A stretch of 64,000 nucleotides of DNA, from NCBI GenBank assembly GCA_033875315.1, contig JANRJG010000004.1:1-64000 (forward strand), read 5' to 3'. Source of the stretch: Candidatus Methylacidiphilales bacterium (lineage in GTDB: Bacteria; Verrucomicrobiota; Verrucomicrobiia; Methylacidiphilales; CAZTYG01). Position 1 is the first letter of the stretch. Each line of letters opens with the position of its first letter. Under the pieces are notes generated by a model. The model saw nothing but the letters and a program-made list of their open reading frames with translations. It ran no database searches and was not told where the DNA came from. Below, in pieces: positions 1 to 64,000 of the stretch. A program made the translations under genes and the position numbers.

Positions 1-123
1 TTACGCCGGGCTTGTGCAAGAACCTACGAAGAACTCATGCGGGCGGTCGCAGACTGCTTGTCACTGTTCACTCCACAAGAATGTATCAACTACTTCACTC
101 ATGCACATTATGTGTCTATATGA
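1..123 (+). CDS. IS630-family transposase, C-terminal fragment (window edge)
   Basis: Frame 1 is open from the first base to TGA at 121-123 and encodes 40 residues. They contain ARTYEELMRAVADCL followed by TPQECINYFTHAHY, which resembles the usual C-terminus of IS630-type DDE transposases (RTYEEL...ITPEECRNFFxHCGY). The catalytic DDE part lies outside the window, so whether the full gene is intact cannot be judged. It was too short for standard ORF calling. The assignment rests on motif memory of a short tail and is therefore moderate. Confidence 0.6.
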   Translation, partial: LRRACARTYEELMRAVADCLSLFTPQECINYFTHAHYVSI

Positions 124-139
124 TCCGGAAATGCTCTAG
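1..139 (+). mobile_element. Right end of an IS630-type insertion sequence (partial)
   Basis: The transposase tail ends at 123 and a CTAG tetramer lies at 136-139. IS630 elements typically insert at TA, often within CTAG, so the element may end here. The left end is outside the window, so the terminal inverted repeats cannot be compared. Confidence 0.4.
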
Positions 140-163
140 CCGATGTCGAGGGGAATGGGTGGT

Positions 164-191
164 GATAGCGAATAGCGAATAGCGGATGGCG
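164..191. repeat. Heptamer array: GATAGCG-type, 4 units
   Basis: Four consecutive 7-bp units in one register: GATAGCG, AATAGCG, AATAGCG, GATGGCG. Confidence 0.8.
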
Positions 192-273
192 AAAAGCTCC
201 CCGTGAGGGCGTTGCCCAACGGGGCCTTCGGGAAACTTGAATGGGGATGGAGAGAACGAGAGGGAATGGGGGG

Positions 274-301
274 CAGTGGACGGATGACGGATGACGGATG
301 A
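274..301. repeat. Heptamer array: CGGATGA x3 plus one variant
   Basis: CAGTGGA is followed by three perfect CGGATGA units in the same 7-bp phase. Confidence 0.8.
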
Positions 302-386
302 CGTCCGCCTTCGTCCGGCTGCCGGACTTGGGCCTACGCTCTGAAGCTTCGTCCCCACAAGCTAGCGCGACCTTCGCTGCGCTACG

Positions 387-498
387 GGTGGACGGTGGCC
401 GGTGGACGGTGGACGGTGGACGGTGGACGGTGACTGCCGACTGCCGACTGACAGCCAATAGCCAATAGCCAATAGCTAATAGCCGATAGCTGATAGCC
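387..498. repeat. Heptamer array, 16 units in one register with changing motif
   Basis: Sixteen 7-bp units follow each other without a phase slip. Seven are GGTGGAC-like (387-435), then two GCCGACT and one GACAGCC (436-456), then six AATAGCC-like units (457-498). The period is kept while the unit sequence changes twice. This points to a mechanism acting on length rather than simple slippage of one motif. Confidence 0.85.
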
Positions 499-533
499 AC
501 GGGGAAGGGATTGCCCGTCTACAAAGGGGCGTT

Positions 534-2222
534 TTACTTCCAGTACATTTCCCGGAGGGGGTGTTCGTCGAGGAGGTTGCCCTCGATGCCGCCCAGTTTG
601 CCGGCGTCGTAGAACATGATGCCGGTGAAGTAGTAGACGGGGGCAATCGGGCTTTCTTGGCGGACGAGGATTTCCTCGGCCTGGCCGAGCAGGGCGAAGC
701 GGCGGACGGGGTCGGCTTCGTAGTTGGATTTTTCTATCAAACGGTCATACGCGGCATGGCTCCAGCCGGTGCGGTTGTTGCCGCGGCCGGTGACGAAGCA
801 GTCCAGGAAAGTCAGGGGATCGGGGTAGTCGCCGACCCAACTGGAACGGGCGATGTCGTAGTCCAATTCGTCGAGCGACTTGAAGTAGGTGGCCCATTCC
901 TGGCGTCGCAGGCCGACGTCCACGCCGAGAATCTCTTTCCACATGGCCTGGATTTCGACGGCGACCTGTTCGTTGAGGTCGGTGTGGTTGTAGAGCAATT
1001 CGGTGCGGGGGAAGCCACGGCCGCCCGGGTATCCGGCATCGGCGAGTTCTTGGCGGGCCTTTTCGGGCGAATACGTGAGCCCGGCGACGGCGGCATAGCC
1101 GGTCAAGCCGGGGGGGACGAAGGATGTGGCGGGGAGTTCGCCGGCCTTGGTGATGCGCTGGACGATGCGATCGCGGTCGATGGCGGCACTGAAGGCCCGG
1201 CGGACGCGGGGGTCGTGGAAGGGTTTGCGGGTGGTGTTGAAGCGGTAGAAGTAATTGGCCAGGAAGGTGAAGGCGTGGAAATCAGGCCGGGGGCGGAGTT
1301 TTTCGATGAGGACGGCGGGGATGAGGCTTTTGTCGATGATGAGGTCGGCCTGGCCGGTGAGGTAGAGGTTGAGGGCGGTGTTGGCCTTGGTGACGGAGAG
1401 GGCATCGATGCGGCGCAACCGGACCTGGTCTTTGCGCCAGTAGCGTTCGTTGCGGAGGAGTTCGATGCGGTCGTTGAATTTCCAGTTTTTCAGGAGGTAG
1501 GGGCCGTTGGAAACGATGTGGGCCGGGCGGGACCAGGACTCTCCGAATCGCTCCACGCTGGGGAGGTGGACGGGTTGGTAGGTGACGAAGGCGGCGACCT
1601 GGGGAAAGAACGGGGTGGGGGCGCGGAGTTCGACCCGGAGGGTGCGGTCATCGAGGACCTGGATGCCGACCTGGGACCAGTCCTTGAGTTCTCCTTTTTG
1701 GTAGGCTTCGGCACCCCGGATGAAGAAGAGGATTTCGGCGTAAGGGCAGGCGGTGGCGGGTTCGAGGATGCGGCGCCAGGACCCGGCGAAGTCGGCCGCG
1801 GTGACGGGGTCGCCATTGCTCCACTGGGCCTGGCGGAGGTGGAAGGTGTAGACCCTGTGGGAGCCGTCGTGTTCCCAGCGTTCGGCCATGCCGGGGATGA
1901 TTTCGCCGGCGGCGTTTCGGGTGGTCAGGCCTTCGAAGAGGGAGGAGGAGATGCGGCCGTCGGGCTGGCCGGTGAGGACGGCGGGGTCGATGGACTGGGG
2001 TTCGGGGCCGTTGATGAAAATGAGGTCGACGTCTTTGGGCCGGCCGGTGCAGGCGTTGAGGACCAAGAGGAGTGTAAGAGAGAGGACACCCGCCTTCGCC
2101 AGGGCTTCGGCGTGGCCTTTGCTTCGCTTCGGTAGCCCGCCTTCGCTGGGGGCTACGGTGCGGCCTTCGCTGCGCTTCGGGATGACGGAGGAAAGACGGT
2201 GGGTGATGGGACTGGGAGGCAT
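534..2222 (-). CDS. oppA: Oligopeptide ABC transporter substrate-binding lipoprotein (SBP_bac_5/OppA family)
   Basis: The 562-residue protein has a lipobox (LLLVLNAC, Cys58) and then the solute-binding family 5 fold: PQSIDPAVLTGQPDGRI, the NGDPVTAADFAGSWRRI segment and VRRAFSAAIDRDRIV. It would bind peptides in the periplasm for an Opp-type importer; no permease or ATPase genes are adjacent. ATG at 2222 is the only ATG close before the signal peptide and lies 34 bp after secG. Residues about 13-44, between this start and the hydrophobic core, have the composition of a translated repeat (IPKRSEG, LPKRSKG), so the n-region is unusually long. OppA-like function is probable; the substrate is unknown. 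Confidence 0.88.
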   Translation of the reverse strand: MPPSPITHRLSSVIPKRSEGRTVAPSEGGLPKRSKGHAEALAKAGVLSLTLLLVLNACTGRPKDVDLIFINGPEPQSIDPAVLTGQPDGRISSSLFEGLTTRNAAGEIIPGMAERWEHDGSHRVYTFHLRQAQWSNGDPVTAADFAGSWRRILEPATACPYAEILFFIRGAEAYQKGELKDWSQVGIQVLDDRTLRVELRAPTPFFPQVAAFVTYQPVHLPSVERFGESWSRPAHIVSNGPYLLKNWKFNDRIELLRNERYWRKDQVRLRRIDALSVTKANTALNLYLTGQADLIIDKSLIPAVLIEKLRPRPDFHAFTFLANYFYRFNTTRKPFHDPRVRRAFSAAIDRDRIVQRITKAGELPATSFVPPGLTGYAAVAGLTYSPEKARQELADAGYPGGRGFPRTELLYNHTDLNEQVAVEIQAMWKEILGVDVGLRRQEWATYFKSLDELDYDIARSSWVGDYPDPLTFLDCFVTGRGNNRTGWSHAAYDRLIEKSNYEADPVRRFALLGQAEEILVRQESPIAPVYYFTGIMFYDAGKLGGIEGNLLDEHPLREMYWK

Positions 2223-2256
2223 GGAAAAAAGCTGCCTACCGTCTGCGGTCCACTGT

Positions 2257-2640
2257 CTACTTGGCTGGCGTAGTCGCCGGAGTCGGCGCGGCAGGGGCTT
2301 CCGGAGCAGGGGCCGGAGCAGCCGGAGGGGTGGGCGCTTTTTCGACCGCAGCGGCGGGTTCGGGTTTGAGGAGATCGGAGACCTTGAACTCACTGCGGGA
2401 ACGGTAGGAGTGTAGGAAGGCCAGGGCAAGTGTGCAGGAGAGGAAGATGGCGCCGAGCCAGACGGTGGCTTTGACGAGGACGTCGGAGGTTTGGGCCCCG
2501 AAGAGGGAATCGGTCATGCCGCCACCGAAAGCGGCGCCCAGACCCTCGGAACGGGGTCGCTGCATCAGGACGGCCAGGATGAGCAGGATGCTGCAAATGA
2601 TGAAAACTGTGGTGACGAAATAGATCAGAATCGTGATCAT
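2257..2640 (-). CDS. secG: Preprotein translocase subunit SecG
   Basis: This 127-residue protein has two transmembrane helices (about 2-22 and 52-75) flanking the SecG hallmark: MQRPRSEGLGAAFGGG followed by a phenylalanine-containing loop (DSLFGAQ). SecG assists SecYE/SecA in export across the inner membrane. The C-terminus carries a long Pro/Ala-rich tail, common in SecG of this type. ATG at 2640 begins MITILIYF; a longer frame to 2787 has a proline-rich, non-homologous N-terminus. secG commonly follows tpiA in bacteria. Here two genes separate them (see SMP-30 and beta-helix entries). Confidence 0.92.
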   Translation of the reverse strand: MITILIYFVTTVFIICSILLILAVLMQRPRSEGLGAAFGGGMTDSLFGAQTSDVLVKATVWLGAIFLSCTLALAFLHSYRSRSEFKVSDLLKPEPAAAVEKAPTPPAAPAPAPEAPAAPTPATTPAK

Positions 2641-2707
2641 GAGCGGAAGAGATTGCCGCAAGGGCAAAAGGCTGGAAAGAAGAAAATCCGGTCCGGGCGG
2701 GGGGCGT

Positions 2708-3730
2708 TTACAGGCCCCGGGCGAGGGTTTTGACCCGGAGGAGGAGGTTGGTGGCGGTGATGTAGAGGGTGTCGCGTTCGGGACCACCGAAGGCGCAATT
2801 GGCGGCGGTTTTGCCGGTGAGGATGGTGCCGAGGTGTTTGCCTTGGGGGCTGAGGATGAGGACCCCGCCGGGGCCGGTGGCCCAGAGGTTTCCCGCCCGG
2901 TCGATTTTCAATCCATCGCATCCGCCTTTGCGTTCGGGCGATTTGAGGCTTTGGGCGGCAAAGAATTCCCGGCCATCCACGGCCCTTCCTTCGGCATCCA
3001 GATGATATGCCATGATGCGGGAGTTGGCCGGATCGGATACGGCCACGTAGAGGGTTTTTTCATCGGGGCTGAGGGCGATGCCGTTGGGGAATCGCAGGTC
3101 GCGGATGAGCAGGCGCAGGGAGCCGGAGGTACTGAGGGCATAGACCCCGTGGAAATCGAGTTCCGGCGGGGTGGCTTTGCCGAGGCCGTAGGGGGGGTCG
3201 GTGAAAAAGAGGGTGCCATCGCGGGCCAGGGTCAGGTCGTTGGGGCTGTTGAAGCGTTTGCCCTCGAAGTGGGTGGCGAGCGCGGTGAAGGTGCCGTCGG
3301 GTTCCAAGCGGGCCACTTGGCGTTCTCCATGTTGGCAAAGCAGCAGCCGACCGGAAGCCTCCAAGGCCAGTCCATTGGATCCCTGGCTGCCGCCGTGGAA
3401 ATCGCCGCTGGGTTTGAGGGCGATGGAGGCTTCGGGGTCGCCTTCCTTCCACTGGTAGACGGTGTTGGCGGGAACATCCGAGAACCAGACGGAGCCTTGC
3501 TTCCAAAGCGGTCCTTCGGCCCATTTGAAACCGGAGGCCAGATTTTCCACCCCGGCATCCGGGGCCAGGAGGGAGTCCAAGGCGGGGTCGAGTCGCTCGA
3601 TGCCAAATCCGGGCGCAGGCGTGGGACCGGGAGCCTGGGCATACGAACCAGCCAGGGAACAGGCAAAAGCCGCCAGGCATAAGGATAATGCGCGGGGGAG
3701 AAGCGGGAAGGCGAGGTCCATGGGTTGCAT
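2708..3730 (-). CDS. Secreted SMP-30/gluconolactonase-like beta-propeller hydrolase
   Basis: About 340 residues with an N-terminal signal peptide (hydrophobic LSLCLAAFACSLAGSYAQA) and an SGL beta-propeller. Metal and active-site motifs typical of the family are seen: FKWAEGPLW (Glu), RFNSPNDLTLARDG (Asn), FPNGIALSPDEKTLYV (Asn) and GCDGLKIDRAGNLW (Asp). Members hydrolyse sugar lactones; a periplasmic or secreted location is inferred from the signal. The start is uncertain. A TTG at 3748 overlaps the stop of the upstream beta-helix gene, and ATGs at 3730 and 3721 give a normal signal peptide. It is co-directional with the beta-helix gene. Confidence 0.85.
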   Translation of the reverse strand: MQPMDLAFPLLPRALSLCLAAFACSLAGSYAQAPGPTPAPGFGIERLDPALDSLLAPDAGVENLASGFKWAEGPLWKQGSVWFSDVPANTVYQWKEGDPEASIALKPSGDFHGGSQGSNGLALEASGRLLLCQHGERQVARLEPDGTFTALATHFEGKRFNSPNDLTLARDGTLFFTDPPYGLGKATPPELDFHGVYALSTSGSLRLLIRDLRFPNGIALSPDEKTLYVAVSDPANSRIMAYHLDAEGRAVDGREFFAAQSLKSPERKGGCDGLKIDRAGNLWATGPGGVLILSPQGKHLGTILTGKTAANCAFGGPERDTLYITATNLLLRVKTLARGL

Positions 3731-3744
3731 GCGGAAACCGTGAT

Positions 3745-5373
3745 TCAACGCTCGTCGGCACCGATACCGACGGCTCCGCCCTGAATACGGGCATCACCGA
3801 AGAAGTCTTCCTCACCGGAACCAATGATGAATCCCGGCTGGCCGAGATCCCTGACGGCGGACGCGGACCCGAGTTTGTATTGGTCGGCGTCGTTTTCGAT
3901 GTCACTGGCGCTGGGGTCGGCCGGTGCGTCCACCGGGACAGGGGTGGCAAACCCCGGGTCGCCGAAGGTGGAGTTGGCGTCGGCAAGCAGTCCGGTGGCA
4001 TCCGCCTGCCAGGCGGCCAGCGTGGTGTAGTTCCGGCGCAGGTTCCTTGTCACCAGCGTGAAAACGGCCGAACTATCGCCACCGTCATGATAGTATCGGT
4101 TGTAATTGAAGGCCACGCCCGCGCCGAGGTTCATCTTTTTGTAATTGGGCCTGGGCAGGTAGGGGTCGTGAACGATCATCTGCTTGAGGGTGGGATCGGC
4201 CCAGAGGATGTTGTGGGTGAAGGAACAATTGCTGACATACCATTGCAGGCTGATTTGTCCGGTGCCGGTTTGCAGCGTGTCGTTACGGTAAAAGGTGTTG
4301 TGGGTGATGGTGCAATTGCGGGTGGACCCGCGCTTGGAGTCGTATCCGCCGATGGCCAGTCCGGCCGACATGTTGTGGTGGATGAGGTTGTCGCGCATCG
4401 TGATCTGGTCGGTGGATCCCTTGGCGGCTTCGCTGGCCAGCTCGATACCGAAGTTGCAGTGAAAGACGTGGTTGCGCTCGATGATGATGTTGGTCCCGCC
4501 GTCCACATAGATCCCGGCGGCGCTGCGGTCCCCGCCGCCGGTGTCGGGATGGCCTCCGTAGGCGGGGTTTTTGTCGGTGTCGATGTTGTAGACGGTGTTT
4601 TCGCGGACAACACCCTTGCGGGCACGGTCGAGGGTTTTGCTTTTGGAGGTTTTCTCGTAGCCGATCAGGTCGATGCCGATGTTGTTGCAATCGTGGATGG
4701 TGTTGTTTTCGATGGTGAAGTTTTCGACGTTTCCGTTGAGCACGAGGGCCTCGCTGGAGCCGAGAAGGCAATCGGCGATTTCATTTCCGGCAATGGTGAT
4801 ATCGGAGAGGGGGATGGCTTTTGCATTGCCGTAAAAGGCGATGGCATGGGCATCGACGCCGGAGAGGGCGTTCCGGGTCTGGCGGATGTGGTGGATGAAG
4901 TTGTCGCGCAAAGTAATGCCCTTGCCACTGCCCTCGACGAGGATGCCGACGGGGACGGCGCCGGGGGCAGCGGAGGATAGATTGGCGATTTCCAGGCCCT
5001 CGATGCGGATGTAGGACGAGTTGTAAATGTAGACCAACGCACGGCCGGTGTTTGCCGGTACCGTCAGGGTGCTGCCATCCAGGAGGACGGATTCACCGGA
5101 TTCCGGCTTGAGGGTGATGGGTTGGCCCTCCGAGCCCGAGCGGAAGTCGAAAGTGACGAATTCCGCGTAGGTGCCGCCACGAAGGGAGATCGTGTCGCCC
5201 GCGAGGGCGGAATTGACCGCGCGTTGGATGGTGCGCCAAGGTTCGGCCTTGGATCCGGAAGCGGTGTCATTCCCCGTGGTGGCCACCCAGTATTCGGCGG
5301 CCGGCGCGGGGGAGAGGCCGGCCAGGATGATCCCGGCGAAAAGGAGGCAACCAAGGATGGGGGTCGGCTTCAT
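3745..5373 (-). CDS. Secreted right-handed parallel beta-helix protein
   Basis: The 542-residue protein begins with a signal peptide (LLFAGIILAGLSPAPAAEYW). The DUF1565-like start (YWVATTGNDTASGSKAEPW) is followed by AVNSALAGDTISLRGGTYAE and a long run of PbH1-type repeats rich in N and I (IRIEGLEIANLS, ITLRDNFIHHI, FTIENNTIHDCNNIGI, IIIERNHVFHCNFGIEL). Such proteins are polysaccharide lyases or glycan-binding surface proteins; catalytic residues cannot be assigned by eye. It lies between tpiA and the SMP-30 gene, suggesting a sugar-related insertion into the glycolytic cluster. Confidence 0.82.
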   Translation of the reverse strand: MKPTPILGCLLFAGIILAGLSPAPAAEYWVATTGNDTASGSKAEPWRTIQRAVNSALAGDTISLRGGTYAEFVTFDFRSGSEGQPITLKPESGESVLLDGSTLTVPANTGRALVYIYNSSYIRIEGLEIANLSSAAPGAVPVGILVEGSGKGITLRDNFIHHIRQTRNALSGVDAHAIAFYGNAKAIPLSDITIAGNEIADCLLGSSEALVLNGNVENFTIENNTIHDCNNIGIDLIGYEKTSKSKTLDRARKGVVRENTVYNIDTDKNPAYGGHPDTGGGDRSAAGIYVDGGTNIIIERNHVFHCNFGIELASEAAKGSTDQITMRDNLIHHNMSAGLAIGGYDSKRGSTRNCTITHNTFYRNDTLQTGTGQISLQWYVSNCSFTHNILWADPTLKQMIVHDPYLPRPNYKKMNLGAGVAFNYNRYYHDGGDSSAVFTLVTRNLRRNYTTLAAWQADATGLLADANSTFGDPGFATPVPVDAPADPSASDIENDADQYKLGSASAVRDLGQPGFIIGSGEEDFFGDARIQGGAVGIGADER

Positions 5374-5418
5374 GACCCCATGATGGCCCCTGCCGGATGA
5401 AAGGCAAATTACCCTTTT

Positions 5419-6195
<777 letters not shown>

Positions 6196-6231
6196 GGTTA
6201 TTCCAAGGGGTGAGGGTGAATGGGGGAATTA

Positions 6232-6273
6232 AAATGTGAAATGTGAAATGGGGAATAGGGAATGCGGAATGGA
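6232..6273. repeat. Heptamer array between pgk and tpiA, 6 units
   Basis: Units AAATGTG, AAATGTG, AAATGGG, GAATAGG, GAATGCG, GAATGGA lie in one 7-bp register, 36 bp upstream of the tpiA start and immediately before the pgk stop. Confidence 0.75.
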
Positions 6274-6277
6274 TGGG

Positions 6278-7522
6278 TCAGGCGTCGATGAGGTTGGCGA
6301 CGCCGGGGAGGATTTTGCCCTCGAGGAGTTCGAGGGAGGCGCCGCCGCCGGTGGAGCAGTGGGTGACCTTGGAGGCGACGCCGAATTTTTTGGCCGCGGT
6401 GGCGGTATCGCCGCCGCCGACGACCGTGGTGGCGCCGCTGGCGGTGGCTTCGGCGATGGCGGCGGCCATGGCCTTGGTGCCACCGGCGAACTTGTCGAAT
6501 TCAAAGACCCCGGCCGGGCCGTTCCAGATGATGGTTTTGGCGCGGGCAATGGCGGCGCAGAAGAGGGCGCCTGTTTTGGGCCCGCAGTCCAGGCCCTGCC
6601 AGCCATCGGGGATACCGGTGGTGTCGTCGGCGGGGCGGGTGTTGGCGTTGGGGTCGAATTTGTCGGCGCAGAGGAAGTCGACGGGCAGGTGGATCTGGAC
6701 GTCCTTGGCTTTGGCCTTGTCGACGAGTTCCTGGACGATCTTGGCGCCCTCGGGGTCGAAGAGACTTTCGCCGATGGGCATTTGGTTGAGGACCTTCTTG
6801 AAAGTGAAGGCCATGCCGCCGCCGATGATGATTTCGTCGGCCTTGTCGATGAGGCTGCTGATGAGGGGGATTTTGTCGGCCACCTTGGCGCCGCCAAGGA
6901 TGGCGAGGAGCGGGCGGCGGGGGTGGTCGATGACGGCGGCGAAGGCGTTGAGTTCCTTTTCCATGAGGAAGCCGGAGACGCGGTCGGCGAGGCAGACGCC
7001 GACGACCGAGGAGTGGGCGCGGTGGGCGGTGCCGAAGGCGTCATTGACGTAAACATCGCCGAGTTTGGTCAGGCTTTCGCGGAAGGCCCGGACTTTCTCC
7101 GGGTCGGCCTTGGTCGAGGTCCCGTCCTCATTCTTGACCTTGCCTTCTTCCTCGATGTGGAAGCGGAGGTTTTCCAGGAGGATGACCGTGCCGGGGGCGG
7201 GGGCGGCGCAGGCTTTTTCGACCTCGGGGCCGACGCAGTCGTGGAGGAAGGTGACGGGGCGGCCGAGGAGTTCCTGGAATTTGGAGGCGACCGGCTTGAG
7301 GGAGAATTTTTCGACGACCTTGCCATCGGGGCGGCCGAGGTGGCTCATGAGGACGAGGGAAGACGCGCCCTGTTCGAGGATGTATTGGATGGTGGGGAGG
7401 GCGGCCTGGATGCGGGCGGTGTTGGTGATTTCGCCGGTTTTCTTGTCCTGCGGGACGTTGAAGTCGACGCGCATGATGACGCGTTTGCCTTTGAGGTGGA
7501 TGTCTCGAACGGTTTTTTTCAT
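6278..7522 (-). CDS. pgk: Phosphoglycerate kinase
   Basis: The 414-residue protein starts [24 protein letters not shown], the Pgk signature. It contains [25 protein letters not shown], the [12 protein letters not shown] hinge region, [29 protein letters not shown] and [13 protein letters not shown] (nucleotide binding). It transfers the acyl phosphate of 1,3-bisphosphoglycerate to ADP. ATG at 7522 fits the family N-terminus; the longer frame to 7618 adds an unrelated segment read from repeat DNA. Confidence 0.97.
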
Positions 7523-7524
7523 AT

Positions 7525-7552
7525 AAATTTGAAATTGGGAATGGTGAATTAA
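7525..7552. repeat. Heptamer array upstream of pgk, 4 units
   Basis: Units AAATTTG, AAATTGG, GAATGGT, GAATTAA in one register begin 2 bp upstream of the pgk start codon, so they occupy its ribosome-binding region. Confidence 0.65.
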
Positions 7553-7735
7553 GATTTTCCTGCGGTGGTTTTGGTGATGGCGGCTGGAATCTCCAGGGGA
7601 ATCATCCGTTCCACCCACAGAAAAAGATGCAGGAAACAGTTCTGAACGCCCCTTGGTTGGTTATTCCCGCGCAATGGGGATGACTGAGCGGGCGAACCGG
7701 CAGGATTTCTCCAGGACGGCATCGGCTTTTTCAGT

Positions 7736-7763
7736 CATTCCCCATTCCGCATTTGGAATATCG
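7736..7763. repeat. Heptamer array next to the gap stop codon, 4 units
   Basis: Units CATTCCC, CATTCCG, CATTTGG, AATATCG in one register end 2 bp from the gap stop. Read on the minus strand the units are GGAATG-like, the same family as the 6232-6273 array. Confidence 0.7.
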
Positions 7764-7765
7764 AA

Positions 7766-10479
<2,714 letters not shown>

Positions 10480-10485
10480 GGCGGG

Positions 10486-12018
10486 TCAATTACCGCCGAA
10501 CAAATTGCCGGGGAATTGGGTTCCTTTGGCCTCGATGAGGGAGGCAAAGTAGAGGTCGCGGGCCCGCCGGGAGTTTTCCTGGGCCAGTTCCGCGGTGACG
10601 CGGGGCAGGGCTTCGGCGCGCTTGGCCGCATCGGGTTCGCCGCGGGAAGCGAGGTGGAAAATGACCACTTTGCCCTCCAACGGGGTGGGGTCGGAGATTT
10701 GTCCGGGTTGGAGCTGGATCGAGCGGTAGCGGGCGGCGTTCAGCAGGGCCGTCTGGGCTGATTTCGGATCCGGGCTGGCGACGACGAAGGCGGGAAGTTT
10801 GGCCGGGGATTGACCGGCGGCCGCGGCGGCCTGGGCGAAGGTCTTGCCAGCGGCCAATTCCTGTTTGAGCTTGGCGGTCAGGGACTCGATGGCCGCCTGG
10901 GCACGGAGGTTGGTCTCATTCTCCAGGAAGGCCTTGCGGACGTCGTCTTTGACCGAGTCGAAGGGCCGGAGTGTTGGGGGCTGCACTTCCTTCAGGCGCA
11001 GGACGGCAAAGCCTTCGTTGATCTGGACATAATCGCTCACCGGTTTGGCCGGGGTGAGGGTGAAGGCCAACTGGGCCAGCGAGGTGCCGGAAGGCCCGGG
11101 GATGACAAAGCCCTCTTTGGCGAAGTAAGGCGAGGTTTGGACCTCGAGTCCGGCTCCCTTTGCCTGGGCGGCGAAGTCGGGAAGCGGGGCGTTGCTTTCC
11201 ATGGCGTTGTAGAAAGGTTCGGTGAATTGATAGGCTTTTTCGCCGAGGGCGCGGCGGGTTTTGGCGGTTTCATCCGCGGATTGGTCCTTGGGGGCGGGCG
11301 GGAGCTTGAAGAGCACGTATTCGACCTTGCGCTGTTCCGGGAGGGCGAAGCGGTCGGAGTGTTTCTCGTAAAAGGCGCGCAGGATGCCGTCGTTGGTCTC
11401 GATTTTGCCGGCCAAAGACTCGGGTGAGAGCTGGAGGTACTCCATGTTGACCGGGGCGAAGTAGTTCTTGAAGGCGGCGTCTGCTTCGGAGGGGGGGACG
11501 ACCACGGTGTCCTGGAGGGACTGCATCCAGGTTTCGATCAGCACCTGTTCCCGCATGATCTCAAAAAATCGTTCCAAGCCGACTCCTTGGGGGTTGAGGA
11601 CGAAATCCTGGAATTTTTTGAAATTTTCCGGCGAGAAGGTCTTCTTTTCCGGGTCTTGAAAAAGGGGTGAGTTGCGGATGTTGAGTTGGACTTCCTCGGG
11701 CTTGATGGCCAGTCCGGCCTGGTGGATCTCTTCGAGCAACAACAGGCGGAGCCAGGCCTGTTGGGAGATTTCGCGGCCAGCTTCATCGCCCGAGCCGGGG
11801 ATGCGGCCAGTGGAAAGGGTGTAGGCGATGCGGGAGGCGCGGATGGCATTCTGGTATTCGGTCAGGTTGACCGGGCGGCCCTTGATTTTGGCGGCGAAAG
11901 TGGCGCCGCCCCTGCGGCCGTTGCCGGACCAATTGCCGAAGAAAACGAAGGAGACGGCGATGATGACCAGGACGAAAACGAGGATGAATTTGAGTTTTTG
12001 ACTGAGGAAGGTGAGCAT
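10486..12018 (-). CDS. PpiD/SurA-like membrane-anchored periplasmic chaperone
   Basis: The 510-residue protein has an uncleaved N-terminal membrane helix (FILVFVLVIIAVSFVFFGNW). A SurA_N-type helical region follows: GRPVNLTEYQNAIRASR, LRLLLLEEIHQAGLAIKPEEV, then FQDPEKKTFSPENFKKF. The architecture matches PpiD, which helps fold outer-membrane and secreted proteins at the Sec exit. A classic parvulin motif is hard to see. Residues about 290-380 (PYFAKEGFVIPGPSGTSLAQLAF, VSDYVQINEGFAVLRLKEV) look like a PPIC-derived domain that may have lost isomerase activity. Divergent from the ExbBD cluster with 49 bp between start codons. Confidence 0.75.
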   Translation of the reverse strand: MLTFLSQKLKFILVFVLVIIAVSFVFFGNWSGNGRRGGATFAAKIKGRPVNLTEYQNAIRASRIAYTLSTGRIPGSGDEAGREISQQAWLRLLLLEEIHQAGLAIKPEEVQLNIRNSPLFQDPEKKTFSPENFKKFQDFVLNPQGVGLERFFEIMREQVLIETWMQSLQDTVVVPPSEADAAFKNYFAPVNMEYLQLSPESLAGKIETNDGILRAFYEKHSDRFALPEQRKVEYVLFKLPPAPKDQSADETAKTRRALGEKAYQFTEPFYNAMESNAPLPDFAAQAKGAGLEVQTSPYFAKEGFVIPGPSGTSLAQLAFTLTPAKPVSDYVQINEGFAVLRLKEVQPPTLRPFDSVKDDVRKAFLENETNLRAQAAIESLTAKLKQELAAGKTFAQAAAAAGQSPAKLPAFVVASPDPKSAQTALLNAARYRSIQLQPGQISDPTPLEGKVVIFHLASRGEPDAAKRAEALPRVTAELAQENSRRARDLYFASLIEAKGTQFPGNLFGGN

Positions 12019-12067
12019 GGGAAGGATTTTCTCTTGTTATTTCAGAGGTGCGGGGCACAAATGGTTC

Positions 12068-12829
12068 ATGATCAAAGTCCAGCGCCGATGGACCTGGCCC
12101 GTGACGTTGGCGGCCTTCCTGATTGCCAGCCACGCCGCCCAGGCGCAAGATAAAATCGTATTGAAGGATGGTTCGCCATCCAACGGGGAAATCACAGCCT
12201 ACGATCCAGCCAGTGGGGCAGTCACCTTCAAGAACGACAAGGGGACGGTCCCGTACCCGGCGGCCACGCTCTCCAAGGTTGAACTGGGGGAGCGTCCAGA
12301 ATTCGCCAAAGGAGTCGCTGCGGTGTCGGAGGAGCGCTACGCCGAGGGGGTGGACCTGCTCAAGCCCCTGGTGGACAAGTTTCTCGGGATTGATTCGCCC
12401 TGGGTTCCCCAAGCGGCAGCCTACCTGGCGGATGCCCTGGCCAAGACGGGCAAGACCTTCGACAGCGAGCAGTTGGCCGACAAGATCGTGAAGTCCTATC
12501 CCAACAGCATCTTCCGTTACCAGGGGATGATCAGCAAGGCCGCCTCCCTTTCGGCGAAGAAGAATTACGATGAGGCACTGACCTTGTTGGCCGAAGTGGA
12601 GAAAGCCGTGCCACAGACGGCGGCACCCGATGCCCGGACGATGCAGATCCTGGGGGATTTGTTTTACAACCGGGCGATCATCTACAAAGCCAAGGGTGAC
12701 AAGGCCAAGGCCTACGAGTCCTTTTTGACGGTTTCGTCCCTCTATCACAAACCGGCCAAGCGCGCCAAGCTGGCCTTGGCGGAAGCTGAAGCCCTGCGCA
12801 AAGAGAACAAAGATCTCTTTGTCAATTGA
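12068..12829 (+). CDS. Secreted TPR-like protein of ExbBD cluster 1
   Basis: The 253-residue protein has a signal peptide (LAAFLIASHAAQAQ). A short beta-rich leader follows (DKIVLKDGSPSNGEITAYDP...VTFKNDKGTVPYPAATLSKVEL), then helical TPR-like repeats (about 90-245). The leader matches the one in the protein at 33419-34348 (DEILLKNG...EIPYPLAQVERVQF). The two are therefore paralogues, each placed before an ExbB gene. It lies 6 bp upstream of exbB. Likely a periplasmic partner of the proton-driven complex; the exact role is unknown. ATG at 12068 gives a proper signal peptide. Confidence 0.75.
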   Translation: MIKVQRRWTWPVTLAAFLIASHAAQAQDKIVLKDGSPSNGEITAYDPASGAVTFKNDKGTVPYPAATLSKVELGERPEFAKGVAAVSEERYAEGVDLLKPLVDKFLGIDSPWVPQAAAYLADALAKTGKTFDSEQLADKIVKSYPNSIFRYQGMISKAASLSAKKNYDEALTLLAEVEKAVPQTAAPDARTMQILGDLFYNRAIIYKAKGDKAKAYESFLTVSSLYHKPAKRAKLALAEAEALRKENKDLFVN

Positions 12830-12835
12830 CGCATC

Positions 12836-13582
12836 ATGTTCCGATCCGTCAGGCGGTCGGCGGCTGCCGCCGCCTCGTTCATCCTGTTCCTGGCCCCTGT
12901 GACGGAGTCGCAGGCGGCGGAAAAGGGTCGCACCCTGGGAGAAGTCTTCCAGGCCGGCGGACCGGTGATGTGGTTGTTGTTGTTGCAGTCGATGCTCCTG
13001 GTGGCCGTGGTGGTCGAGGCCTGGCGGCGTTTCCGGGTGGGAGAGTTGGTTCCCGCTGAGACCCATCGCGAGTTGCACCGCTGGGTCGGGGAAGGGGATC
13101 TGGCGCGGGCCCATGGGGAAAGCCGCAGCCGGAAGGATCTTTTTGCCTCGGCCATGGATGCCGCCCTGGGCCGTTTTTCCAAGGGGCAGGAGGCGGCGCG
13201 GGATGCGGCATCCGATGTGCTGCATGTTCATGCAACCCGGATGCGCGGGTGGTTGAATTACCTGTCCGCCATCGGGGTGACCGCGCCGATGCTGGGTCTG
13301 TTGGGCACGGTCATGGGGATGATCAAGGCTTTTGAAAATCTGGGCCACTCCGGCGTGGCGGACATGACCGGACTTTCCGCCGCCATCTCCGAGGTGTTGG
13401 TCACCACGGCGGGGGGATTGGTGGTCGGCATTCCCGCCTTTGTGGCCTACTACATCCTCAAGAATCACCTGGCAGATTCACTGGCCACGGCGGAAAAGGA
13501 AGTTTTCGACCTGGTGGACGCACTGCCATACGGGGCGCCGGTGGCCCCGGAACACGCGGAACCCGCCGCGCCCGCGGCATGA
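12836..13582 (+). CDS. exbB: MotA/TolQ/ExbB proton channel family protein (cluster 1)
   Basis: The 248-residue protein begins with a signal-like helix (SAAAAASFILFLAPVTESQAA). A first TolQ helix follows (VMWLLLLQSMLLVAVVVEAW), then a cytoplasmic loop and the paired helices: YLSAIGVTAPMLGLLGTVMG and AAISEVLVTTAGGLVVGIPA. This is the stator pentamer subunit that uses proton motive force. Its stop overlaps the following exbD start by ATGA. A leading cleavable or extra helix is unlike E. coli ExbB and is shared with the cluster 2 homologue. Confidence 0.9.
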   Translation: MFRSVRRSAAAAASFILFLAPVTESQAAEKGRTLGEVFQAGGPVMWLLLLQSMLLVAVVVEAWRRFRVGELVPAETHRELHRWVGEGDLARAHGESRSRKDLFASAMDAALGRFSKGQEAARDAASDVLHVHATRMRGWLNYLSAIGVTAPMLGLLGTVMGMIKAFENLGHSGVADMTGLSAAISEVLVTTAGGLVVGIPAFVAYYILKNHLADSLATAEKEVFDLVDALPYGAPVAPEHAEPAAPAA

Positions 13583-14052
13583 GGTCGCGCCGGGCGGTGG
13601 TTGACGAGCCGGGCGACGCCCCGGAATTCCAAGTATCCGCCATGGTCGACATCCTCATGACCATGCTGGTTTTTTTTGTCGCGACCGCCACGTTTGAGTA
13701 TGCCCGCCAACCGGCCGACCTGGCCCTGCCCCGGGCCCGCCGGGAGGGTCCGGGGGATTCCCGGGTGGCGGGATTGGTCTTGCAACTGGAACGGGAAGGC
13801 GGGCGGATTCTGGCCGACCAGGTGCCGGTGGCCCGTGCCCGCGACCTGGTTCCTTTGATCCGGGAACGGATGCGCACCGCCAACCGGCTACGCGGACAGG
13901 GGGCGGAATTCCGTGTCCTGATCCGTGCCGACCGGACGACGCCTTACTGGCGGGTGGAGGAAATCATGCGGGCGGCGGGCGAAGCCGGGGTGGTCGATGT
14001 GTTGTTTGCCATGGAACGGCCCGGCAAGAAGGAGAAGGGGGGCGGGTCATGA
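13579..14052 (+). CDS. exbD: ExbD/TolR family protein, Asp intact (cluster 1, first copy)
   Basis: The 157-residue protein has one transmembrane helix with the proton-carrying aspartate (VSAMVDILMTMLVFFVAT, Asp24). A periplasmic domain ends in LIRADRTTPYWRVEEIMRAAGEAGVVDVLFA, the normal ExbD C-terminus. It starts within the exbB stop (ATGA) and its own stop overlaps the next gene, so translation is coupled. Works with ExbB as the moving part of the stator. Confidence 0.88.
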   Translation: MRSRRAVVDEPGDAPEFQVSAMVDILMTMLVFFVATATFEYARQPADLALPRARREGPGDSRVAGLVLQLEREGGRILADQVPVARARDLVPLIRERMRTANRLRGQGAEFRVLIRADRTTPYWRVEEIMRAAGEAGVVDVLFAMERPGKKEKGGGS

Positions 14053-14462
14053 GCAGGAGTAGGATTGGGCACAGGCGGATTTTGGCGGATGACGATGCGG
14101 CGCCCACGCCCCAGATCGCCCCGATGATCAACGTCATCATCGTGATGGTGGCTTTCTTTGCCGGGGGTTCCGCTCTGGGGACCTTCGAGCAGCACCTGGG
14201 CCTCAAGCTCCCGACGTTTCTCTTCGAGCGCGCCTCCACTGTGGACCGTCCACTGGTGGTTGATTTGCTGGTCAACGGCAGGTGCCGCCTGGGCGGCAGG
14301 GAATTGACGTCGGCGGAACTGGGGGAGCGCCTTGCCTCCCTGAAGCCCGCCCTGGTGCTGATCCGGCCGGAACCAGCCACGCCCCATGAGACGGTCATGG
14401 GCGCCCTGGAGTCGTGCTCCGAGGCGGGGGTGGGGCGGGTCCAGTTCGCGCCTTTGCGCTGA
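14049..14462 (+). CDS. ExbD/TolR family protein with Asp-to-Asn change (cluster 1, second copy)
   Basis: The 137-residue protein has the ExbD pattern PQIAPMINVIIVMVAFFAGG and a C-terminal ALESCSEAGVGRVQFA. The residue aligned with the essential membrane Asp is Asn28 (codon AAC). The three other ExbD proteins in the window read APMID or SAMVD here. A protein lacking this Asp should not carry protons. It may pair with the first ExbD as the silent half of a heterodimer inside the ExbB pentamer. The start overlaps the previous stop (ATGA). The family call is firm; the heterodimer idea is inference. Confidence 0.85.
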   Translation: MSRSRIGHRRILADDDAAPTPQIAPMINVIIVMVAFFAGGSALGTFEQHLGLKLPTFLFERASTVDRPLVVDLLVNGRCRLGGRELTSAELGERLASLKPALVLIRPEPATPHETVMGALESCSEAGVGRVQFAPLR

Positions 14463-14537
14463 ACACTAGTTAGGAATTTTCTCCGCCATCCCCCAGCGTC
14501 CTGCGCCGTGGTCTTGTCGGGGTGCTGCCGATCGGGA

Positions 14538-15101
14538 TCAGGCCCGGCTGAGGTATTTTCCGGTGCGGGTGTCGATCTTGACCATCTCGCCTTCCTTGAT
14601 GAAGAGCGGCACCTGGATGCTCAGCCCGGTTTCGACCAGGGCCGGCTTCTGGACGTTGTTGGCGGAATCCCCGCGGACGCCCTCGGCCGATTCGGTGACC
14701 TTGAGCAGGACCGTGGGGGGAAGCTCGATTTCCGCCACCCGGCCCTCGACAAAGACGACGTCCACGCGGCAATTCTCGGTCAGGTAATTCTTGGCATCGC
14801 CGACGATTTCATTCGTGAGGGTGATGTTCTCGTAGGTTTCCGGATTCATGAAGACCCAGTCGGCCTGGTCCTTGTAGGAGAAGTCCCATTTTTCGCGCCG
14901 GACGTCGACGATTTCGACCTTGTCGGTGGAGCCGAGGCGTTCGTCGGAGGACCGCCCGGTGTTGATCGAGCGGAGGGAGGCCTGGACGAAGGCACGGAGG
15001 TTGCCGGGAGTGCGGTGTTGGGTGTCGAGCACGATGCAGATGTCGCCCTTGTGGCGGATCGCCATGCCCTTTTTGAGGTCGTTTGCGTTGCAGCTGGCCA
15101 T
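14538..15101 (-). CDS. efp: Elongation factor P with Asn34 at the tip
   Basis: The 187-residue length is standard. Domain I has NDLKKGMAIRHKGDICIVLD; domains II-III end in GLSIQVPLFIKEGEMVKIDTRTGKYLSRA, the EF-P signature. EF-P enters the ribosomal E site to rescue stalls at polyproline. The tip loop reads HRTPGNLRAF where E. coli has VKPGKGQAF, so position 34 is Asn instead of modified Lys, with Arg at 36. It sits 29 bp after kdsD on the same strand. No modification enzyme (EpmA, EarP, YmfI) is in the window. Confidence 0.95.
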   Translation of the reverse strand: MASCNANDLKKGMAIRHKGDICIVLDTQHRTPGNLRAFVQASLRSINTGRSSDERLGSTDKVEIVDVRREKWDFSYKDQADWVFMNPETYENITLTNEIVGDAKNYLTENCRVDVVFVEGRVAEIELPPTVLLKVTESAEGVRGDSANNVQKPALVETGLSIQVPLFIKEGEMVKIDTRTGKYLSRA

Positions 15102-15130
15102 GTGGTTCTTTCTTTCTGGGGGTTGGAAGA

Positions 15131-16102
15131 TTACAAAAGCTTCACTTTGGTGAGGTCCTGGACATCGATCAGACCGACGGGATGGTTGCGCCGGTCGACG
15201 ACGGGAAGGTCGTTGATCTTGTGACGGGAGAGGATATTGAGCACGTCGACTGCGAGCTTGTCAACCTGAACGCGGATGGGTTTGGCGGTCATGACCTTGC
15301 CGACGGCGAGGCGTCCGACATCCTCGCTTTTTTGGTAGCCGCGGGTGAAGTCGCCCTGGGTGTAGATGCCGGCGAGTGTGCCCCGTGAATTGATGATGAT
15401 GGCGGCGCCACATCGCTTGCGGGTGATTTCCGCCAGGGCGTCGCGCACCGGGGTGTTTTCCCGGCAAACGGCCACCTGCTCAATCGGACGCATGACATCG
15501 CGGATACCGAGGAGCAGATTTCGTCCGAGCGAGCCTCCGGGGTGGAAGCGGGCGAATTCCTCTTTCTTGAAACCACGGGCCTCGAGCAGAACCATGGCCA
15601 GGGCATCGCCCAATACGAGCATGGCGGTGGTGCTGGTGGTCGGGGCCAGGTTGAGCGGGCAGGCTTCCCTGCTGACAGGGACATGGAGATGGATGTCGGC
15701 ATTGCGGGCCAGGGAGGAACGCGCATTGCCCGTGATGCCCACCAAGGAGGAGGCTGCGCGTTTGAGACTGGGCAGGATCCGGAGCAATTCTTCGGTTTCG
15801 CCACTGAAGCTCAAAGCCAGGATGACATCGGCCTTGCCGACTACACCGAGGTCGCCGTGGGTGGCGTTGAGGGCGTTGAGCACCACGGCGGGACACCCGG
15901 TGCTGGTCAGGGTGGCCGCGATTTTGTCGCCGATGTGGCCCGACTTGCCGACCCCCACCACGATGACTTTTCCCCCGCGACGGCAGGTCTCCATGAGGCA
16001 GGTGACGGCAAGATCAAAGGAGGGGTCGAGCTTGGCGCGAAGGGCGCGGAGTCCGGCGATTTCCAGATCGATGACTTTCCGGGCCCGGGTTCGCATACGC
16101 AT
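15131..16102 (-). CDS. kdsD: Arabinose-5-phosphate isomerase (KpsF/GutQ/KdsD, SIS plus CBS)
   Basis: The 323-residue protein has an SIS domain (about 35-170: VIVVGVGKSGHIGDKIAATL, GKADVILALSFSGETEELL, PLNLAPTTSTTAMLVLGDAL). The HPGGSLGRNLLLGIRDVMR linker leads to two CBS repeats (about 200-323, ending VVDRRNHPVGLIDVQDLTKVKLL). The enzyme makes arabinose-5-phosphate for Kdo synthesis, implying lipopolysaccharide. Upstream of efp on the same strand. The start at 16102 lacks a clear ribosome-binding site; ATG at 16096 is an alternative. Confidence 0.93.
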   Translation of the reverse strand: MRMRTRARKVIDLEIAGLRALRAKLDPSFDLAVTCLMETCRRGGKVIVVGVGKSGHIGDKIAATLTSTGCPAVVLNALNATHGDLGVVGKADVILALSFSGETEELLRILPSLKRAASSLVGITGNARSSLARNADIHLHVPVSREACPLNLAPTTSTTAMLVLGDALAMVLLEARGFKKEEFARFHPGGSLGRNLLLGIRDVMRPIEQVAVCRENTPVRDALAEITRKRCGAAIIINSRGTLAGIYTQGDFTRGYQKSEDVGRLAVGKVMTAKPIRVQVDKLAVDVLNILSRHKINDLPVVDRRNHPVGLIDVQDLTKVKLL

Positions 16103-16240
16103 GGGGGACCATGAAATCGAAGGATGCCCCCCTATGCAATGGCGATTTTTACTGAAAGTGCGAAATGAGCCTTTTTTCTCTTGCCACGGGAGCTTTTGTC
16201 ACGATTCACCAGCCCCCTGCTGGCAAATGTTGGATTATCG

Positions 16241-16268
16241 TTGACACCACAACATGTGGTAGTATGGT
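16241..16268 (+). promoter_or_regulatory. Candidate nrdJ promoter with embedded inverted repeat
   Basis: TTGACA (16241-16246) is followed after 16 bp by TATGGT (16263-16268). The spacer is filled by the inverted repeat ACCACA-ACA-TGTGGT (16246-16260), and a second short palindrome ATAC-N5-GTAT lies at 16281-16293, centres 34 bp apart. The arrangement resembles paired NrdR boxes in geometry only; the sequences do not match the NrdR consensus well. Roughly 100 bp upstream of nrdJ. Confidence 0.45.
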
Positions 16269-16369
16269 CATTCCCTGCTTATACATATAGTATGGTTTAA
16301 GTCAGATTCTAAACAATTTCCGATAAAATAATTAACCCTTGGAAATCAACGACTAAAGGAGATTCCGCC

Positions 16370-19408
<3,039 letters not shown>

Positions 19409-19442
19409 TCCTGCGGCCGGCCCTGCCCCGCATGTAAACCAT

Positions 19443-19473
19443 CCCGTCTCCGCATGACCGATGCGGAGACGGG
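19443..19473 (+). terminator. Perfect 13-bp hairpin downstream of nrdJ
   Basis: The arms CCCGTCTCCGCAT and ATGCGGAGACGGG pair perfectly around a 5-nt loop, 35 bp after the nrdJ stop. There is no following T run, so intrinsic termination is uncertain. A second inverted repeat GGGTTTTC/GAAAACCC lies at 19521-19554. The remaining space up to gyrB holds no gene. Confidence 0.55.
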
Positions 19474-19671
19474 GGACTGGCGGCGTTGGCGCATTTTCCC
19501 GGTTTCCTTCCTGCGTGTAGGGGTTTTCCAAGCGCCCACTGCGGTTGAAAACCCGTGGATCCCAGCGGGGCGGATGAAGTTGGATCGCCCATTTCTAAAC
19601 CCTTGTTGGAAAAGGCCTTAAAATGGACCAAAACCCCAAAAAACCGTTGCAGACACGTCCCCGATTTGTGA

Positions 19672-22269
<2,598 letters not shown>

Positions 22270-22277
22270 TTAGACCC

Positions 22278-22604
22278 ATGAAAAGCAAGTCGCTCTACAG
22301 GGAAGGTAAAAGGGAGGTGCGCAGCAGCCGTATCCAGGAATCTGCCGTGATGCTGCCCGGCGTGGGCCGCACATTCAACGTGCGCGTGGCCAAAGCCCAG
22401 TTGTCCGGTTTGCTGGACTTGGTTGCCAGCGGGGAAGAAGTGGTGCTGACGGCGGATGGCAAGCCCAAGGCACGCCTCATACCCTACAAGCCCAAAAGCA
22501 AACCCTTCAAGGTGGACTGGGAGCACCTCCGCTCCATGCCCATGAACACGGGGCCCAGCGCCACTGAAATCGTGCGTGCCGACCGGGACGCCAGGGGCTG
22601 GTGA
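22278..22604 (+). CDS. Antitoxin, Phd/YefM (prevent-host-death) type
   Basis: The 108-residue protein has the Phd/VapB signature: FNVRVAKAQLSGLLDLVASGEEVVLTADGKPKARLIPYKP, that is, DNA-binding N-terminal domain followed by a charged tail (VDWEHLRSMP...IVRADRDARGW) that would wrap the toxin. Its TGA overlaps the toxin ATG by one base. It is inserted between gyrB and gyrA, which are normally neighbours. About 35 residues precede the Phd domain, more than usual; a later start such as Met26 is possible. Confidence 0.85.
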   Translation: MKSKSLYREGKREVRSSRIQESAVMLPGVGRTFNVRVAKAQLSGLLDLVASGEEVVLTADGKPKARLIPYKPKSKPFKVDWEHLRSMPMNTGPSATEIVRADRDARGW

Positions 22605-23020
22605 TGTATCTGGACAGCAGCGTCATCGTCAAACTCCTGGTCCCGGAAGGCGACACGGACCATTATGCCGCCTTGGTCGAAGGCCATGATCTGCATTCTT
22701 CCGATCTGGCCTTCACCGAGGTCTTCTCCGCCCTTTGCGGCCAGGAACGCGGGGGCCATCTCCGCCCGGAGAACCGCAAGCGCGCCTGGGATCTCTTCTC
22801 GACTTGGGTGCGCGAGGGTGACCTCACCCTCCACGCCTTCCAACCCTCCGTATTCCAAAAGGCCCAACAAATGATCGCCCTCTGCCATCCGCCGGTCGGA
22901 ATCCACGCATTGGATGCGCTCCACCTCGCCGTCTGCGACCTCCACCAGGACTTCCCCCTCGTGAGCAATGACCAGCGCATGCTCGCCGCCGCTGCCCGCC
23001 TCGGGATCCCCACCGCATAA
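22604..23020 (+). CDS. PIN-domain toxin, VapC family
   Basis: The 138-residue protein has the PIN acidic residues in order: MYLDSSVIVKLL (Asp4), FTEVFSAL (Glu39), HALDALHLA (Asp104) and SNDQRML (Asp123). PIN toxins are Mg-dependent ribonucleases, often cutting tRNA. The ATG at 22604 overlaps the antitoxin stop; a GTG one codon earlier is less likely. With all four acidic positions present the nuclease is probably active. It ends 39 bp before gyrA. Confidence 0.88.
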   Translation: MYLDSSVIVKLLVPEGDTDHYAALVEGHDLHSSDLAFTEVFSALCGQERGGHLRPENRKRAWDLFSTWVREGDLTLHAFQPSVFQKAQQMIALCHPPVGIHALDALHLAVCDLHQDFPLVSNDQRMLAAAARLGIPTA

Positions 23021-23022
23021 TC

Positions 23023-23057
23023 ATTCAGCATTCAGAAATCAGTAATCAGAAATTTAC
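23023..23057. repeat. Heptamer array between vapC and gyrA, 5 units
   Basis: Units CATTCAG, CATTCAG, AAATCAG, TAATCAG, AAATTTA lie in one register and end 2 bp before the gyrA start codon, so they form the gyrA leader. Confidence 0.75.
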
Positions 23058-23059
23058 CT

Positions 23060-25657
23060 ATGGCCAATCAAGATCCCCCCAGCTCCCTGTTTTCGCAGGG
23101 TGAACGCATCGACCGCATCAACGTTGCCGACGAGATCAAGAACTCGTTCCTCGACTATTCCATGTCGGTCATCATCTCCCGCGCCCTGCCCGATGTACGC
23201 GACGGACTCAAGCCCTCACAGCGGCGAGTCCTGCTGGCCATGCACGACCTCAACCTTTACCCCGGACGCCAACACCGGAAATGCGCCAAGATCTGCGGGG
23301 ACACCTCGGGCAACTACCATCCCCACGGCGAGGCTGTCATTTATCCCACTTTGGTCCACATGGCCCAGCACTGGGCCATGCGCGACACCCTCATCGACGG
23401 CCAGGGCAACTTTGGTTCGGTCGAGGGCGACCCCCCGGCCGCCATGCGTTACACCGAGGCCCGCCTGACCCACCTCGGCGCCCTCCTCATGGAGGACATG
23501 GACAAGGACACGGTCAATTTCGTCCCCAACTACGACGAAACCCGGGAAGAGCCCGTCGTTTTCCCCGCCGCCTTTCCCAATCTCCTGGTCAACGGCGGCA
23601 CCGGCATCGCGGTCGGCATGGCCACCAACATCCCGCCCCACAATCTGGGCGAGATCGTGGACGGCATCTGCGCCCAGATCGACGATCCCGAGATCACCAT
23701 CAAGGCCCTGATGAAGCACATCAAGGGCCCGGATTTCCCGACCGGTTGCACCGTGCTCGGCCTGGAAGGAGTGCGCAATTACTTCAACGGCGGCAAGGGC
23801 AGCATCAAGGTCCGCGGCCGCATGCACACCGAGGAACACAAGGGGGGCAAGGAAGTCATCGTCATCACCGAGATCCCGTTCAACGTCAACCGCGCCGAAT
23901 TGGTCAAACGCATCGCCGAACTCACCAACGACAAGGTCCTCGCCGAGGTCAGCGATGTGCGCGATGAATCGGACGAAAACACCCGCGTGGTCGTCGAACT
24001 GAAACGTGACGCCGTGACCAAGGTGGTCATCAACAAGCTCTACCAGCACACCGCGCTGGAATCCTCCTTCTCGGCCAACGTCCTGGCCATCGATGGCGGC
24101 CGCCCGAAGACACTCAACCTCAAGGAACTGATCAACTGCTACATCGAGCACCGACGCGAGGTCATCCTGCGCCGGACCCGCTTCGAACTGAACAAGGCCG
24201 AAGCCCGCGCCGAGACGTTGGAGGGTTATCTCATCGCCCTGGCCAACCTCGACGACTTCATCGACATCATCCGGAAGAGCCGCAACCGCGACGAGGCCCG
24301 TCTCAAGCTCCTCGGCTACGAATTCCCCCGCAAAGTCGTGGAAAAGTTCGGTATCACCATCCGCAACGAGTCACGTCTGCAAAGCGGCCGCTACATCATC
24401 TCCGAGCAGCAGGTCGATTCCATCCTCGAGCTACGTCTTTACCAGCTCACCGGAATGGAACGGGAGAAGATCCAGGGTGAATACAAGGAACTGCTGGAGC
24501 GGATCGAGGATTTGATGGACATCCTGGCCAAGGAATCGCGCGTGCTCTCCATCATCAAGGAAGAGCTGCGCCGGGTGAAGGAGAAGTACGCCACCAAGCG
24601 CCGCACCGACTTCGCCGCCGACGAGGGCGACATGGCCATCGAGGACCTGATTGCCAACGAGGCCGTCCTTATCACCATGACCCACAACGGCCTGATCAAG
24701 CGCACCAATGTCTCCAGCTACCGCGCCCAGAAGCGTGGCGGCAAGGGGGTCATCGGCATGACCATGCGCGAATCCGAGAAACCCGAGGAATCGGATTTCA
24801 TCGAGCACCTCTTCTCGGCCTCGACACACGACTACCTGATGTTCTTCACCAACCTCGGGCGGGCCTACGTCGAGCGCGTCCACTCCATTCCCGACATGGG
24901 CCGCAATGCCAAGGGCAAGTCGATCGCCAATGTGCTTTCGCTCAAGACCGGCGAAACCGTGGCCGCCCTCATCCGCATCCCATCCAAACGCGACGGCAAG
25001 GGCGAGGACATCACGTGGGAATCGGAAGAGTTCCTGTTCTTCGCCACCCAGCAGGGCACGGTCAAGAAAACCGCCCTCAAGGACTTCGCCAACACCCGGG
25101 CGGGGGGGATCATCGCCATCGGCATCGAGCAGGGCGACCTGCTCATTGATGTGAAACTCACCGACGGCAAGCAGGAGCCCGTGCTCATCACCGCCGAGGG
25201 CATGAGCATCCGCTTCGAGGAATCCGATGTCCGTTGCATGGGACGTCCCGCCGGGGGCGTCCGCGGCATCAGCCTCGACAAGGGTGACAAGGTTGTCGGT
25301 ATCGCCATGGCCCAGAACGACGCCACCCTCCTGGTGGCGGGCGAGAACGGCATCGGCAAGCGCACCGGCTTCGATGAATACCGCACCCAGTCGCGCGGCG
25401 GTAAGGGCATCATCACCATGAAGACCGGAGACAAGACCGGTCGCGTGGTCGGGGTGCTGACCGTCCGTGACAGCGACGAGATGATGCTGACCACGCTCAA
25501 GGGCCAGATGGTCCGCATCAGCGTGGCCGGGGTGCGCGAGTGTGGACGCAACACCCAGGGCGTGAAGTTGGTCACCCTGGACAGTGGAGACAAACTCACC
25601 AGCATCGCCCCGGTGGTCTCAGTCGACCAGGAAGACGAAATCGAGGGCGAAGTTTAA
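23060..25657 (+). CDS. gyrA: DNA gyrase subunit A
   Basis: The 865-residue protein has the winged-helix breakage domain (SFLDYSMSVIISRALPDVRDGLKPSQRRVL) and catalytic Tyr131 in AMRYTEARLT. The coiled-coil and C-terminal beta-pinwheel follow. The GyrA-box-like YRAQKRGGKGVIGM and later blade repeats (EYRTQSRGGKGIITMKTG) support gyrase rather than topoisomerase IV. The quinolone-determining stretch reads HPHGEAVIYP (residues 87-96): Ala92 in place of E. coli Ser83 and Pro96 in place of Asp87. It acts with GyrB to supercoil DNA. Confidence 0.96.
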   Translation: MANQDPPSSLFSQGERIDRINVADEIKNSFLDYSMSVIISRALPDVRDGLKPSQRRVLLAMHDLNLYPGRQHRKCAKICGDTSGNYHPHGEAVIYPTLVHMAQHWAMRDTLIDGQGNFGSVEGDPPAAMRYTEARLTHLGALLMEDMDKDTVNFVPNYDETREEPVVFPAAFPNLLVNGGTGIAVGMATNIPPHNLGEIVDGICAQIDDPEITIKALMKHIKGPDFPTGCTVLGLEGVRNYFNGGKGSIKVRGRMHTEEHKGGKEVIVITEIPFNVNRAELVKRIAELTNDKVLAEVSDVRDESDENTRVVVELKRDAVTKVVINKLYQHTALESSFSANVLAIDGGRPKTLNLKELINCYIEHRREVILRRTRFELNKAEARAETLEGYLIALANLDDFIDIIRKSRNRDEARLKLLGYEFPRKVVEKFGITIRNESRLQSGRYIISEQQVDSILELRLYQLTGMEREKIQGEYKELLERIEDLMDILAKESRVLSIIKEELRRVKEKYATKRRTDFAADEGDMAIEDLIANEAVLITMTHNGLIKRTNVSSYRAQKRGGKGVIGMTMRESEKPEESDFIEHLFSASTHDYLMFFTNLGRAYVERVHSIPDMGRNAKGKSIANVLSLKTGETVAALIRIPSKRDGKGEDITWESEEFLFFATQQGTVKKTALKDFANTRAGGIIAIGIEQGDLLIDVKLTDGKQEPVLITAEGMSIRFEESDVRCMGRPAGGVRGISLDKGDKVVGIAMAQNDATLLVAGENGIGKRTGFDEYRTQSRGGKGIITMKTGDKTGRVVGVLTVRDSDEMMLTTLKGQMVRISVAGVRECGRNTQGVKLVTLDSGDKLTSIAPVVSVDQEDEIEGEV

Positions 25658-25769
25658 GGCTTCCCGCCCCACACCACTTTGTGAATGAGATATGGAGGCC
25701 GCAGGCTGTCCTATCCTATCGCCCGGCCGTCATGCCAAATCCTATTGAGTGCGTGAAATAGTTCCTTAA

Positions 25770-25843
25770 GGGAGGACGAAGCTCCTGCTGAGCCGTCCTT
25801 GGAAGAATGACCCCGAACCGGCTCGGCGGGAGCCTCGCCTCCC
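25770..25843. repeat. Pair of inverted palindromic repeat copies downstream of gyrA
   Basis: The two arms at 25770-25794 and 25820-25843 are diverged inverted copies of GGCTCRGCRGGAGCYTCGYC. The second also carries an internal 7-bp stem (GCGGGAG/CTCCCGC). Together they could fold into a long hairpin and serve as a transcription end for gyrA. The rest of the 246-bp gap holds nothing recognisable. Confidence 0.6.
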
Positions 25844-25903
25844 GCTGATGCTGTCACTCGGTCATCGGCAATGGCTGCAAGGAAGCAGTGGAATTGTTCG
25901 GGA

Positions 25904-26458
25904 TCAAGCAGCCGGGACGGCTTCTTGGGGCTGTGCCTGGACGGGGGGTGATTTTTTCTTTTGTGCCTGCTCGGCGGCCTTTTCGGCGGCTTGGCGCATT
26001 TGCGGGAGGACTTGCTCCGTCTTGGCTGTTGTCAAGGTGATGATGTCCGTCATCAATCCGGGTGTTTTGTCCAATACCTTCTGGCCTAACGGGCTTTTGT
26101 AAAACTGGCTCATGACGCGGAGATCCTCCTCGCTGAACGCATTCATGTAGGCACGGGCGTAGGGGACTTCCATGGCGGTCCAACTGAGGTCCTTCATCAC
26201 GATTTCGTTCGTGGCCTTCAGGATTTCGTCCGCCACCCTCTGGGCGGTTTCGACATCCAGCGAAGTGGTGAGCTTTTGCACCAGTCTGCGCTGGGTGTCT
26301 TCGACCGGACCCAGGGATTGGGTCAAGAGCTGTTCGGCGCGGGTCACCTGGAGCAATTCGCGCGCGGCGGCCAGATGGCTGGTTTCATCCGCCCACCCGC
26401 ACGTAGAGGTGGCGAGCAACAAAAAGAGGAGGGGAAGGGCACCGGGGTGGGTTTTCAT
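25904..26458 (-). CDS. Periplasmic DUF2059-family protein
   Basis: The 184-residue protein has a signal peptide (LPLLFLLLATSTCGWADE). The DUF2059 core follows: AARELLQVTRAEQLL, and the MSQFYKSPLGQKVLDKTPGLM segment diagnostic of that family. The C-terminus is Lys/Gln/Pro-rich. Function of the family is unknown. It lies 44 bp downstream of the SPFH pair on the same strand and may be cotranscribed. Confidence 0.85.
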   Translation of the reverse strand: MKTHPGALPLLFLLLATSTCGWADETSHLAAARELLQVTRAEQLLTQSLGPVEDTQRRLVQKLTTSLDVETAQRVADEILKATNEIVMKDLSWTAMEVPYARAYMNAFSEEDLRVMSQFYKSPLGQKVLDKTPGLMTDIITLTTAKTEQVLPQMRQAAEKAAEQAQKKKSPPVQAQPQEAVPAA

Positions 26459-26502
26459 GGGGATGGGTTGTTCGGTTCCACCATCCAGCCCGTCCGGGCC
26501 GG

Positions 26503-27492
26503 TCAGGTGTGGGTGTCGGGAAACGGGGGCGGATTGGGATGGAGATCCGGGGGGTGGTAACTGTGGTCTTGCGCGTGTCGGGCTTCGTGGGGTTGGTTGA
26601 ATTTCTGGCTTTGTGAAGCCAGGAGCGAGGAGAGCAGTTCCTTCTGCCCGGTGGGGATGAGGGTGAGTTCGACATCGCCCGCGAGCATGTTCTGCGTTTC
26701 CAGGATTTCGAAGACCGCTTCCAGAATTTCCTTGTCCTGGCCAATTTCCTGGAGGGCTTTGCCGACGAGGAAAGGCCGCATGGCGGCGGCGCGGGCAAAC
26801 TCCGAAGCGGCTTCTTTTTCGGCGGTGGATTTGATCACGGCCACCTGGTTGGCACCGACCTGGCGGATGGCCGAGGTGACCTGGCGCAGGCGGTTGACCA
26901 CTTTCTGCTCGATCTGCTGGATCATGTTGGCATCGCGGAAGTGGACCTTGCGGATGTAGATCGAGCCGAGCTGGTAGCCCCAGGACTCCGATTTGGGTGA
27001 GACTTCTCCGCGCACGACGCGGCTCATTTTGTGGCGGTTCTCGAGAAGGGACTCCAGTGGCATGTTGGAAAGGCAGCGGACGGTGGCGTTGGCCACATTG
27101 GCACGCAGGGAGCCGCGCGGGTCGGTGTTGCGGAAGAGGAAATCGACCGGTTCGCCGACGCGCATTTCGTACCAGACCCCGATGCCCATGGGGGTGCCTT
27201 CCTCGGAATTGACCGGCTGGCTGCGCAGGTATTCCTGGTCGAGGCGGTGGTCGACATTGTGCACCGTGCCGAAAAGGTTCACGATCAGGGCCCTGGGACC
27301 GAGGCGAAGGAAGGGCGAATGCAGGCCCGGTTCGTTGAGGATCAGGACCACACTGCCGAAGAGCACGTAGACCTTGCTCTGCATCTCGTCGACCGTGGTG
27401 TAAAAGCCGAAGAGGCGCAGCAGGCCGAAGAAAATCGGCACGGCAATCCAGCAGACGATGAAGGTCACAAACGCGATGGGGAGGGCGATCAT
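26503..27492 (-). CDS. SPFH/Band 7 membrane protein (second of a pair)
   Basis: The 329-residue protein has an N-terminal membrane helix (IALPIAFVTFIVCWIAVPIFFGLL). An SPFH domain follows: VYVLFGSVVLILNEPGLHSPFLRLGPRALI, and MGIGVWYEMRVGEPVDFLFRN. A helical region with SAIRQVGANQVAVIKSTAEKEAAS comes next. Such proteins scaffold membrane microdomains. It is related in layout to HflC but too divergent to name. It starts 2 bp after the stop of the first SPFH gene. Confidence 0.8.
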   Translation of the reverse strand: MIALPIAFVTFIVCWIAVPIFFGLLRLFGFYTTVDEMQSKVYVLFGSVVLILNEPGLHSPFLRLGPRALIVNLFGTVHNVDHRLDQEYLRSQPVNSEEGTPMGIGVWYEMRVGEPVDFLFRNTDPRGSLRANVANATVRCLSNMPLESLLENRHKMSRVVRGEVSPKSESWGYQLGSIYIRKVHFRDANMIQQIEQKVVNRLRQVTSAIRQVGANQVAVIKSTAEKEAASEFARAAAMRPFLVGKALQEIGQDKEILEAVFEILETQNMLAGDVELTLIPTGQKELLSSLLASQSQKFNQPHEARHAQDHSYHPPDLHPNPPPFPDTHT

Positions 27493-27494
27493 GG

Positions 27495-28514
27495 TTATTT
27501 CTTCAGGTCGAGGATGATGTGGCGGGCCTGGCGGTACAGGTCGAGCCGCACGTTGCGCAGGTAACCCGGGATGGCATCGGAACCGCTGGCCTTGAGCTGG
27601 CGCAATTGCTCGGAAAGCCAGCGCAACGGCTCGACCTCGGCCTGGGCCTTCATGGTTTGGATCTCCACGGCCTTCTTCGACTCGACGATGCGCTGGTCGG
27701 CTTGGGCCTGGGCGGAACTGATGTCGGCCGAAACCTCGTTGTTGGCGGTGTTGATCGCGGCCAGGGCGGAGTCGACCTGGGGTGGGGGATCCATGCCGGT
27801 GATGAGCGAGGCTTCCAGCACGATGCCGTAACGGGCCGCCGAGGAGGCGCATTCCGAATCCATGCGCAGGTTCAGATCGTTGAGGTTTTTCCGGAGGTCG
27901 TTGATCGAGATGCCTTCGAAGCGGATGCCGTCGTCGGCCACGGGCGTTCCGTCGGCTGACGGGGGGAGGTTGACCAGGTCATCGGCCCGTTTGGCGGCGA
28001 AGTTGGCGATGCGCTCGCGGAGGATGGAAACGAAATAGCCCATGATGTGGGCGACGGGGTTTTTGACCCCGAAGAGGTAAGCGTAGAGGTTGCGTTCGCT
28101 GATGTAGAAGCGGAGCTGGCCGGTGATACCGATGTTGAGCTGGTCCTTGGTCACGGCTTCGAGAACGCTGCCGCCATTATTGGCCATCGGGCTCTGGGGA
28201 TCGAAGGCGATGCTGATGGTCTCGATGGCCACGGAAACCTTGCGGACTTTCTGCCACGGCCATTTGAAGTAGGGACCGCCGGGTCCGACCACCGCAACCT
28301 GGGGATAGATGTAGCGTTCGCGGTCCTCGGGAGGGAGCGTTTCACTGAGGGGGTCGTCGAGCGTGGTGAGTGTGCCGATGCGTTCGGCCTTGCCGAAGGA
28401 GGTGACGACGGCGCGCTCGTTTTGTTCGACGGTATACAAGCCACCGATGATGCAGCGGGCCAGGATGTAGGCGATCAAACCCAGCAGAAGCCCAAGAAGC
28501 CAGTCAACCCCCAT
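27495..28514 (-). CDS. SPFH/Band 7 membrane protein (first of a pair)
   Basis: The 339-residue protein has one N-terminal helix (WLLGLLLGLIAYILARCIIGG). The Band 7 entry TVEQNERAVVTSFGKAERI is typical of HflK-like proteins. The Band 7 domain runs to about 250, followed by an Ala/Gln-rich coiled coil (SAQAQADQRIVESKKAVEIQTMKAQAE). An insert rich in Asp/Pro (DDPLSETLPPEDRERY) follows the entry motif. ATG at 28514 is chosen; GTG at 28520 is possible. Likely a hetero-oligomer with the next protein. Confidence 0.82.
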   Translation of the reverse strand: MGVDWLLGLLLGLIAYILARCIIGGLYTVEQNERAVVTSFGKAERIGTLTTLDDPLSETLPPEDRERYIYPQVAVVGPGGPYFKWPWQKVRKVSVAIETISIAFDPQSPMANNGGSVLEAVTKDQLNIGITGQLRFYISERNLYAYLFGVKNPVAHIMGYFVSILRERIANFAAKRADDLVNLPPSADGTPVADDGIRFEGISINDLRKNLNDLNLRMDSECASSAARYGIVLEASLITGMDPPPQVDSALAAINTANNEVSADISSAQAQADQRIVESKKAVEIQTMKAQAEVEPLRWLSEQLRQLKASGSDAIPGYLRNVRLDLYRQARHIILDLKK

Positions 28515-28605
28515 GGCCACAAGCTAGGTCAGCCTCCGCCTTTCCGGCAATCCCAAAACCGGGCGGTGACGTGACATTCTGGTGTAGGAAACTGGAACGC
28601 TGGGA

Positions 28606-30531
28606 ATGGCAGAGAAACCTTGCCCGCGGGGGGTGGTGATGGTTCACTCTTCTCCTGTGATCAAAGCTCGAGGACTGAATGCGTTTATCTGGGGGAATTC
28701 CATCGCACTGGCTTGGATGTGGGGCCTGGGTTTGTTTTTCAGCGTCCAGATGACCTACATGTTCGGCCTGAAAGGGCTGCTCACTTTTGCCGTTCCCAAT
28801 GCCTTGGGATTGATGCTTTTTGGTTTTTTCACCCAGATCGTGGCCGACCGCCACCCCGGGGGGCAGGAATCGCTTTCACTGTTTTTCGAAAAATTCGCCA
28901 AGCCGTTCCGGCTGATCTTCTATCTATACCAAATTTTGGCCATCACGCTCTCGGTCTTTGCCCTGGTGCGTTACCTTTTCGTCCCCTTGGAACTGGCGAC
29001 CGGTCCGCTCTTCGGCCTCTACCTTTGTCTGGTGGTTCTCGTCATTCTGGCTGCCGGATGCCTTTTTGGTGAGGAATTCGGTATCCAGAAAATCAAGTAC
29101 AGCCACCTGGTGCAGGGGTTGATCCTGATTGTATGCGTGGGCACCATCCTTTTCCATCTGGACCCCTTCCTCCCCCGCGACCTCAAATGGGTGGAACCTT
29201 TCCGCGATGAGTGGCTGGCCCAGCGTTACTGGGGATATGCCATTCCGGTGACCGTGGGTTTATTGGTGGGCCCTTGGTTAGATTTGCAGCACTGGCAGCG
29301 TGCCATCCAGATCCACCGGGAGCGCACTTCCATCCGTCTGGGGTATTTCTTTGGGGGATCGATTTTTTTCCTCCTGCTGCTCTTCCATGGTTGCATGGCC
29401 TACTGGGTCATCCGCAACGGCACAGGTCTCTTTGAAGCCCACAAGGGACTCGACAGTTTTTACTATGCCCACGACCTCGTGACCCAGTACTTCTGCAATT
29501 TCTACGAGAAGGGGAACGACCTGCTGCCTCTGGCCTACTACGGGTTTCTCGGCATCTGCATCCTGACCACACTCGACAGTGGTTACGTCGCTCTGAAATG
29601 GTTCCTGGGTCACAATGCCGAGAAAAGCCAGAACATGCTCCTTTCCATCGTGCCCAAGCAGGTGGTCGGTTCTCCCATCCCCAGTTTCGCCTTCGCCGGA
29701 TTGGCGACCCTGGTCGCCTACATCGTGAAATTGGAATTGGAATACTTCATGGTGTTCTATGCCTCGTTCTTCGTGGGCTACGCCTGCCTGGCCATCGCCC
29801 GCTGCTTTGTCCCCAATTCGCAACACCCCTTGCCCCAGATACGCATGTTTTCCATGGCCAGTATCTCCGTCGTGATTTTTTCCATGGGGTACTTCCGCAG
29901 CGAAAATGTCCTGCTCATCCTGGGCTCGATCATGCCCATTGGCTACGTGGTGTGGTTGGTTTTCAATACCGATCTTCTCCGCGTGGTGACCGAGCGCGCG
30001 GGTGAAGTCCTGGAGGCGGCGGCCTCGGAAATACCAGCCATCCGGGCCATCACCCGCACCGCCACCGCCGTCACCGGGAGCGATGTTTCGCCGCCCTCCC
30101 ATGTCCATCCACTGGGGGGCCATTTCGAGGGCAAATGGTTCGTGTATTCGACCATCGCCACTTACGCCGACACCAATTCCGTCGGGAATGTTTACTTCGG
30201 CATGTATGCCATGTTCGTAGGAAAAACGCGCGAGCTGTTCTTCAATACCGTCATGCCGGACTTCGATCTCAAGACGACCAAATTCTTCATCCTGACCCGG
30301 TCTTTCGAGCACAAGTTTGTCCGGGAAGCCCGTGAGTTCGACACCATCACGGTCAAGATCCGGGTGTCCGAGACGAACCGGAAGTTCTGCACACTGGAAC
30401 ACCAGATCTTTGATTCTGCCAACAATGTTCTCGGCAAAGGCAAACAGGGTCTCCTCTTTGTCTCGTCCAAGGACTACAGCCTCATCGATATCCCCTCCGA
30501 AGTTTATACCGCCTTCATGAAGTATATCTGA
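28606..30531 (+). CDS. Multi-helix transporter-like protein fused to a hotdog (4HBT-type) thioesterase domain
   Basis: The 641-residue protein has two unlike halves. Residues about 25-470 form roughly 12 membrane helices with the look of LeuT-fold/sodium symporters (SIALAWMWGLGLFFSVQMTYMF, AIPVTVGLLVGPWLDLQHWQ, YYGFLGICILTTLDSGYVAL). Residues about 506-641 read as a YbgC/4HBT hotdog: FVYSTIATYADTNSVGNVYF with the catalytic-type Asp522, MYAMFVGKTRELFF, FDTITVKIRVSETNRKFCTLEHQIF, GKGKQGLLFV. An acyl-CoA thioesterase tail on a transporter is unusual. ATG 28606 is used; ATG 28639 follows a G-rich ribosome-binding site and is a good alternative. Substrate unknown. Confidence 0.72.
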   Translation: MAEKPCPRGVVMVHSSPVIKARGLNAFIWGNSIALAWMWGLGLFFSVQMTYMFGLKGLLTFAVPNALGLMLFGFFTQIVADRHPGGQESLSLFFEKFAKPFRLIFYLYQILAITLSVFALVRYLFVPLELATGPLFGLYLCLVVLVILAAGCLFGEEFGIQKIKYSHLVQGLILIVCVGTILFHLDPFLPRDLKWVEPFRDEWLAQRYWGYAIPVTVGLLVGPWLDLQHWQRAIQIHRERTSIRLGYFFGGSIFFLLLLFHGCMAYWVIRNGTGLFEAHKGLDSFYYAHDLVTQYFCNFYEKGNDLLPLAYYGFLGICILTTLDSGYVALKWFLGHNAEKSQNMLLSIVPKQVVGSPIPSFAFAGLATLVAYIVKLELEYFMVFYASFFVGYACLAIARCFVPNSQHPLPQIRMFSMASISVVIFSMGYFRSENVLLILGSIMPIGYVVWLVFNTDLLRVVTERAGEVLEAAASEIPAIRAITRTATAVTGSDVSPPSHVHPLGGHFEGKWFVYSTIATYADTNSVGNVYFGMYAMFVGKTRELFFNTVMPDFDLKTTKFFILTRSFEHKFVREAREFDTITVKIRVSETNRKFCTLEHQIFDSANNVLGKGKQGLLFVSSKDYSLIDIPSEVYTAFMKYI

Positions 30532-30665
30532 GCCGCATGCCTTCTCGGTTTTTCTAAGCTATTGCTAACCAACAAATTAAGTGTCGTTTTGGACCTGGCC
30601 ATACTGTCCGGTTTGTGACCTGGCTGTCATCTATTCGGCACATTTACTGCTGATCCTTTCCCGAG

Positions 30666-33422
30666 ATGTTGCGTTTCCGGCCGCTCCTGATTGTGATCCC
30701 CTTTGTGGCCGCCTTGCTGCTTCCGCCGGGCCATCTCCAGGCCCAGTCAGCCGCGGATCTTCTCCAGACCGGCTCAGCCGCCTACCAGGCCGGTGATTTC
30801 ACCAAGGCAGAACAGGCTTTTTCCCGATTCCTCGCCGACTATGGCAATTCGCCTGAAGCCGCCACCCAGCGCGAAAATGTCCTGCGGCTGACCGGGGTTT
30901 GCCAGATCCAGTTGGGCAAATTCGGGGAGGCCATGACCACGGTGGAGCGCTACCTCCGCGAATTTCCGCAGGGGAGCAGGGCCGAAGATTTTACTTTTTG
31001 GAGGGGAGTCGGCGCACTGAAACTCGACGATGGAAAAAAAGCTTATGAGGCTTTCGAACAATTCCTGAAGGCCTATCCGCACAGCAACCGCTCCGAAGAT
31101 GCGCGTTTCAGCATGGGGTTGGCCCTGCTGCGGCAGGACAAGTTCAAAGAGACAGCCGAGTACTTCGCCAAACAAACCGAATGGAAGCCGGCCATTGCCT
31201 ACCAAGTAGCTGTTATCCGTCTCCACGCCCTGATCCAGTCCGGCCAATTTGATGCCGCGGCCCAATTCCTCCCTTCCATCCACCCCGAGGATGAGGCTGC
31301 CTGGAAAATTGCCGCCTACCACCTGCTGGCCCTTGATCTGGGCAACCGACTCATGGAAGAGGACAAGTACCGCCCCGCCCTCGGCGTGCTCCAGCGGGTT
31401 TGGTCCAAACCGCGCATCTCGGCTCGCCAGTCCGGCCGCCTGGAAAATCTCCAGTCGCAGATCACCAAGCTTTCAGCCAACCCCCAGTCCGCGGGTTCAT
31501 ACGAACTGCTGCAACTCAAGGATCTTGCCGCCCAAGTCGGACAAGACCTGGCCCAGTTGGGTAAAATCCCGGATTACGACACCGCCCTGCAGTTCCGCAT
31601 CGCCCGTTGCTTCTACGAACTTGAACGTCCGCGCGAGGCTTATCTGGCCCTTCATCACATGGTATCGAAGATGCCCGAAGGGCCGCTGCTGGCCCCGGCC
31701 GGTTACACCATGATGATCTGCCTGACCCGGATGGAACGGTGGGACGAGGCAGTGGCGGCGGCGGATGACTTTGCCAAGCGGTTCCCCAAGGACAAGCAGC
31801 TGCCGGCGGTCCTTTACCTGAAAGCCGAATCACTCCAGCGCATGCGTTCTTACGCCGAAGCCGGGCAAACGTTCCGCCAAGTGGCCGAACAATTCCCCGA
31901 TTTCCCCGAGGCCGCGCGCTGCGATTTCCTCGCGGGTTACACCCTGTTGCTGCAGAACAAGAACACCGAAGCGGCGGCCCATCTGGCCGGGGTCCAGGAA
32001 CGGCAGCGACGCAGTCCCTTTGCCGAACAGGCCCTTTACTGGGAGGCCATGGCCACCCATTTCAACAAGGATTACCCCAAGAGCCGGGAAGTTTTTGCGG
32101 AATACCTCAAGAAATTCCCCAAGGGCACGAACCAAGCCGACGCCACCTACCGCCGCGCACAGGCCCTCTTCAACCAAAAACTTTTCACCGAGGCATACAA
32201 GGAATTGGAGGCTTTTCTCAAATCCTATCCGGACAGCACGCCTTATGACGAGGCCTGCAACCTCCTGGGTGATTGTTATCTGGCACTGGGCGAAATCTCC
32301 CGGGGCCTGGCTTCCTACGCCAAAGTGAGCGGCCGCGATTCCAAACTATTGGAGTATGGCATCTTCCGCACCGCCCAGGCCTACAAGGCCGAGGAGAAGT
32401 ACGACCAGATGCTGGCCCTTTTCATCCGATTCACCAAGGAGCGGCCGCAAAGTCCGCGTCTGAGCGAAGCTCTTTCCCAGCTTGCCTGGGTCTACCGTCG
32501 GCTGGAAAAACCTGACAAAGCGGTAGAAATTTACTGGGATGCGGTGGAGCGCTACGGGAACGACCCGGAAGCCCCGGCGGTCGAGACCATGTTCAAGACA
32601 CTGGGCCGGATGAACCGCGCCCCGGAGCAAAAAACCGCGCTGCTGGCCCGCCTTTCCGACATGGCCGAGGACGCCCTGGCACAGAAGAAAAATACCCTCG
32701 CAGCACGCATCTGGTGGCTTCGCGCCTCGCTGCTTGAGAAGGAATCCCCGGAGGAAGCCTCCAAACTTCGCTTGAAGATTGCGGCCACCGTCCCGCCCCG
32801 GGAATTGAGTCCGCTGCTTCTGGCCGATGTGGCCGACGAATTGCGCAAGTCGGCCAAGACATCGGATGCCGCGCTTTTCTACCAGACCATCCTCAGTTGG
32901 TATCCACTCTGCGCCTTCAAGGACCGGGCCTATGCCGGCCTCGGTTTGCTGGCCATCCAGGAGGGCAACGAAAAGAAGGCCCTAGACCTCTTTGCCCAAT
33001 TCGAGCGCGAAGCGGGCCGTTCCCCGCTGTTGGCCGAGGTCCTCCAGGCCCGGGCGGGACTGCTGGAAACCCGGGGCAAATCCGATGAGGCGGTCAACGA
33101 TTTGGAAAAAGTCCTGCAGATTCCCGGTGCCAAAGGAAAACCCTGGGTGGACGCCCTCTATCGCATCGGTGAGATCCGGATGCGGCAGAACGACCCCAAA
33201 CGGGCCATTCCCTATTTCCAGCGGATCTACGTGATGTACGGCCGGTGGTCCGATTATGTGGCCAAGGCCTATTGGCAAAGCGGGCAGGCCTTTGAAAAGC
33301 TCAACATGTCGGCGGAAGCCGTCAATACGTACAAGGAATTCGTCGCCCAGGAACATCTGGGCCAGACGCCCGAATACAGCAAGGCCAAGGAACGCCTCAA
33401 ACTGAGCGGGGGTGGGGCATGA
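30666..33422 (+). CDS. Large periplasmic TPR-repeat protein of ExbBD cluster 2
   Basis: The 918-residue protein has a signal peptide (LLIVIPFVAALLLPPGHLQAQ) and then tetratricopeptide-like helical pairs along its whole length. Examples are GSAAYQAGDFTKAEQAFSRF, GQTFRQVAEQFPDFPEAARC, ATHFNKDYPKSREVFAEYL and ALFNQKLFTEAYKELEAFL. The spacing and AXXYP/FP elements resemble YbgF/BamD-type periplasmic TPRs. It heads a six-gene run whose next two junctions overlap by ATGA. A scaffold role for the ExbBD-VWA machine in the periplasm is inference. Confidence 0.82.
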   Translation: MLRFRPLLIVIPFVAALLLPPGHLQAQSAADLLQTGSAAYQAGDFTKAEQAFSRFLADYGNSPEAATQRENVLRLTGVCQIQLGKFGEAMTTVERYLREFPQGSRAEDFTFWRGVGALKLDDGKKAYEAFEQFLKAYPHSNRSEDARFSMGLALLRQDKFKETAEYFAKQTEWKPAIAYQVAVIRLHALIQSGQFDAAAQFLPSIHPEDEAAWKIAAYHLLALDLGNRLMEEDKYRPALGVLQRVWSKPRISARQSGRLENLQSQITKLSANPQSAGSYELLQLKDLAAQVGQDLAQLGKIPDYDTALQFRIARCFYELERPREAYLALHHMVSKMPEGPLLAPAGYTMMICLTRMERWDEAVAAADDFAKRFPKDKQLPAVLYLKAESLQRMRSYAEAGQTFRQVAEQFPDFPEAARCDFLAGYTLLLQNKNTEAAAHLAGVQERQRRSPFAEQALYWEAMATHFNKDYPKSREVFAEYLKKFPKGTNQADATYRRAQALFNQKLFTEAYKELEAFLKSYPDSTPYDEACNLLGDCYLALGEISRGLASYAKVSGRDSKLLEYGIFRTAQAYKAEEKYDQMLALFIRFTKERPQSPRLSEALSQLAWVYRRLEKPDKAVEIYWDAVERYGNDPEAPAVETMFKTLGRMNRAPEQKTALLARLSDMAEDALAQKKNTLAARIWWLRASLLEKESPEEASKLRLKIAATVPPRELSPLLLADVADELRKSAKTSDAALFYQTILSWYPLCAFKDRAYAGLGLLAIQEGNEKKALDLFAQFEREAGRSPLLAEVLQARAGLLETRGKSDEAVNDLEKVLQIPGAKGKPWVDALYRIGEIRMRQNDPKRAIPYFQRIYVMYGRWSDYVAKAYWQSGQAFEKLNMSAEAVNTYKEFVAQEHLGQTPEYSKAKERLKLSGGGA

Positions 33423-34348
33423 AACGTCCGATCCTGCTGGCTTTCGGATTCCTGTGTATTCTGCCGTTTGCCCTGCAAGCGGACGAAATCCTGTTGAAAA
33501 ACGGCCAGAAATCCACCGGGCTGATCACGGGAACCGATGGCAAATCCGTCACCCTCCGCATGACCATTGGCGGCGGGGAGGCGGAAATTCCCTACCCGTT
33601 GGCCCAGGTGGAACGCGTGCAGTTTGCCAATGATGCCGGCCAACAGATCCTCTTGGCTTCCGACGATCCCGGCCGCTTGGCCGAAGTCACGGCTATCTGG
33701 GACAAACGCCGGGCTTTTCTCGCATTGGCCGACAGCGATGCCGGGGCCTGGGCCCTGCGTTGCGCCCGCCTGATGCTCGGTAAAAAGACCAAGAAGGCAG
33801 CCGCCGAGGCCGTCGAGCTTTGCCGTCTCGTCGAAAAAGAAGACTGGGATGCCGCCCGCAAGGCTGATGCCGCCCGCCTGCGCCTCACCGCGATGGCCGC
33901 ATCGGGACAGATCGACGAGGCCATCAAGGAGGCGGAAAGCCTCCAGGATGCCTCGGGTGTTGACGAGCAGACACTTGCCGGTGCCCGGATCAAGGCCCGT
34001 TTCCTCCAGGCCCAATTGTCCTGGAACAAGCTGCTCGAATTGGAAAAAGATTGGCCGAAATGGGAACTGATGGCGGACAAGCGCCGGGAGCGCACCCGCC
34101 TGCTCAACGAGGCCCTCGATGGGTTCCTCTTCCCGGTGGTCTTCCAATCCAATCTGGTGAACAGTTGCGCCGAGGGACTTTTCCGTGCAGCGGAAATCGA
34201 GGCGCATGACGGCCATCCCGAGCGCGCCCTGTTGGCGCTCGATGAAATCCTGCGATACTTTCCCGATCCCGAGTTCCGTGGCAAAGCGGAACAATTGAAG
34301 AAGGAACTGGAAAAGCAAAACAAGCCCACAGCCGAGAAAAAATCATGA
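33419..34348 (+). CDS. Periplasmic TPR-like protein, paralogue of 12068-12829
   Basis: The 309-residue protein has a signal peptide (LAFGFLCILPFALQADE). A short beta-rich leader follows (ILLKNGQKSTGLITGTDGKSVTL...EIPYPLAQVERVQF), then TPR-like helices to the Lys-rich end. The leader aligns with the first gene of ExbBD cluster 1, and both genes precede exbB. Start and stop overlap neighbours by ATGA (33419, 34345), giving translational coupling. Function unknown; likely a conserved accessory of this ExbBD type. Confidence 0.8.
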   Translation: MKRPILLAFGFLCILPFALQADEILLKNGQKSTGLITGTDGKSVTLRMTIGGGEAEIPYPLAQVERVQFANDAGQQILLASDDPGRLAEVTAIWDKRRAFLALADSDAGAWALRCARLMLGKKTKKAAAEAVELCRLVEKEDWDAARKADAARLRLTAMAASGQIDEAIKEAESLQDASGVDEQTLAGARIKARFLQAQLSWNKLLELEKDWPKWELMADKRRERTRLLNEALDGFLFPVVFQSNLVNSCAEGLFRAAEIEAHDGHPERALLALDEILRYFPDPEFRGKAEQLKKELEKQNKPTAEKKS

Positions 34349-35169
34349 ACCACCCCATCCGCCTCCCCATCCTCATCCTCCTGCTGGCCCTGGCCGGTTT
34401 TACCTGCCTGTCTCCGTCTGAATTGTCGGCAGAACCGGAGCCGACCACCCAGGAAAACATCAACAAAAAGGTCGCCGCCGGCCAGAAGGACAAATCGCTC
34501 CTCGACCTGTACCACGAGGGAGGCCCGGTCATGCACCTCATCGCCCTTTGTTCGGTGGGGATGATGGCTTTGTCCGGTTTCTGTGCCCTGAATTACAGCA
34601 AAGCCAAATTGATGCCACCCGCCCTCGTCTCCAGCCTCAGCCAGCTGATGAGCCAGCGTGATGTGGCTGCGGCCCACCAACTCTGCCAGCAACATCCCGG
34701 GCCCCTCTCCAATGCCCTCCAGTCCGCGCTGGTCAAGGCCAACTTCGAACGCGATATGTTCAACAAAACCGCGATGGAAAATGCCATTGCCGACGAATGT
34801 TTCCGTGAGGAGACCAAGATGATGGTGGTGATCAATTACCTCAACACCCTGGCCGTCATGGCCCCGATGATCGGATTGTTGGGCACCGTCATCGGGATGA
34901 TCAGCAGCTTCTCCGCCCTGACCGCGGGCAAGGCCGAGGCCACCGAACTGGCCGGGGGTATTGGCGAGGCCCTGGTTGCCACCGCTGGCGGTCTCCTTCT
35001 GGCCATCCCTTCGATGTTCCTTTACTTCTACTTCCGCGGCCAGGCCCAGAGCGTCATGGCTGATGTGCACAAGGCGCTTTCCACTCTGCTCGACCTTTTC
35101 ACCGGCGAGGTCACCGCACAAAGCCTGCAACACCCCAGTGGCCACTCCGGCTCCATACCCCGTCCCTGA
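34345..35169 (+). CDS. exbB: MotA/TolQ/ExbB proton channel family protein (cluster 2)
   Basis: The 274-residue protein has a leading signal-like helix (LPILILLLALAGFTCLSPSELSAE). A TolQ helix follows (VMHLIALCSVGMMALSGFCAL), then a cytoplasmic loop and the paired pore helices: LAVMAPMIGLLGTVIGMISSF and GGIGEALVATAGGLLLAIPS. The extra N-terminal signal region is shared with the cluster 1 homologue. It is coupled to the upstream gene (ATGA) and followed after 30 bp by exbD. Confidence 0.92.
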   Translation: MNHPIRLPILILLLALAGFTCLSPSELSAEPEPTTQENINKKVAAGQKDKSLLDLYHEGGPVMHLIALCSVGMMALSGFCALNYSKAKLMPPALVSSLSQLMSQRDVAAAHQLCQQHPGPLSNALQSALVKANFERDMFNKTAMENAIADECFREETKMMVVINYLNTLAVMAPMIGLLGTVIGMISSFSALTAGKAEATELAGGIGEALVATAGGLLLAIPSMFLYFYFRGQAQSVMADVHKALSTLLDLFTGEVTAQSLQHPSGHSGSIPRP

Positions 35170-35199
35170 CCTCGTTCACCCCGCAGTTCATCCACAGCC

Positions 35200-35622
35200 A
35201 TGAGTGAAATCCGCCGCAAAATGAGGCGTCCCCACGTCGAGGAGATCGGTCTCCAGATCGCGCCCATGATCGATGTGGTCATGCTGTTGCTGTTCTTCTT
35301 CATGCTCACCGGCAAACTCATGCAGGGCCAGAAAATGAGGACGCTCGACCTCCCCCGGGCCTCGGCCGCCGTCATTCCCAAGGACACCAGCGGCCGTGAT
35401 ATCATCAATGTCGACGAACAAGGCCGCATGTTTGCCGGGGACCAGCAGATGGACCTGAAGCAGCTCAAGGCCTATCTCAAACAGCGACTGATCGACTATC
35501 CGCCCCTGAAGATCTACGTCCGCGCCGATGCGAGAACACCGGCCCGCCAGATCAAGGACATCATGCAGGCTGCCGCCGAAGGCGGGGCCGTCGAGGTCAT
35601 CATCGCCAGCAACAAGAACTGA
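35200..35622 (+). CDS. exbD: ExbD/TolR family protein (cluster 2, first copy)
   Basis: The 140-residue protein has the ExbD helix GLQIAPMIDVVMLLLFFFML with Asp25 and the periplasmic end IYVRADARTPARQIKDIMQAAAEGGAVEVIIA. It should form the proton-carrying dimer within the ExbB pentamer. A second ExbD follows 6 bp later, so a heterodimer is possible; here both copies keep the Asp, unlike cluster 1. Confidence 0.92.
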   Translation: MSEIRRKMRRPHVEEIGLQIAPMIDVVMLLLFFFMLTGKLMQGQKMRTLDLPRASAAVIPKDTSGRDIINVDEQGRMFAGDQQMDLKQLKAYLKQRLIDYPPLKIYVRADARTPARQIKDIMQAAAEGGAVEVIIASNKN

Positions 35623-35628
35623 TCCACC

Positions 35629-36084
35629 ATGGCCACACCGCGCAAAATCGAGCATCCACAGGTCGAACTCCAGATCGCCCCGATGATCGACGTCTGTTTC
35701 CTTCTCCTTTTCTTTTACATCATCACCTCCAAGCCGGTGAAGCCCGAGGCCGATCTCAGCATGACCCTGCCCGGCACCGTGGCCCAGGAGCAGGCCCTCG
35801 ACATCCCGGACGAACAACGGGTGGAAATCCGCGCCAACGGCCAGATCATCCTCAACGATCTGCCTATCGACCGCCCCGAGAGCAGGGAACTCCCGCAATT
35901 GGTCGCCACGCTCAAGCGGTTCAAGGAAGCCTGTGATGCCAACAAGTCGGAAGCGCTCATCACCCTGGATGCCGAGGACACCGTACTCCACCAGCGCATC
36001 GCCGATGTCATGAACGCCTGTGCCTTTGCCGGCATCCAGGGGGTCAGCTTCGCCACCGGCGGCGAAGATGAGGAAACCTTTTGA
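35629..36084 (+). CDS. ExbD/TolR family protein (cluster 2, second copy)
   Basis: The 151-residue protein has VELQIAPMIDVCFLLLFFYIIT with Asp21. Its periplasmic part is longer than in the first copy (insert LPQLVATLKRFKEACDANKSEALITLDA) and ends RIADVMNACAFAGIQGVSFA. It overlaps the next gene by TTGA. Asp-intact, so both copies of this cluster could carry protons. Confidence 0.9.
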   Translation: MATPRKIEHPQVELQIAPMIDVCFLLLFFYIITSKPVKPEADLSMTLPGTVAQEQALDIPDEQRVEIRANGQIILNDLPIDRPESRELPQLVATLKRFKEACDANKSEALITLDAEDTVLHQRIADVMNACAFAGIQGVSFATGGEDEETF

Positions 36085-37130
36085 ACACGCCCATCCTGGA
36101 TACGCCCCCCGGGCAGAAGTCCCGCCTGCGCCGCACCGTGGTCAGCGTGCTGGTGGTGAGTCTGGCGGTTCATGCGGTCATCGGTGTTGGAGCCGGGGTC
36201 TGGGTCATCGCCCGTTACTTCTCTCCTCCCCCGGCGGTTTTTGAATCCAAACGGGTCATCGCCATCCCGCCGCAGATCATCGACCCGGCCATGGCCTCCG
36301 CCGAACTTGAGGGGGCGGCACCCAGGCCGACCATGGATGAGAAAATCGCCAGCCTGCGCGAAACCGACTTCGCCCTGCCGGACCTTCCCAAAGTTCCGAT
36401 GGACCAGGTGACGGATTTTGATCCTTCGGCCGTGGTCACGGACTCGGCCGGGCTGGGATCGGGTTTTGGTGGCAGCGGCACCGGTTCCGGAGGGGGTGGG
36501 GGAGGTGGGGGCGGCGATGGGTTGGGCACCGGGATCAGTTTTTTTGGCATCAAAGGCCAGGCCCGCAGCGTGGTCATCATGTTCGACGTTTCCAAGAGTG
36601 TGCAGACCAAAGCCGAGAAAGCCGGTGTGCCCATCACCGCCATCCGCGATGAGACCACCAGGCTCATCGAAGGCCTGTCCATCAACACGACCTTCAACCT
36701 CGTGCAGTTCAGCCGGATCTACCAACCCATGGCCCCGGAAATGCAGCCACCGAGCGATGCCGGAAAGGCCATGGCCAAAAAATGGCTGGAAACGGAATTC
36801 CGCACGGACGGGATGTTGCCCCGTTCGGTGAGGGGTTCGCGCGTTCCCGCGGCCGGTGGGGACAACGGCATTGCCTTCATCCTCGATGGCGTCCTGGCGA
36901 TGAAACCCGATATGATTTTTCTGATCTCCGACGGCAGCTTCCAATCCGATCTCCATGCAGAGCAGGTGCCTTGGAAGGAGCTGGAGGAATTGGTCGACAA
37001 GCACCGCAAGCTCGGCACCCAGACCAAAATCAATTTCATCGGCTTCGAGATGAAACCCGAGGACAAGAAGGAAATGAGGTCCATTGTCCGTAAAACCGAC
37101 GGCACCCTGAAGGAAATCGGACGGGATTGA
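36081..37130 (+). CDS. Membrane-anchored VWA-domain protein of ExbBD cluster 2
   Basis: The 349-residue protein has a TonB-like layout: short cytoplasmic tail, one membrane helix (about 19-46, VVSVLVVSLAVHAVIGVGAGV) and a periplasmic linker. A Gly/Ser spacer of about 25 residues (about 124-150) follows. Instead of a TonB C-domain it has a von Willebrand A domain with MIDAS-type VVIMFDVSKSVQTK (Asp169, Ser171, Ser173) and PDMIFLISDGSFQSD. The start is TTG at 36081, overlapping the exbD stop, with GAGGA 7 bp upstream; the next in-frame ATG lies beyond the helix. It may be the energy-transducing arm of the complex. Confidence 0.82.
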   Translation: MNTPILDTPPGQKSRLRRTVVSVLVVSLAVHAVIGVGAGVWVIARYFSPPPAVFESKRVIAIPPQIIDPAMASAELEGAAPRPTMDEKIASLRETDFALPDLPKVPMDQVTDFDPSAVVTDSAGLGSGFGGSGTGSGGGGGGGGGDGLGTGISFFGIKGQARSVVIMFDVSKSVQTKAEKAGVPITAIRDETTRLIEGLSINTTFNLVQFSRIYQPMAPEMQPPSDAGKAMAKKWLETEFRTDGMLPRSVRGSRVPAAGGDNGIAFILDGVLAMKPDMIFLISDGSFQSDLHAEQVPWKELEELVDKHRKLGTQTKINFIGFEMKPEDKKEMRSIVRKTDGTLKEIGRD

Positions 37131-37216
37131 GCCCTGCGCCCCCTTTCTCCATGCTTGCCACTTCGAAGAAATCACCTGTAATAGGCACGATGCCGTCGTC
37201 CGTTTCCACGGAACCC

Positions 37217-40200
37217 ATGAAGATCTCGAAGGAGTTGCTTGTCGAGATCGGTGGCTGGCGTGCCATGAAAGAGGGCCGCGCCCTTTGGGAGTGCGGCAAG
37301 GTCAAGGAAGTCTCCTACGAGCCTCCCATGCTGGTTGGGATCGTGCAAACCGGCACCAGCACGGTCAATGCCCGTCTCAACCTCGGCCGCCGCCTCTCCG
37401 ATGTCGAAAACCTCTGTTCCTGCCGCCAAGCCCGCGAGTACGGCACGGTTTGCGCCCACGTCATCGCCCTCGGACTGGAATACATCGAGTCCACGCCCTC
37501 TGCCAACGGGTCCTCAGCGGCGCCCAAGCCCGCCACCCGCATTTCCGTCCCTTCGGTCCATGGGCACAGCGCACCGGAAAAAGTGGCCCCCCGCCTCCAC
37601 TACATCCAGCTTTCCGAGGTCGCCGACGACACCCAGGTCCTGCAATTGCATCTGACGCTCCCCATCCGCCTCATCGATTCCTGGAATACCGGCGAAATGA
37701 GGATCATCTGCCAGGGCAGCCAGCCGGGGCAAAACCCGCACCCCCTCGAACATTATTGCGGGGATGAACTCAAACCCTTTGCCGTTTCCGATGCCGACGC
37801 ACAGGTGCTTGACCTGATCCGCCGACTGAACAACGGGGGGACCCCCGGCATTTGGCAGCTTTCGTCCAAGTATTTCGGCGAATTCCTCACCGCCCTGGTT
37901 GGCCACCCCCGTGTCTTCCACGGTAAAAAAGAACCCCTGGAGATCGCCCGCGCCGGGGAACGCTCCCGGTTGCACCTCGACCTGCTCGAAAACGGCGAAT
38001 TGCTCATCCATCTGGAGGAACCGACGGGAACCGACGGGGATTTCCTCCAATCGACCCACGGACAGTGGCGGCTCAACCTGAACCGGCTGGAGAAAGTCAA
38101 CGGCCTGCCGGTCAGCTACCTCAGTGTCCGGCAGCGCGATGTCACCGTACCCCGGACCCAGTTGGCCCATTTCTTCCAGTACGAAATCCCGCATTTGGAG
38201 CGGCAGGCCGACCTGGTCCTCTCGCCACGCTGCAAGGAAATCCAATTCACCAAGATTGTGCCCAAGATCCGGGCCACGCTGGACGGCTTGCTGTCTGGAT
38301 TAAGTTGTAAGGTCGAGGCGGTTTACGGCGACAAGACCTACGTGCTTCAGGGCAATGGCCCCGTGTCTTCCTCGGAGATCGACCAGTGGCGGCCCGACCC
38401 GGCCGATCCGCTGAAGTATTTCATCCGCGACCGCGAGCATGAACACCGTGCACGCCTGGAGGTGCAGATGGCGGGCTTCGCCGCGGGCACCCGCAATCCC
38501 GAGTTGTACACCTTGGCCGGGGAAAGCCGGGTCGGAGATTTCCTGGCCAACATCCTGCCCCGTTGGCAGCGCTCCTGGGCACTGGAATACACCCCGCGAC
38601 TGCGCCAGCTCCTGGACAAGTGCGACCACATCGAACCCGAGATCACCATCAATCCGTCCCAGCAGGAATGGCTGGCGGTCGATATCCAATTCAAGGAGGC
38701 CAAGGGGGCCTCATCCCTGACCCATTCCGACGTCCAACGTCTTCTGCAGATGGGGGCCAGCCACCAGCGGATGAACAACGGTCGGATCGCCCTCGTGCCC
38801 ATCCATTCGGTGCGCGAGTTCCAGGAAGTCATCCGCGACTGCGAGGCGCACCAGAACGGCGAGGGGATGAAGATCGCCCAGCGTTACGCCCGTTACCTGG
38901 GTGAGGCTTTGGAAGTCAACGGGTGGTCTCTGACGGGACGATCCGCTTGGAAGCCACCGCAGGCCTTGACGGATTTCACCGAGGTTCCGCTGGCCGATCA
39001 TTTGCGTGAACTCGTCCGCCCCTACCAGCAAACAGGGGTCAACTGGATCCATCATCTGGAAACCAACGGGATGTGCGGGATTCTGGCCGATGAAATGGGT
39101 CTGGGCAAAACCCTCCAGACGCTGGCCTACCTCAAAATGCGCAAGGATTCCGGCCAGGCCAAAGGACCCTTCCTCGTCGTCTGCCCGACCAGCCTGGTCT
39201 TCAATTGGCGAGACGAGGCCCAGCGCTTCACCCCCGACCTCAAGGTGCTTTCCCTCCATGGCGCCAAACGCTCCGCCCTTTTCGACAAGATTACCGGCCA
39301 CGACATCATCGTCACTTCCTACGCGCTGGTGCGTCGCGACATCGAACACCACAAAAACATCGAGTTCGATACCATCATCCTCGACGAGGCCCAGCACATC
39401 AAAAACAAGAGCAGCCAGAACGCCCAGTGCGTCAAGCAACTCAAGGCGGGTTACCGACTCGTCCTCACCGGCACACCGATCGAGAATTCCCTCCTCGATC
39501 TCTGGTCCATTTTCGACTTCCTCATGCCCGGGTATCTGGGCGGGGCCACGGACTTCAAAAACCGCTACGAAATCCCCATTGCCCGCAACAACGACACCGC
39601 AGCCCAGGAACGGTTGAAGCGCCGAGTCCGCCCCTTCATCCTGCGCCGGACCAAGGCCGAGGTTGCTTCGGACCTCCCGGCCAAATTGGAACAACTCGCC
39701 TACTGCGAACTCACGGAAGAACAGAAACAGGTCTACCAATCGATCCTCGAGGCCAGCCGCCGCAACATCCTGGACCTCTCCGGAAGGAAGAATCCCGACC
39801 AGAGCCGCATGGCCATCCTCACCGCCCTCATGCGTCTTCGCCAGGTATGTTGTCACCTCGAGATGCTGCCGTTCGACGAAACCCGCGAGTGGAAGGAACC
39901 TTCAGCCAAGATCGACTACTTCGTCGAACTTCTCAATCAGGCCATCGACGGCGGCCACCGCATCCTCGTCTTCAGCCAGTTTGTCAGCATGCTCAAACTG
40001 GTCGCCCGCACCTTGCAGCAGAAGGAACTGAAATTCTGCTACCTCGATGGTAGCACGATCGACCGTCGCAGCGAGGTGAAGAAGTTCCAGGAAAACGACA
40101 ACATCCCGGTCTTCCTCATCAGCCTCAAGGCCGGGGGCACCGGCATGAACCTGACCGGGGCCGACATGGTGGTGCACTTCGATCCGTGGTGGAATCCGGC

Positions 40201-40408
40201 GGTCGAGGACCAGGCCACCGCCCGAGCCCACCGCATCGGCCAGAACCGCATCGTACATTCCTACAAACTCATCGCCCGTGGCACAGTCGAGGAAAAGATC
40301 GTCAACCTCCAACAGAAGAAGAAAGACCTGGTGGCCAACACCCTGGTCAGTGAGGAAGCCTTCATCCGCAATCTCACCTGGGAAGAGTTGCAGGGCCTCT
40401 TGGAGTAG
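37217..40408 (+). CDS. SWI2/SNF2-family helicase with SWIM zinc finger
   Basis: The 1063-residue protein starts MKISKELLVEIGGWRAMKEGR. A SWIM finger (CSCRQ...CAH: Cys67, Cys69, Cys79, His81) follows, then a central bacterial SNF2-associated region. The helicase core has LADEMGLGKTLQTL (about 625), DEAQHIKN (723), LTGTPIENSLLDLWS, SLKAGGTGMNLTGADMVVHF and the final TARAHRIGQNR. It remodels DNA-protein or RNA polymerase complexes using ATP. Several starts are possible (TTG 37127 overlapping the previous stop, ATG 37151, 37190, 37217); the last begins the recognisable domain. Confidence 0.9.
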   Translation: MKISKELLVEIGGWRAMKEGRALWECGKVKEVSYEPPMLVGIVQTGTSTVNARLNLGRRLSDVENLCSCRQAREYGTVCAHVIALGLEYIESTPSANGSSAAPKPATRISVPSVHGHSAPEKVAPRLHYIQLSEVADDTQVLQLHLTLPIRLIDSWNTGEMRIICQGSQPGQNPHPLEHYCGDELKPFAVSDADAQVLDLIRRLNNGGTPGIWQLSSKYFGEFLTALVGHPRVFHGKKEPLEIARAGERSRLHLDLLENGELLIHLEEPTGTDGDFLQSTHGQWRLNLNRLEKVNGLPVSYLSVRQRDVTVPRTQLAHFFQYEIPHLERQADLVLSPRCKEIQFTKIVPKIRATLDGLLSGLSCKVEAVYGDKTYVLQGNGPVSSSEIDQWRPDPADPLKYFIRDREHEHRARLEVQMAGFAAGTRNPELYTLAGESRVGDFLANILPRWQRSWALEYTPRLRQLLDKCDHIEPEITINPSQQEWLAVDIQFKEAKGASSLTHSDVQRLLQMGASHQRMNNGRIALVPIHSVREFQEVIRDCEAHQNGEGMKIAQRYARYLGEALEVNGWSLTGRSAWKPPQALTDFTEVPLADHLRELVRPYQQTGVNWIHHLETNGMCGILADEMGLGKTLQTLAYLKMRKDSGQAKGPFLVVCPTSLVFNWRDEAQRFTPDLKVLSLHGAKRSALFDKITGHDIIVTSYALVRRDIEHHKNIEFDTIILDEAQHIKNKSSQNAQCVKQLKAGYRLVLTGTPIENSLLDLWSIFDFLMPGYLGGATDFKNRYEIPIARNNDTAAQERLKRRVRPFILRRTKAEVASDLPAKLEQLAYCELTEEQKQVYQSILEASRRNILDLSGRKNPDQSRMAILTALMRLRQVCCHLEMLPFDETREWKEPSAKIDYFVELLNQAIDGGHRILVFSQFVSMLKLVARTLQQKELKFCYLDGSTIDRRSEVKKFQENDNIPVFLISLKAGGTGMNLTGADMVVHFDPWWNPAVEDQATARAHRIGQNRIVHSYKLIARGTVEEKIVNLQQKKKDLVANTLVSEEAFIRNLTWEELQGLLE

Positions 40409-40499
40409 AGCGTTTCCTCTCCGTTCTCGCTTCGTCTCTGCAAAGATTCAAAGACGGTTTATTACGTCACTGCAGGAACGGGAGGTTGAAAAAAAGCCG

Positions 40500-40787
40500 A
40501 TGAATCCTCACGAGTTTTGCGCCACGCTCTCTTCCGGGCAACCGCCCACTGGATTGGACTTTCCCCTCCAAGCCCTCTGGTGGGAGGCGAAGGGGAATTG
40601 GCACAAAGCCCATGAACTCTGCCAAGAAGCGGGATCAAAAGAGGGCGACCGCATCCATGCCTACCTGCACCGGGTGGAGGGGGACGATGGTAACGCTGGA
40701 TACTGGTATGCGAGGGCCGGTGAAGCGGTTTTTCTTGGCACGCTCCAGGAGGAACGGGAGCTTCTGCTCAGGCGTTTTCTTCCGTAG
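40500..40787 (+). CDS. Small conserved protein of unknown function
   Basis: The 95-residue protein reads as an alpha-helical repeat unit: PLQALWWEAKGNWHKAHELCQEA and HAYLHRVEGDDGNAGYWYARAGE. This HAYLHRxEGD-NAxYWYxRAG pattern recurs in small uncharacterised bacterial proteins, so it is probably real. GGGAGG lies upstream of ATG at 40500, somewhat far. It sits between the SNF2 gene and the DUF423 gene. No function is proposed. Confidence 0.75.
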   Translation: MNPHEFCATLSSGQPPTGLDFPLQALWWEAKGNWHKAHELCQEAGSKEGDRIHAYLHRVEGDDGNAGYWYARAGEAVFLGTLQEERELLLRRFLP

Positions 40788-40821
40788 GACAGACTGGAAT
40801 GAAAGTGCTACGTTGCTTTTT

Positions 40822-41169
40822 ATGATCCGAATCGCCGCAGTCTTGGGGTTTCTGGCCGTGGCCCTTGGGGCCTTCGGCGCCCATGGTTTGAGGCACCAGC
40901 TTGAAGCCCAGGAACGGCTCGGAACATGGGAAACCGCCGTTCTTTACCACTTGGTTCACGTTGTGGTGATCCTGGTCATCGCGCTGGCCCGTCCGCAGGC
41001 GGTTTGGGCATCCCGTTTTTTCACGGCGGGCATCCTGATTTTCAGCGGCACGCTCTATGTGCTTTGCCTGACCGGTCAAACCTGGCTGGGGGCGGTGACC
41101 CCGCTTGGCGGCCTGCTCCTCCTCGCCGGATGGGGATGTTTGCTGTTCAACAAAAGACAACGAAGTTAA
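40822..41169 (+). CDS. DUF423 (YgdD family) small membrane protein
   Basis: The 115-residue protein has four membrane helices and the DUF423 start AAVLGFLAVALGAFGAHGLR, then TWETAVLYHLVHVVVILVIAL and GILIFSGTLYVLCLTGQTWLGAVTPLGGL. Function unknown. Its last codons (FNKRQRS) are read from a dispersed AACNAAG repeat that continues past the stop (41149-41175), so the C-terminus was extended or replaced by repeat DNA. Confidence 0.88.
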   Translation: MIRIAAVLGFLAVALGAFGAHGLRHQLEAQERLGTWETAVLYHLVHVVVILVIALARPQAVWASRFFTAGILIFSGTLYVLCLTGQTWLGAVTPLGGLLLLAGWGCLLFNKRQRS

Positions 41170-41175
41170 CCAAGC
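41149..41175 (+). repeat. AACNAAG-type dispersed repeat, overlapping the DUF423 gene end
   Basis: AACAAAAG-NN-AACGAAG-NN-AACCAAG, the same layout as four other copies in the window. It overlaps the end of the DUF423 coding sequence. Confidence 0.6.
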
Positions 41176-41210
41176 ATCTCATCCGGGGGTTTGAATTCCC
41201 CAATTTGAAT

Positions 41211-41241
41211 TACTTCGTTTTCTTTGTTACCTTCTGTTCAA
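41211..41241 (-). repeat. AACNAAG-type dispersed repeat downstream of dapL
   Basis: On the minus strand it reads TTGAACAGAAG-NN-AACAAAG-NN-AACGAAG, just after the dapL stop codon. Confidence 0.65.
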
Positions 41242-41246
41242 TCTAC

Positions 41247-42485
41247 TCACCACTTCAACGCCACCAGACGGCGGGCAACTTCTTCCGCGTTGGCCCGGCT
41301 GTTGAATGCCGAGATGCGGAAATAACCTTCCCCGGCACTGCCGAACCCGGAGCCCGGTGTGATGACCACGTGGGCCTCGTTCAGGACGCGGTCGAAGATT
41401 TCCCAGCTGGTGACACCCTTCGGACCCGCCACCCAGATGTAAGGGGCATGTTCACCACCGTAAACCTTGAGGCCGGCACTGCCCGCCGCTTCGCGGAGAA
41501 TCCTGGCGTTGCCCATGTAGTGATGGATCAGGTCGTGGACCTGTTTTTTCCCCTCGGGCGAATAAAGGGCTTCGGCGGCACGCTGCACGGGATAACTGAC
41601 GCCGTTGAACTTGGTGGTGTGGCGACGCGACCAAAGCGGGTGGATGGGGTGTTTCGTTCCCTCGGGCGTGGACCCATGGAGGCTCTTGGGCACGACGGTC
41701 CAGGCGCAACGCACTCCGGTGAAGCCGCCACTCTTGGAAAAGCTGCGGAACTCGAGGGCACAATCGCGGGCCCCGGGAATTTCATATATGCTGCGCGGAA
41801 TCCCCGGGTCCTGGATATAGTCGCCGTAGGCGGCGTCGTAGAGCAGGATGCTGCCGTGTTGGAGGGCGTAGGCCACCCAGGTTTCCAGCTGCTTGCGCGT
41901 GGCCACGGCCCCGGTCGGGTTATTGGGATAACAGAGGTAGATCAGATCGACCTTCTCTTTCGGAACTTCCGGAACAAAGCCGTTCTCCGGGCCGCATTTC
42001 AAATAAACCAGTCCGGCGTAGGCCCCGGTTTCGTCGGCTGCTCCGGTGTGCCCGGCCATGACATTGGTGTCCACATAGACCGGATAAACCGGGTCGGTGA
42101 TGGCGATGGTGTTGCCGTCGCCGAAGATATCCAGGATGTTGCCGGTGTCGCACTTCGATCCGTCGGAGATGAAGATTTCGTCGTCAGCCACCTCTAGGCC
42201 GCGGGCGCGGTATTCGTTTTCCGCGATGGCTTTGCGGAGGAAGTCGTAGCCCTGCTCGGGTCCGTAGCCGCGGAAGGTCGAGCGGTGGCCAAGTTCATCG
42301 ACCGCCTGTTTCATGGCGGTGCGGGCGGCCTCGGGGAGCGCTTCCGTGACATCACCAATGCCGCAGCGGATCAGTCGCTTGGTTGCTTCGGGGTTGGCAT
42401 CGGTGAAGGCTTTCACCCTCCGTCCGATTTCAGGAAAAAGGTAACCGGCTTTGAGCTTGAGGTAGTTTGCGTTGATCTGGGCCAT
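41247..42485 (-). CDS. dapL: LL-diaminopimelate aminotransferase
   Basis: The 412-residue protein begins [21 protein letters not shown] and has [16 protein letters not shown] and the [18 protein letters not shown] motif. [19 protein letters not shown] and the PLP lysine site [18 protein letters not shown] follow. These are hallmarks of DapL, which makes LL-diaminopimelate directly from tetrahydrodipicolinate in lysine and peptidoglycan synthesis. DapL is typical of plants, cyanobacteria, Chlamydiae and some Verrucomicrobiota and Bacteroidota. ATG 42485 gives the family N-terminus. The gene is flanked on both sides by AACNAAG-type repeats. Confidence 0.95.
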
Positions 42486-42497
42486 AGAAGGGAAGGA

Positions 42498-42529
42498 TTG
42501 AACAGAAGTTAACAAAGGGAACCAAGTGG
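42498..42529 (+). repeat. AACNAAG-type dispersed repeat upstream of dapL
   Basis: TTGAACAGAAG-NN-AACAAAG-NN-AACCAAG, 13 bp before the dapL start. It is in inverted orientation relative to the copy at the other end of the gene. Confidence 0.65.
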
Positions 42530-42556
42530 AAAAAAATGTATTTCCCGGATCTCTGG

Positions 42557-42590
42557 CTTGCTTCGTTATCTTTGTTGCCTCCTGTTCAAA
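42557..42590 (-). repeat. AACNAAG-type dispersed repeat after the CPXCG gene
   Basis: On the minus strand TTTGAACAGGAG-NN-AACAAAG-NN-AACGAAG, directly after the small CPXCG gene. Confidence 0.65.
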
Positions 42591-42593
42591 TAC

Positions 42594-42773
42594 TCAGGCC
42601 GCCTCGGTGTGGATATCAATGACCTCACCGGGTTCGCACTCGACGTGCACGGTCATCGGACGACAGCAGACGTAGCAGTCATCGATGGTGTCGTAACTGC
42701 CCTGGGAGGTATCGATGGCCATGGTCCACGATTCGCCGCAGTGGGGGCAGGAGATAGAGGCTTCGACGAGCAT
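42594..42773 (-). CDS. CPXCG-motif cysteine-rich small protein
   Basis: A 59-residue protein read on the minus strand: MLVEASISCPHCGESW...DCYVCCRPMTVHVEC. It carries two CxxC pairs (CPHC, CYVC) as in the CPXCG family of predicted zinc-binding proteins; function is unknown. It lies 15 bp after the stop of the BASS transporter gene, in the same direction. It is too short for standard ORF calling. Confidence 0.85.
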   Translation of the reverse strand: MLVEASISCPHCGESWTMAIDTSQGSYDTIDDCYVCCRPMTVHVECEPGEVIDIHTEAA

Positions 42774-42788
42774 GGAGAAGTGGCGGGT

Positions 42789-43736
42789 TTAACGGGGGGT
42801 TCGGAAGCGCCAGATGCCGGCCAATAAGCTGCCAATGACCGAGTGGAAGACACTGGAAATGGCACAGGGAACCGCGGTGAGCGGATCGGCGAAGTGCTGA
42901 CGGGCCAGGACCACGCCCAGTCCGGAATTCTGCATGCCCACTTCGATGGAAATCGTGCGGTGGGTGGTGACATGGCCACCAAAGATTCGAGAGAACAGGT
43001 AGCCGAGGGCGAATCCGCCGGCGTGGAGCAGAAATACGGAAAGAAGCAGGGCGGGCCCGGAGCTTTTGACGGCGTCGGCGCTGGCAGCGATGATGCTGGC
43101 GCAAATCAGGGTGATGGTCAGCACGGCCACCAAGGGGGCGACGGGCGTGACCCAGCGCACCGCCCGGGGGGTGAAATGATTCAACAGCAGCCCCAGAACC
43201 AGCGGCAACAAGACCACTTGGACCGTTGACCAGAACAGTCCGGCGGCATCCACCGGCACGTAGGTTCCGGCCAACATTCGGGTCAGCAGCGGCGTCAGGA
43301 TGACGGCGAGAAAAGTGGAGCACATGGTCATGAGCACCGAGAGGGCGACGTTCGCACGGGCGAGGTAGGTGACCACGTTCGAGGCGGTCCCTCCGGGACA
43401 GCAGGCGACCAGGATGAGTCCCACCGCGAAGGGGACCGGAAGATGCATCAGGTGGGCCACAGCCCATCCCAGGAACGGCATGATGAGGTATTGGGCGGCC
43501 ACGCCGATGCCGATGTTTTTGGGCATCCGCACGACCTGCTTGAAATCCTCCACCGAGAGCGTGATGCCCATGCCAAGCATGATGATGCCCAGGCCCCAGA
43601 CCACGAGGGATTGCCCGGCGGGCTTCCATTCAGAAAACCACCGGAACCACTCCGGGTGGACCAGCGCCAGGATGCCACCGGTGGTCACCCAGAGGGGGAA
43701 GGTATTGGCGAGCAGGGTGAATAGTCGGGTCGTCAT
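42789..43736 (-). CDS. Bile acid:sodium symporter (BASS) family transporter
   Basis: The 315-residue protein has about ten membrane helices. BASS motifs are LGIIMLGMGITLSVEDF, VGLILVACCPGGTASNVVTYLA (Na-site region) and TISIEVGMQNSGLGVVLARQHF. The family moves organic acids with sodium; the natural substrate here is unknown. ATG 43736 gives a normal N-terminus. It follows the ABC ATPase gene by 22 bp on the same strand and may be in its operon. Confidence 0.9.
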   Translation of the reverse strand: MTTRLFTLLANTFPLWVTTGGILALVHPEWFRWFSEWKPAGQSLVVWGLGIIMLGMGITLSVEDFKQVVRMPKNIGIGVAAQYLIMPFLGWAVAHLMHLPVPFAVGLILVACCPGGTASNVVTYLARANVALSVLMTMCSTFLAVILTPLLTRMLAGTYVPVDAAGLFWSTVQVVLLPLVLGLLLNHFTPRAVRWVTPVAPLVAVLTITLICASIIAASADAVKSSGPALLLSVFLLHAGGFALGYLFSRIFGGHVTTHRTISIEVGMQNSGLGVVLARQHFADPLTAVPCAISSVFHSVIGSLLAGIWRFRTPR

Positions 43737-43758
43737 GGTTGCGTCAGGAAACAACACT

Positions 43759-44544
43759 TCAGCAGGATAGCCTCCGGATGGGAACAAGTGCCGAGCCCTC
43801 TCTGGTCTCCAGGGCCTGCAAATCCACCCGGAAGACACGGTTCAGGAGGTCGGTCTGGAGAAGTGCCTCCGGGGCCCCGGTCCAAAGCCTCCTGCCGGCA
43901 TCCAGAAGGGTGAGGGTGGTGCAATACCGCAGGGCCAGGGAGAGGTCGTGCATGACCACGGTGACGAGACGACCCGGCTCGGTCGCGATCGCCCGGAGCA
44001 ACTCCATCACCTGTAATTGGTGATAAAGGTCGAGCCCGGCCAGGGGTTCGTCGATGAGGAGCACCCGGGGTTGACCGGCGAGGACCCGGGCGAGAAAAAC
44101 CCGGGCGCGTTCACCGCCCGAGAGTTCGGTCACGGGGCGGGTGCGCAGGGACCGGGTGTCGGTCTCCTCCAGGGCGCGTTCCACCGCCGCATGGTCATGA
44201 GAAAGCAGGGCGCTGGAGCTACCCTGATGGGGAATACGGCCGAGTTCGACCAGGCGTTCCACCGTGAGGGGCCAGTGGCAGGTGCCATTTTGCGGAAGGT
44301 AGCCAGCGGTGCGGGCGCGGGTGGCGCGGTCGATCCGGGTCCAGTCGGTGCCATCGAGGGACAGGTTTCCCTCTTGTGGCGGCACCAAGCCGGCCAGAAC
44401 ACGGAGGAGGGTGGTTTTTCCCGCGCCGTTGGGGCCGATCAAACCGTGGAGGCCTCCCGGTGCCAGATGGAAATCGACTTCATGGAGTACGGCCAGCTTT
44501 CCAAAGCGGACGGTGAGTCCGGTGGTTTGAAATCCGGTGTTCAC
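43759..44544 (-). CDS. ABC transporter ATP-binding protein (BtuD/FecE type)
   Basis: The 261-residue ATPase has Walker A LIGPNGAGKTTLLRVLAGL, signature LSGGERARVFLARVL, Walker B RVLLIDEPLAGLDL and a His switch (VMHDLSLAL). GTG at 44544 overlaps the permease stop by GTGA, deciding the start against the longer frame. It powers import of a metal chelate by the FecCD-type permease. Substrate could be cobalamin, haem or ferric siderophore. Confidence 0.92.
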   Translation of the reverse strand: MNTGFQTTGLTVRFGKLAVLHEVDFHLAPGGLHGLIGPNGAGKTTLLRVLAGLVPPQEGNLSLDGTDWTRIDRATRARTAGYLPQNGTCHWPLTVERLVELGRIPHQGSSSALLSHDHAAVERALEETDTRSLRTRPVTELSGGERARVFLARVLAGQPRVLLIDEPLAGLDLYHQLQVMELLRAIATEPGRLVTVVMHDLSLALRYCTTLTLLDAGRRLWTGAPEALLQTDLLNRVFRVDLQALETREGSALVPIRRLSC

Positions 44545-45554
44545 GGCAGGGTTTTCCTGAGTTTGAAGATGAGGGCAAAGAAAAAAGGTGCGCCGATGAG
44601 CGCGGTCAACACCCCGAGTTTGATCTCCACGTTGGAGGGGGTGGGGATGAGCCGCGAGACGATATCGGCAGCGAGAACCAGAATGGCTCCGCCGAGCGTT
44701 GAGGGAAAAAGGAGGCGTCCGGGGTCGTTTTTGGTGAAGGGCCGCAGGAGGTGGGGCACAACGAGTCCGACAAAGGCGATGCTGCCCGCAGCGGCGCAAA
44801 CCGGCCCGACCGCCAGGGCGGTGCCGAGGATAACACGGAGACGCAGATTGGCGAGACCGATGCCGAGAGTGGCCGCCGTATCGTCACCCAAGGCCAGCGC
44901 CTGGAGCCCGCGCCGTGTGCCAAGCAGGAGGAAAAAACCCACGGCGCAGAACGGGGCGGCCAGAGTGATTTGGTTCCAGCCGGTGTCTTTGACCGAACCG
45001 AGGAGCCAGAAAACGATTTCCATCACCGCATAAGGATTGGGGGCCAGGTTGAGGGCCAGCGAGGTCAGGGCTGCCGTGAGCGCGGCGATGGCCGACCCGG
45101 CGAGCACGAGGGTTTGCACGTCGCCCCCGCGTCCCGCCAACCAGACCACGAGCAGGGTGGTGACGGTGCCGCCCACCAGCGCGGCCACGGGAAGCCCCCA
45201 AGGCCAGGCGAGGGTGAATCCGGAATAGATGGCGAGGACCGCGGCCAGCGTGGCTCCTCCAGTGATGCCGAGGATGCCGGCATCGGCCAGGGGATTGCGC
45301 GTATATCCCTGCAGCACGGCTCCCGCCAATCCGAGCATGGCCCCGGCCAACAGGGCCAGTGCGGTGCGGGGGGCGCGGATCTCCCAAAGAATGGATTGAT
45401 AGGCCCCGGCTTCCGGGCCGGAAAGCAGGACGGGCCAGCGCCAGGGGGGAAAAAACACTTCGCCGATTCCGATGGAAAGAACCACCAATCCGGCCAGAAG
45501 ACCTGTCAGGCCCAGCAAGAGCGTCCGGTTGTGGTGATGGGTGGGCGGATTCAT
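44541..45554 (-). CDS. FecCD/BtuC-family ABC transporter permease
   Basis: The 337-residue protein has about ten helices and family motifs: EIRAPRTALALLAGAMLGLAG, LQGYTRNPLADAGILGITGGA, GSIAFVGLVVPHLLRP and ADIVSRLIPTPSNVEIKLGVLTALIGAPFFF. It forms the inner-membrane channel for iron-siderophore, haem or B12 uptake. The start overlaps the binding-protein stop by ATGA, and its stop overlaps the ATPase start. Confidence 0.95.
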   Translation of the reverse strand: MNPPTHHHNRTLLLGLTGLLAGLVVLSIGIGEVFFPPWRWPVLLSGPEAGAYQSILWEIRAPRTALALLAGAMLGLAGAVLQGYTRNPLADAGILGITGGATLAAVLAIYSGFTLAWPWGLPVAALVGGTVTTLLVVWLAGRGGDVQTLVLAGSAIAALTAALTSLALNLAPNPYAVMEIVFWLLGSVKDTGWNQITLAAPFCAVGFFLLLGTRRGLQALALGDDTAATLGIGLANLRLRVILGTALAVGPVCAAAGSIAFVGLVVPHLLRPFTKNDPGRLLFPSTLGGAILVLAADIVSRLIPTPSNVEIKLGVLTALIGAPFFFALIFKLRKTLP

Positions 45555-46369
45555 GGCTTGGTCTGCCGCCGGAGATTTTCCGAGACGGATGGCATGAGAT
45601 GAGTGGCGGAAAGCAGGTCGGCCAGCCGCACCACGTGGATTTCCGCGGCAAGCGAACGCAACGCGGGATGATCGCGCAGTCGCGATGCCAACGTGGGCCG
45701 GTCGGTGAGGTAGCGGGTTTCAATGACCGCATCCGGGGGATGGAGGACAAGCGACTCCAGCGAAATGGAACCCGAACCGGAAGGAATCCATCCGGCATCA
45801 CGGAGTATTTCGCGCATGAGGTGGTCATCGCCATGGTGAAAACCCTGTTGGCCGAGCCAGACGGCGGTGCCGCGCGGAGGGAGATTCGGATCGCGCAGGG
45901 CGGCCAATCGGGCATTCATGCGCTCGATGAGGGCTTCTCCTTTTTCAGATTCGCCCACGGCCCGGGCCAGATCGCGGACGGCGGATTCGATTTCGGCGTA
46001 ACGTTGGGCCAGGAGCACACGGTGGGTGCGGATTCCAGTGCGTTCGATCAATTGCAAGGTGCGATCCTGGCCCCAAGCGGTGCCGACAACGAGGTCGGGT
46101 TTGAGGGGCAGAATTTCCTCGGCATGTCCCCGTGTTTTGGGGAATGCCCTGGCTCTCTCGGCGACCGGGGAGGTATCCGGGTCGGAGGCCAGCCAAGAGA
46201 GGGCGGTGATTCGTTCAGGTTCAACCAGATCGAGCAGGATGATGTCGGAGACCAGATTGATCGAGACGATATGCCGGGGGCTGGCGGGAGAACCGTGGAC
46301 GTAAGGCGGTGGACAGAGAACGGTGAGCCAAGTCAGCGGGCAAAGGAATAAACTGCACAGACGTCGCAC
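45551..46369 (-). CDS. Periplasmic substrate-binding protein, BtuF/FepB type
   Basis: The 272-residue protein has a signal peptide (FLCPLTWLTVLCPPPYVHGSPA) and the type III binding fold: RHIVSINLVSDIILLDL, FPKTRGHAEEILPLKPDLVVG and DHLMREILRDAGW. It is the first gene of an SBP-permease-ATPase operon. Because nrdJ needs cobalamin and no synthesis genes are seen, B12 is an attractive substrate, but the sequence does not decide between B12 and iron chelates. The 138-bp leader has inverted repeats but no B12 box. Confidence 0.85.
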   Translation of the reverse strand: MRRLCSLFLCPLTWLTVLCPPPYVHGSPASPRHIVSINLVSDIILLDLVEPERITALSWLASDPDTSPVAERARAFPKTRGHAEEILPLKPDLVVGTAWGQDRTLQLIERTGIRTHRVLLAQRYAEIESAVRDLARAVGESEKGEALIERMNARLAALRDPNLPPRGTAVWLGQQGFHHGDDHLMREILRDAGWIPSGSGSISLESLVLHPPDAVIETRYLTDRPTLASRLRDHPALRSLAAEIHVVRLADLLSATHLMPSVSENLRRQTKP

Positions 46370-46507
46370 CCTTGAAGGGTAGAAGTTCGGTCATGGGGAT
46401 TCAACGCGGGAATTAGGCCCATGGGGGGACAACCTTTCCGCCGAGCCTCCCGGTGGCATAGGGCCCGTTTCTCCAAGAAAATGTAGCGTTCAATCATCAA
46501 AGCACAC

Positions 46508-47296
46508 TCATGGGGCCCGATAGGTCAGGCAGCGATTGGTCCAACCGGGCAGCCAACGTTTTTCACCACGCTCCGGGGGGCTGAGAGCGACGCGTTGGGT
46601 GAGGACATGAATGGCGGACGCTGAGAATTCATCCAGGGCCGGAGGTCCGGGTTCAGTGCCTTTCATGTTCTGAAGGACTTGCAACAGTCCCCATCCTTTC
46701 CCTTGATATCTTTCGCTCGGCTTCACGCCTTCGCCTTTGAAATTGACGTAATCCACCAAAACATAGGCCCCATGGGGATGGGCGGCCACGCGGTTGAACT
46801 GCTTCTCCACGGACGCGCGTTCGTTGTCAGGAAGCGAGGCCAGCATCAAGGGGAGGGCGTTTTTCAGACGTTGGGCGGCAAAGCGGGCCTGGAGGCCGAC
46901 GGTATCCTTGAGGAAGATGCGCAGGCTGGTCATTTTCTCGGAATGTCTGTCGGCTTCAAAGGCCTCGCGCGTCATCCAGGGGCAATCCGGGGTGTCGAGC
47001 ACCCACTGGGGGATTTTGGCCCCCGACTGGGCGACGAAGGCCAGCAGCTTGGGGAAGCTTTCCTCGAAGGGCCCATCCTGACCGGGTGGATACCAGATGA
47101 AATGACCGATGCCGAGGGAGGCGAAGGTTTCCCCCTTGTTCCAGGAAGTGAGGCCCTCGATGGTGCCGCCGCATTCATTCTGCCAGAGCAGGCGGCCGAC
47201 ACGGTCGGCTTCGGCGGAACTCAACTCAAACGCGTGGAGGCCAAAAGAAAGGGGAAGCAGGCACAAGCCCAGGAGCAAGTGGAGGCGATGATTCAT
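46508..47296 (-). CDS. Secreted conserved protein of unknown function, coupled to murU
   Basis: The 262-residue protein has a signal peptide (LHLLLGLCLLPLSFGLHAFE). A conserved region follows: LLWQNECGGTIEGLTSWNKGE, FASLGIGHFIWYPPG, FEESFPKLLAFVAQ, then a helical domain. The Glu-containing NECGGT and the GIGHFIW stretch look like a lysozyme-type pocket, but the family is not assigned by me. Its start overlaps the murU stop by ATGA, which links it to peptidoglycan turnover by context. Confidence 0.7.
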   Translation of the reverse strand: MNHRLHLLLGLCLLPLSFGLHAFELSSAEADRVGRLLWQNECGGTIEGLTSWNKGETFASLGIGHFIWYPPGQDGPFEESFPKLLAFVAQSGAKIPQWVLDTPDCPWMTREAFEADRHSEKMTSLRIFLKDTVGLQARFAAQRLKNALPLMLASLPDNERASVEKQFNRVAAHPHGAYVLVDYVNFKGEGVKPSERYQGKGWGLLQVLQNMKGTEPGPPALDEFSASAIHVLTQRVALSPPERGEKRWLPGWTNRCLTYRAP

Positions 47297-48000
47297 GAGA
47301 GGGATTGGTTGATGAGTTGGTATTCTTCTGGCGTGCCAAGGTCGTGCCAGCGGCCTTCGTTGATGACCACACCCCGGGGTGGATGACCGTCGCGGATGCA
47401 TTGCTGCCAGATCGGGATGATGGAGACGATCTCTCCCGGTGGGATGCGGTCGAGCAGCGAGGGTTCGATGAGGTAAATGCCGGTGAACAGGCAAAGGCGC
47501 TCGCCGGGTGTGGGTTCGGTGCGGCGAAAATCCGTGATCTTCCCTGCGGTATCGAGGGAGACCTTGCGGGGTTCTCCACTTTGGCGCAGGACGAGGGTGG
47601 ATTCAGCCGGGTGGGCGGCATGGTGTTCGATCAACTTCGCCAGGGGCAAATCGGTGAGGATGTCGCCGTTGTAAATGAGGAGGGGTTCATCGGGTTCGAG
47701 CAGATCCTGGATGTTCTTGATACCGCCGCCGGTTTCGAGGAGCACGGGTTCGTGACGGAAGACGAGGGGAATGCCGCGGTATGTGGCATCGGGGAAGGCT
47801 TCCGGCCAGCGCTGGGCTGCGTGGTGGGTGTTGACGAGGATGCGACGGATTCCAGCCTCGATGAGATGATCGAACGCCCGGGTGACCATCGGGCGGCCTC
47901 CCAGGGGCAGGAGCGGTTTGGGGCAGTCGGCGGTCCACGGGCGGAGGCGGGTGCCGAGGCCGGCGCCGAGGACAAAGGCGGTGGTGGGTGGTTTCAACAT
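47293..48000 (-). CDS. murU: Sugar-1-phosphate nucleotidyltransferase, MurU-type
   Basis: The 235-residue protein starts with the nucleotidyltransferase signature AFVLGAGLGTRLRPWTADCPKPLLPLGGRPM. It has VNTHHAAQRWPEAF, LLETGGGIKNIQDLL and LLIYNGDILTDLPLA (metal Asp), ending EGRWHDLGTPEEYQLINQSL. MurU makes UDP-MurNAc from MurNAc-1-phosphate in peptidoglycan recycling. The short length and the divergent amgK-like kinase 63 bp away support this over mannose-1-phosphate guanylyltransferase, which remains possible. Confidence 0.8.
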   Translation of the reverse strand: MLKPPTTAFVLGAGLGTRLRPWTADCPKPLLPLGGRPMVTRAFDHLIEAGIRRILVNTHHAAQRWPEAFPDATYRGIPLVFRHEPVLLETGGGIKNIQDLLEPDEPLLIYNGDILTDLPLAKLIEHHAAHPAESTLVLRQSGEPRKVSLDTAGKITDFRRTEPTPGERLCLFTGIYLIEPSLLDRIPPGEIVSIIPIWQQCIRDGHPPRGVVINEGRWHDLGTPEEYQLINQSLS

Positions 48001-48063
48001 TCCCATCCAACCCATGCACGATGGTTTTGCAAAGCAAACTTCCTTGCGCCATGGTGGACCGCC

Positions 48064-49074
48064 ATGACCCACAGCGAGGAGCAATTGATTGGATGGACGC
48101 GGAGCCGGCTGAACTGGGGCGAAAACCGTCCGGTCGACCTGGTGCCCATTTTCAAGGGCGGCTCGGATCGGCGCTTTTTTCGTGTTTTGGCGGGTGAGGA
48201 CAGTTGCATCCTGATGGCCTATGGTCCCGACAAGGAGGAAAACCAGTATTACGCCCGCATCGGGCAGTTCCTCCACGGCCTCGGGGTGCGTGTTCCGCGG
48301 GTCCTGGCCCACGACGCGCCGGAGCGCCTGGCCTGGATGGAAGATTTGGGGCCGGTGGATCTCTTCGCTTTCCGCGAAAAGACCTGGGATGAGCGTCGGG
48401 GCCTTTATCTCGACACCCTGCAACAAGTGGCCCGCCTCCATGAACTCGGTCATGCGGCGGCCCGGGACGAAGGTTTGCCCATGATGCCGGGATTCGACGA
48501 AAAGCTGTATGCGTGGGAACGGGATTATTTTTACAACGAATTCGTCGGTGGGGCCTGTGGCATCGATCTGACCGCCGCCGACCGCGCGGCCTTGGAGGCG
48601 GAATTGCGTCCATTGGCCGAAGCCCTCATCCGCCAGCCGGTGGAATTGGTCCACCGCGATTTCCAATCGCAGAATGTCATGGTCCGGGACCGGCAATGCC
48701 ACCTGATTGATTTCCAGGGCATGCGCACCGGGACGGGTTTCTACGATCTGGCTTCGCTGCTCTACGACCCCTACGTGGCATTGGCGAAAAACGAACGTGA
48801 GGATCTGCTGGCCGATTACCGCGGCATGCGTTCCGGCCTTCCCTCGGGGGATGACTGTCTTCGTCTCCTGCGGGCTGCCGCACTGCAGCGGTTGATGCAG
48901 GCCCTGGGGGCCTATGGGTTTCTGGGATTGAAGAAAGAGCGCGCGGTATTTTTGGCGCACATCGCTCCCGCCCTGGCCCGGCTGGGCGAAGTGGTGGGGG
49001 GACTCGATGGATTGAAACGCATGCCCGCCTTGCTGGAGCAATGCCGTGAAGCCCGGGGTCTAGCCAACGAGTGA
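48064..49074 (+). CDS. amgK: Sugar kinase of the aminoglycoside phosphotransferase fold, AmgK-like
   Basis: The 336-residue protein has IFKGGSDRRFFRVL, WMEDLGPVDLF and the Brenner motif VHRDFQSQNVMV, followed by the metal Asp in LIDFQGMRTGTGFYDLASLLYDPYV. In Pseudomonas AmgK phosphorylates the anomeric position of MurNAc and feeds MurU. Divergent placement next to a MurU-type gene supports that role. Its 3' end overlaps the end of the convergent ABC-F gene by 15 bp. Confidence 0.82.
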   Translation: MTHSEEQLIGWTRSRLNWGENRPVDLVPIFKGGSDRRFFRVLAGEDSCILMAYGPDKEENQYYARIGQFLHGLGVRVPRVLAHDAPERLAWMEDLGPVDLFAFREKTWDERRGLYLDTLQQVARLHELGHAAARDEGLPMMPGFDEKLYAWERDYFYNEFVGGACGIDLTAADRAALEAELRPLAEALIRQPVELVHRDFQSQNVMVRDRQCHLIDFQGMRTGTGFYDLASLLYDPYVALAKNEREDLLADYRGMRSGLPSGDDCLRLLRAAALQRLMQALGAYGFLGLKKERAVFLAHIAPALARLGEVVGGLDGLKRMPALLEQCREARGLANE

Positions 49075-50895
49075 TTTTTTAAGGGCTTCCAGTTCTTCCC
49101 AGCGGGCGTATTGCCTGGCGATTTCTTCCTGGAGCTTCTTCAATTCCTCCTCGATACGGGGCAGGCTATCGGGGGCTTCCTGGTAGGTTTTGGGGTCGGC
49201 CAGTTTTTCTGACAGGGCGTGTTCTTGGTCCTCGAGCTTTTCCAGCAGTTCCTGCATGCCATCGAGTTCCTTCTGTTCGCGGTTGAGGAACTTGCGGGGT
49301 TTCTCGCTTTTGCCCTTGGGCTTTTCCGGTTCGGGGGTGCCTGAGGAGGGGGCGGATGTGGCGGGGCCAACGGCATCGCCTGCGGGTAATGCGGCCCGGC
49401 GGATCTTCATCTTTTCCCAGTCGGAGTAGCCGCCCGTGACTTCGGTGATGACGCCATCGCCCTCCAGTACCAATGTGCTGGTGACGACTTCGTCAAGGAA
49501 GCTGCGGTCGTGCGAGACGAGCAGGAGTGTGCCGCTGAATTCCACCAGGAGGGATTCGAGCAGTTCGAGGGTTTCGGCATCGAGGTCGTTGGTCGGTTCG
49601 TCGAGGACGAGCACGTTGGCGGGTTGGAGGAAGAGGCGGGCCAGGAGGAGGCGGTTGCGTTCGCCGCCGGACAGCATTTTGGCGGGCATGCGGGCGCGGT
49701 CGGGCGGAAAGAGGAAATCCTGGAGGTAACCATGGATGTGCTTGGACCGGCCCTGGAAGTTGACCATTTCCGCCGAGCCGGCGACGTTCTGGATGACGGT
49801 CTTGTTGTCGTCGATCTGGTCGCGGAGCTGGTCGAGGTAAACGACCTGGAGGTTGGTGCCGAGCTTGACCGTGCCGGACTGGGGTTCGAGGCGGCCCAGG
49901 AGAATCTGGAGGAGGGTGGTCTTGCCGCTGCCGTTGGCGCCGATGATGCCAATTTTGTCACCTCGCCAGAGGGTGGTGGAAAAGTTTTTCAGGACGGTTT
50001 TGGTGGGCCAGGCGAAGGAGACATTCTGGAGGTCGATGACCTTCTGGCCGGAGTTGGGGCCTTCCTGGACCTCCATGCGGGCGGTGCCGGAGCGTTCACG
50101 GCGCTGGCTGCGTTCGCGGCGCAGTTGCTCCAGGGCACGGACACGGCCCTCGTTGCGGGTGCGGCGGGCTTTGACCCCTTGGCGGATCCAGGCTTCTTCT
50201 TGGGCGAGTTTTTTGTCAAAGAGGGCCCACTGCTTTTCTTCCGCCTCCAGCCAGGCGGCTTTGCGGACGAGGTAGGTGTCGTAGTCGCAGTCCCAGCTTT
50301 GCAAGCGCCCGCGGTCGAGTTCGATGATACGGGTGGCGAGCTTGCGCAGGAAGGCGCGGTCGTGGGTGACGAAGAATAGCGTGGTGCGCTGGGCCACGAG
50401 GTATTCTTCCAACCAGAGGATGGAGGAAAGGTCGAGGTGGTTGGTGGGTTCGTCGAGCAGGAGCATGTCCGGCTGGCCGGCCAGGGCGCGGGCCAGGAGG
50501 GTGCGGCGCTTGAGTCCGCCGGAGAGGGAGGAGAACTCGTCGTAGGCCGGGAGTTGCATCACGTCCATGAGTTGGCCGATGCGGTGGTCGCTTTCCCATT
50601 CTTCCTCGTGGCGGTCGGGGCGGAGGCCGGATTGGATGACTGATTCAACGCTGCCGGTGATGTGGTCGGGCACTTCCTGGTCGAGCCGGGTCATGTGCAT
50701 GGCTGGGGGGCGGATGATTTCGCCCGAATTGGGGGCTTCCTCGCCGGTCAGAATGCGCATGAGGCTGGTTTTGCCCGCGCCATTGCGGCCGAGCAGGCAG
50801 ACGCGCTCGCCTTCCTGGATACCGAAGTCGACGGCATCGAGGAGGGGCACTGTGCCGTATTGCAGCGTCACGCCTTTGAGTTGGAGGAGGGCCAT
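49060..50895 (-). CDS. ABC-F family ATPase (Uup-like)
   Basis: The 611-residue soluble protein has two ABC domains: Walker A GRNGAGKTSL and GANGSGKTTL, signatures LSGGLKRR and LSGGERNR, Walker B MLLLDEPTNHLDL and VLVLDEPTNDLDA. The ABC-F linker (about 230-290) and a C-terminal coiled coil (MQELLEKLEDQEHALSEKLAD to the end) match Uup. ABC-F proteins act on ribosomes or branched DNA; no membrane domain is present. A Pro/Lys linker (about 510-545) precedes the coiled coil. Confidence 0.93.
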   Translation of the reverse strand: MALLQLKGVTLQYGTVPLLDAVDFGIQEGERVCLLGRNGAGKTSLMRILTGEEAPNSGEIIRPPAMHMTRLDQEVPDHITGSVESVIQSGLRPDRHEEEWESDHRIGQLMDVMQLPAYDEFSSLSGGLKRRTLLARALAGQPDMLLLDEPTNHLDLSSILWLEEYLVAQRTTLFFVTHDRAFLRKLATRIIELDRGRLQSWDCDYDTYLVRKAAWLEAEEKQWALFDKKLAQEEAWIRQGVKARRTRNEGRVRALEQLRRERSQRRERSGTARMEVQEGPNSGQKVIDLQNVSFAWPTKTVLKNFSTTLWRGDKIGIIGANGSGKTTLLQILLGRLEPQSGTVKLGTNLQVVYLDQLRDQIDDNKTVIQNVAGSAEMVNFQGRSKHIHGYLQDFLFPPDRARMPAKMLSGGERNRLLLARLFLQPANVLVLDEPTNDLDAETLELLESLLVEFSGTLLLVSHDRSFLDEVVTSTLVLEGDGVITEVTGGYSDWEKMKIRRAALPAGDAVGPATSAPSSGTPEPEKPKGKSEKPRKFLNREQKELDGMQELLEKLEDQEHALSEKLADPKTYQEAPDSLPRIEEELKKLQEEIARQYARWEELEALKKSLVG

Positions 50896-50949
50896 GGGAG
50901 AACCAAACTAGGAGGCGGAGGGCAAACGTCACGGGGAAAGTGCAAGGGT

Positions 50950-50984
50950 GACAGAGAACGGAAGGCAGAGGGCAGAGGGCGGAC
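50950..50984. repeat. Heptamer array upstream of the ABC-F gene, 5 units
   Basis: Units GACAGAG, AACGGAA, GGCAGAG, GGCAGAG, GGCGGAC in one register. A related GGGCAGAGAGAACGG stretch occurs at 9045-9060. Confidence 0.6.
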
Positions 50985-51080
50985 CAAATATCACAAAACC
51001 CCAAGTGCCAGGAGCGAGAAAGCAGTGACCAATCCTTGCTTGCCGGATGGGGGCTTCGGGGTTACTTTTTTGCCTTCTCG

Positions 51081-51165
51081 GGACAGATGGCTGAGTGGTC
51101 TAAGGCACTCGACTCGAAATCGAGAGACGGGAAACCGTCCGTGGGTTCGACTCCCACTCTGTCCG
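51081..51165 (+). tRNA. tRNA-Ser(CGA)
   Basis: The 85-nt sequence folds as a class II tRNA. The acceptor stem is GGACAGA/TCTGTCC. The D arm holds GGCTGAGTGGTCTAAGGC, and the anticodon stem CTCGA/TCGAG encloses anticodon CGA. A long variable arm (GACGGGAAACCGTC) and T-loop GTTCGACTC follow. The 3' CCA is not encoded. A tandem duplication containing its last 14 nt follows directly. Confidence 0.95.
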
Positions 51166-51284
51166 CGTTTTGCGCGGCCGCCGCAAAGCGGCATCTGCCA
51201 AAGAGTCGAACGTAGTCGTTTGCCATTCGCGCAGCGATCGCTCCAAAGGCCGGAGGCCAATCTGCAACGGGGCGGGAGCCCCAG
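51152..51284. repeat. Tandem duplication unit 1, beginning in the tRNA-Ser 3' end
   Basis: The unit starts with TCCCACTCTGTCCGC (the tRNA tail plus one base). It carries TCGAACGTAGTCG at 51214-51226 and ends in AAGGCCGG-N3-CCAA...CGGGGCGG. All three blocks recur in the same order in the next unit. Confidence 0.75.
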
Positions 51285-51430
51285 TCCCACTCTGTCCGCC
51301 CTCCTTCGCCAAGGCTATGGAGGGTAGGCCTCCTCTTTCCAACAAGGACTCGAACGTAGTCGAGCGCAGGTCACGCCGTGACTGTCTACCAAGGCCGGGC
51401 GCCAACCCGCACCGGGGCGGCCCTCCGAAA
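51285..51430. repeat. Tandem duplication unit 2 with perfect copy of the tRNA-Ser 3' end
   Basis: The 15-bp TCCCACTCTGTCCGC is identical to the tRNA tail. The downstream blocks TCGAACGTAGTCG, AAGGCCGG and CGGGGCGG are repeated with diverged spacers. No integrase or other gene lies between 51166 and 51486; the whole gap is this duplication. Confidence 0.75.
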
Positions 51431-51486
51431 GAGCGCAGTGCTGATTTCCGATGGCCTTGTGGGATGGGGTGGGTTAGAAAGACCGC

Positions 51487-52128
51487 ATGTTGCAGTTCGG
51501 CCTTTTCGGCATACCAGTGCAAATCCAACCGATGTTCTGGCTTTCGGCTTTTCTGCTCGGGGGAGGTCTTTCGATGCAGGGTCCCAAGGGATGGATTCCG
51601 GTATTCATCTGGACGGTGGCCATGCTGGTTTCGGTTCTGGTCCATGAAATGGGCCATGCCGGCGCTTCGCGGATGTTCGGCGGCCGCCCGGCGGTGGTCT
51701 TGCATGGGTTGGGTGGGGTGACCTCGTTGGGGTTGGGGGAAGTGGGTCGTTGGCGGCATCTCTGGATCAGTGCCGCGGGTCCGGCCGCCGGCCTGGGCTT
51801 GGCGGCAGGGGTTGCTTTGCTGGCCTGGATGACCCATGGGCGTTCCCCGGTACTGGATGCATGGGTGGTGGACATGCTCTGGATCAATGTGGTCTGGAGT
51901 CTTTTCAACCTCCTGCCCATTCTTCCGATGGACGGCGGCCAGATCTTGCGCGATCTTGTCGGCATGAAGCACCACCGGGCTTGCTGCATCTTGGGCGGCG
52001 TGTTGGCCGTCCTGCTCGGGGTTTGGGCGGTGCTGAGCGGGCAGTACGTTCTGGCCATCATCACCTTGCTGCTGGCCATGGGAAATTTCAAGGGCTCGAC
52101 CCAATTGGAGGGCGGTGTCCACCGTTGA
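51487..52128 (+). CDS. Site-2 protease family (M50) membrane metalloprotease
   Basis: The 213-residue protein has the zinc motif LVHEMGHAGASRMFGG (HExxH, in the second helix) and the second metal motif NLLPILPMDGGQILRDL. Five or six helices, no PDZ or CBS domain, fit a minimal rhomboid-sized S2P. These proteases cut transmembrane anti-sigma or signal proteins. Its partner DUF2339 gene starts 17 bp later. Confidence 0.9.
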   Translation: MLQFGLFGIPVQIQPMFWLSAFLLGGGLSMQGPKGWIPVFIWTVAMLVSVLVHEMGHAGASRMFGGRPAVVLHGLGGVTSLGLGEVGRWRHLWISAAGPAAGLGLAAGVALLAWMTHGRSPVLDAWVVDMLWINVVWSLFNLLPILPMDGGQILRDLVGMKHHRACCILGGVLAVLLGVWAVLSGQYVLAIITLLLAMGNFKGSTQLEGGVHR

Positions 52129-52145
52129 ATGAGGAATCCAACATC

Positions 52146-53948
52146 ATGAACGCATCCGACCAAGACCCCGTGCAGAAACGATTGATGGAACTGGAAGCGG
52201 AAATCGCCCGCTTGAAGTCCGCTCCCGCCGCTGCTGTTTCCGCTGCCCCCCCGCCTTTGCCCCCCATACCGGTGCCCTCATCGCCCCAGTCCACTTCGGC
52301 GGTTCCGCCACCATTGCCCAACTCGAACGGCGGGCAAAAGGAGTCGGGTCCGGCGGACCGGTTCTCCACTCTTTTGAGCCTGGAAAACATCCTCAGCAAG
52401 CTGGGCATTGCCCTGCTCATTGTGGGGGTCATTTATCTGTTGAAGATTTCCATCGACCGGGGCTGGTTCACGCCCGAGGTGCGACTGGCACTGGGTTTGG
52501 GCCTGGCCACGGGGTTGATCATCGGCGGGCTCCGGCTCCTGGGTCGCCGGGCGGTCCTGGGCCAGGTCTTCTGTGGGGGGGCGCTGGCGATCTACTACGC
52601 CTGCTTCTACTCAGCCGAGCAGTTCTACCACCTGATCAAGCCGACCCCGGCCTTCCTCGCCATGTTGGCGGTGACCGTCGGGGGTTATGTGCTTTCGCTC
52701 TATCGCAAAGTACCCTCGCCTGCGGTGATCGCCCTCCTGGGCGGCTTGGCTTCACCGTTCCTCCTCGGCAACCACGATCTCGCGGTGGTGCCGGTGGGGG
52801 TTTACACCCTGGTCTTGCTTGTCGGCGCGGCGGCAGTTTTTTGGTCACTGGGATGGGCCAGCGTCTGGTGGTCCGGTCTCCTGGGCGGGGCATTCATCCT
52901 CCACTCCCTAACAAATCATTTCTCAACTTCTTCACCCGGACGCCAGATCGACCAGGTCGTTCTTTCAGCGGCATTTCTGCTTTGGTGGGCGATGTTCGCC
53001 GTAACGGGGCTGGCCCGTTTGATTTGGAAGGGGGACCAGTCCCCCGGGTTGCGCAGTGGCCTGCTGGTGGCGGCCTTCCTCATTCCGGTCCTCGGCTTGA
53101 CCGGGTTGATTGAAACGTGGGATTTGCCCAAGGCCCAGGCCGGTCTTGTGGTTTTGCTTGCCGCTCTGGCCTACGCCCTCCTGTCGGTTTCGCTTGCCGC
53201 GCATCCATTGCACCAGCGCGCGCACCGGCTGGCGTCGCTGCTGCTGGGCGTATTGGGACTGATCCTCGTCCTGCAAGGGGATGCCGGCTTCTTGGTGGTG
53301 ACTGCGCTCTCGGTGGTATTGCTGGAAGCCTACCGCCGCACCAAGGAAACGATTCTGCAAGTCTTTGGACATCTGGCTTCGGCGATCATGGCGGTGTGGT
53401 TGCTGGTGCGGTTGTGTGAAGATGCCACTCGTCCGATGATGGTGCGTCCGGAGGCCTTGGCCGACATCGCCGCGGTGGCCGCCCTCTTCTCCGTCTGGTT
53501 CCGGCATCCCGCCGCGGCTTGGCGTGGGGTGTATTGGATTGCGGCGACGGTCTTCGCGCTGTGTTGGTTCGGACGCGAGGCGAGTGTCCTGGACAACCGG
53601 CTGGCATGGATCACGCTCTTCTGGGGTCTTTACGCTCTGGTGTTGATCGTCGCCTCGGTGGTGCGGTGGAATGTCTGGGTGCGGCGCACGGGCCTGGCCA
53701 TGTTGCTGGTGGTGGTGGTGAAGATGGTTTTGGTGGACCTCGGCCAGCTCCCTTCGGAGTGGCGGGTGGTGCTGTTCATCGGCTTCGGATTGTTGATGCT
53801 GGCCATCAGCTACCTGTTGCCGCGGATCGCACCCGATTGGAACAAGGGGGCCCCGGGCGAAGGTCCGTCTCCCATGAAGGAGAAGGAGACGGAGACCACG
53901 CCCCCTGCGGCTCCCGGCAACACCCAGGAACCGCCGCCTCTACCCTAG
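52146..53948 (+). CDS. DUF2339 multi-spanning membrane protein
   Basis: The 600-residue protein has a short N-terminal coiled coil (DPVQKRLMELEAEIARLK) and a Pro-rich linker. Many hydrophobic helices follow, beginning at LENILSKLGIALLIVGVIYLLK and continuing through GLGLATGLIIGGLRLLGRRA to SYLLPRIAPDW, with a Pro/Thr tail. This order matches DUF2339 proteins, of unknown function. ATG 52146 is chosen because the coiled coil begins there; the longer frame would overlap the protease gene. Confidence 0.87.
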   Translation: MNASDQDPVQKRLMELEAEIARLKSAPAAAVSAAPPPLPPIPVPSSPQSTSAVPPPLPNSNGGQKESGPADRFSTLLSLENILSKLGIALLIVGVIYLLKISIDRGWFTPEVRLALGLGLATGLIIGGLRLLGRRAVLGQVFCGGALAIYYACFYSAEQFYHLIKPTPAFLAMLAVTVGGYVLSLYRKVPSPAVIALLGGLASPFLLGNHDLAVVPVGVYTLVLLVGAAAVFWSLGWASVWWSGLLGGAFILHSLTNHFSTSSPGRQIDQVVLSAAFLLWWAMFAVTGLARLIWKGDQSPGLRSGLLVAAFLIPVLGLTGLIETWDLPKAQAGLVVLLAALAYALLSVSLAAHPLHQRAHRLASLLLGVLGLILVLQGDAGFLVVTALSVVLLEAYRRTKETILQVFGHLASAIMAVWLLVRLCEDATRPMMVRPEALADIAAVAALFSVWFRHPAAAWRGVYWIAATVFALCWFGREASVLDNRLAWITLFWGLYALVLIVASVVRWNVWVRRTGLAMLLVVVVKMVLVDLGQLPSEWRVVLFIGFGLLMLAISYLLPRIAPDWNKGAPGEGPSPMKEKETETTPPAAPGNTQEPPPLP

Positions 53949-53995
53949 GCCCAAACTCCAGGCCCTAACACCCAAGCCACGACCTGGGGCCTGGG
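53947..53995. repeat. Heptamer array of 7 units with a terminator-like hairpin
   Basis: Units AGGCCCA, AACTCCA, GGCCCTA, ACACCCA, AGCCACG, ACCTGGG, GCCTGGG lie in one register. They include the perfect 8-bp inverted repeat CCAGGCCC (53958-53965) / GGGCCTGG (53987-53994). Located between two convergent genes, it could end both transcripts. Confidence 0.65.
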
Positions 53996-54001
53996 GCGGG
54001 T

Positions 54002-54307
54002 TCAAATACCCGCCCAGTGCCGGCCTTCGCGCCAGTCCGGTTCCCCATAGGCATTGAGAGCCACCAGAGCCCAGTAAAACAAAGGCAGCACCAGGCCGAT
54101 GCCGAAGGTGGCGAAACTGACCAAGGCGGTCGCCCAAAGGACGAGGGGAACTCCGACAAAGCACAACGCCAGACCGACGCGGTAATGTCCCTTGTAGATG
54201 TGGCCCAAGCCGGGGATGATGCTGAGCACGGCTGCCAGACGATTGCGCCCGCCACGATGAAAGAATTCCGTCGTGCGAGAGGGGATCGGGGTTTCGTTCG
54301 TTTTCAT
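54002..54307 (-). CDS. Small TM2-like membrane protein
   Basis: The 101-residue protein has a polar N-terminus, then NRLAAVLSIIPGLGHIYKGHYRVGLALCFVGVPLVL, resembling the TM2-domain turn PGLGxxYxG. Two or three membrane helices end in WALVALNAYGEPDWREG. Function unknown. ATG 54307 is chosen because the longer frame adds only basic non-homologous residues. Convergent with the DUF2339 gene. Confidence 0.7.
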   Translation of the reverse strand: MKTNETPIPSRTTEFFHRGGRNRLAAVLSIIPGLGHIYKGHYRVGLALCFVGVPLVLWATALVSFATFGIGLVLPLFYWALVALNAYGEPDWREGRHWAGI

Positions 54308-54505
54308 ACGATTTTCACCTCCTTTCCGCGCTTGATGGGGAAATGCTCTGGTTGATGACACCCGTGCACAACCCCGGAACGCCTGAGGCCTTTATAACAT
54401 GTTCCTTTTGCCATGAACAGTATTTTCGCGGACTATTCCGGCCCATCGGTAAAGCTTCCGCATTGATTTTGACACCGGATGGCCGGTCAGCACAATGCCC
54501 TCTCC

Positions 54506-55306
54506 ATGAAGACCTACGAAGACCTCCTCCGCCATGTTTGGGAGAATGGTTCCGTCCGGCGAGACCGCACCGGCGTCGGCACCCGTTCGGTCTTTGGAGC
54601 CCAGTTGCGCTTCGACCTGCGGGAGTCGTTTCCCCTGGTCACGACGAAAAAAGTTCATCTCAAGTCGATCATTTACGAATTGCTCTGGTTCCTGCGCGGC
54701 GACACCAATGTGCGCTGGTTGCAGGAAAAGGGTGTCAGCATTTGGGACGAATGGGCGGATGAGAACGGGGATCTCGGCCCGGTTTACGGCAAACAATGGG
54801 TTCGCTGGGAAAAATCCGACGGCACTAGCATCAACCAGATCCGCGAGGTCGTGGAGACGCTCCAGAAAGACCCATGGAGTCGCCGTCTCTTGGTATGTGC
54901 CTGGAATCCGGGCGAATTGAAACAGATGGCCCTGACCCCGTGCCATGCCCTTTTCCAGTTTTATGCCGATCCCGCACGGGGCGAGTTGAGCTGCCAGTTG
55001 TACCAACGCAGTGCGGATGTTTTCCTGGGCGTCCCTTTCAACATCGCCTCTTACGCCCTGCTGACGCTCATGGTGGCCCAAGTGACCGGCCTCAAGCCCG
55101 GCGAGTTCGTCCACAGCTTCGGGGATGCCCACATCTACCTCAACCACGAGGAAGCCGTGCGGACCCAGCTGGCCCGCGAGCCCCGGCCTTTCCCGCGCAT
55201 GAACTTGAATCCCGCGGTGAAAGACCTCTTTGCCTTCCAATACGAGGACTTCCAACTCCTCGATTACGACCCGCACCCGGGCATCAAGGCCCCCATCGCC
55301 GTCTGA
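54506..55306 (+). CDS. thyA: Thymidylate synthase
   Basis: The 266-residue protein has the full ThyA set: [30 protein letters not shown], the catalytic PCHALFQFY (Cys), [22 protein letters not shown] and [16 protein letters not shown]. It methylates dUMP with methylene-tetrahydrofolate, yielding dihydrofolate. folA follows 1 bp after the stop codon and regenerates tetrahydrofolate. ATG 54506 gives the family N-terminus [15 protein letters not shown]. Confidence 0.97.
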
Positions 55307-55307
55307 C

Positions 55308-55778
55308 GTGAAACCGCGCCTCATCGCCATCGCCGCCATGGATGAAGCCAGAGGCATCGGCAAGGACGGGGTCCTGCCCTGGAAGATTCCCGGGGAATTG
55401 AAATTCTTCAAAGAGACCACCACCGGACACGCCATACTTTTTGGCAGGACCACCTACGAGGGCATCGGACGCCCGCTGCCCAACCGGGAAAATCTCGTCC
55501 TCAGCCGCAGCCTGAAGCCGGTGGAAGGCATCCGCATCCTGCGGCGTCTGGAAGATCTTGAGGATTGCGGGCTTCCGCTGGTCTATGTCTGCGGTGGCAC
55601 CGAGGTTTACCGCCAGTTGCTGCCGCGTTGTGAGGCCCTGTACCTGACCCGGGTGGCGGGCACATACCCGGCCGATGCCTGGTTTCCGCCTTTTGAAAAC
55701 GATTTTGAGTTTGTCACCGTGCAGGAGGAAACCCCGGCCTATCGCCGTGAAAAATACCTGCGCCGTGTTTTTGTATAG
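55308..55778 (+). CDS. folA: Dihydrofolate reductase
   Basis: The 156-residue protein has IAIAAMDEARGIGKDGVLPWKIPGELKFFKE (substrate and NADPH site, Trp and Glu), ILFGRTTYEGIGRPLPNRENLVLSR and the YVCGGTEVYRQLLPRC glycine pair. It starts with GTG at 55308, one base after the thyA stop, so the two are one transcript. The acidic catalytic residue is Glu in PGELKFF instead of Asp; both are known in the family. Confidence 0.95.
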   Translation: MKPRLIAIAAMDEARGIGKDGVLPWKIPGELKFFKETTTGHAILFGRTTYEGIGRPLPNRENLVLSRSLKPVEGIRILRRLEDLEDCGLPLVYVCGGTEVYRQLLPRCEALYLTRVAGTYPADAWFPPFENDFEFVTVQEETPAYRREKYLRRVFV

Positions 55779-55918
55779 CGACTTGTCCCGCTGATCGGTG
55801 TCATCGCGGTTGGTTGCTGCCCCTTCCGGTTTGAGGAGGAACAGCCGGTTACCTCCGCCATGGACTGGAGAAGTCCGCAGCGGAAATGAACCCGGATCGA
55901 TGATCAACGGCAGGGAGG

Positions 55919-56434
55919 TTATTTGCGGTGTTCGATGGCATTTCCGGCCACGACACCCACGGCACCACCCGCGGCGGCTCCGGCGGCGGCCCCAGCCACG
56001 GCACCGATCGGACCCGCAACCATGGCCCCTGCGGCACCCAGCGCGGCCGCTCCAACCATGGCCCCCGTGGTCATGCCCAGGACATCCTGCCGCATGTTGC
56101 GTGAACCGTTGGGATTGAAGGTGGCGTGGAACTGGTTGAAAACATCAATGACCGGACCGGAATCTTCAACTTCATAGACCGCGACAAACACGTTGCCCTC
56201 GCGCACCACCTTGTTGTGATAAAGGGCCTGGCATTCCGAAATCCCACGGGCAAGCAGCAGGCTGGTGTAGGTGTCCTCGGCTTCTTCATCGTTCAGTTTG
56301 ACGATGATCTGGATGTTGCTGGGTGAAATGTTCAAGTCGTGGAGCGCCGCCACGGCTTTGTCGGCTTGTTCCTGGCTGGAAAAGATGCCGCCGATGATCT
56401 GGGAAGTGTTGGTTTGATTGATGGTTTCAGGCAT
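55919..56434 (-). CDS. General stress protein with glycine-zipper tail
   Basis: The 171-residue protein has an N-terminal domain like YflT/heat-stress proteins (QIIGGIFSSQEQADKAVAAL, SNIQIIVKLNDEEAEDTY). The Gly/Ala-rich C-terminus (GAMVGAAALGAAGAMVAGPIGAVAGA...) has a GxxxG-type zipper expected to insert in membranes. Function unknown; stress link is inferred from the domain. ATG 56434 starts the recognisable domain. The promoter gap to the divergent 56671 gene contains the inverted repeat GATATAA/TTATATC. Confidence 0.75.
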   Translation of the reverse strand: MPETINQTNTSQIIGGIFSSQEQADKAVAALHDLNISPSNIQIIVKLNDEEAEDTYTSLLLARGISECQALYHNKVVREGNVFVAVYEVEDSGPVIDVFNQFHATFNPNGSRNMRQDVLGMTTGAMVGAAALGAAGAMVAGPIGAVAGAAAGAAAGGAVGVVAGNAIEHRK

Positions 56435-56554
56435 AGATTTTAGGGGTCGTTGGATGGTTTGAGTTTCGTGGGTGGTTCCATGTGGACAAACCATCCCGTT
56501 CAATGGGGATGATGGATGGTGCCGATCAATCCACCATGGGGTGATCACCTAACC

Positions 56555-56602
56555 GATATAACCCGAAAGCCCCCGCAGGAAGGTAGGGCAACACCTTATA
56601 TC
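56555..56602. promoter_or_regulatory. Inverted repeat GATATAA/TTATATC in a divergent promoter region
   Basis: GATATAA at 56555-56561 and TTATATC at 56596-56602 form a perfect 7-bp inverted repeat between the stress-protein gene and the divergent small membrane protein gene. A hairpin CATCCC/GGGATG lies nearby at about 56494-56511. Operator or transcript hairpin; undecided. Confidence 0.35.
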
Positions 56603-56670
56603 AGGACGCTGCCGGCCGGTCATCATGGTCGGATGAAGACTCAACTTTCCCTGCCAACCGGAGCACCAAC

Positions 56671-56868
56671 ATGTCGCTGATTTCCCTCGTTCTAACCCTG
56701 ATTGTCGTCGGCGTTCTGCTCTGGCTGGTGAACAACTACATTCCGATGGATGGCAAAATCAAAAGCATCCTCAATGGCGTGGTCGTCATCTGCGTGGTGG
56801 TCTGGCTGCTCTATGCCTTCGGGATTCTCGGCAGCGCCGGACAGATCCGCGTTCCGCAGGTCCGCTGA
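56671..56868 (+). CDS. Thivi_2564-family small membrane protein
   Basis: The 65-residue protein has two membrane helices: MSLISLVLTLIVVGVLLWLV and ILNGVVVICVVVWLLYAFGI, joined by NNYIPMDGKIKS. This pattern is the Thivi_2564 family of unknown function, common as a single small gene. The rest of the gap upstream holds no gene. Confidence 0.85.
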   Translation: MSLISLVLTLIVVGVLLWLVNNYIPMDGKIKSILNGVVVICVVVWLLYAFGILGSAGQIRVPQVR

Positions 56869-56889
56869 GCCGGGCAGGCTATTGCCTTT

Positions 56890-57570
56890 TCAAACAGATA
56901 GGGCTTGGCCTATCCGGGGAAGGTGCAATGTCAATCCTGCTTTACGGAAAAGCTCGGTGGCTGCGGACGAATCGATGACGATGTAGGGGAAGGTGTCGTA
57001 GTGCACACCGACGACAACCTTGGTGCCGACCCATTCCGCCGCACGGATGGCATCGCCCGGCCCCATGGTGAAGTTGTCGCCGATGCAGAACACGGCAAAA
57101 TCCAACGCGGTGGTCTCGCCCACCAACTTCATGTCGTAGGTGAGGGCGGTGTCGCCGCTGTAATAGAAATTCCCTTCCTCCGATTCGATGACGAATCCGG
57201 CGGGGTTGCCCGCATAGGTGCCGTCCGGGAAGCTGCTGGAATGGACGGCGGCGACCATCTTGACCCGGCCGAAGGGGAGGGTTTTGGTTCCGCCATGGTT
57301 CATCGGGTGGGTGTTTGCGACGCCCTGGGCGTTGAGCCAGGCGCAGACTTCCCAGTTCGCCACCACCAGGGCGCCGGTGCGCCGGGCGATTTCCACCGCG
57401 TCGGCGATGTGGTCGGCGTGGCCGTGGGAGATGAATAGGAAATCCGCCCGGATGTCCTCGACCTTGACCCCTGCGGCGAGGGGATTCGGGCGGATGAAGG
57501 GATCGAAGAGCAGGTGCTTGCCCGCGGTTTCAACGGAAAAACAGGAGTGGCCGAAGGAGGTCAGTTTCAT
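56890..57570 (-). CDS. UPF0173-family metal-dependent hydrolase
   Basis: The 226-residue protein has the metallo-beta-lactamase motifs FLFISHGHADHIADAVEIA, THPMNHGGTKTLPFG and FYYSGDTALTYDMKL, ending GVHYDTFPYIVIDS. This combination is UPF0173 (YtkL). Hydrolytic substrate unknown. ATG 57570 begins MKLTSFGHSCFSVETAGKHLLFDPF, the family start. Confidence 0.93.
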   Translation of the reverse strand: MKLTSFGHSCFSVETAGKHLLFDPFIRPNPLAAGVKVEDIRADFLFISHGHADHIADAVEIARRTGALVVANWEVCAWLNAQGVANTHPMNHGGTKTLPFGRVKMVAAVHSSSFPDGTYAGNPAGFVIESEEGNFYYSGDTALTYDMKLVGETTALDFAVFCIGDNFTMGPGDAIRAAEWVGTKVVVGVHYDTFPYIVIDSSAATELFRKAGLTLHLPRIGQALSV

Positions 57571-57636
57571 GCGGGCATTGTGGAACAAAAAATCCACCTG
57601 TCCAACAAGACCGGTTCAACCATCAAATTCACTTGA

Positions 57637-57767
57637 ACCACCAAGACTCAAAGACACCAGGATGATGAACAGATCGAAAAGCCGATTTTTAGGGGTACCT
57701 GAAGGGCGAGCATTTTTTGCGATAAAAAACCAATCAGATCTCCTTTGAGACTTGGAGTCTTAGTGGT
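57637..57767. mobile_element. Non-coding 131-bp element with terminal inverted repeats, copy 1
   Basis: The left end begins ACCACCAAGACTCAAAG and the right end, read inward, begins ACCACTAAGACTCCAAG: imperfect terminal inverted repeats. The interior contains T-rich and A-rich runs (ATTTTTTGC, AAAAAACC). A homologous element lies in opposite orientation at 59737-59862. It has no coding capacity, so it would be a MITE-like or REP-type element. Confidence 0.65.
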
Positions 57768-57792
57768 TAATCAACTGCATCGTTCCAGCTTA

Positions 57793-57812
57793 GAGCCTAT
57801 CCGGATAGGCTC
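57793..57812. repeat. Perfect 20-bp palindrome at the msrA stop
   Basis: GAGCCTATCCGGATAGGCTC overlaps the last two bases of the msrA stop codon. A related CCGGATAAGCTC lies beside the second copy of the inverted-repeat element (59875-59886). No T run follows, so a transcript hairpin or protein site are both possible. Confidence 0.6.
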
Positions 57813-58464
57813 AGGGCTTCTTCTGCGGGATGAGGCCCTTCTTTTCCAGTTTGTCCAGCTTGGGGGCGATGACGACCATGTTGTAGGGGTTCCGCATCCC
57901 CACGTTGGAGTAGTAGTCCTGGTGGTATTTTTCCGCAGGGTAGTAGGTTTTGAGCGGGACGATCTCGGTCACGATGGGCGACTTGAATTTGGCCTGCGCG
58001 GCCGCCTTGGAGGCTTCGGCTTCTTTTTGCTCGGCCTCGTTGCCGAAGAGGATGATGGAACGGTATTGGGGGCCGGAATCGGCGCCTTGGCGGTTCAAGG
58101 TGGTGGGGTCGTGGGCTTCCCAAAAGAGATCCAGGATCTTGCGATAGCTGATCTTGGCCGGGTCGTAGGTCAGGCGCACCACTTCGGCATGGCCGCCGTG
58201 TCCGGAACTGACTTCCTCGTAGGTGGGATTCACCGAGGTGCCACCGGCATAGCCGGATTCGGCGGAGAGGATGCCGGGCACGCGCTCATAGACGGCTTCG
58301 ACGCACCAGAAGCAACCGCCGCCGATGACGGCTTGGGCTTGGGCCGGGGTGGGGGATGGACTGGTTGAGGAAGGGGCTGGGGTGGAGGCTGGGATGGGGG
58401 TGTTCATAAAAACGGAGAAGCTGAGTGTCAGGGCAAGGGTGGCCAGGGTTGAGCGACGGTTCAT
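57811..58464 (-). CDS. msrA: Peptide methionine sulfoxide reductase A, exported
   Basis: The 217-residue protein has a signal peptide (STLATLALTLSFSVFMNTP), a Pro/Ser linker and then MsrA: AVIGGGCFWCVEAVYERVPGI (catalytic Cys), SGYAGGTSVNPTYEEVSSG, HAEVVRLTYDPAKISY and GPQYRSIILFGNEAEQ. It repairs oxidised Met in the periplasm. C-terminal resolving cysteines seen in some MsrA are absent. ATG 58464 gives the signal peptide. Confidence 0.94.
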   Translation of the reverse strand: MNRRSTLATLALTLSFSVFMNTPIPASTPAPSSTSPSPTPAQAQAVIGGGCFWCVEAVYERVPGILSAESGYAGGTSVNPTYEEVSSGHGGHAEVVRLTYDPAKISYRKILDLFWEAHDPTTLNRQGADSGPQYRSIILFGNEAEQKEAEASKAAAQAKFKSPIVTEIVPLKTYYPAEKYHQDYYSNVGMRNPYNMVVIAPKLDKLEKKGLIPQKKP

Positions 58465-58540
58465 GAAGTTGGGAGTCGGCAGGGGCGGTTCTATTCCAAG
58501 GCGTTCTTGCCAGAACAACGATTTACCTCATGATTGTAGC

Positions 58541-58939
58541 ATGAAATCGACAATGCGCGCGTGCCTTTATCCCGGTCTTTTCATCGTCTTGGCCGCCTGT
58601 TCCGGCCCCGGGGCGACCCACCAGACCAGCACCCCGCCGCCGCCCGTGCCTGCATCCACCGGATCGTCCCAGCCGGTGATTTATGACTCGCCCGGCGGCA
58701 GTTCCGCGCAGCCCGACAAGCTGCCCCTGCCCGCCGCCAACACATCTTCACCCACACCTTCGACTGCCCCAGCTTCAGCGGCCCCTTCGTCCGTCATTTC
58801 CTACACCGTGCTGCCGGGGGATTCCCTCTGGAAAATCGCCAACAAGCACCAGACCCGGGTCGCGCTCATCCGCGAAGCCAATCAATTGAAGGATGACATC
58901 ATCCGCCCCGGCCAGGTCTTGCAGGTTCCCATTCCTTGA
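58541..58939 (+). CDS. LysM-domain lipoprotein
   Basis: The 132-residue protein has a lipobox (PGLFIVLAACSG), a long Pro/Ser/Thr linker and one C-terminal LysM (YTVLPGDSLWKIANKHQTRVALIREANQL...IIRPGQVLQVP). It should be membrane-anchored and bind peptidoglycan. Its stop overlaps the TTG start of the next gene (TTGA). Confidence 0.9.
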   Translation: MKSTMRACLYPGLFIVLAACSGPGATHQTSTPPPPVPASTGSSQPVIYDSPGGSSAQPDKLPLPAANTSSPTPSTAPASAAPSSVISYTVLPGDSLWKIANKHQTRVALIREANQLKDDIIRPGQVLQVPIP

Positions 58940-59706
58940 AAGCCCCGGCATTCGGGGTTTACATCGGCATCGACTATTCCGGCGCCGGATTGCCGGACTC
59001 GCCACAAAAAGGCATCCGCGTCTTCCAGGCCCGGGGCTCCGGCCCGGCCGTCGAAGTCCGCCCCCAGCCGCCCCCACGCGCCTGGTCCAGAAACGCCCTG
59101 CGTGCCTGGATCGACGAACAATTGGACACGGGGCCACGTTGCTTGATCGGCATCGACCATGCCTTCGGTTTTCCTCTGCCCGTTCTGAAAGCGCATGGCT
59201 TGAGCACCTACCGGCAGTTCCTCGACTTCGCCGTCAAACGGTGGCCCACCGACCGCAAAGGCGTGGCCGAGGCGCGAATCGACAAACCGACGCCGCCCGC
59301 CCGCGAAGGCTACCGCCTGTGCGATCGCTGGACGGCCTCGTCCAAGAGCCTCTTCCTCTTCGGAGTTCCCGGCAGCGTGGCCAGCTCGACCCTGGGCGGA
59401 TTGCCCGGCTTGCAGGCACTGGGTCGGCGAAAAGACGTCCACCTCTGGCCCTTCGACGGCTGGGAGCCTGCGGACAACGGGCGGCATGTCGTGGCCGAGG
59501 TCTATCCTTCGCTTTGGCGGAGACGATTCGATCCGGGGGAAGCGGGCAAGCATTGGACCGGTGACCAACGCGACGCCTGGACCGTGGCCCGGTGGTTGCA
59601 ACGGGCCGATCACCGGAGTTACCTGACTTCTTACTGGCGACCTCCGCTCTCGCCGGAGGAAAGCCGACAGGCCAGGCGGGAAGGCTGGATCCTCGGCGAG
59701 GTGTGA
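58936..59706 (+). CDS. Protein of unknown function, RNase H-like/DUF429-like N-terminus
   Basis: The 256-residue protein begins close to FGVYIGIDYSGAGLPDSP, with a second acidic segment CLIGIDHAFGFPLPVL, and ends VVAEVYPSLWRRRF...DQRDAWTVARWL. The GIDxSG pattern and EVYPSLW...DQRDA resemble RNase H-fold proteins such as DUF429, but the match is loose. TTG at 58936, overlapping the LysM stop, is the only start before the conserved N-terminus. Translational coupling to the lipoprotein is likely. Confidence 0.68.
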   Translation: MKAPAFGVYIGIDYSGAGLPDSPQKGIRVFQARGSGPAVEVRPQPPPRAWSRNALRAWIDEQLDTGPRCLIGIDHAFGFPLPVLKAHGLSTYRQFLDFAVKRWPTDRKGVAEARIDKPTPPAREGYRLCDRWTASSKSLFLFGVPGSVASSTLGGLPGLQALGRRKDVHLWPFDGWEPADNGRHVVAEVYPSLWRRRFDPGEAGKHWTGDQRDAWTVARWLQRADHRSYLTSYWRPPLSPEESRQARREGWILGEV

Positions 59707-59736
59707 CCGTTGCGCCGTAACGGATTCAATTCCTTA

Positions 59737-59862
59737 ACCACAAAGACTCCAAGTCTCAAAGGAAATCCGCTTGGTTTTGACCAAAAAATCCACTCATCGC
59801 TCGGGTATTTGAAAAACGTCTCTGCCTCGCTCCCAATCTTGGTGTCTTGGGGTCTTGGTGGT
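59737..59862. mobile_element. Non-coding 126-bp element with terminal inverted repeats, copy 2
   Basis: The reverse complement of copy 1: begins ACCACAAAGACTCCAAGTC and ends in CTTGGTGGT. The interior TTTGACCAAAAAATCC matches copy 1 interior on the opposite strand. It fills much of the 350-bp gene-free gap 59707-60056, which otherwise holds only a candidate promoter region for the esterase gene. Confidence 0.65.
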
Positions 59863-60056
59863 TCAAAGGCATTTCCGGATAAGCTCTCATTTTTTGAACA
59901 GTTCAAGCGTTGGGGCGTGGGTTTTACGAGGGAAACACCTCTAAAGCTTTTACCTTCGGCCCCTTGTTGCGCTGGGAAAGCGGGGTGCGATTCTTGACCC
60001 GGAATCGGCTTCGACGACAATGCAGGCAATTCCAATGGAATGGCCGAGTTGAAGTG

Positions 60057-61847
60057 ATGAAGCTTTCTCTTTTTTGTTTGGCCGCGTTGGCCGGGCTGGG
60101 GGTTTCCTGCAGTTCCGGGGCCAGTGCCGTGCGCAAGACGGTGGAATTCACCCACACCCAGGATGTGGGGTTTGGGAACGAAGTCTGTGTGATCGGCCCG
60201 CACCCGGACTTGGGTGGTGGGAACGTGCTCAAGGCCCCGAAGCTGGCTTGGAACCCGGGCAATGTCTGGCGGGGCTCGGTGGCGGTGGAAGCCGGGGAGA
60301 CCCTGGCCTACAAGTTCATCTCACGACCCTATTCCACCGCCAATTGGGGCAACAGCGGTCTCTCGACCGATTTGACGGGCAACCTCAGTGTCCATGTTCC
60401 CCCACACCCCGCCCCACCCTGGGGTATGAAGTCGGTCTTTTTGCTCAGTTCCTGGAGTGAGGCCATCATCCTCTACCGCGACACCACCCACAATGGTTCC
60501 TGGACCGAAGCGGTCATGACCGCCGTCGGCCCCGGACGGACACCCACGGAAACCTGTTACCGCGTCGATGGACTGGCGCCCAGTGGGGCCGAACTGGAGT
60601 TTGTCTTCCGCAACGCCGCCAACACCTACCTCAATGCCCCAGCGCCGCCCGCGGCCACGCCCTATCAGGGACTCACCGGACCCTACAATTTCCGCACCAC
60701 GCTGGATGTCCTTTTCGTCCAGGACCAACAGGTCTTCAACTACCGTCCGCCCGCCAGCCCCAGCGCCCCCACCATCGGCAACCGCACGGTTTCCTCGACC
60801 GTGGCCAACATCCCGGGACGGCCGATTGCGATCTACCTGCCCCGGGGCTACACGCAAAACACCGGGAAACGCTACCCCGTGGTCTACTTCCACGATGGAC
60901 AGAACGTCTTCTTTCCCGGCGGTCCGTTCGGCACCTGGGATGCCGACCGCATCGCCACCTACGAGATCTCCCAAGGAAGGATGCGCGAGGCCATCCTGGT
61001 CGCCATTCCCAACGGCAATGCCTACGGCTCGGACCGCCTCTACGAATATCTTCCCAATGGCGATACCATCACCGGTTACGGCGGGGGAACGACGGTCTTC
61101 GATGGACGGGCCAACGGCTACCTCCAATTCCTCCTCGACAACGTCGCGCCCACCCTGGATGTCAACTACCGGACCCTGGGCGATGCGGCCAACACCTTCG
61201 TGGCCGGTTCCTCCATGGGCGGACTGGTCTCAGACTACATCGGCCAGACCCGCAGCGACCGATTCGGCGGGGTGGGGATCTTTTCGCCCGCCTATTGGGC
61301 CGCCCCCAATTACGTGGCGGTCCGTGACAACTACGCCGGTCCACGGCGGCCGGTGCGGCGCTACCTTTCCATGGGTACGGCCGAGTCGAGCACGGGCGAA
61401 TCCAGTTCCAATGTCTACTGGCAGGGGTCGTTGCAGGCCTACAGCACCTACCTGCGGCAGGGGCATCCGGTCGGGGGCGAATTGAAATTTGACGGAGCCG
61501 CCGGGGGGACGCACAGCGAATCGGCCTGGGCCCGCAATCTTCCTTCGTTTTATGCCTTCCTGCTCGATCCCTGGCGCGAGGCCCAGCCGCTGACCTTGGA
61601 ATCCCATCCGCCCAAACTGGAAATGCGGGGACTGGATGCTGCGACCGGGCAGGCCACCTTGCGATTCACGGCACGGTTCGGTTTGAAGCACCTGATTCAG
61701 AGCAGCAGCCAACTGGGCGCCAACGCGACGTGGACAGAAGGCAGCGTCGATCCTGCGGTGGCGTTTTGGGAAGAACGGGAAGTGATGGCCGATCCCCCGG
61801 CCGCCAATGCCACGCGCGCCTTCTGGCGGCAAGTCGTCACGCCTTGA
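60057..61847 (+). CDS. Secreted CBM20-like plus esterase-family protein
   Basis: The 596-residue protein has a signal/lipoprotein-like start (FCLAALAGLGVSCSS). Two carbohydrate-binding-like segments follow: about 30-105 is CBM20-like (NEVCVIGPHPDLGGGNVLKA), and about 120-200 has WSEAIILYRDTTHNGSW. The Esterase_D alpha/beta hydrolase has RYPVVYFHDGQNVF, ILVAIPNGNAYGS and the nucleophile FVAGSSMGGLVSDY. GGTHSESAWARNLP supplies the catalytic His. About 75 C-terminal residues (VTP end) form a beta-rich tail. Likely hydrolyses a sugar ester or polysaccharide decoration outside the cell. Confidence 0.85.
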   Translation: MKLSLFCLAALAGLGVSCSSGASAVRKTVEFTHTQDVGFGNEVCVIGPHPDLGGGNVLKAPKLAWNPGNVWRGSVAVEAGETLAYKFISRPYSTANWGNSGLSTDLTGNLSVHVPPHPAPPWGMKSVFLLSSWSEAIILYRDTTHNGSWTEAVMTAVGPGRTPTETCYRVDGLAPSGAELEFVFRNAANTYLNAPAPPAATPYQGLTGPYNFRTTLDVLFVQDQQVFNYRPPASPSAPTIGNRTVSSTVANIPGRPIAIYLPRGYTQNTGKRYPVVYFHDGQNVFFPGGPFGTWDADRIATYEISQGRMREAILVAIPNGNAYGSDRLYEYLPNGDTITGYGGGTTVFDGRANGYLQFLLDNVAPTLDVNYRTLGDAANTFVAGSSMGGLVSDYIGQTRSDRFGGVGIFSPAYWAAPNYVAVRDNYAGPRRPVRRYLSMGTAESSTGESSSNVYWQGSLQAYSTYLRQGHPVGGELKFDGAAGGTHSESAWARNLPSFYAFLLDPWREAQPLTLESHPPKLEMRGLDAATGQATLRFTARFGLKHLIQSSSQLGANATWTEGSVDPAVAFWEEREVMADPPAANATRAFWRQVVTP

Positions 61848-61886
61848 GCGCGTACCGGTTATATTAGAAATAGTCTTCTGTTCGGG

Positions 61887-61964
61887 GGTGGAGCGGGCTC
61901 TCCGAGCACGCTGGTTTCTTTGGATGGGCTCTAAGGCAAGCGCGCCCCGAGGTCCCGCTCCACC
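61887..61964. repeat. Large inverted repeat GGTGGAGCGGG / CCCGCTCCACC
   Basis: GGTGGAGCGGGCTCTCCGAG (61887-61906) and the arm ending in GAGGTCCCGCTCCACC (61949-61964) pair around a GC-rich middle (GCACGC/GCGCGC). It lies in the 269-bp gap between the convergent esterase and proS genes. Likely a genome-wide palindromic repeat serving as a transcription end. The rest of the gap has nothing recognisable. Confidence 0.65.
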
Positions 61965-62116
61965 TTGGGAACCACCCTGTTTTTTATCAAAAGACCATTG
62001 GCTCTAGAACAGTGGCAAGGAACTGCCGCCCAACCCTTGATTGTATAACCAAGGCCCGTATGGCCTTGAATGCAAATGGCTGTCTCGGTAGCCGGGGAAT
62101 CCTTTACCCAGAGTGC

Positions 62117-63634
62117 TCAATACGACTTCGCCCAAACCGCGCGTTGTTGGCTCGGCTTGCCGGTGAAGGGACAGGTGCCCGGGCCGTCGTGGTCGAAGGG
62201 GAGGCAACGGATGGTCACCTTCAAGTCGTTCTTGATCTGTTCTTCCACCGCCGCCTCACCGCACCAGTGGGTCAGGGCGAAACCCCCGTGGATCTCCGGC
62301 TTGTCGGCGTTCTTGGGCGTGAAGTAGGCGTAGAATTCTTCTTTGCTGTCGATCTTGCGCGTGTGCTCGTTGCGGAAGGTGAGTGCGCGCTGGTAAAGGG
62401 CGTCCTGGATTTCCCCCAGGATGGCCGGGACGGCGGCGATGAAGTCGCCCGTGGGGTAGGACTTCTTGTCCTTGGGGCCCTGGTCGCGGCGGGCGGTGAA
62501 GACGGTTCCGGCGGCCAGATCGCGGGGCCCGATCTCCACCCGGAGCGGCACGCCCTTCTTGATCCAGTCCCAGGTCTTGGTGCCGCCCTGCTTGTCGCGC
62601 TTGTCCACCCGCACGCGCACCTTTTCCCCGGCAAACTCCACCTTGGCCAAGGCGGCGGCGAGTTGCTCGCAGGCTTCCAACACGGCGGCTTTGGTGTCGT
62701 CCTTGGGGGTGACCGGAAGGATGACCACCTGTGCCGGGGCGACCTTCGGCGGCAACACCACGCCGTCGTCGTCGGCATGGGCCATGATGAGGGTGCCGAT
62801 GAGGCGGGTGCTCACGCCCCAGCTGGTGGTGTGGGCGAATTGTTCCTTGTTGTCGCGGCCGAGGAACTTGATCCCGGCGGCCTGGGCGAAGTTCTGGCCG
62901 AGGTCGTGCGAGGTTCCGGCCTGGACGGCCTTGCGGTCCTGGACCATGGCCTCGATGCAGAGGGTGCGGTTGGCCCCGGGGAAACGTTCGCTTTCGCTTT
63001 TCTCGCCCGTCAGGACGGGCAGGGCCAGGTATTCGCGGGCAAAGGTTTCATAGACCCCGAGCATCTTCTCGGTTTCGATTCTGGCCTCTTCGGCGGTTTC
63101 GTGGGCGGTGTGGCCTTCCTGCCAGAGGAATTCCGCCGTGCGGAGGAAGAGGCGGGGGCGCATCTCCCAGCGGACGACATTGGCCCACTGGTTGATGAGG
63201 CTGGGGAGGTCGCGGTAGGACTGGACCCAGCGGGCATAGGCGGCGCCGATGATCGTTTCCGAGGTGGGTCGGACGATGAGCGGCTCGGCCAGTTCTCCCG
63301 CAGGGATGAGCTTGCCGCCCGGCCCGGCCTCGAGGCGGTGGTGGGTGACCACGGCGCATTCCTTGGCGAAACCCTCGACGTGGGCCGCTTCTTTTTCCAG
63401 GTAGCTCAGGGGGATGAAGAGGGGGAAATAGGCGTTTTCGTGGCCGGTTTCCTTGAACATGCGGTCGAGGGGTTGCTGGATGCGTTCCCACAGGCCGTAG
63501 CCCCAGGGCTTGATGACCATGCAGCCGCGGACTTCGGAATTTTCCGCCAGTTCGGCTGCGGCGACGACTTGTTGGTACCATTCGGGGAAATCATCCTGCC
63601 GGGTGGGCTGGATGGCGGAGGTGGGTGTGGCCAT
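62117..63634 (-). CDS. proS: Proline--tRNA ligase (archaeal/eukaryotic-type, ProS type 3)
   Basis: The 505-residue protein starts DFPEWYQQVVAAAELAENSEVRGCMVIKPWGYGLWERI. Class II motifs are motif 1 (FKETGHENAYFPLFIPLSYL), motif 2 (VVRWEMRPRLFLRTAEFLWQEGHTAH) and motif 3-like SWGVSTRLIGTLIMAH. The C-terminal zinc/anticodon part ends GTCPFTGKPSQQRAVWAKSY. Absence of the bacterial editing insert and the Tyr C-terminus mark the short type 3 enzyme. It charges tRNA-Pro. ATG 63634 is the start. Confidence 0.95.
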   Translation of the reverse strand: MATPTSAIQPTRQDDFPEWYQQVVAAAELAENSEVRGCMVIKPWGYGLWERIQQPLDRMFKETGHENAYFPLFIPLSYLEKEAAHVEGFAKECAVVTHHRLEAGPGGKLIPAGELAEPLIVRPTSETIIGAAYARWVQSYRDLPSLINQWANVVRWEMRPRLFLRTAEFLWQEGHTAHETAEEARIETEKMLGVYETFAREYLALPVLTGEKSESERFPGANRTLCIEAMVQDRKAVQAGTSHDLGQNFAQAAGIKFLGRDNKEQFAHTTSWGVSTRLIGTLIMAHADDDGVVLPPKVAPAQVVILPVTPKDDTKAAVLEACEQLAAALAKVEFAGEKVRVRVDKRDKQGGTKTWDWIKKGVPLRVEIGPRDLAAGTVFTARRDQGPKDKKSYPTGDFIAAVPAILGEIQDALYQRALTFRNEHTRKIDSKEEFYAYFTPKNADKPEIHGGFALTHWCGEAAVEEQIKNDLKVTIRCLPFDHDGPGTCPFTGKPSQQRAVWAKSY

Positions 63635-63681
63635 AAGGGCTTGAAAAATACGCGGTCCAAAGGGAAAGGCACGTTGAAAAT

Positions 63682-63713
63682 GGAACAGAAGCGAACGAAG
63701 ATGACAGAGCAAG
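63682..63713 (+). repeat. AACNAAG-type dispersed repeat in the proS leader
   Basis: GGAACAGAAG-NN-AACGAAG-NN-GACAGAG, the same layout as the four copies around dapL, 48 bp upstream of proS. Confidence 0.55.
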
Positions 63714-63785
63714 GCAATGAATGATGAATCAGACCAAGCAACCGGTTGCGATGGAAAGCAGGGGACGATCCGCGTGAAAGGTCGC

Positions 63786-64000
63786 ATGAGCCGTCTTGCT
63801 TTGGGTGCTGTCCTGCCCTCCCTGGCGATATGGTCACTCGTGCTGGTTTGGCTGAGTCGCGGGGACTCTCCCGGAAGGGCTGTGCTGCGCCTGACGGTTG
63901 ATCTGCGGAAGCTTCAGGAACAGGCCGAAGTAGGGGAGGTGATCGACGCCTGGCGCGGGGTGCCGGTGCGGAACAACGGGATTCCCTACGACCGCAGCGT
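63786..64000 (+). CDS. N-terminal fragment of a membrane-anchored or secreted protein (window edge)
   Basis: The frame starting at ATG 63786 (GTG 63774 is an alternative) is open to the window end. It encodes 71 residues: a signal/anchor helix (LALGAVLPSLAIWSLVLVWL), then a charged segment (LRKLQEQAEVGEVIDAWRGVPVRNNGIPYD). The VPVRNNG region resembles the start of some secreted CHAP-domain amidases, but the catalytic part is outside the window. Divergent from proS. Confidence 0.55.
   Translation, partial: MSRLALGAVLPSLAIWSLVLVWLSRGDSPGRAVLRLTVDLRKLQEQAEVGEVIDAWRGVPVRNNGIPYDRS

Follow-up and report, generated by a model that had tools for sequence, protein, structure and literature searches.

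The window analysed here is a stretch of 64,000 nucleotides from a Candidatus Methylacidiphilales bacterium (contig JANRJG010000004.1). Positions 30666-37130 hold an operon of six co-directional ORFs (Table 1), which encode two secreted TPR-type proteins; an ExbB protein with a signal peptide; two different ExbD proteins; and an anchor with one membrane helix and a VWA domain. Successive junctions are a 4-bp overlap, a second 4-bp overlap, a 30-bp gap, a 6-bp gap, and a last 4-bp overlap. An initial annotation, made from the letters alone, had described this set of six genes, these protein types, and tight spacing (a 4-bp overlap or at most 6 bp) at four of the five junctions. The ORFs were found where it had placed them, the same spacings were measured, and each protein type was recovered.

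Table 1. Genes of the operon and other features of the window.
Feature	Position	Strand	Description
Gene 1	30666..33422	+	918 aa, large secreted TPR protein, slot 1
Gene 2	33419..34348	+	309 aa, secreted slot-2 protein, beta domain and TPR-type solenoid
Gene 3	34345..35169	+	274 aa, ExbB/TolQ-type stator subunit with signal peptide
Gene 4	35200..35622	+	140 aa, ExbD/TolR a
Gene 5	35629..36084	+	151 aa, ExbD/TolR b
Gene 6	36081..37130	+	349 aa, TTG start, TonB/TolA-like anchor with VWA domain
Second stator cluster	12011-14462		ExbB-ExbD-ExbD, no VWA gene
Upstream neighbour	28606-30531		multi-helix membrane protein (transporter) fused to a C-terminal 4HBT-type thioesterase
Downstream neighbour	37127-40408		large SNF2-family helicase with bacterial SNF2-associated region

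The gene order recurs in six relatives and in one public Verrucomicrobiaceae MAG; in some of these the TPR genes are missing, diverged, or lost at a contig end. Across the phylum, 388 genomes were sampled with a profile of the VWA protein, and 94 of them gave a match (E <= 1e-12). Sixty loci with their flanks were fetched, picked among the higher-scoring matches to this profile. ExbB, ExbD, ExbD, and VWA genes follow one another in that order in 41 of the 60 (from 38 genomes), and the large TPR gene accompanies the motor in 37 of these 41 linked loci. Recurrence of the order over the phylum places the arrangement far beyond chance. The initial annotation had let its proposal hang on the VWA gene travelling with ExbBD genes elsewhere, as it does in these 41 loci. 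The operon is real and conserved, and it forms one unit: a proton-driven stator, TPR scaffolds, and a TonB-like anchor whose VWA domain lies in the periplasm.

Beyond the six genes, the flanks of the fetched loci contain a single set of conserved neighbours, two downstream genes confined to one clade. There, both genes follow the VWA gene in the same direction (L116, L118, L127, L129, L141, L144, L148, and L151). Two other loci carry tandem VWA anchor genes behind a single motor (L155, 1731-4625; L132, 8022-11238). The closest relative (L045, G029:C84) has a VWA gene that is apparently frameshifted in the linker region, possibly through an assembly error. Comparison with plasmids returned no match.

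In the upstream fusion protein, Pfam sees only the thioesterase part. A role like that of YbgC in a Tol operon was considered for this gene, which was placed outside the system because it is not conserved beside the operon. A 4-bp overlap of the downstream SNF2 gene with the VWA gene depends on a TTG start codon; in relatives the gene is not kept next to the operon, and tblastn found none of its relatives in the related loci. Its presence had raised the possibility of a Zorya defence system. That identity was rejected: the PADLOC matches to ZorD cover the generic helicase part, and the stator genes gave no ZorA or ZorB matches.

The anchor comprises three parts: a helix (residues 12-47) that includes Ser27 and His31; a Pro/Gly linker (48-149); and the VWA domain (150-349). 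By the positive-inside rule, its one helix has the N-terminus inside, so that the VWA domain lies on the periplasmic side. Together with the AlphaFold model, this topology agrees with the initial annotation, which had the domain facing the periplasm rather than the cytoplasm. The linker is disordered, with low AlphaFold confidence over most of its length. The first family of vWA transducers in PMC12204202 is given a motor box, a beta-strand of the linker that follows the helix. Just after the helix of the anchor, an 'IPPxII' stretch is conserved in close relatives; the monomer model predicts no strand there.

Identification of the output domain draws on several comparisons. The Pfam match is weak (VWA_3, E 0.0018, under the curated cut-off). 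A profile built from homologues, in turn, matches solved VWA domains, including that of the inter-alpha-trypsin inhibitor heavy chain (E 2.2e-12), BatB, and others. The AlphaFold model adopts a VWA fold, with pLDDT near 96 over residues 151-349, and in Foldseek it matches solved VWA domains and resembles BatB. Neither Pfam nor NCBIfam gave a TonB_C or TolA match on the anchor.

The initial annotation had assigned a MIDAS-type VWA domain and, from it, metal-dependent adhesion. Four of the five MIDAS residues are present (D169-x-S171-x-S173 and D284). The Thr is missing, however, and leaves the site incomplete: the corresponding region reads 'GGTTRLDLAL' in many relatives, versus 'GGDNGIAFIL' in the anchor. 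Moreover, the Asp284 equivalent is lost in some motor-linked relatives. Both absences weaken the case for metal-dependent adhesion. Since MIDAS residues are missing in the anchor and in relatives alike, the common denominator of the family is a VWA binding domain, and not necessarily a metal-dependent adhesin.

The anchor helix (VVSVLVVSLAVHAVIGVGAGVWVIARYF) contains no Asp. In TonB and TolA, according to passages of PMC12204202, a Ser and a His of the helix contact the motor. Helices were compared between 49 motor-linked VWA proteins (a first count) and the 20 aligned homologues that have no motor genes linked to them. The equivalent of His31 is present in all 49 linked proteins, and that of Ser27 in 43. 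Among the 20 unlinked homologues, the His is replaced by Gln in 14, and the Ser by Ala in 15. Of the SHLS motif, the anchor in the window retains Ser27 and His31; Ala and Val occupy the Leu and second Ser positions.

Homologues in which Ala-Gln replaces Ser-His (L102-L113, L125, L139, and L143) include 14 without linked motor genes; L109 has ExbB and one ExbD gene 2-3 kb upstream. The Ala-Gln proteins appear uncoupled from a motor. In a tree built without the helix, they fall within one larger group. That tree requires seven changes of linkage and three of the His, numbers that leave a sign test and an independent-pairs test without power; with so few independent events, the association of His with linkage falls short of significance as independent evidence. 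As a pattern of residues, it is consistent with motor coupling of the anchor.

These observations bear on a reading in which the VWA protein is a non-energised periplasmic scaffold of the BatA/BatB type that merely shares an operon with a stator. The BatB-like fold would suit such a scaffold, as would the existence of one clade of homologues without linked motor genes. That same clade has replaced the motor-contact His, which is invariant wherever the motor is linked; the gene order is conserved phylum-wide; and the operon offers the motor no second anchor gene to drive. We regard the scaffold as very improbable.

The motor subunits are recognizable. Gene 3 matches the Pfam family MotA_ExbB (PF01618, E 3.1e-27, above cut-off). 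A hydrophobic segment (residues 5-23) precedes its transmembrane helices, giving the protein an N-terminal signal peptide and a short periplasmic extension; both features are already known from Serratia ExbB (PMC9008036). Its membrane helices contain the Thr motifs GTV and EALVATAGG, and Thr-containing motifs are kept in most loci. Both ExbD proteins match PF02472 above cut-off (ExbD a, E 4e-22; ExbD b, E 8.8e-18) and contain the proton-carrying Asp, which lies in the sequence APMIDV in ExbD a. The second is a diverged paralogue, 26% identical to the first, and each resembles its equivalent in other genomes more than it does the ExbD beside it. By alignment, neither ExbD has lost the Asp at any of the 48 linked loci; an earlier regex count, which had suggested loss from some second ExbDs, was an artefact. 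With the Asp kept in both ExbDs and the Thr motifs in ExbB, the motor looks functional, as judged from its residues.

The genome holds other stator sets besides this one, for a total of 10 ExbB and 12 ExbD matches. The second cluster in the window (Table 1) starts with a gene of the slot-2 layout (signal peptide, beta domain, and TPR), and in its last ExbD an Asn replaces the proton Asp (APMINV). Related clusters occur on the genome's contig C6 and next to the VWA operon of locus L048, where both Asp residues are kept. No VWA paralogue is linked to the genome's other ExbB loci; its four other VWA matches lie on contigs without ExbB.

The two secreted proteins complete the unit. Gene 1 encodes a signal peptide and matches TPR families in Pfam (TPR_6, E 1.5e-40), with resemblance to the YbgF/CpoB, BamD, and PorW/SprE families. 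Gene 2 matched no Pfam family. Its AlphaFold model (mean pLDDT 91) shows, after the signal peptide, a five-strand beta domain (residues 22-68) and a TPR-type alpha-solenoid (73-308). The gene 2 profile matches TPR proteins, CpoB included, and its N-terminus resembles the Leptospira N-terminal domain, below cut-off. In most linked loci, the gene that separates the TPR gene from ExbB encodes a secreted protein of this layout, although these slot-2 proteins diverge so strongly that similarity clustering splits them into separate clusters. The TPR proteins of the operon also match a CpoB crystal structure. If CpoB in Tol-Pal is taken as the model, these two secreted proteins are the best candidates for partners or adaptors of the VWA protein.

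Other assignments of the output can be drawn from the same parts. The operon might energise the handling of a substrate or polymer, in the manner of a Ton or secretion system: the VWA domain would open or drive an outer-membrane channel or export path, and the large TPR protein would act like SprE or PorW. Gene 1 does match the NCBIfam PorW/SprE family, but well below the family cut-off, and such TPR matches are generic. The many stator sets of the genome may be specialised for separate jobs, of which this could be one; a conventional TonB, however, adjoins its own ExbB and ExbD on contig C15, and no receptor, channel, or secretion genes are conserved beside the operon. A substrate- or polymer-handling energiser is unlikely.

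Comparable parts also speak for a motor for gliding or surface motility like AglRQS-Glt, in which one ExbB-like protein, two ExbD-like proteins, and a TonB-like anchor would drive an envelope complex containing a TPR protein, and the VWA domain would serve for adhesion. In PMC3169522, AglRQS too is made of one TolQ-like protein and a TolR-like pair, its AglR subunit is in contact with GltG (TonB-like), and one of the Glt proteins is predicted to contain TPRs. Gliding is also suggested by the authors of PMC12204202. Nevertheless, the flanks of the fetched loci contain no gliding or Glt genes, and the VWA domain of the operon is tethered to the inner membrane, which fits poorly with the role of a gliding adhesin. 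The VWA adhesin of Myxococcus, CglB, is a separate surface protein and not a motor-docked anchor, a further point against gliding, which we consider unlikely.

The preferred reading, to which we give a probability of roughly three in four, is that the operon encodes a proton-driven force transducer working on the Tol/Ton principle, with energised upkeep or assembly of the envelope as its likeliest role. From the gene content, its order and conservation, the topology and fold of the anchor, and the motor-contact and proton-carrying residues that are kept, we infer a stoichiometry, a mode of docking, a route for force, a partner, and a cellular role. The inner-membrane motor would combine ExbB, expected to be pentameric, with a single copy each of ExbDa and ExbDb. 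The single helix of the VWA protein would dock outside the ExbB ring through Ser27 and His31, as do the helices of TonB and TolA. The disordered Pro/Gly-rich linker would span the periplasm, and the VWA domain would bind a partner and then pull or remodel it.

A Tol-like role, taken on its own as energised envelope upkeep or assembly, is plausible at somewhat less than even odds; the CpoB-like matches of the TPR proteins lean toward it. More tentative is the fuller proposal of a complete energised machine that is neither a Ton, a Tol, nor a gliding system, in which the VWA domain pulls its own pair of secreted TPR proteins and performs a Tol-like outer-membrane task without TolB-Pal. The source genome, about 96% complete, gave no match to TolB (PF04052), and TolB is likewise absent from the 38 linked genomes. 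Among the 388 genomes of the phylum, the TolB_N profile found only 13 weak matches. The near absence of TolB from the phylum leaves a Tol-like job open, perhaps in envelope maintenance. By the same token absence is the norm, so that it says little about this genome in particular; as proof of replacement it was rejected, the base rate of 13/388 leaving such a test without power. A universal Tol replacement is ruled out, because most genomes of the phylum have no VWA gene.

Few jobs are known for motors of the ExbB/ExbD type, and a phylum-wide operon with another output domain points to another use of proton-driven force in the envelope. In the Verrucomicrobiota, where TolB is nearly absent, the operon is a candidate for energising the outer membrane. 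Mutants and pull-down baits can be chosen precisely from the invariant His, the Asp of each ExbD, and the two secreted proteins dedicated to the operon.

The initial annotation had taken this for an undescribed envelope system. That claim does not hold: in June 2025 Williams-Jones et al. (PMC12204202) proposed a class of vWA force transducers from the PVC group, and the passages on this class describe the same gene order. They also report AF3 complexes with the vWA helix docked to the motor by way of its His, attribute the SHLS motif to 'many' (not all) members, and give no known deletion phenotype for the class. The anchor in the window has the architecture that these passages ascribe to the first family (N-terminal helix, disordered linker, and C-terminal vWA domain, here from AlphaFold and Foldseek). 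Upstream of the VWA gene lie, as in that family, a TPR gene, a tolQ-like gene, and two heterologous tolR-like genes. The locus belongs to this first family, as the passages define it, and does not differ from it in kind.

It differs in detail. Set against the first family as portrayed in those passages, the anchor keeps only the Ser and His of SHLS, and its MIDAS is incomplete; the operon also has a second secreted partner, of beta domain and TPR, which the same passages do not mention. What the present analysis adds is a count over the whole phylum, the pattern of His against linkage, the Asp kept in each of the two ExbDs, the conserved gene of slot 2, and a MIDAS that lacks one residue; some of these may already appear elsewhere in PMC12204202. 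The second family in that account (vWA-TolQ) resembles the operon in that a TolQ-like motor accompanies a VWA protein of the inner membrane. As described there, however, it has no TolR and bears an Asp in the VWA helix, whereas the operon has two ExbDs and a helix without Asp, and so is not a member.

Other systems share some of its parts. Like Tol-Pal (TolQRA-TolB-Pal-CpoB), the operon unites a stator, a single-helix transducer, and a CpoB-like TPR protein; unlike it, the operon has a VWA domain where TolA has its C-terminal domain, two ExbD genes, and no Pal, in a genome without TolB. With the Ton system (ExbBD-TonB) it shares the ExbB/ExbD motor and the Ser/His helix, as well as the signal-peptide ExbB seen in Serratia (PMC9008036); it departs from Ton in having two ExbDs and no TonB C-terminal domain, conventional TonB proteins being encoded elsewhere in the genome. 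In AglRQS-Glt, the anchor has no VWA domain and the outer Glt parts were not seen beside the VWA loci, but these parts are shared: one ExbB-like and two ExbD-like proteins, a TonB-like anchor, and a TPR protein (PMC3169522).
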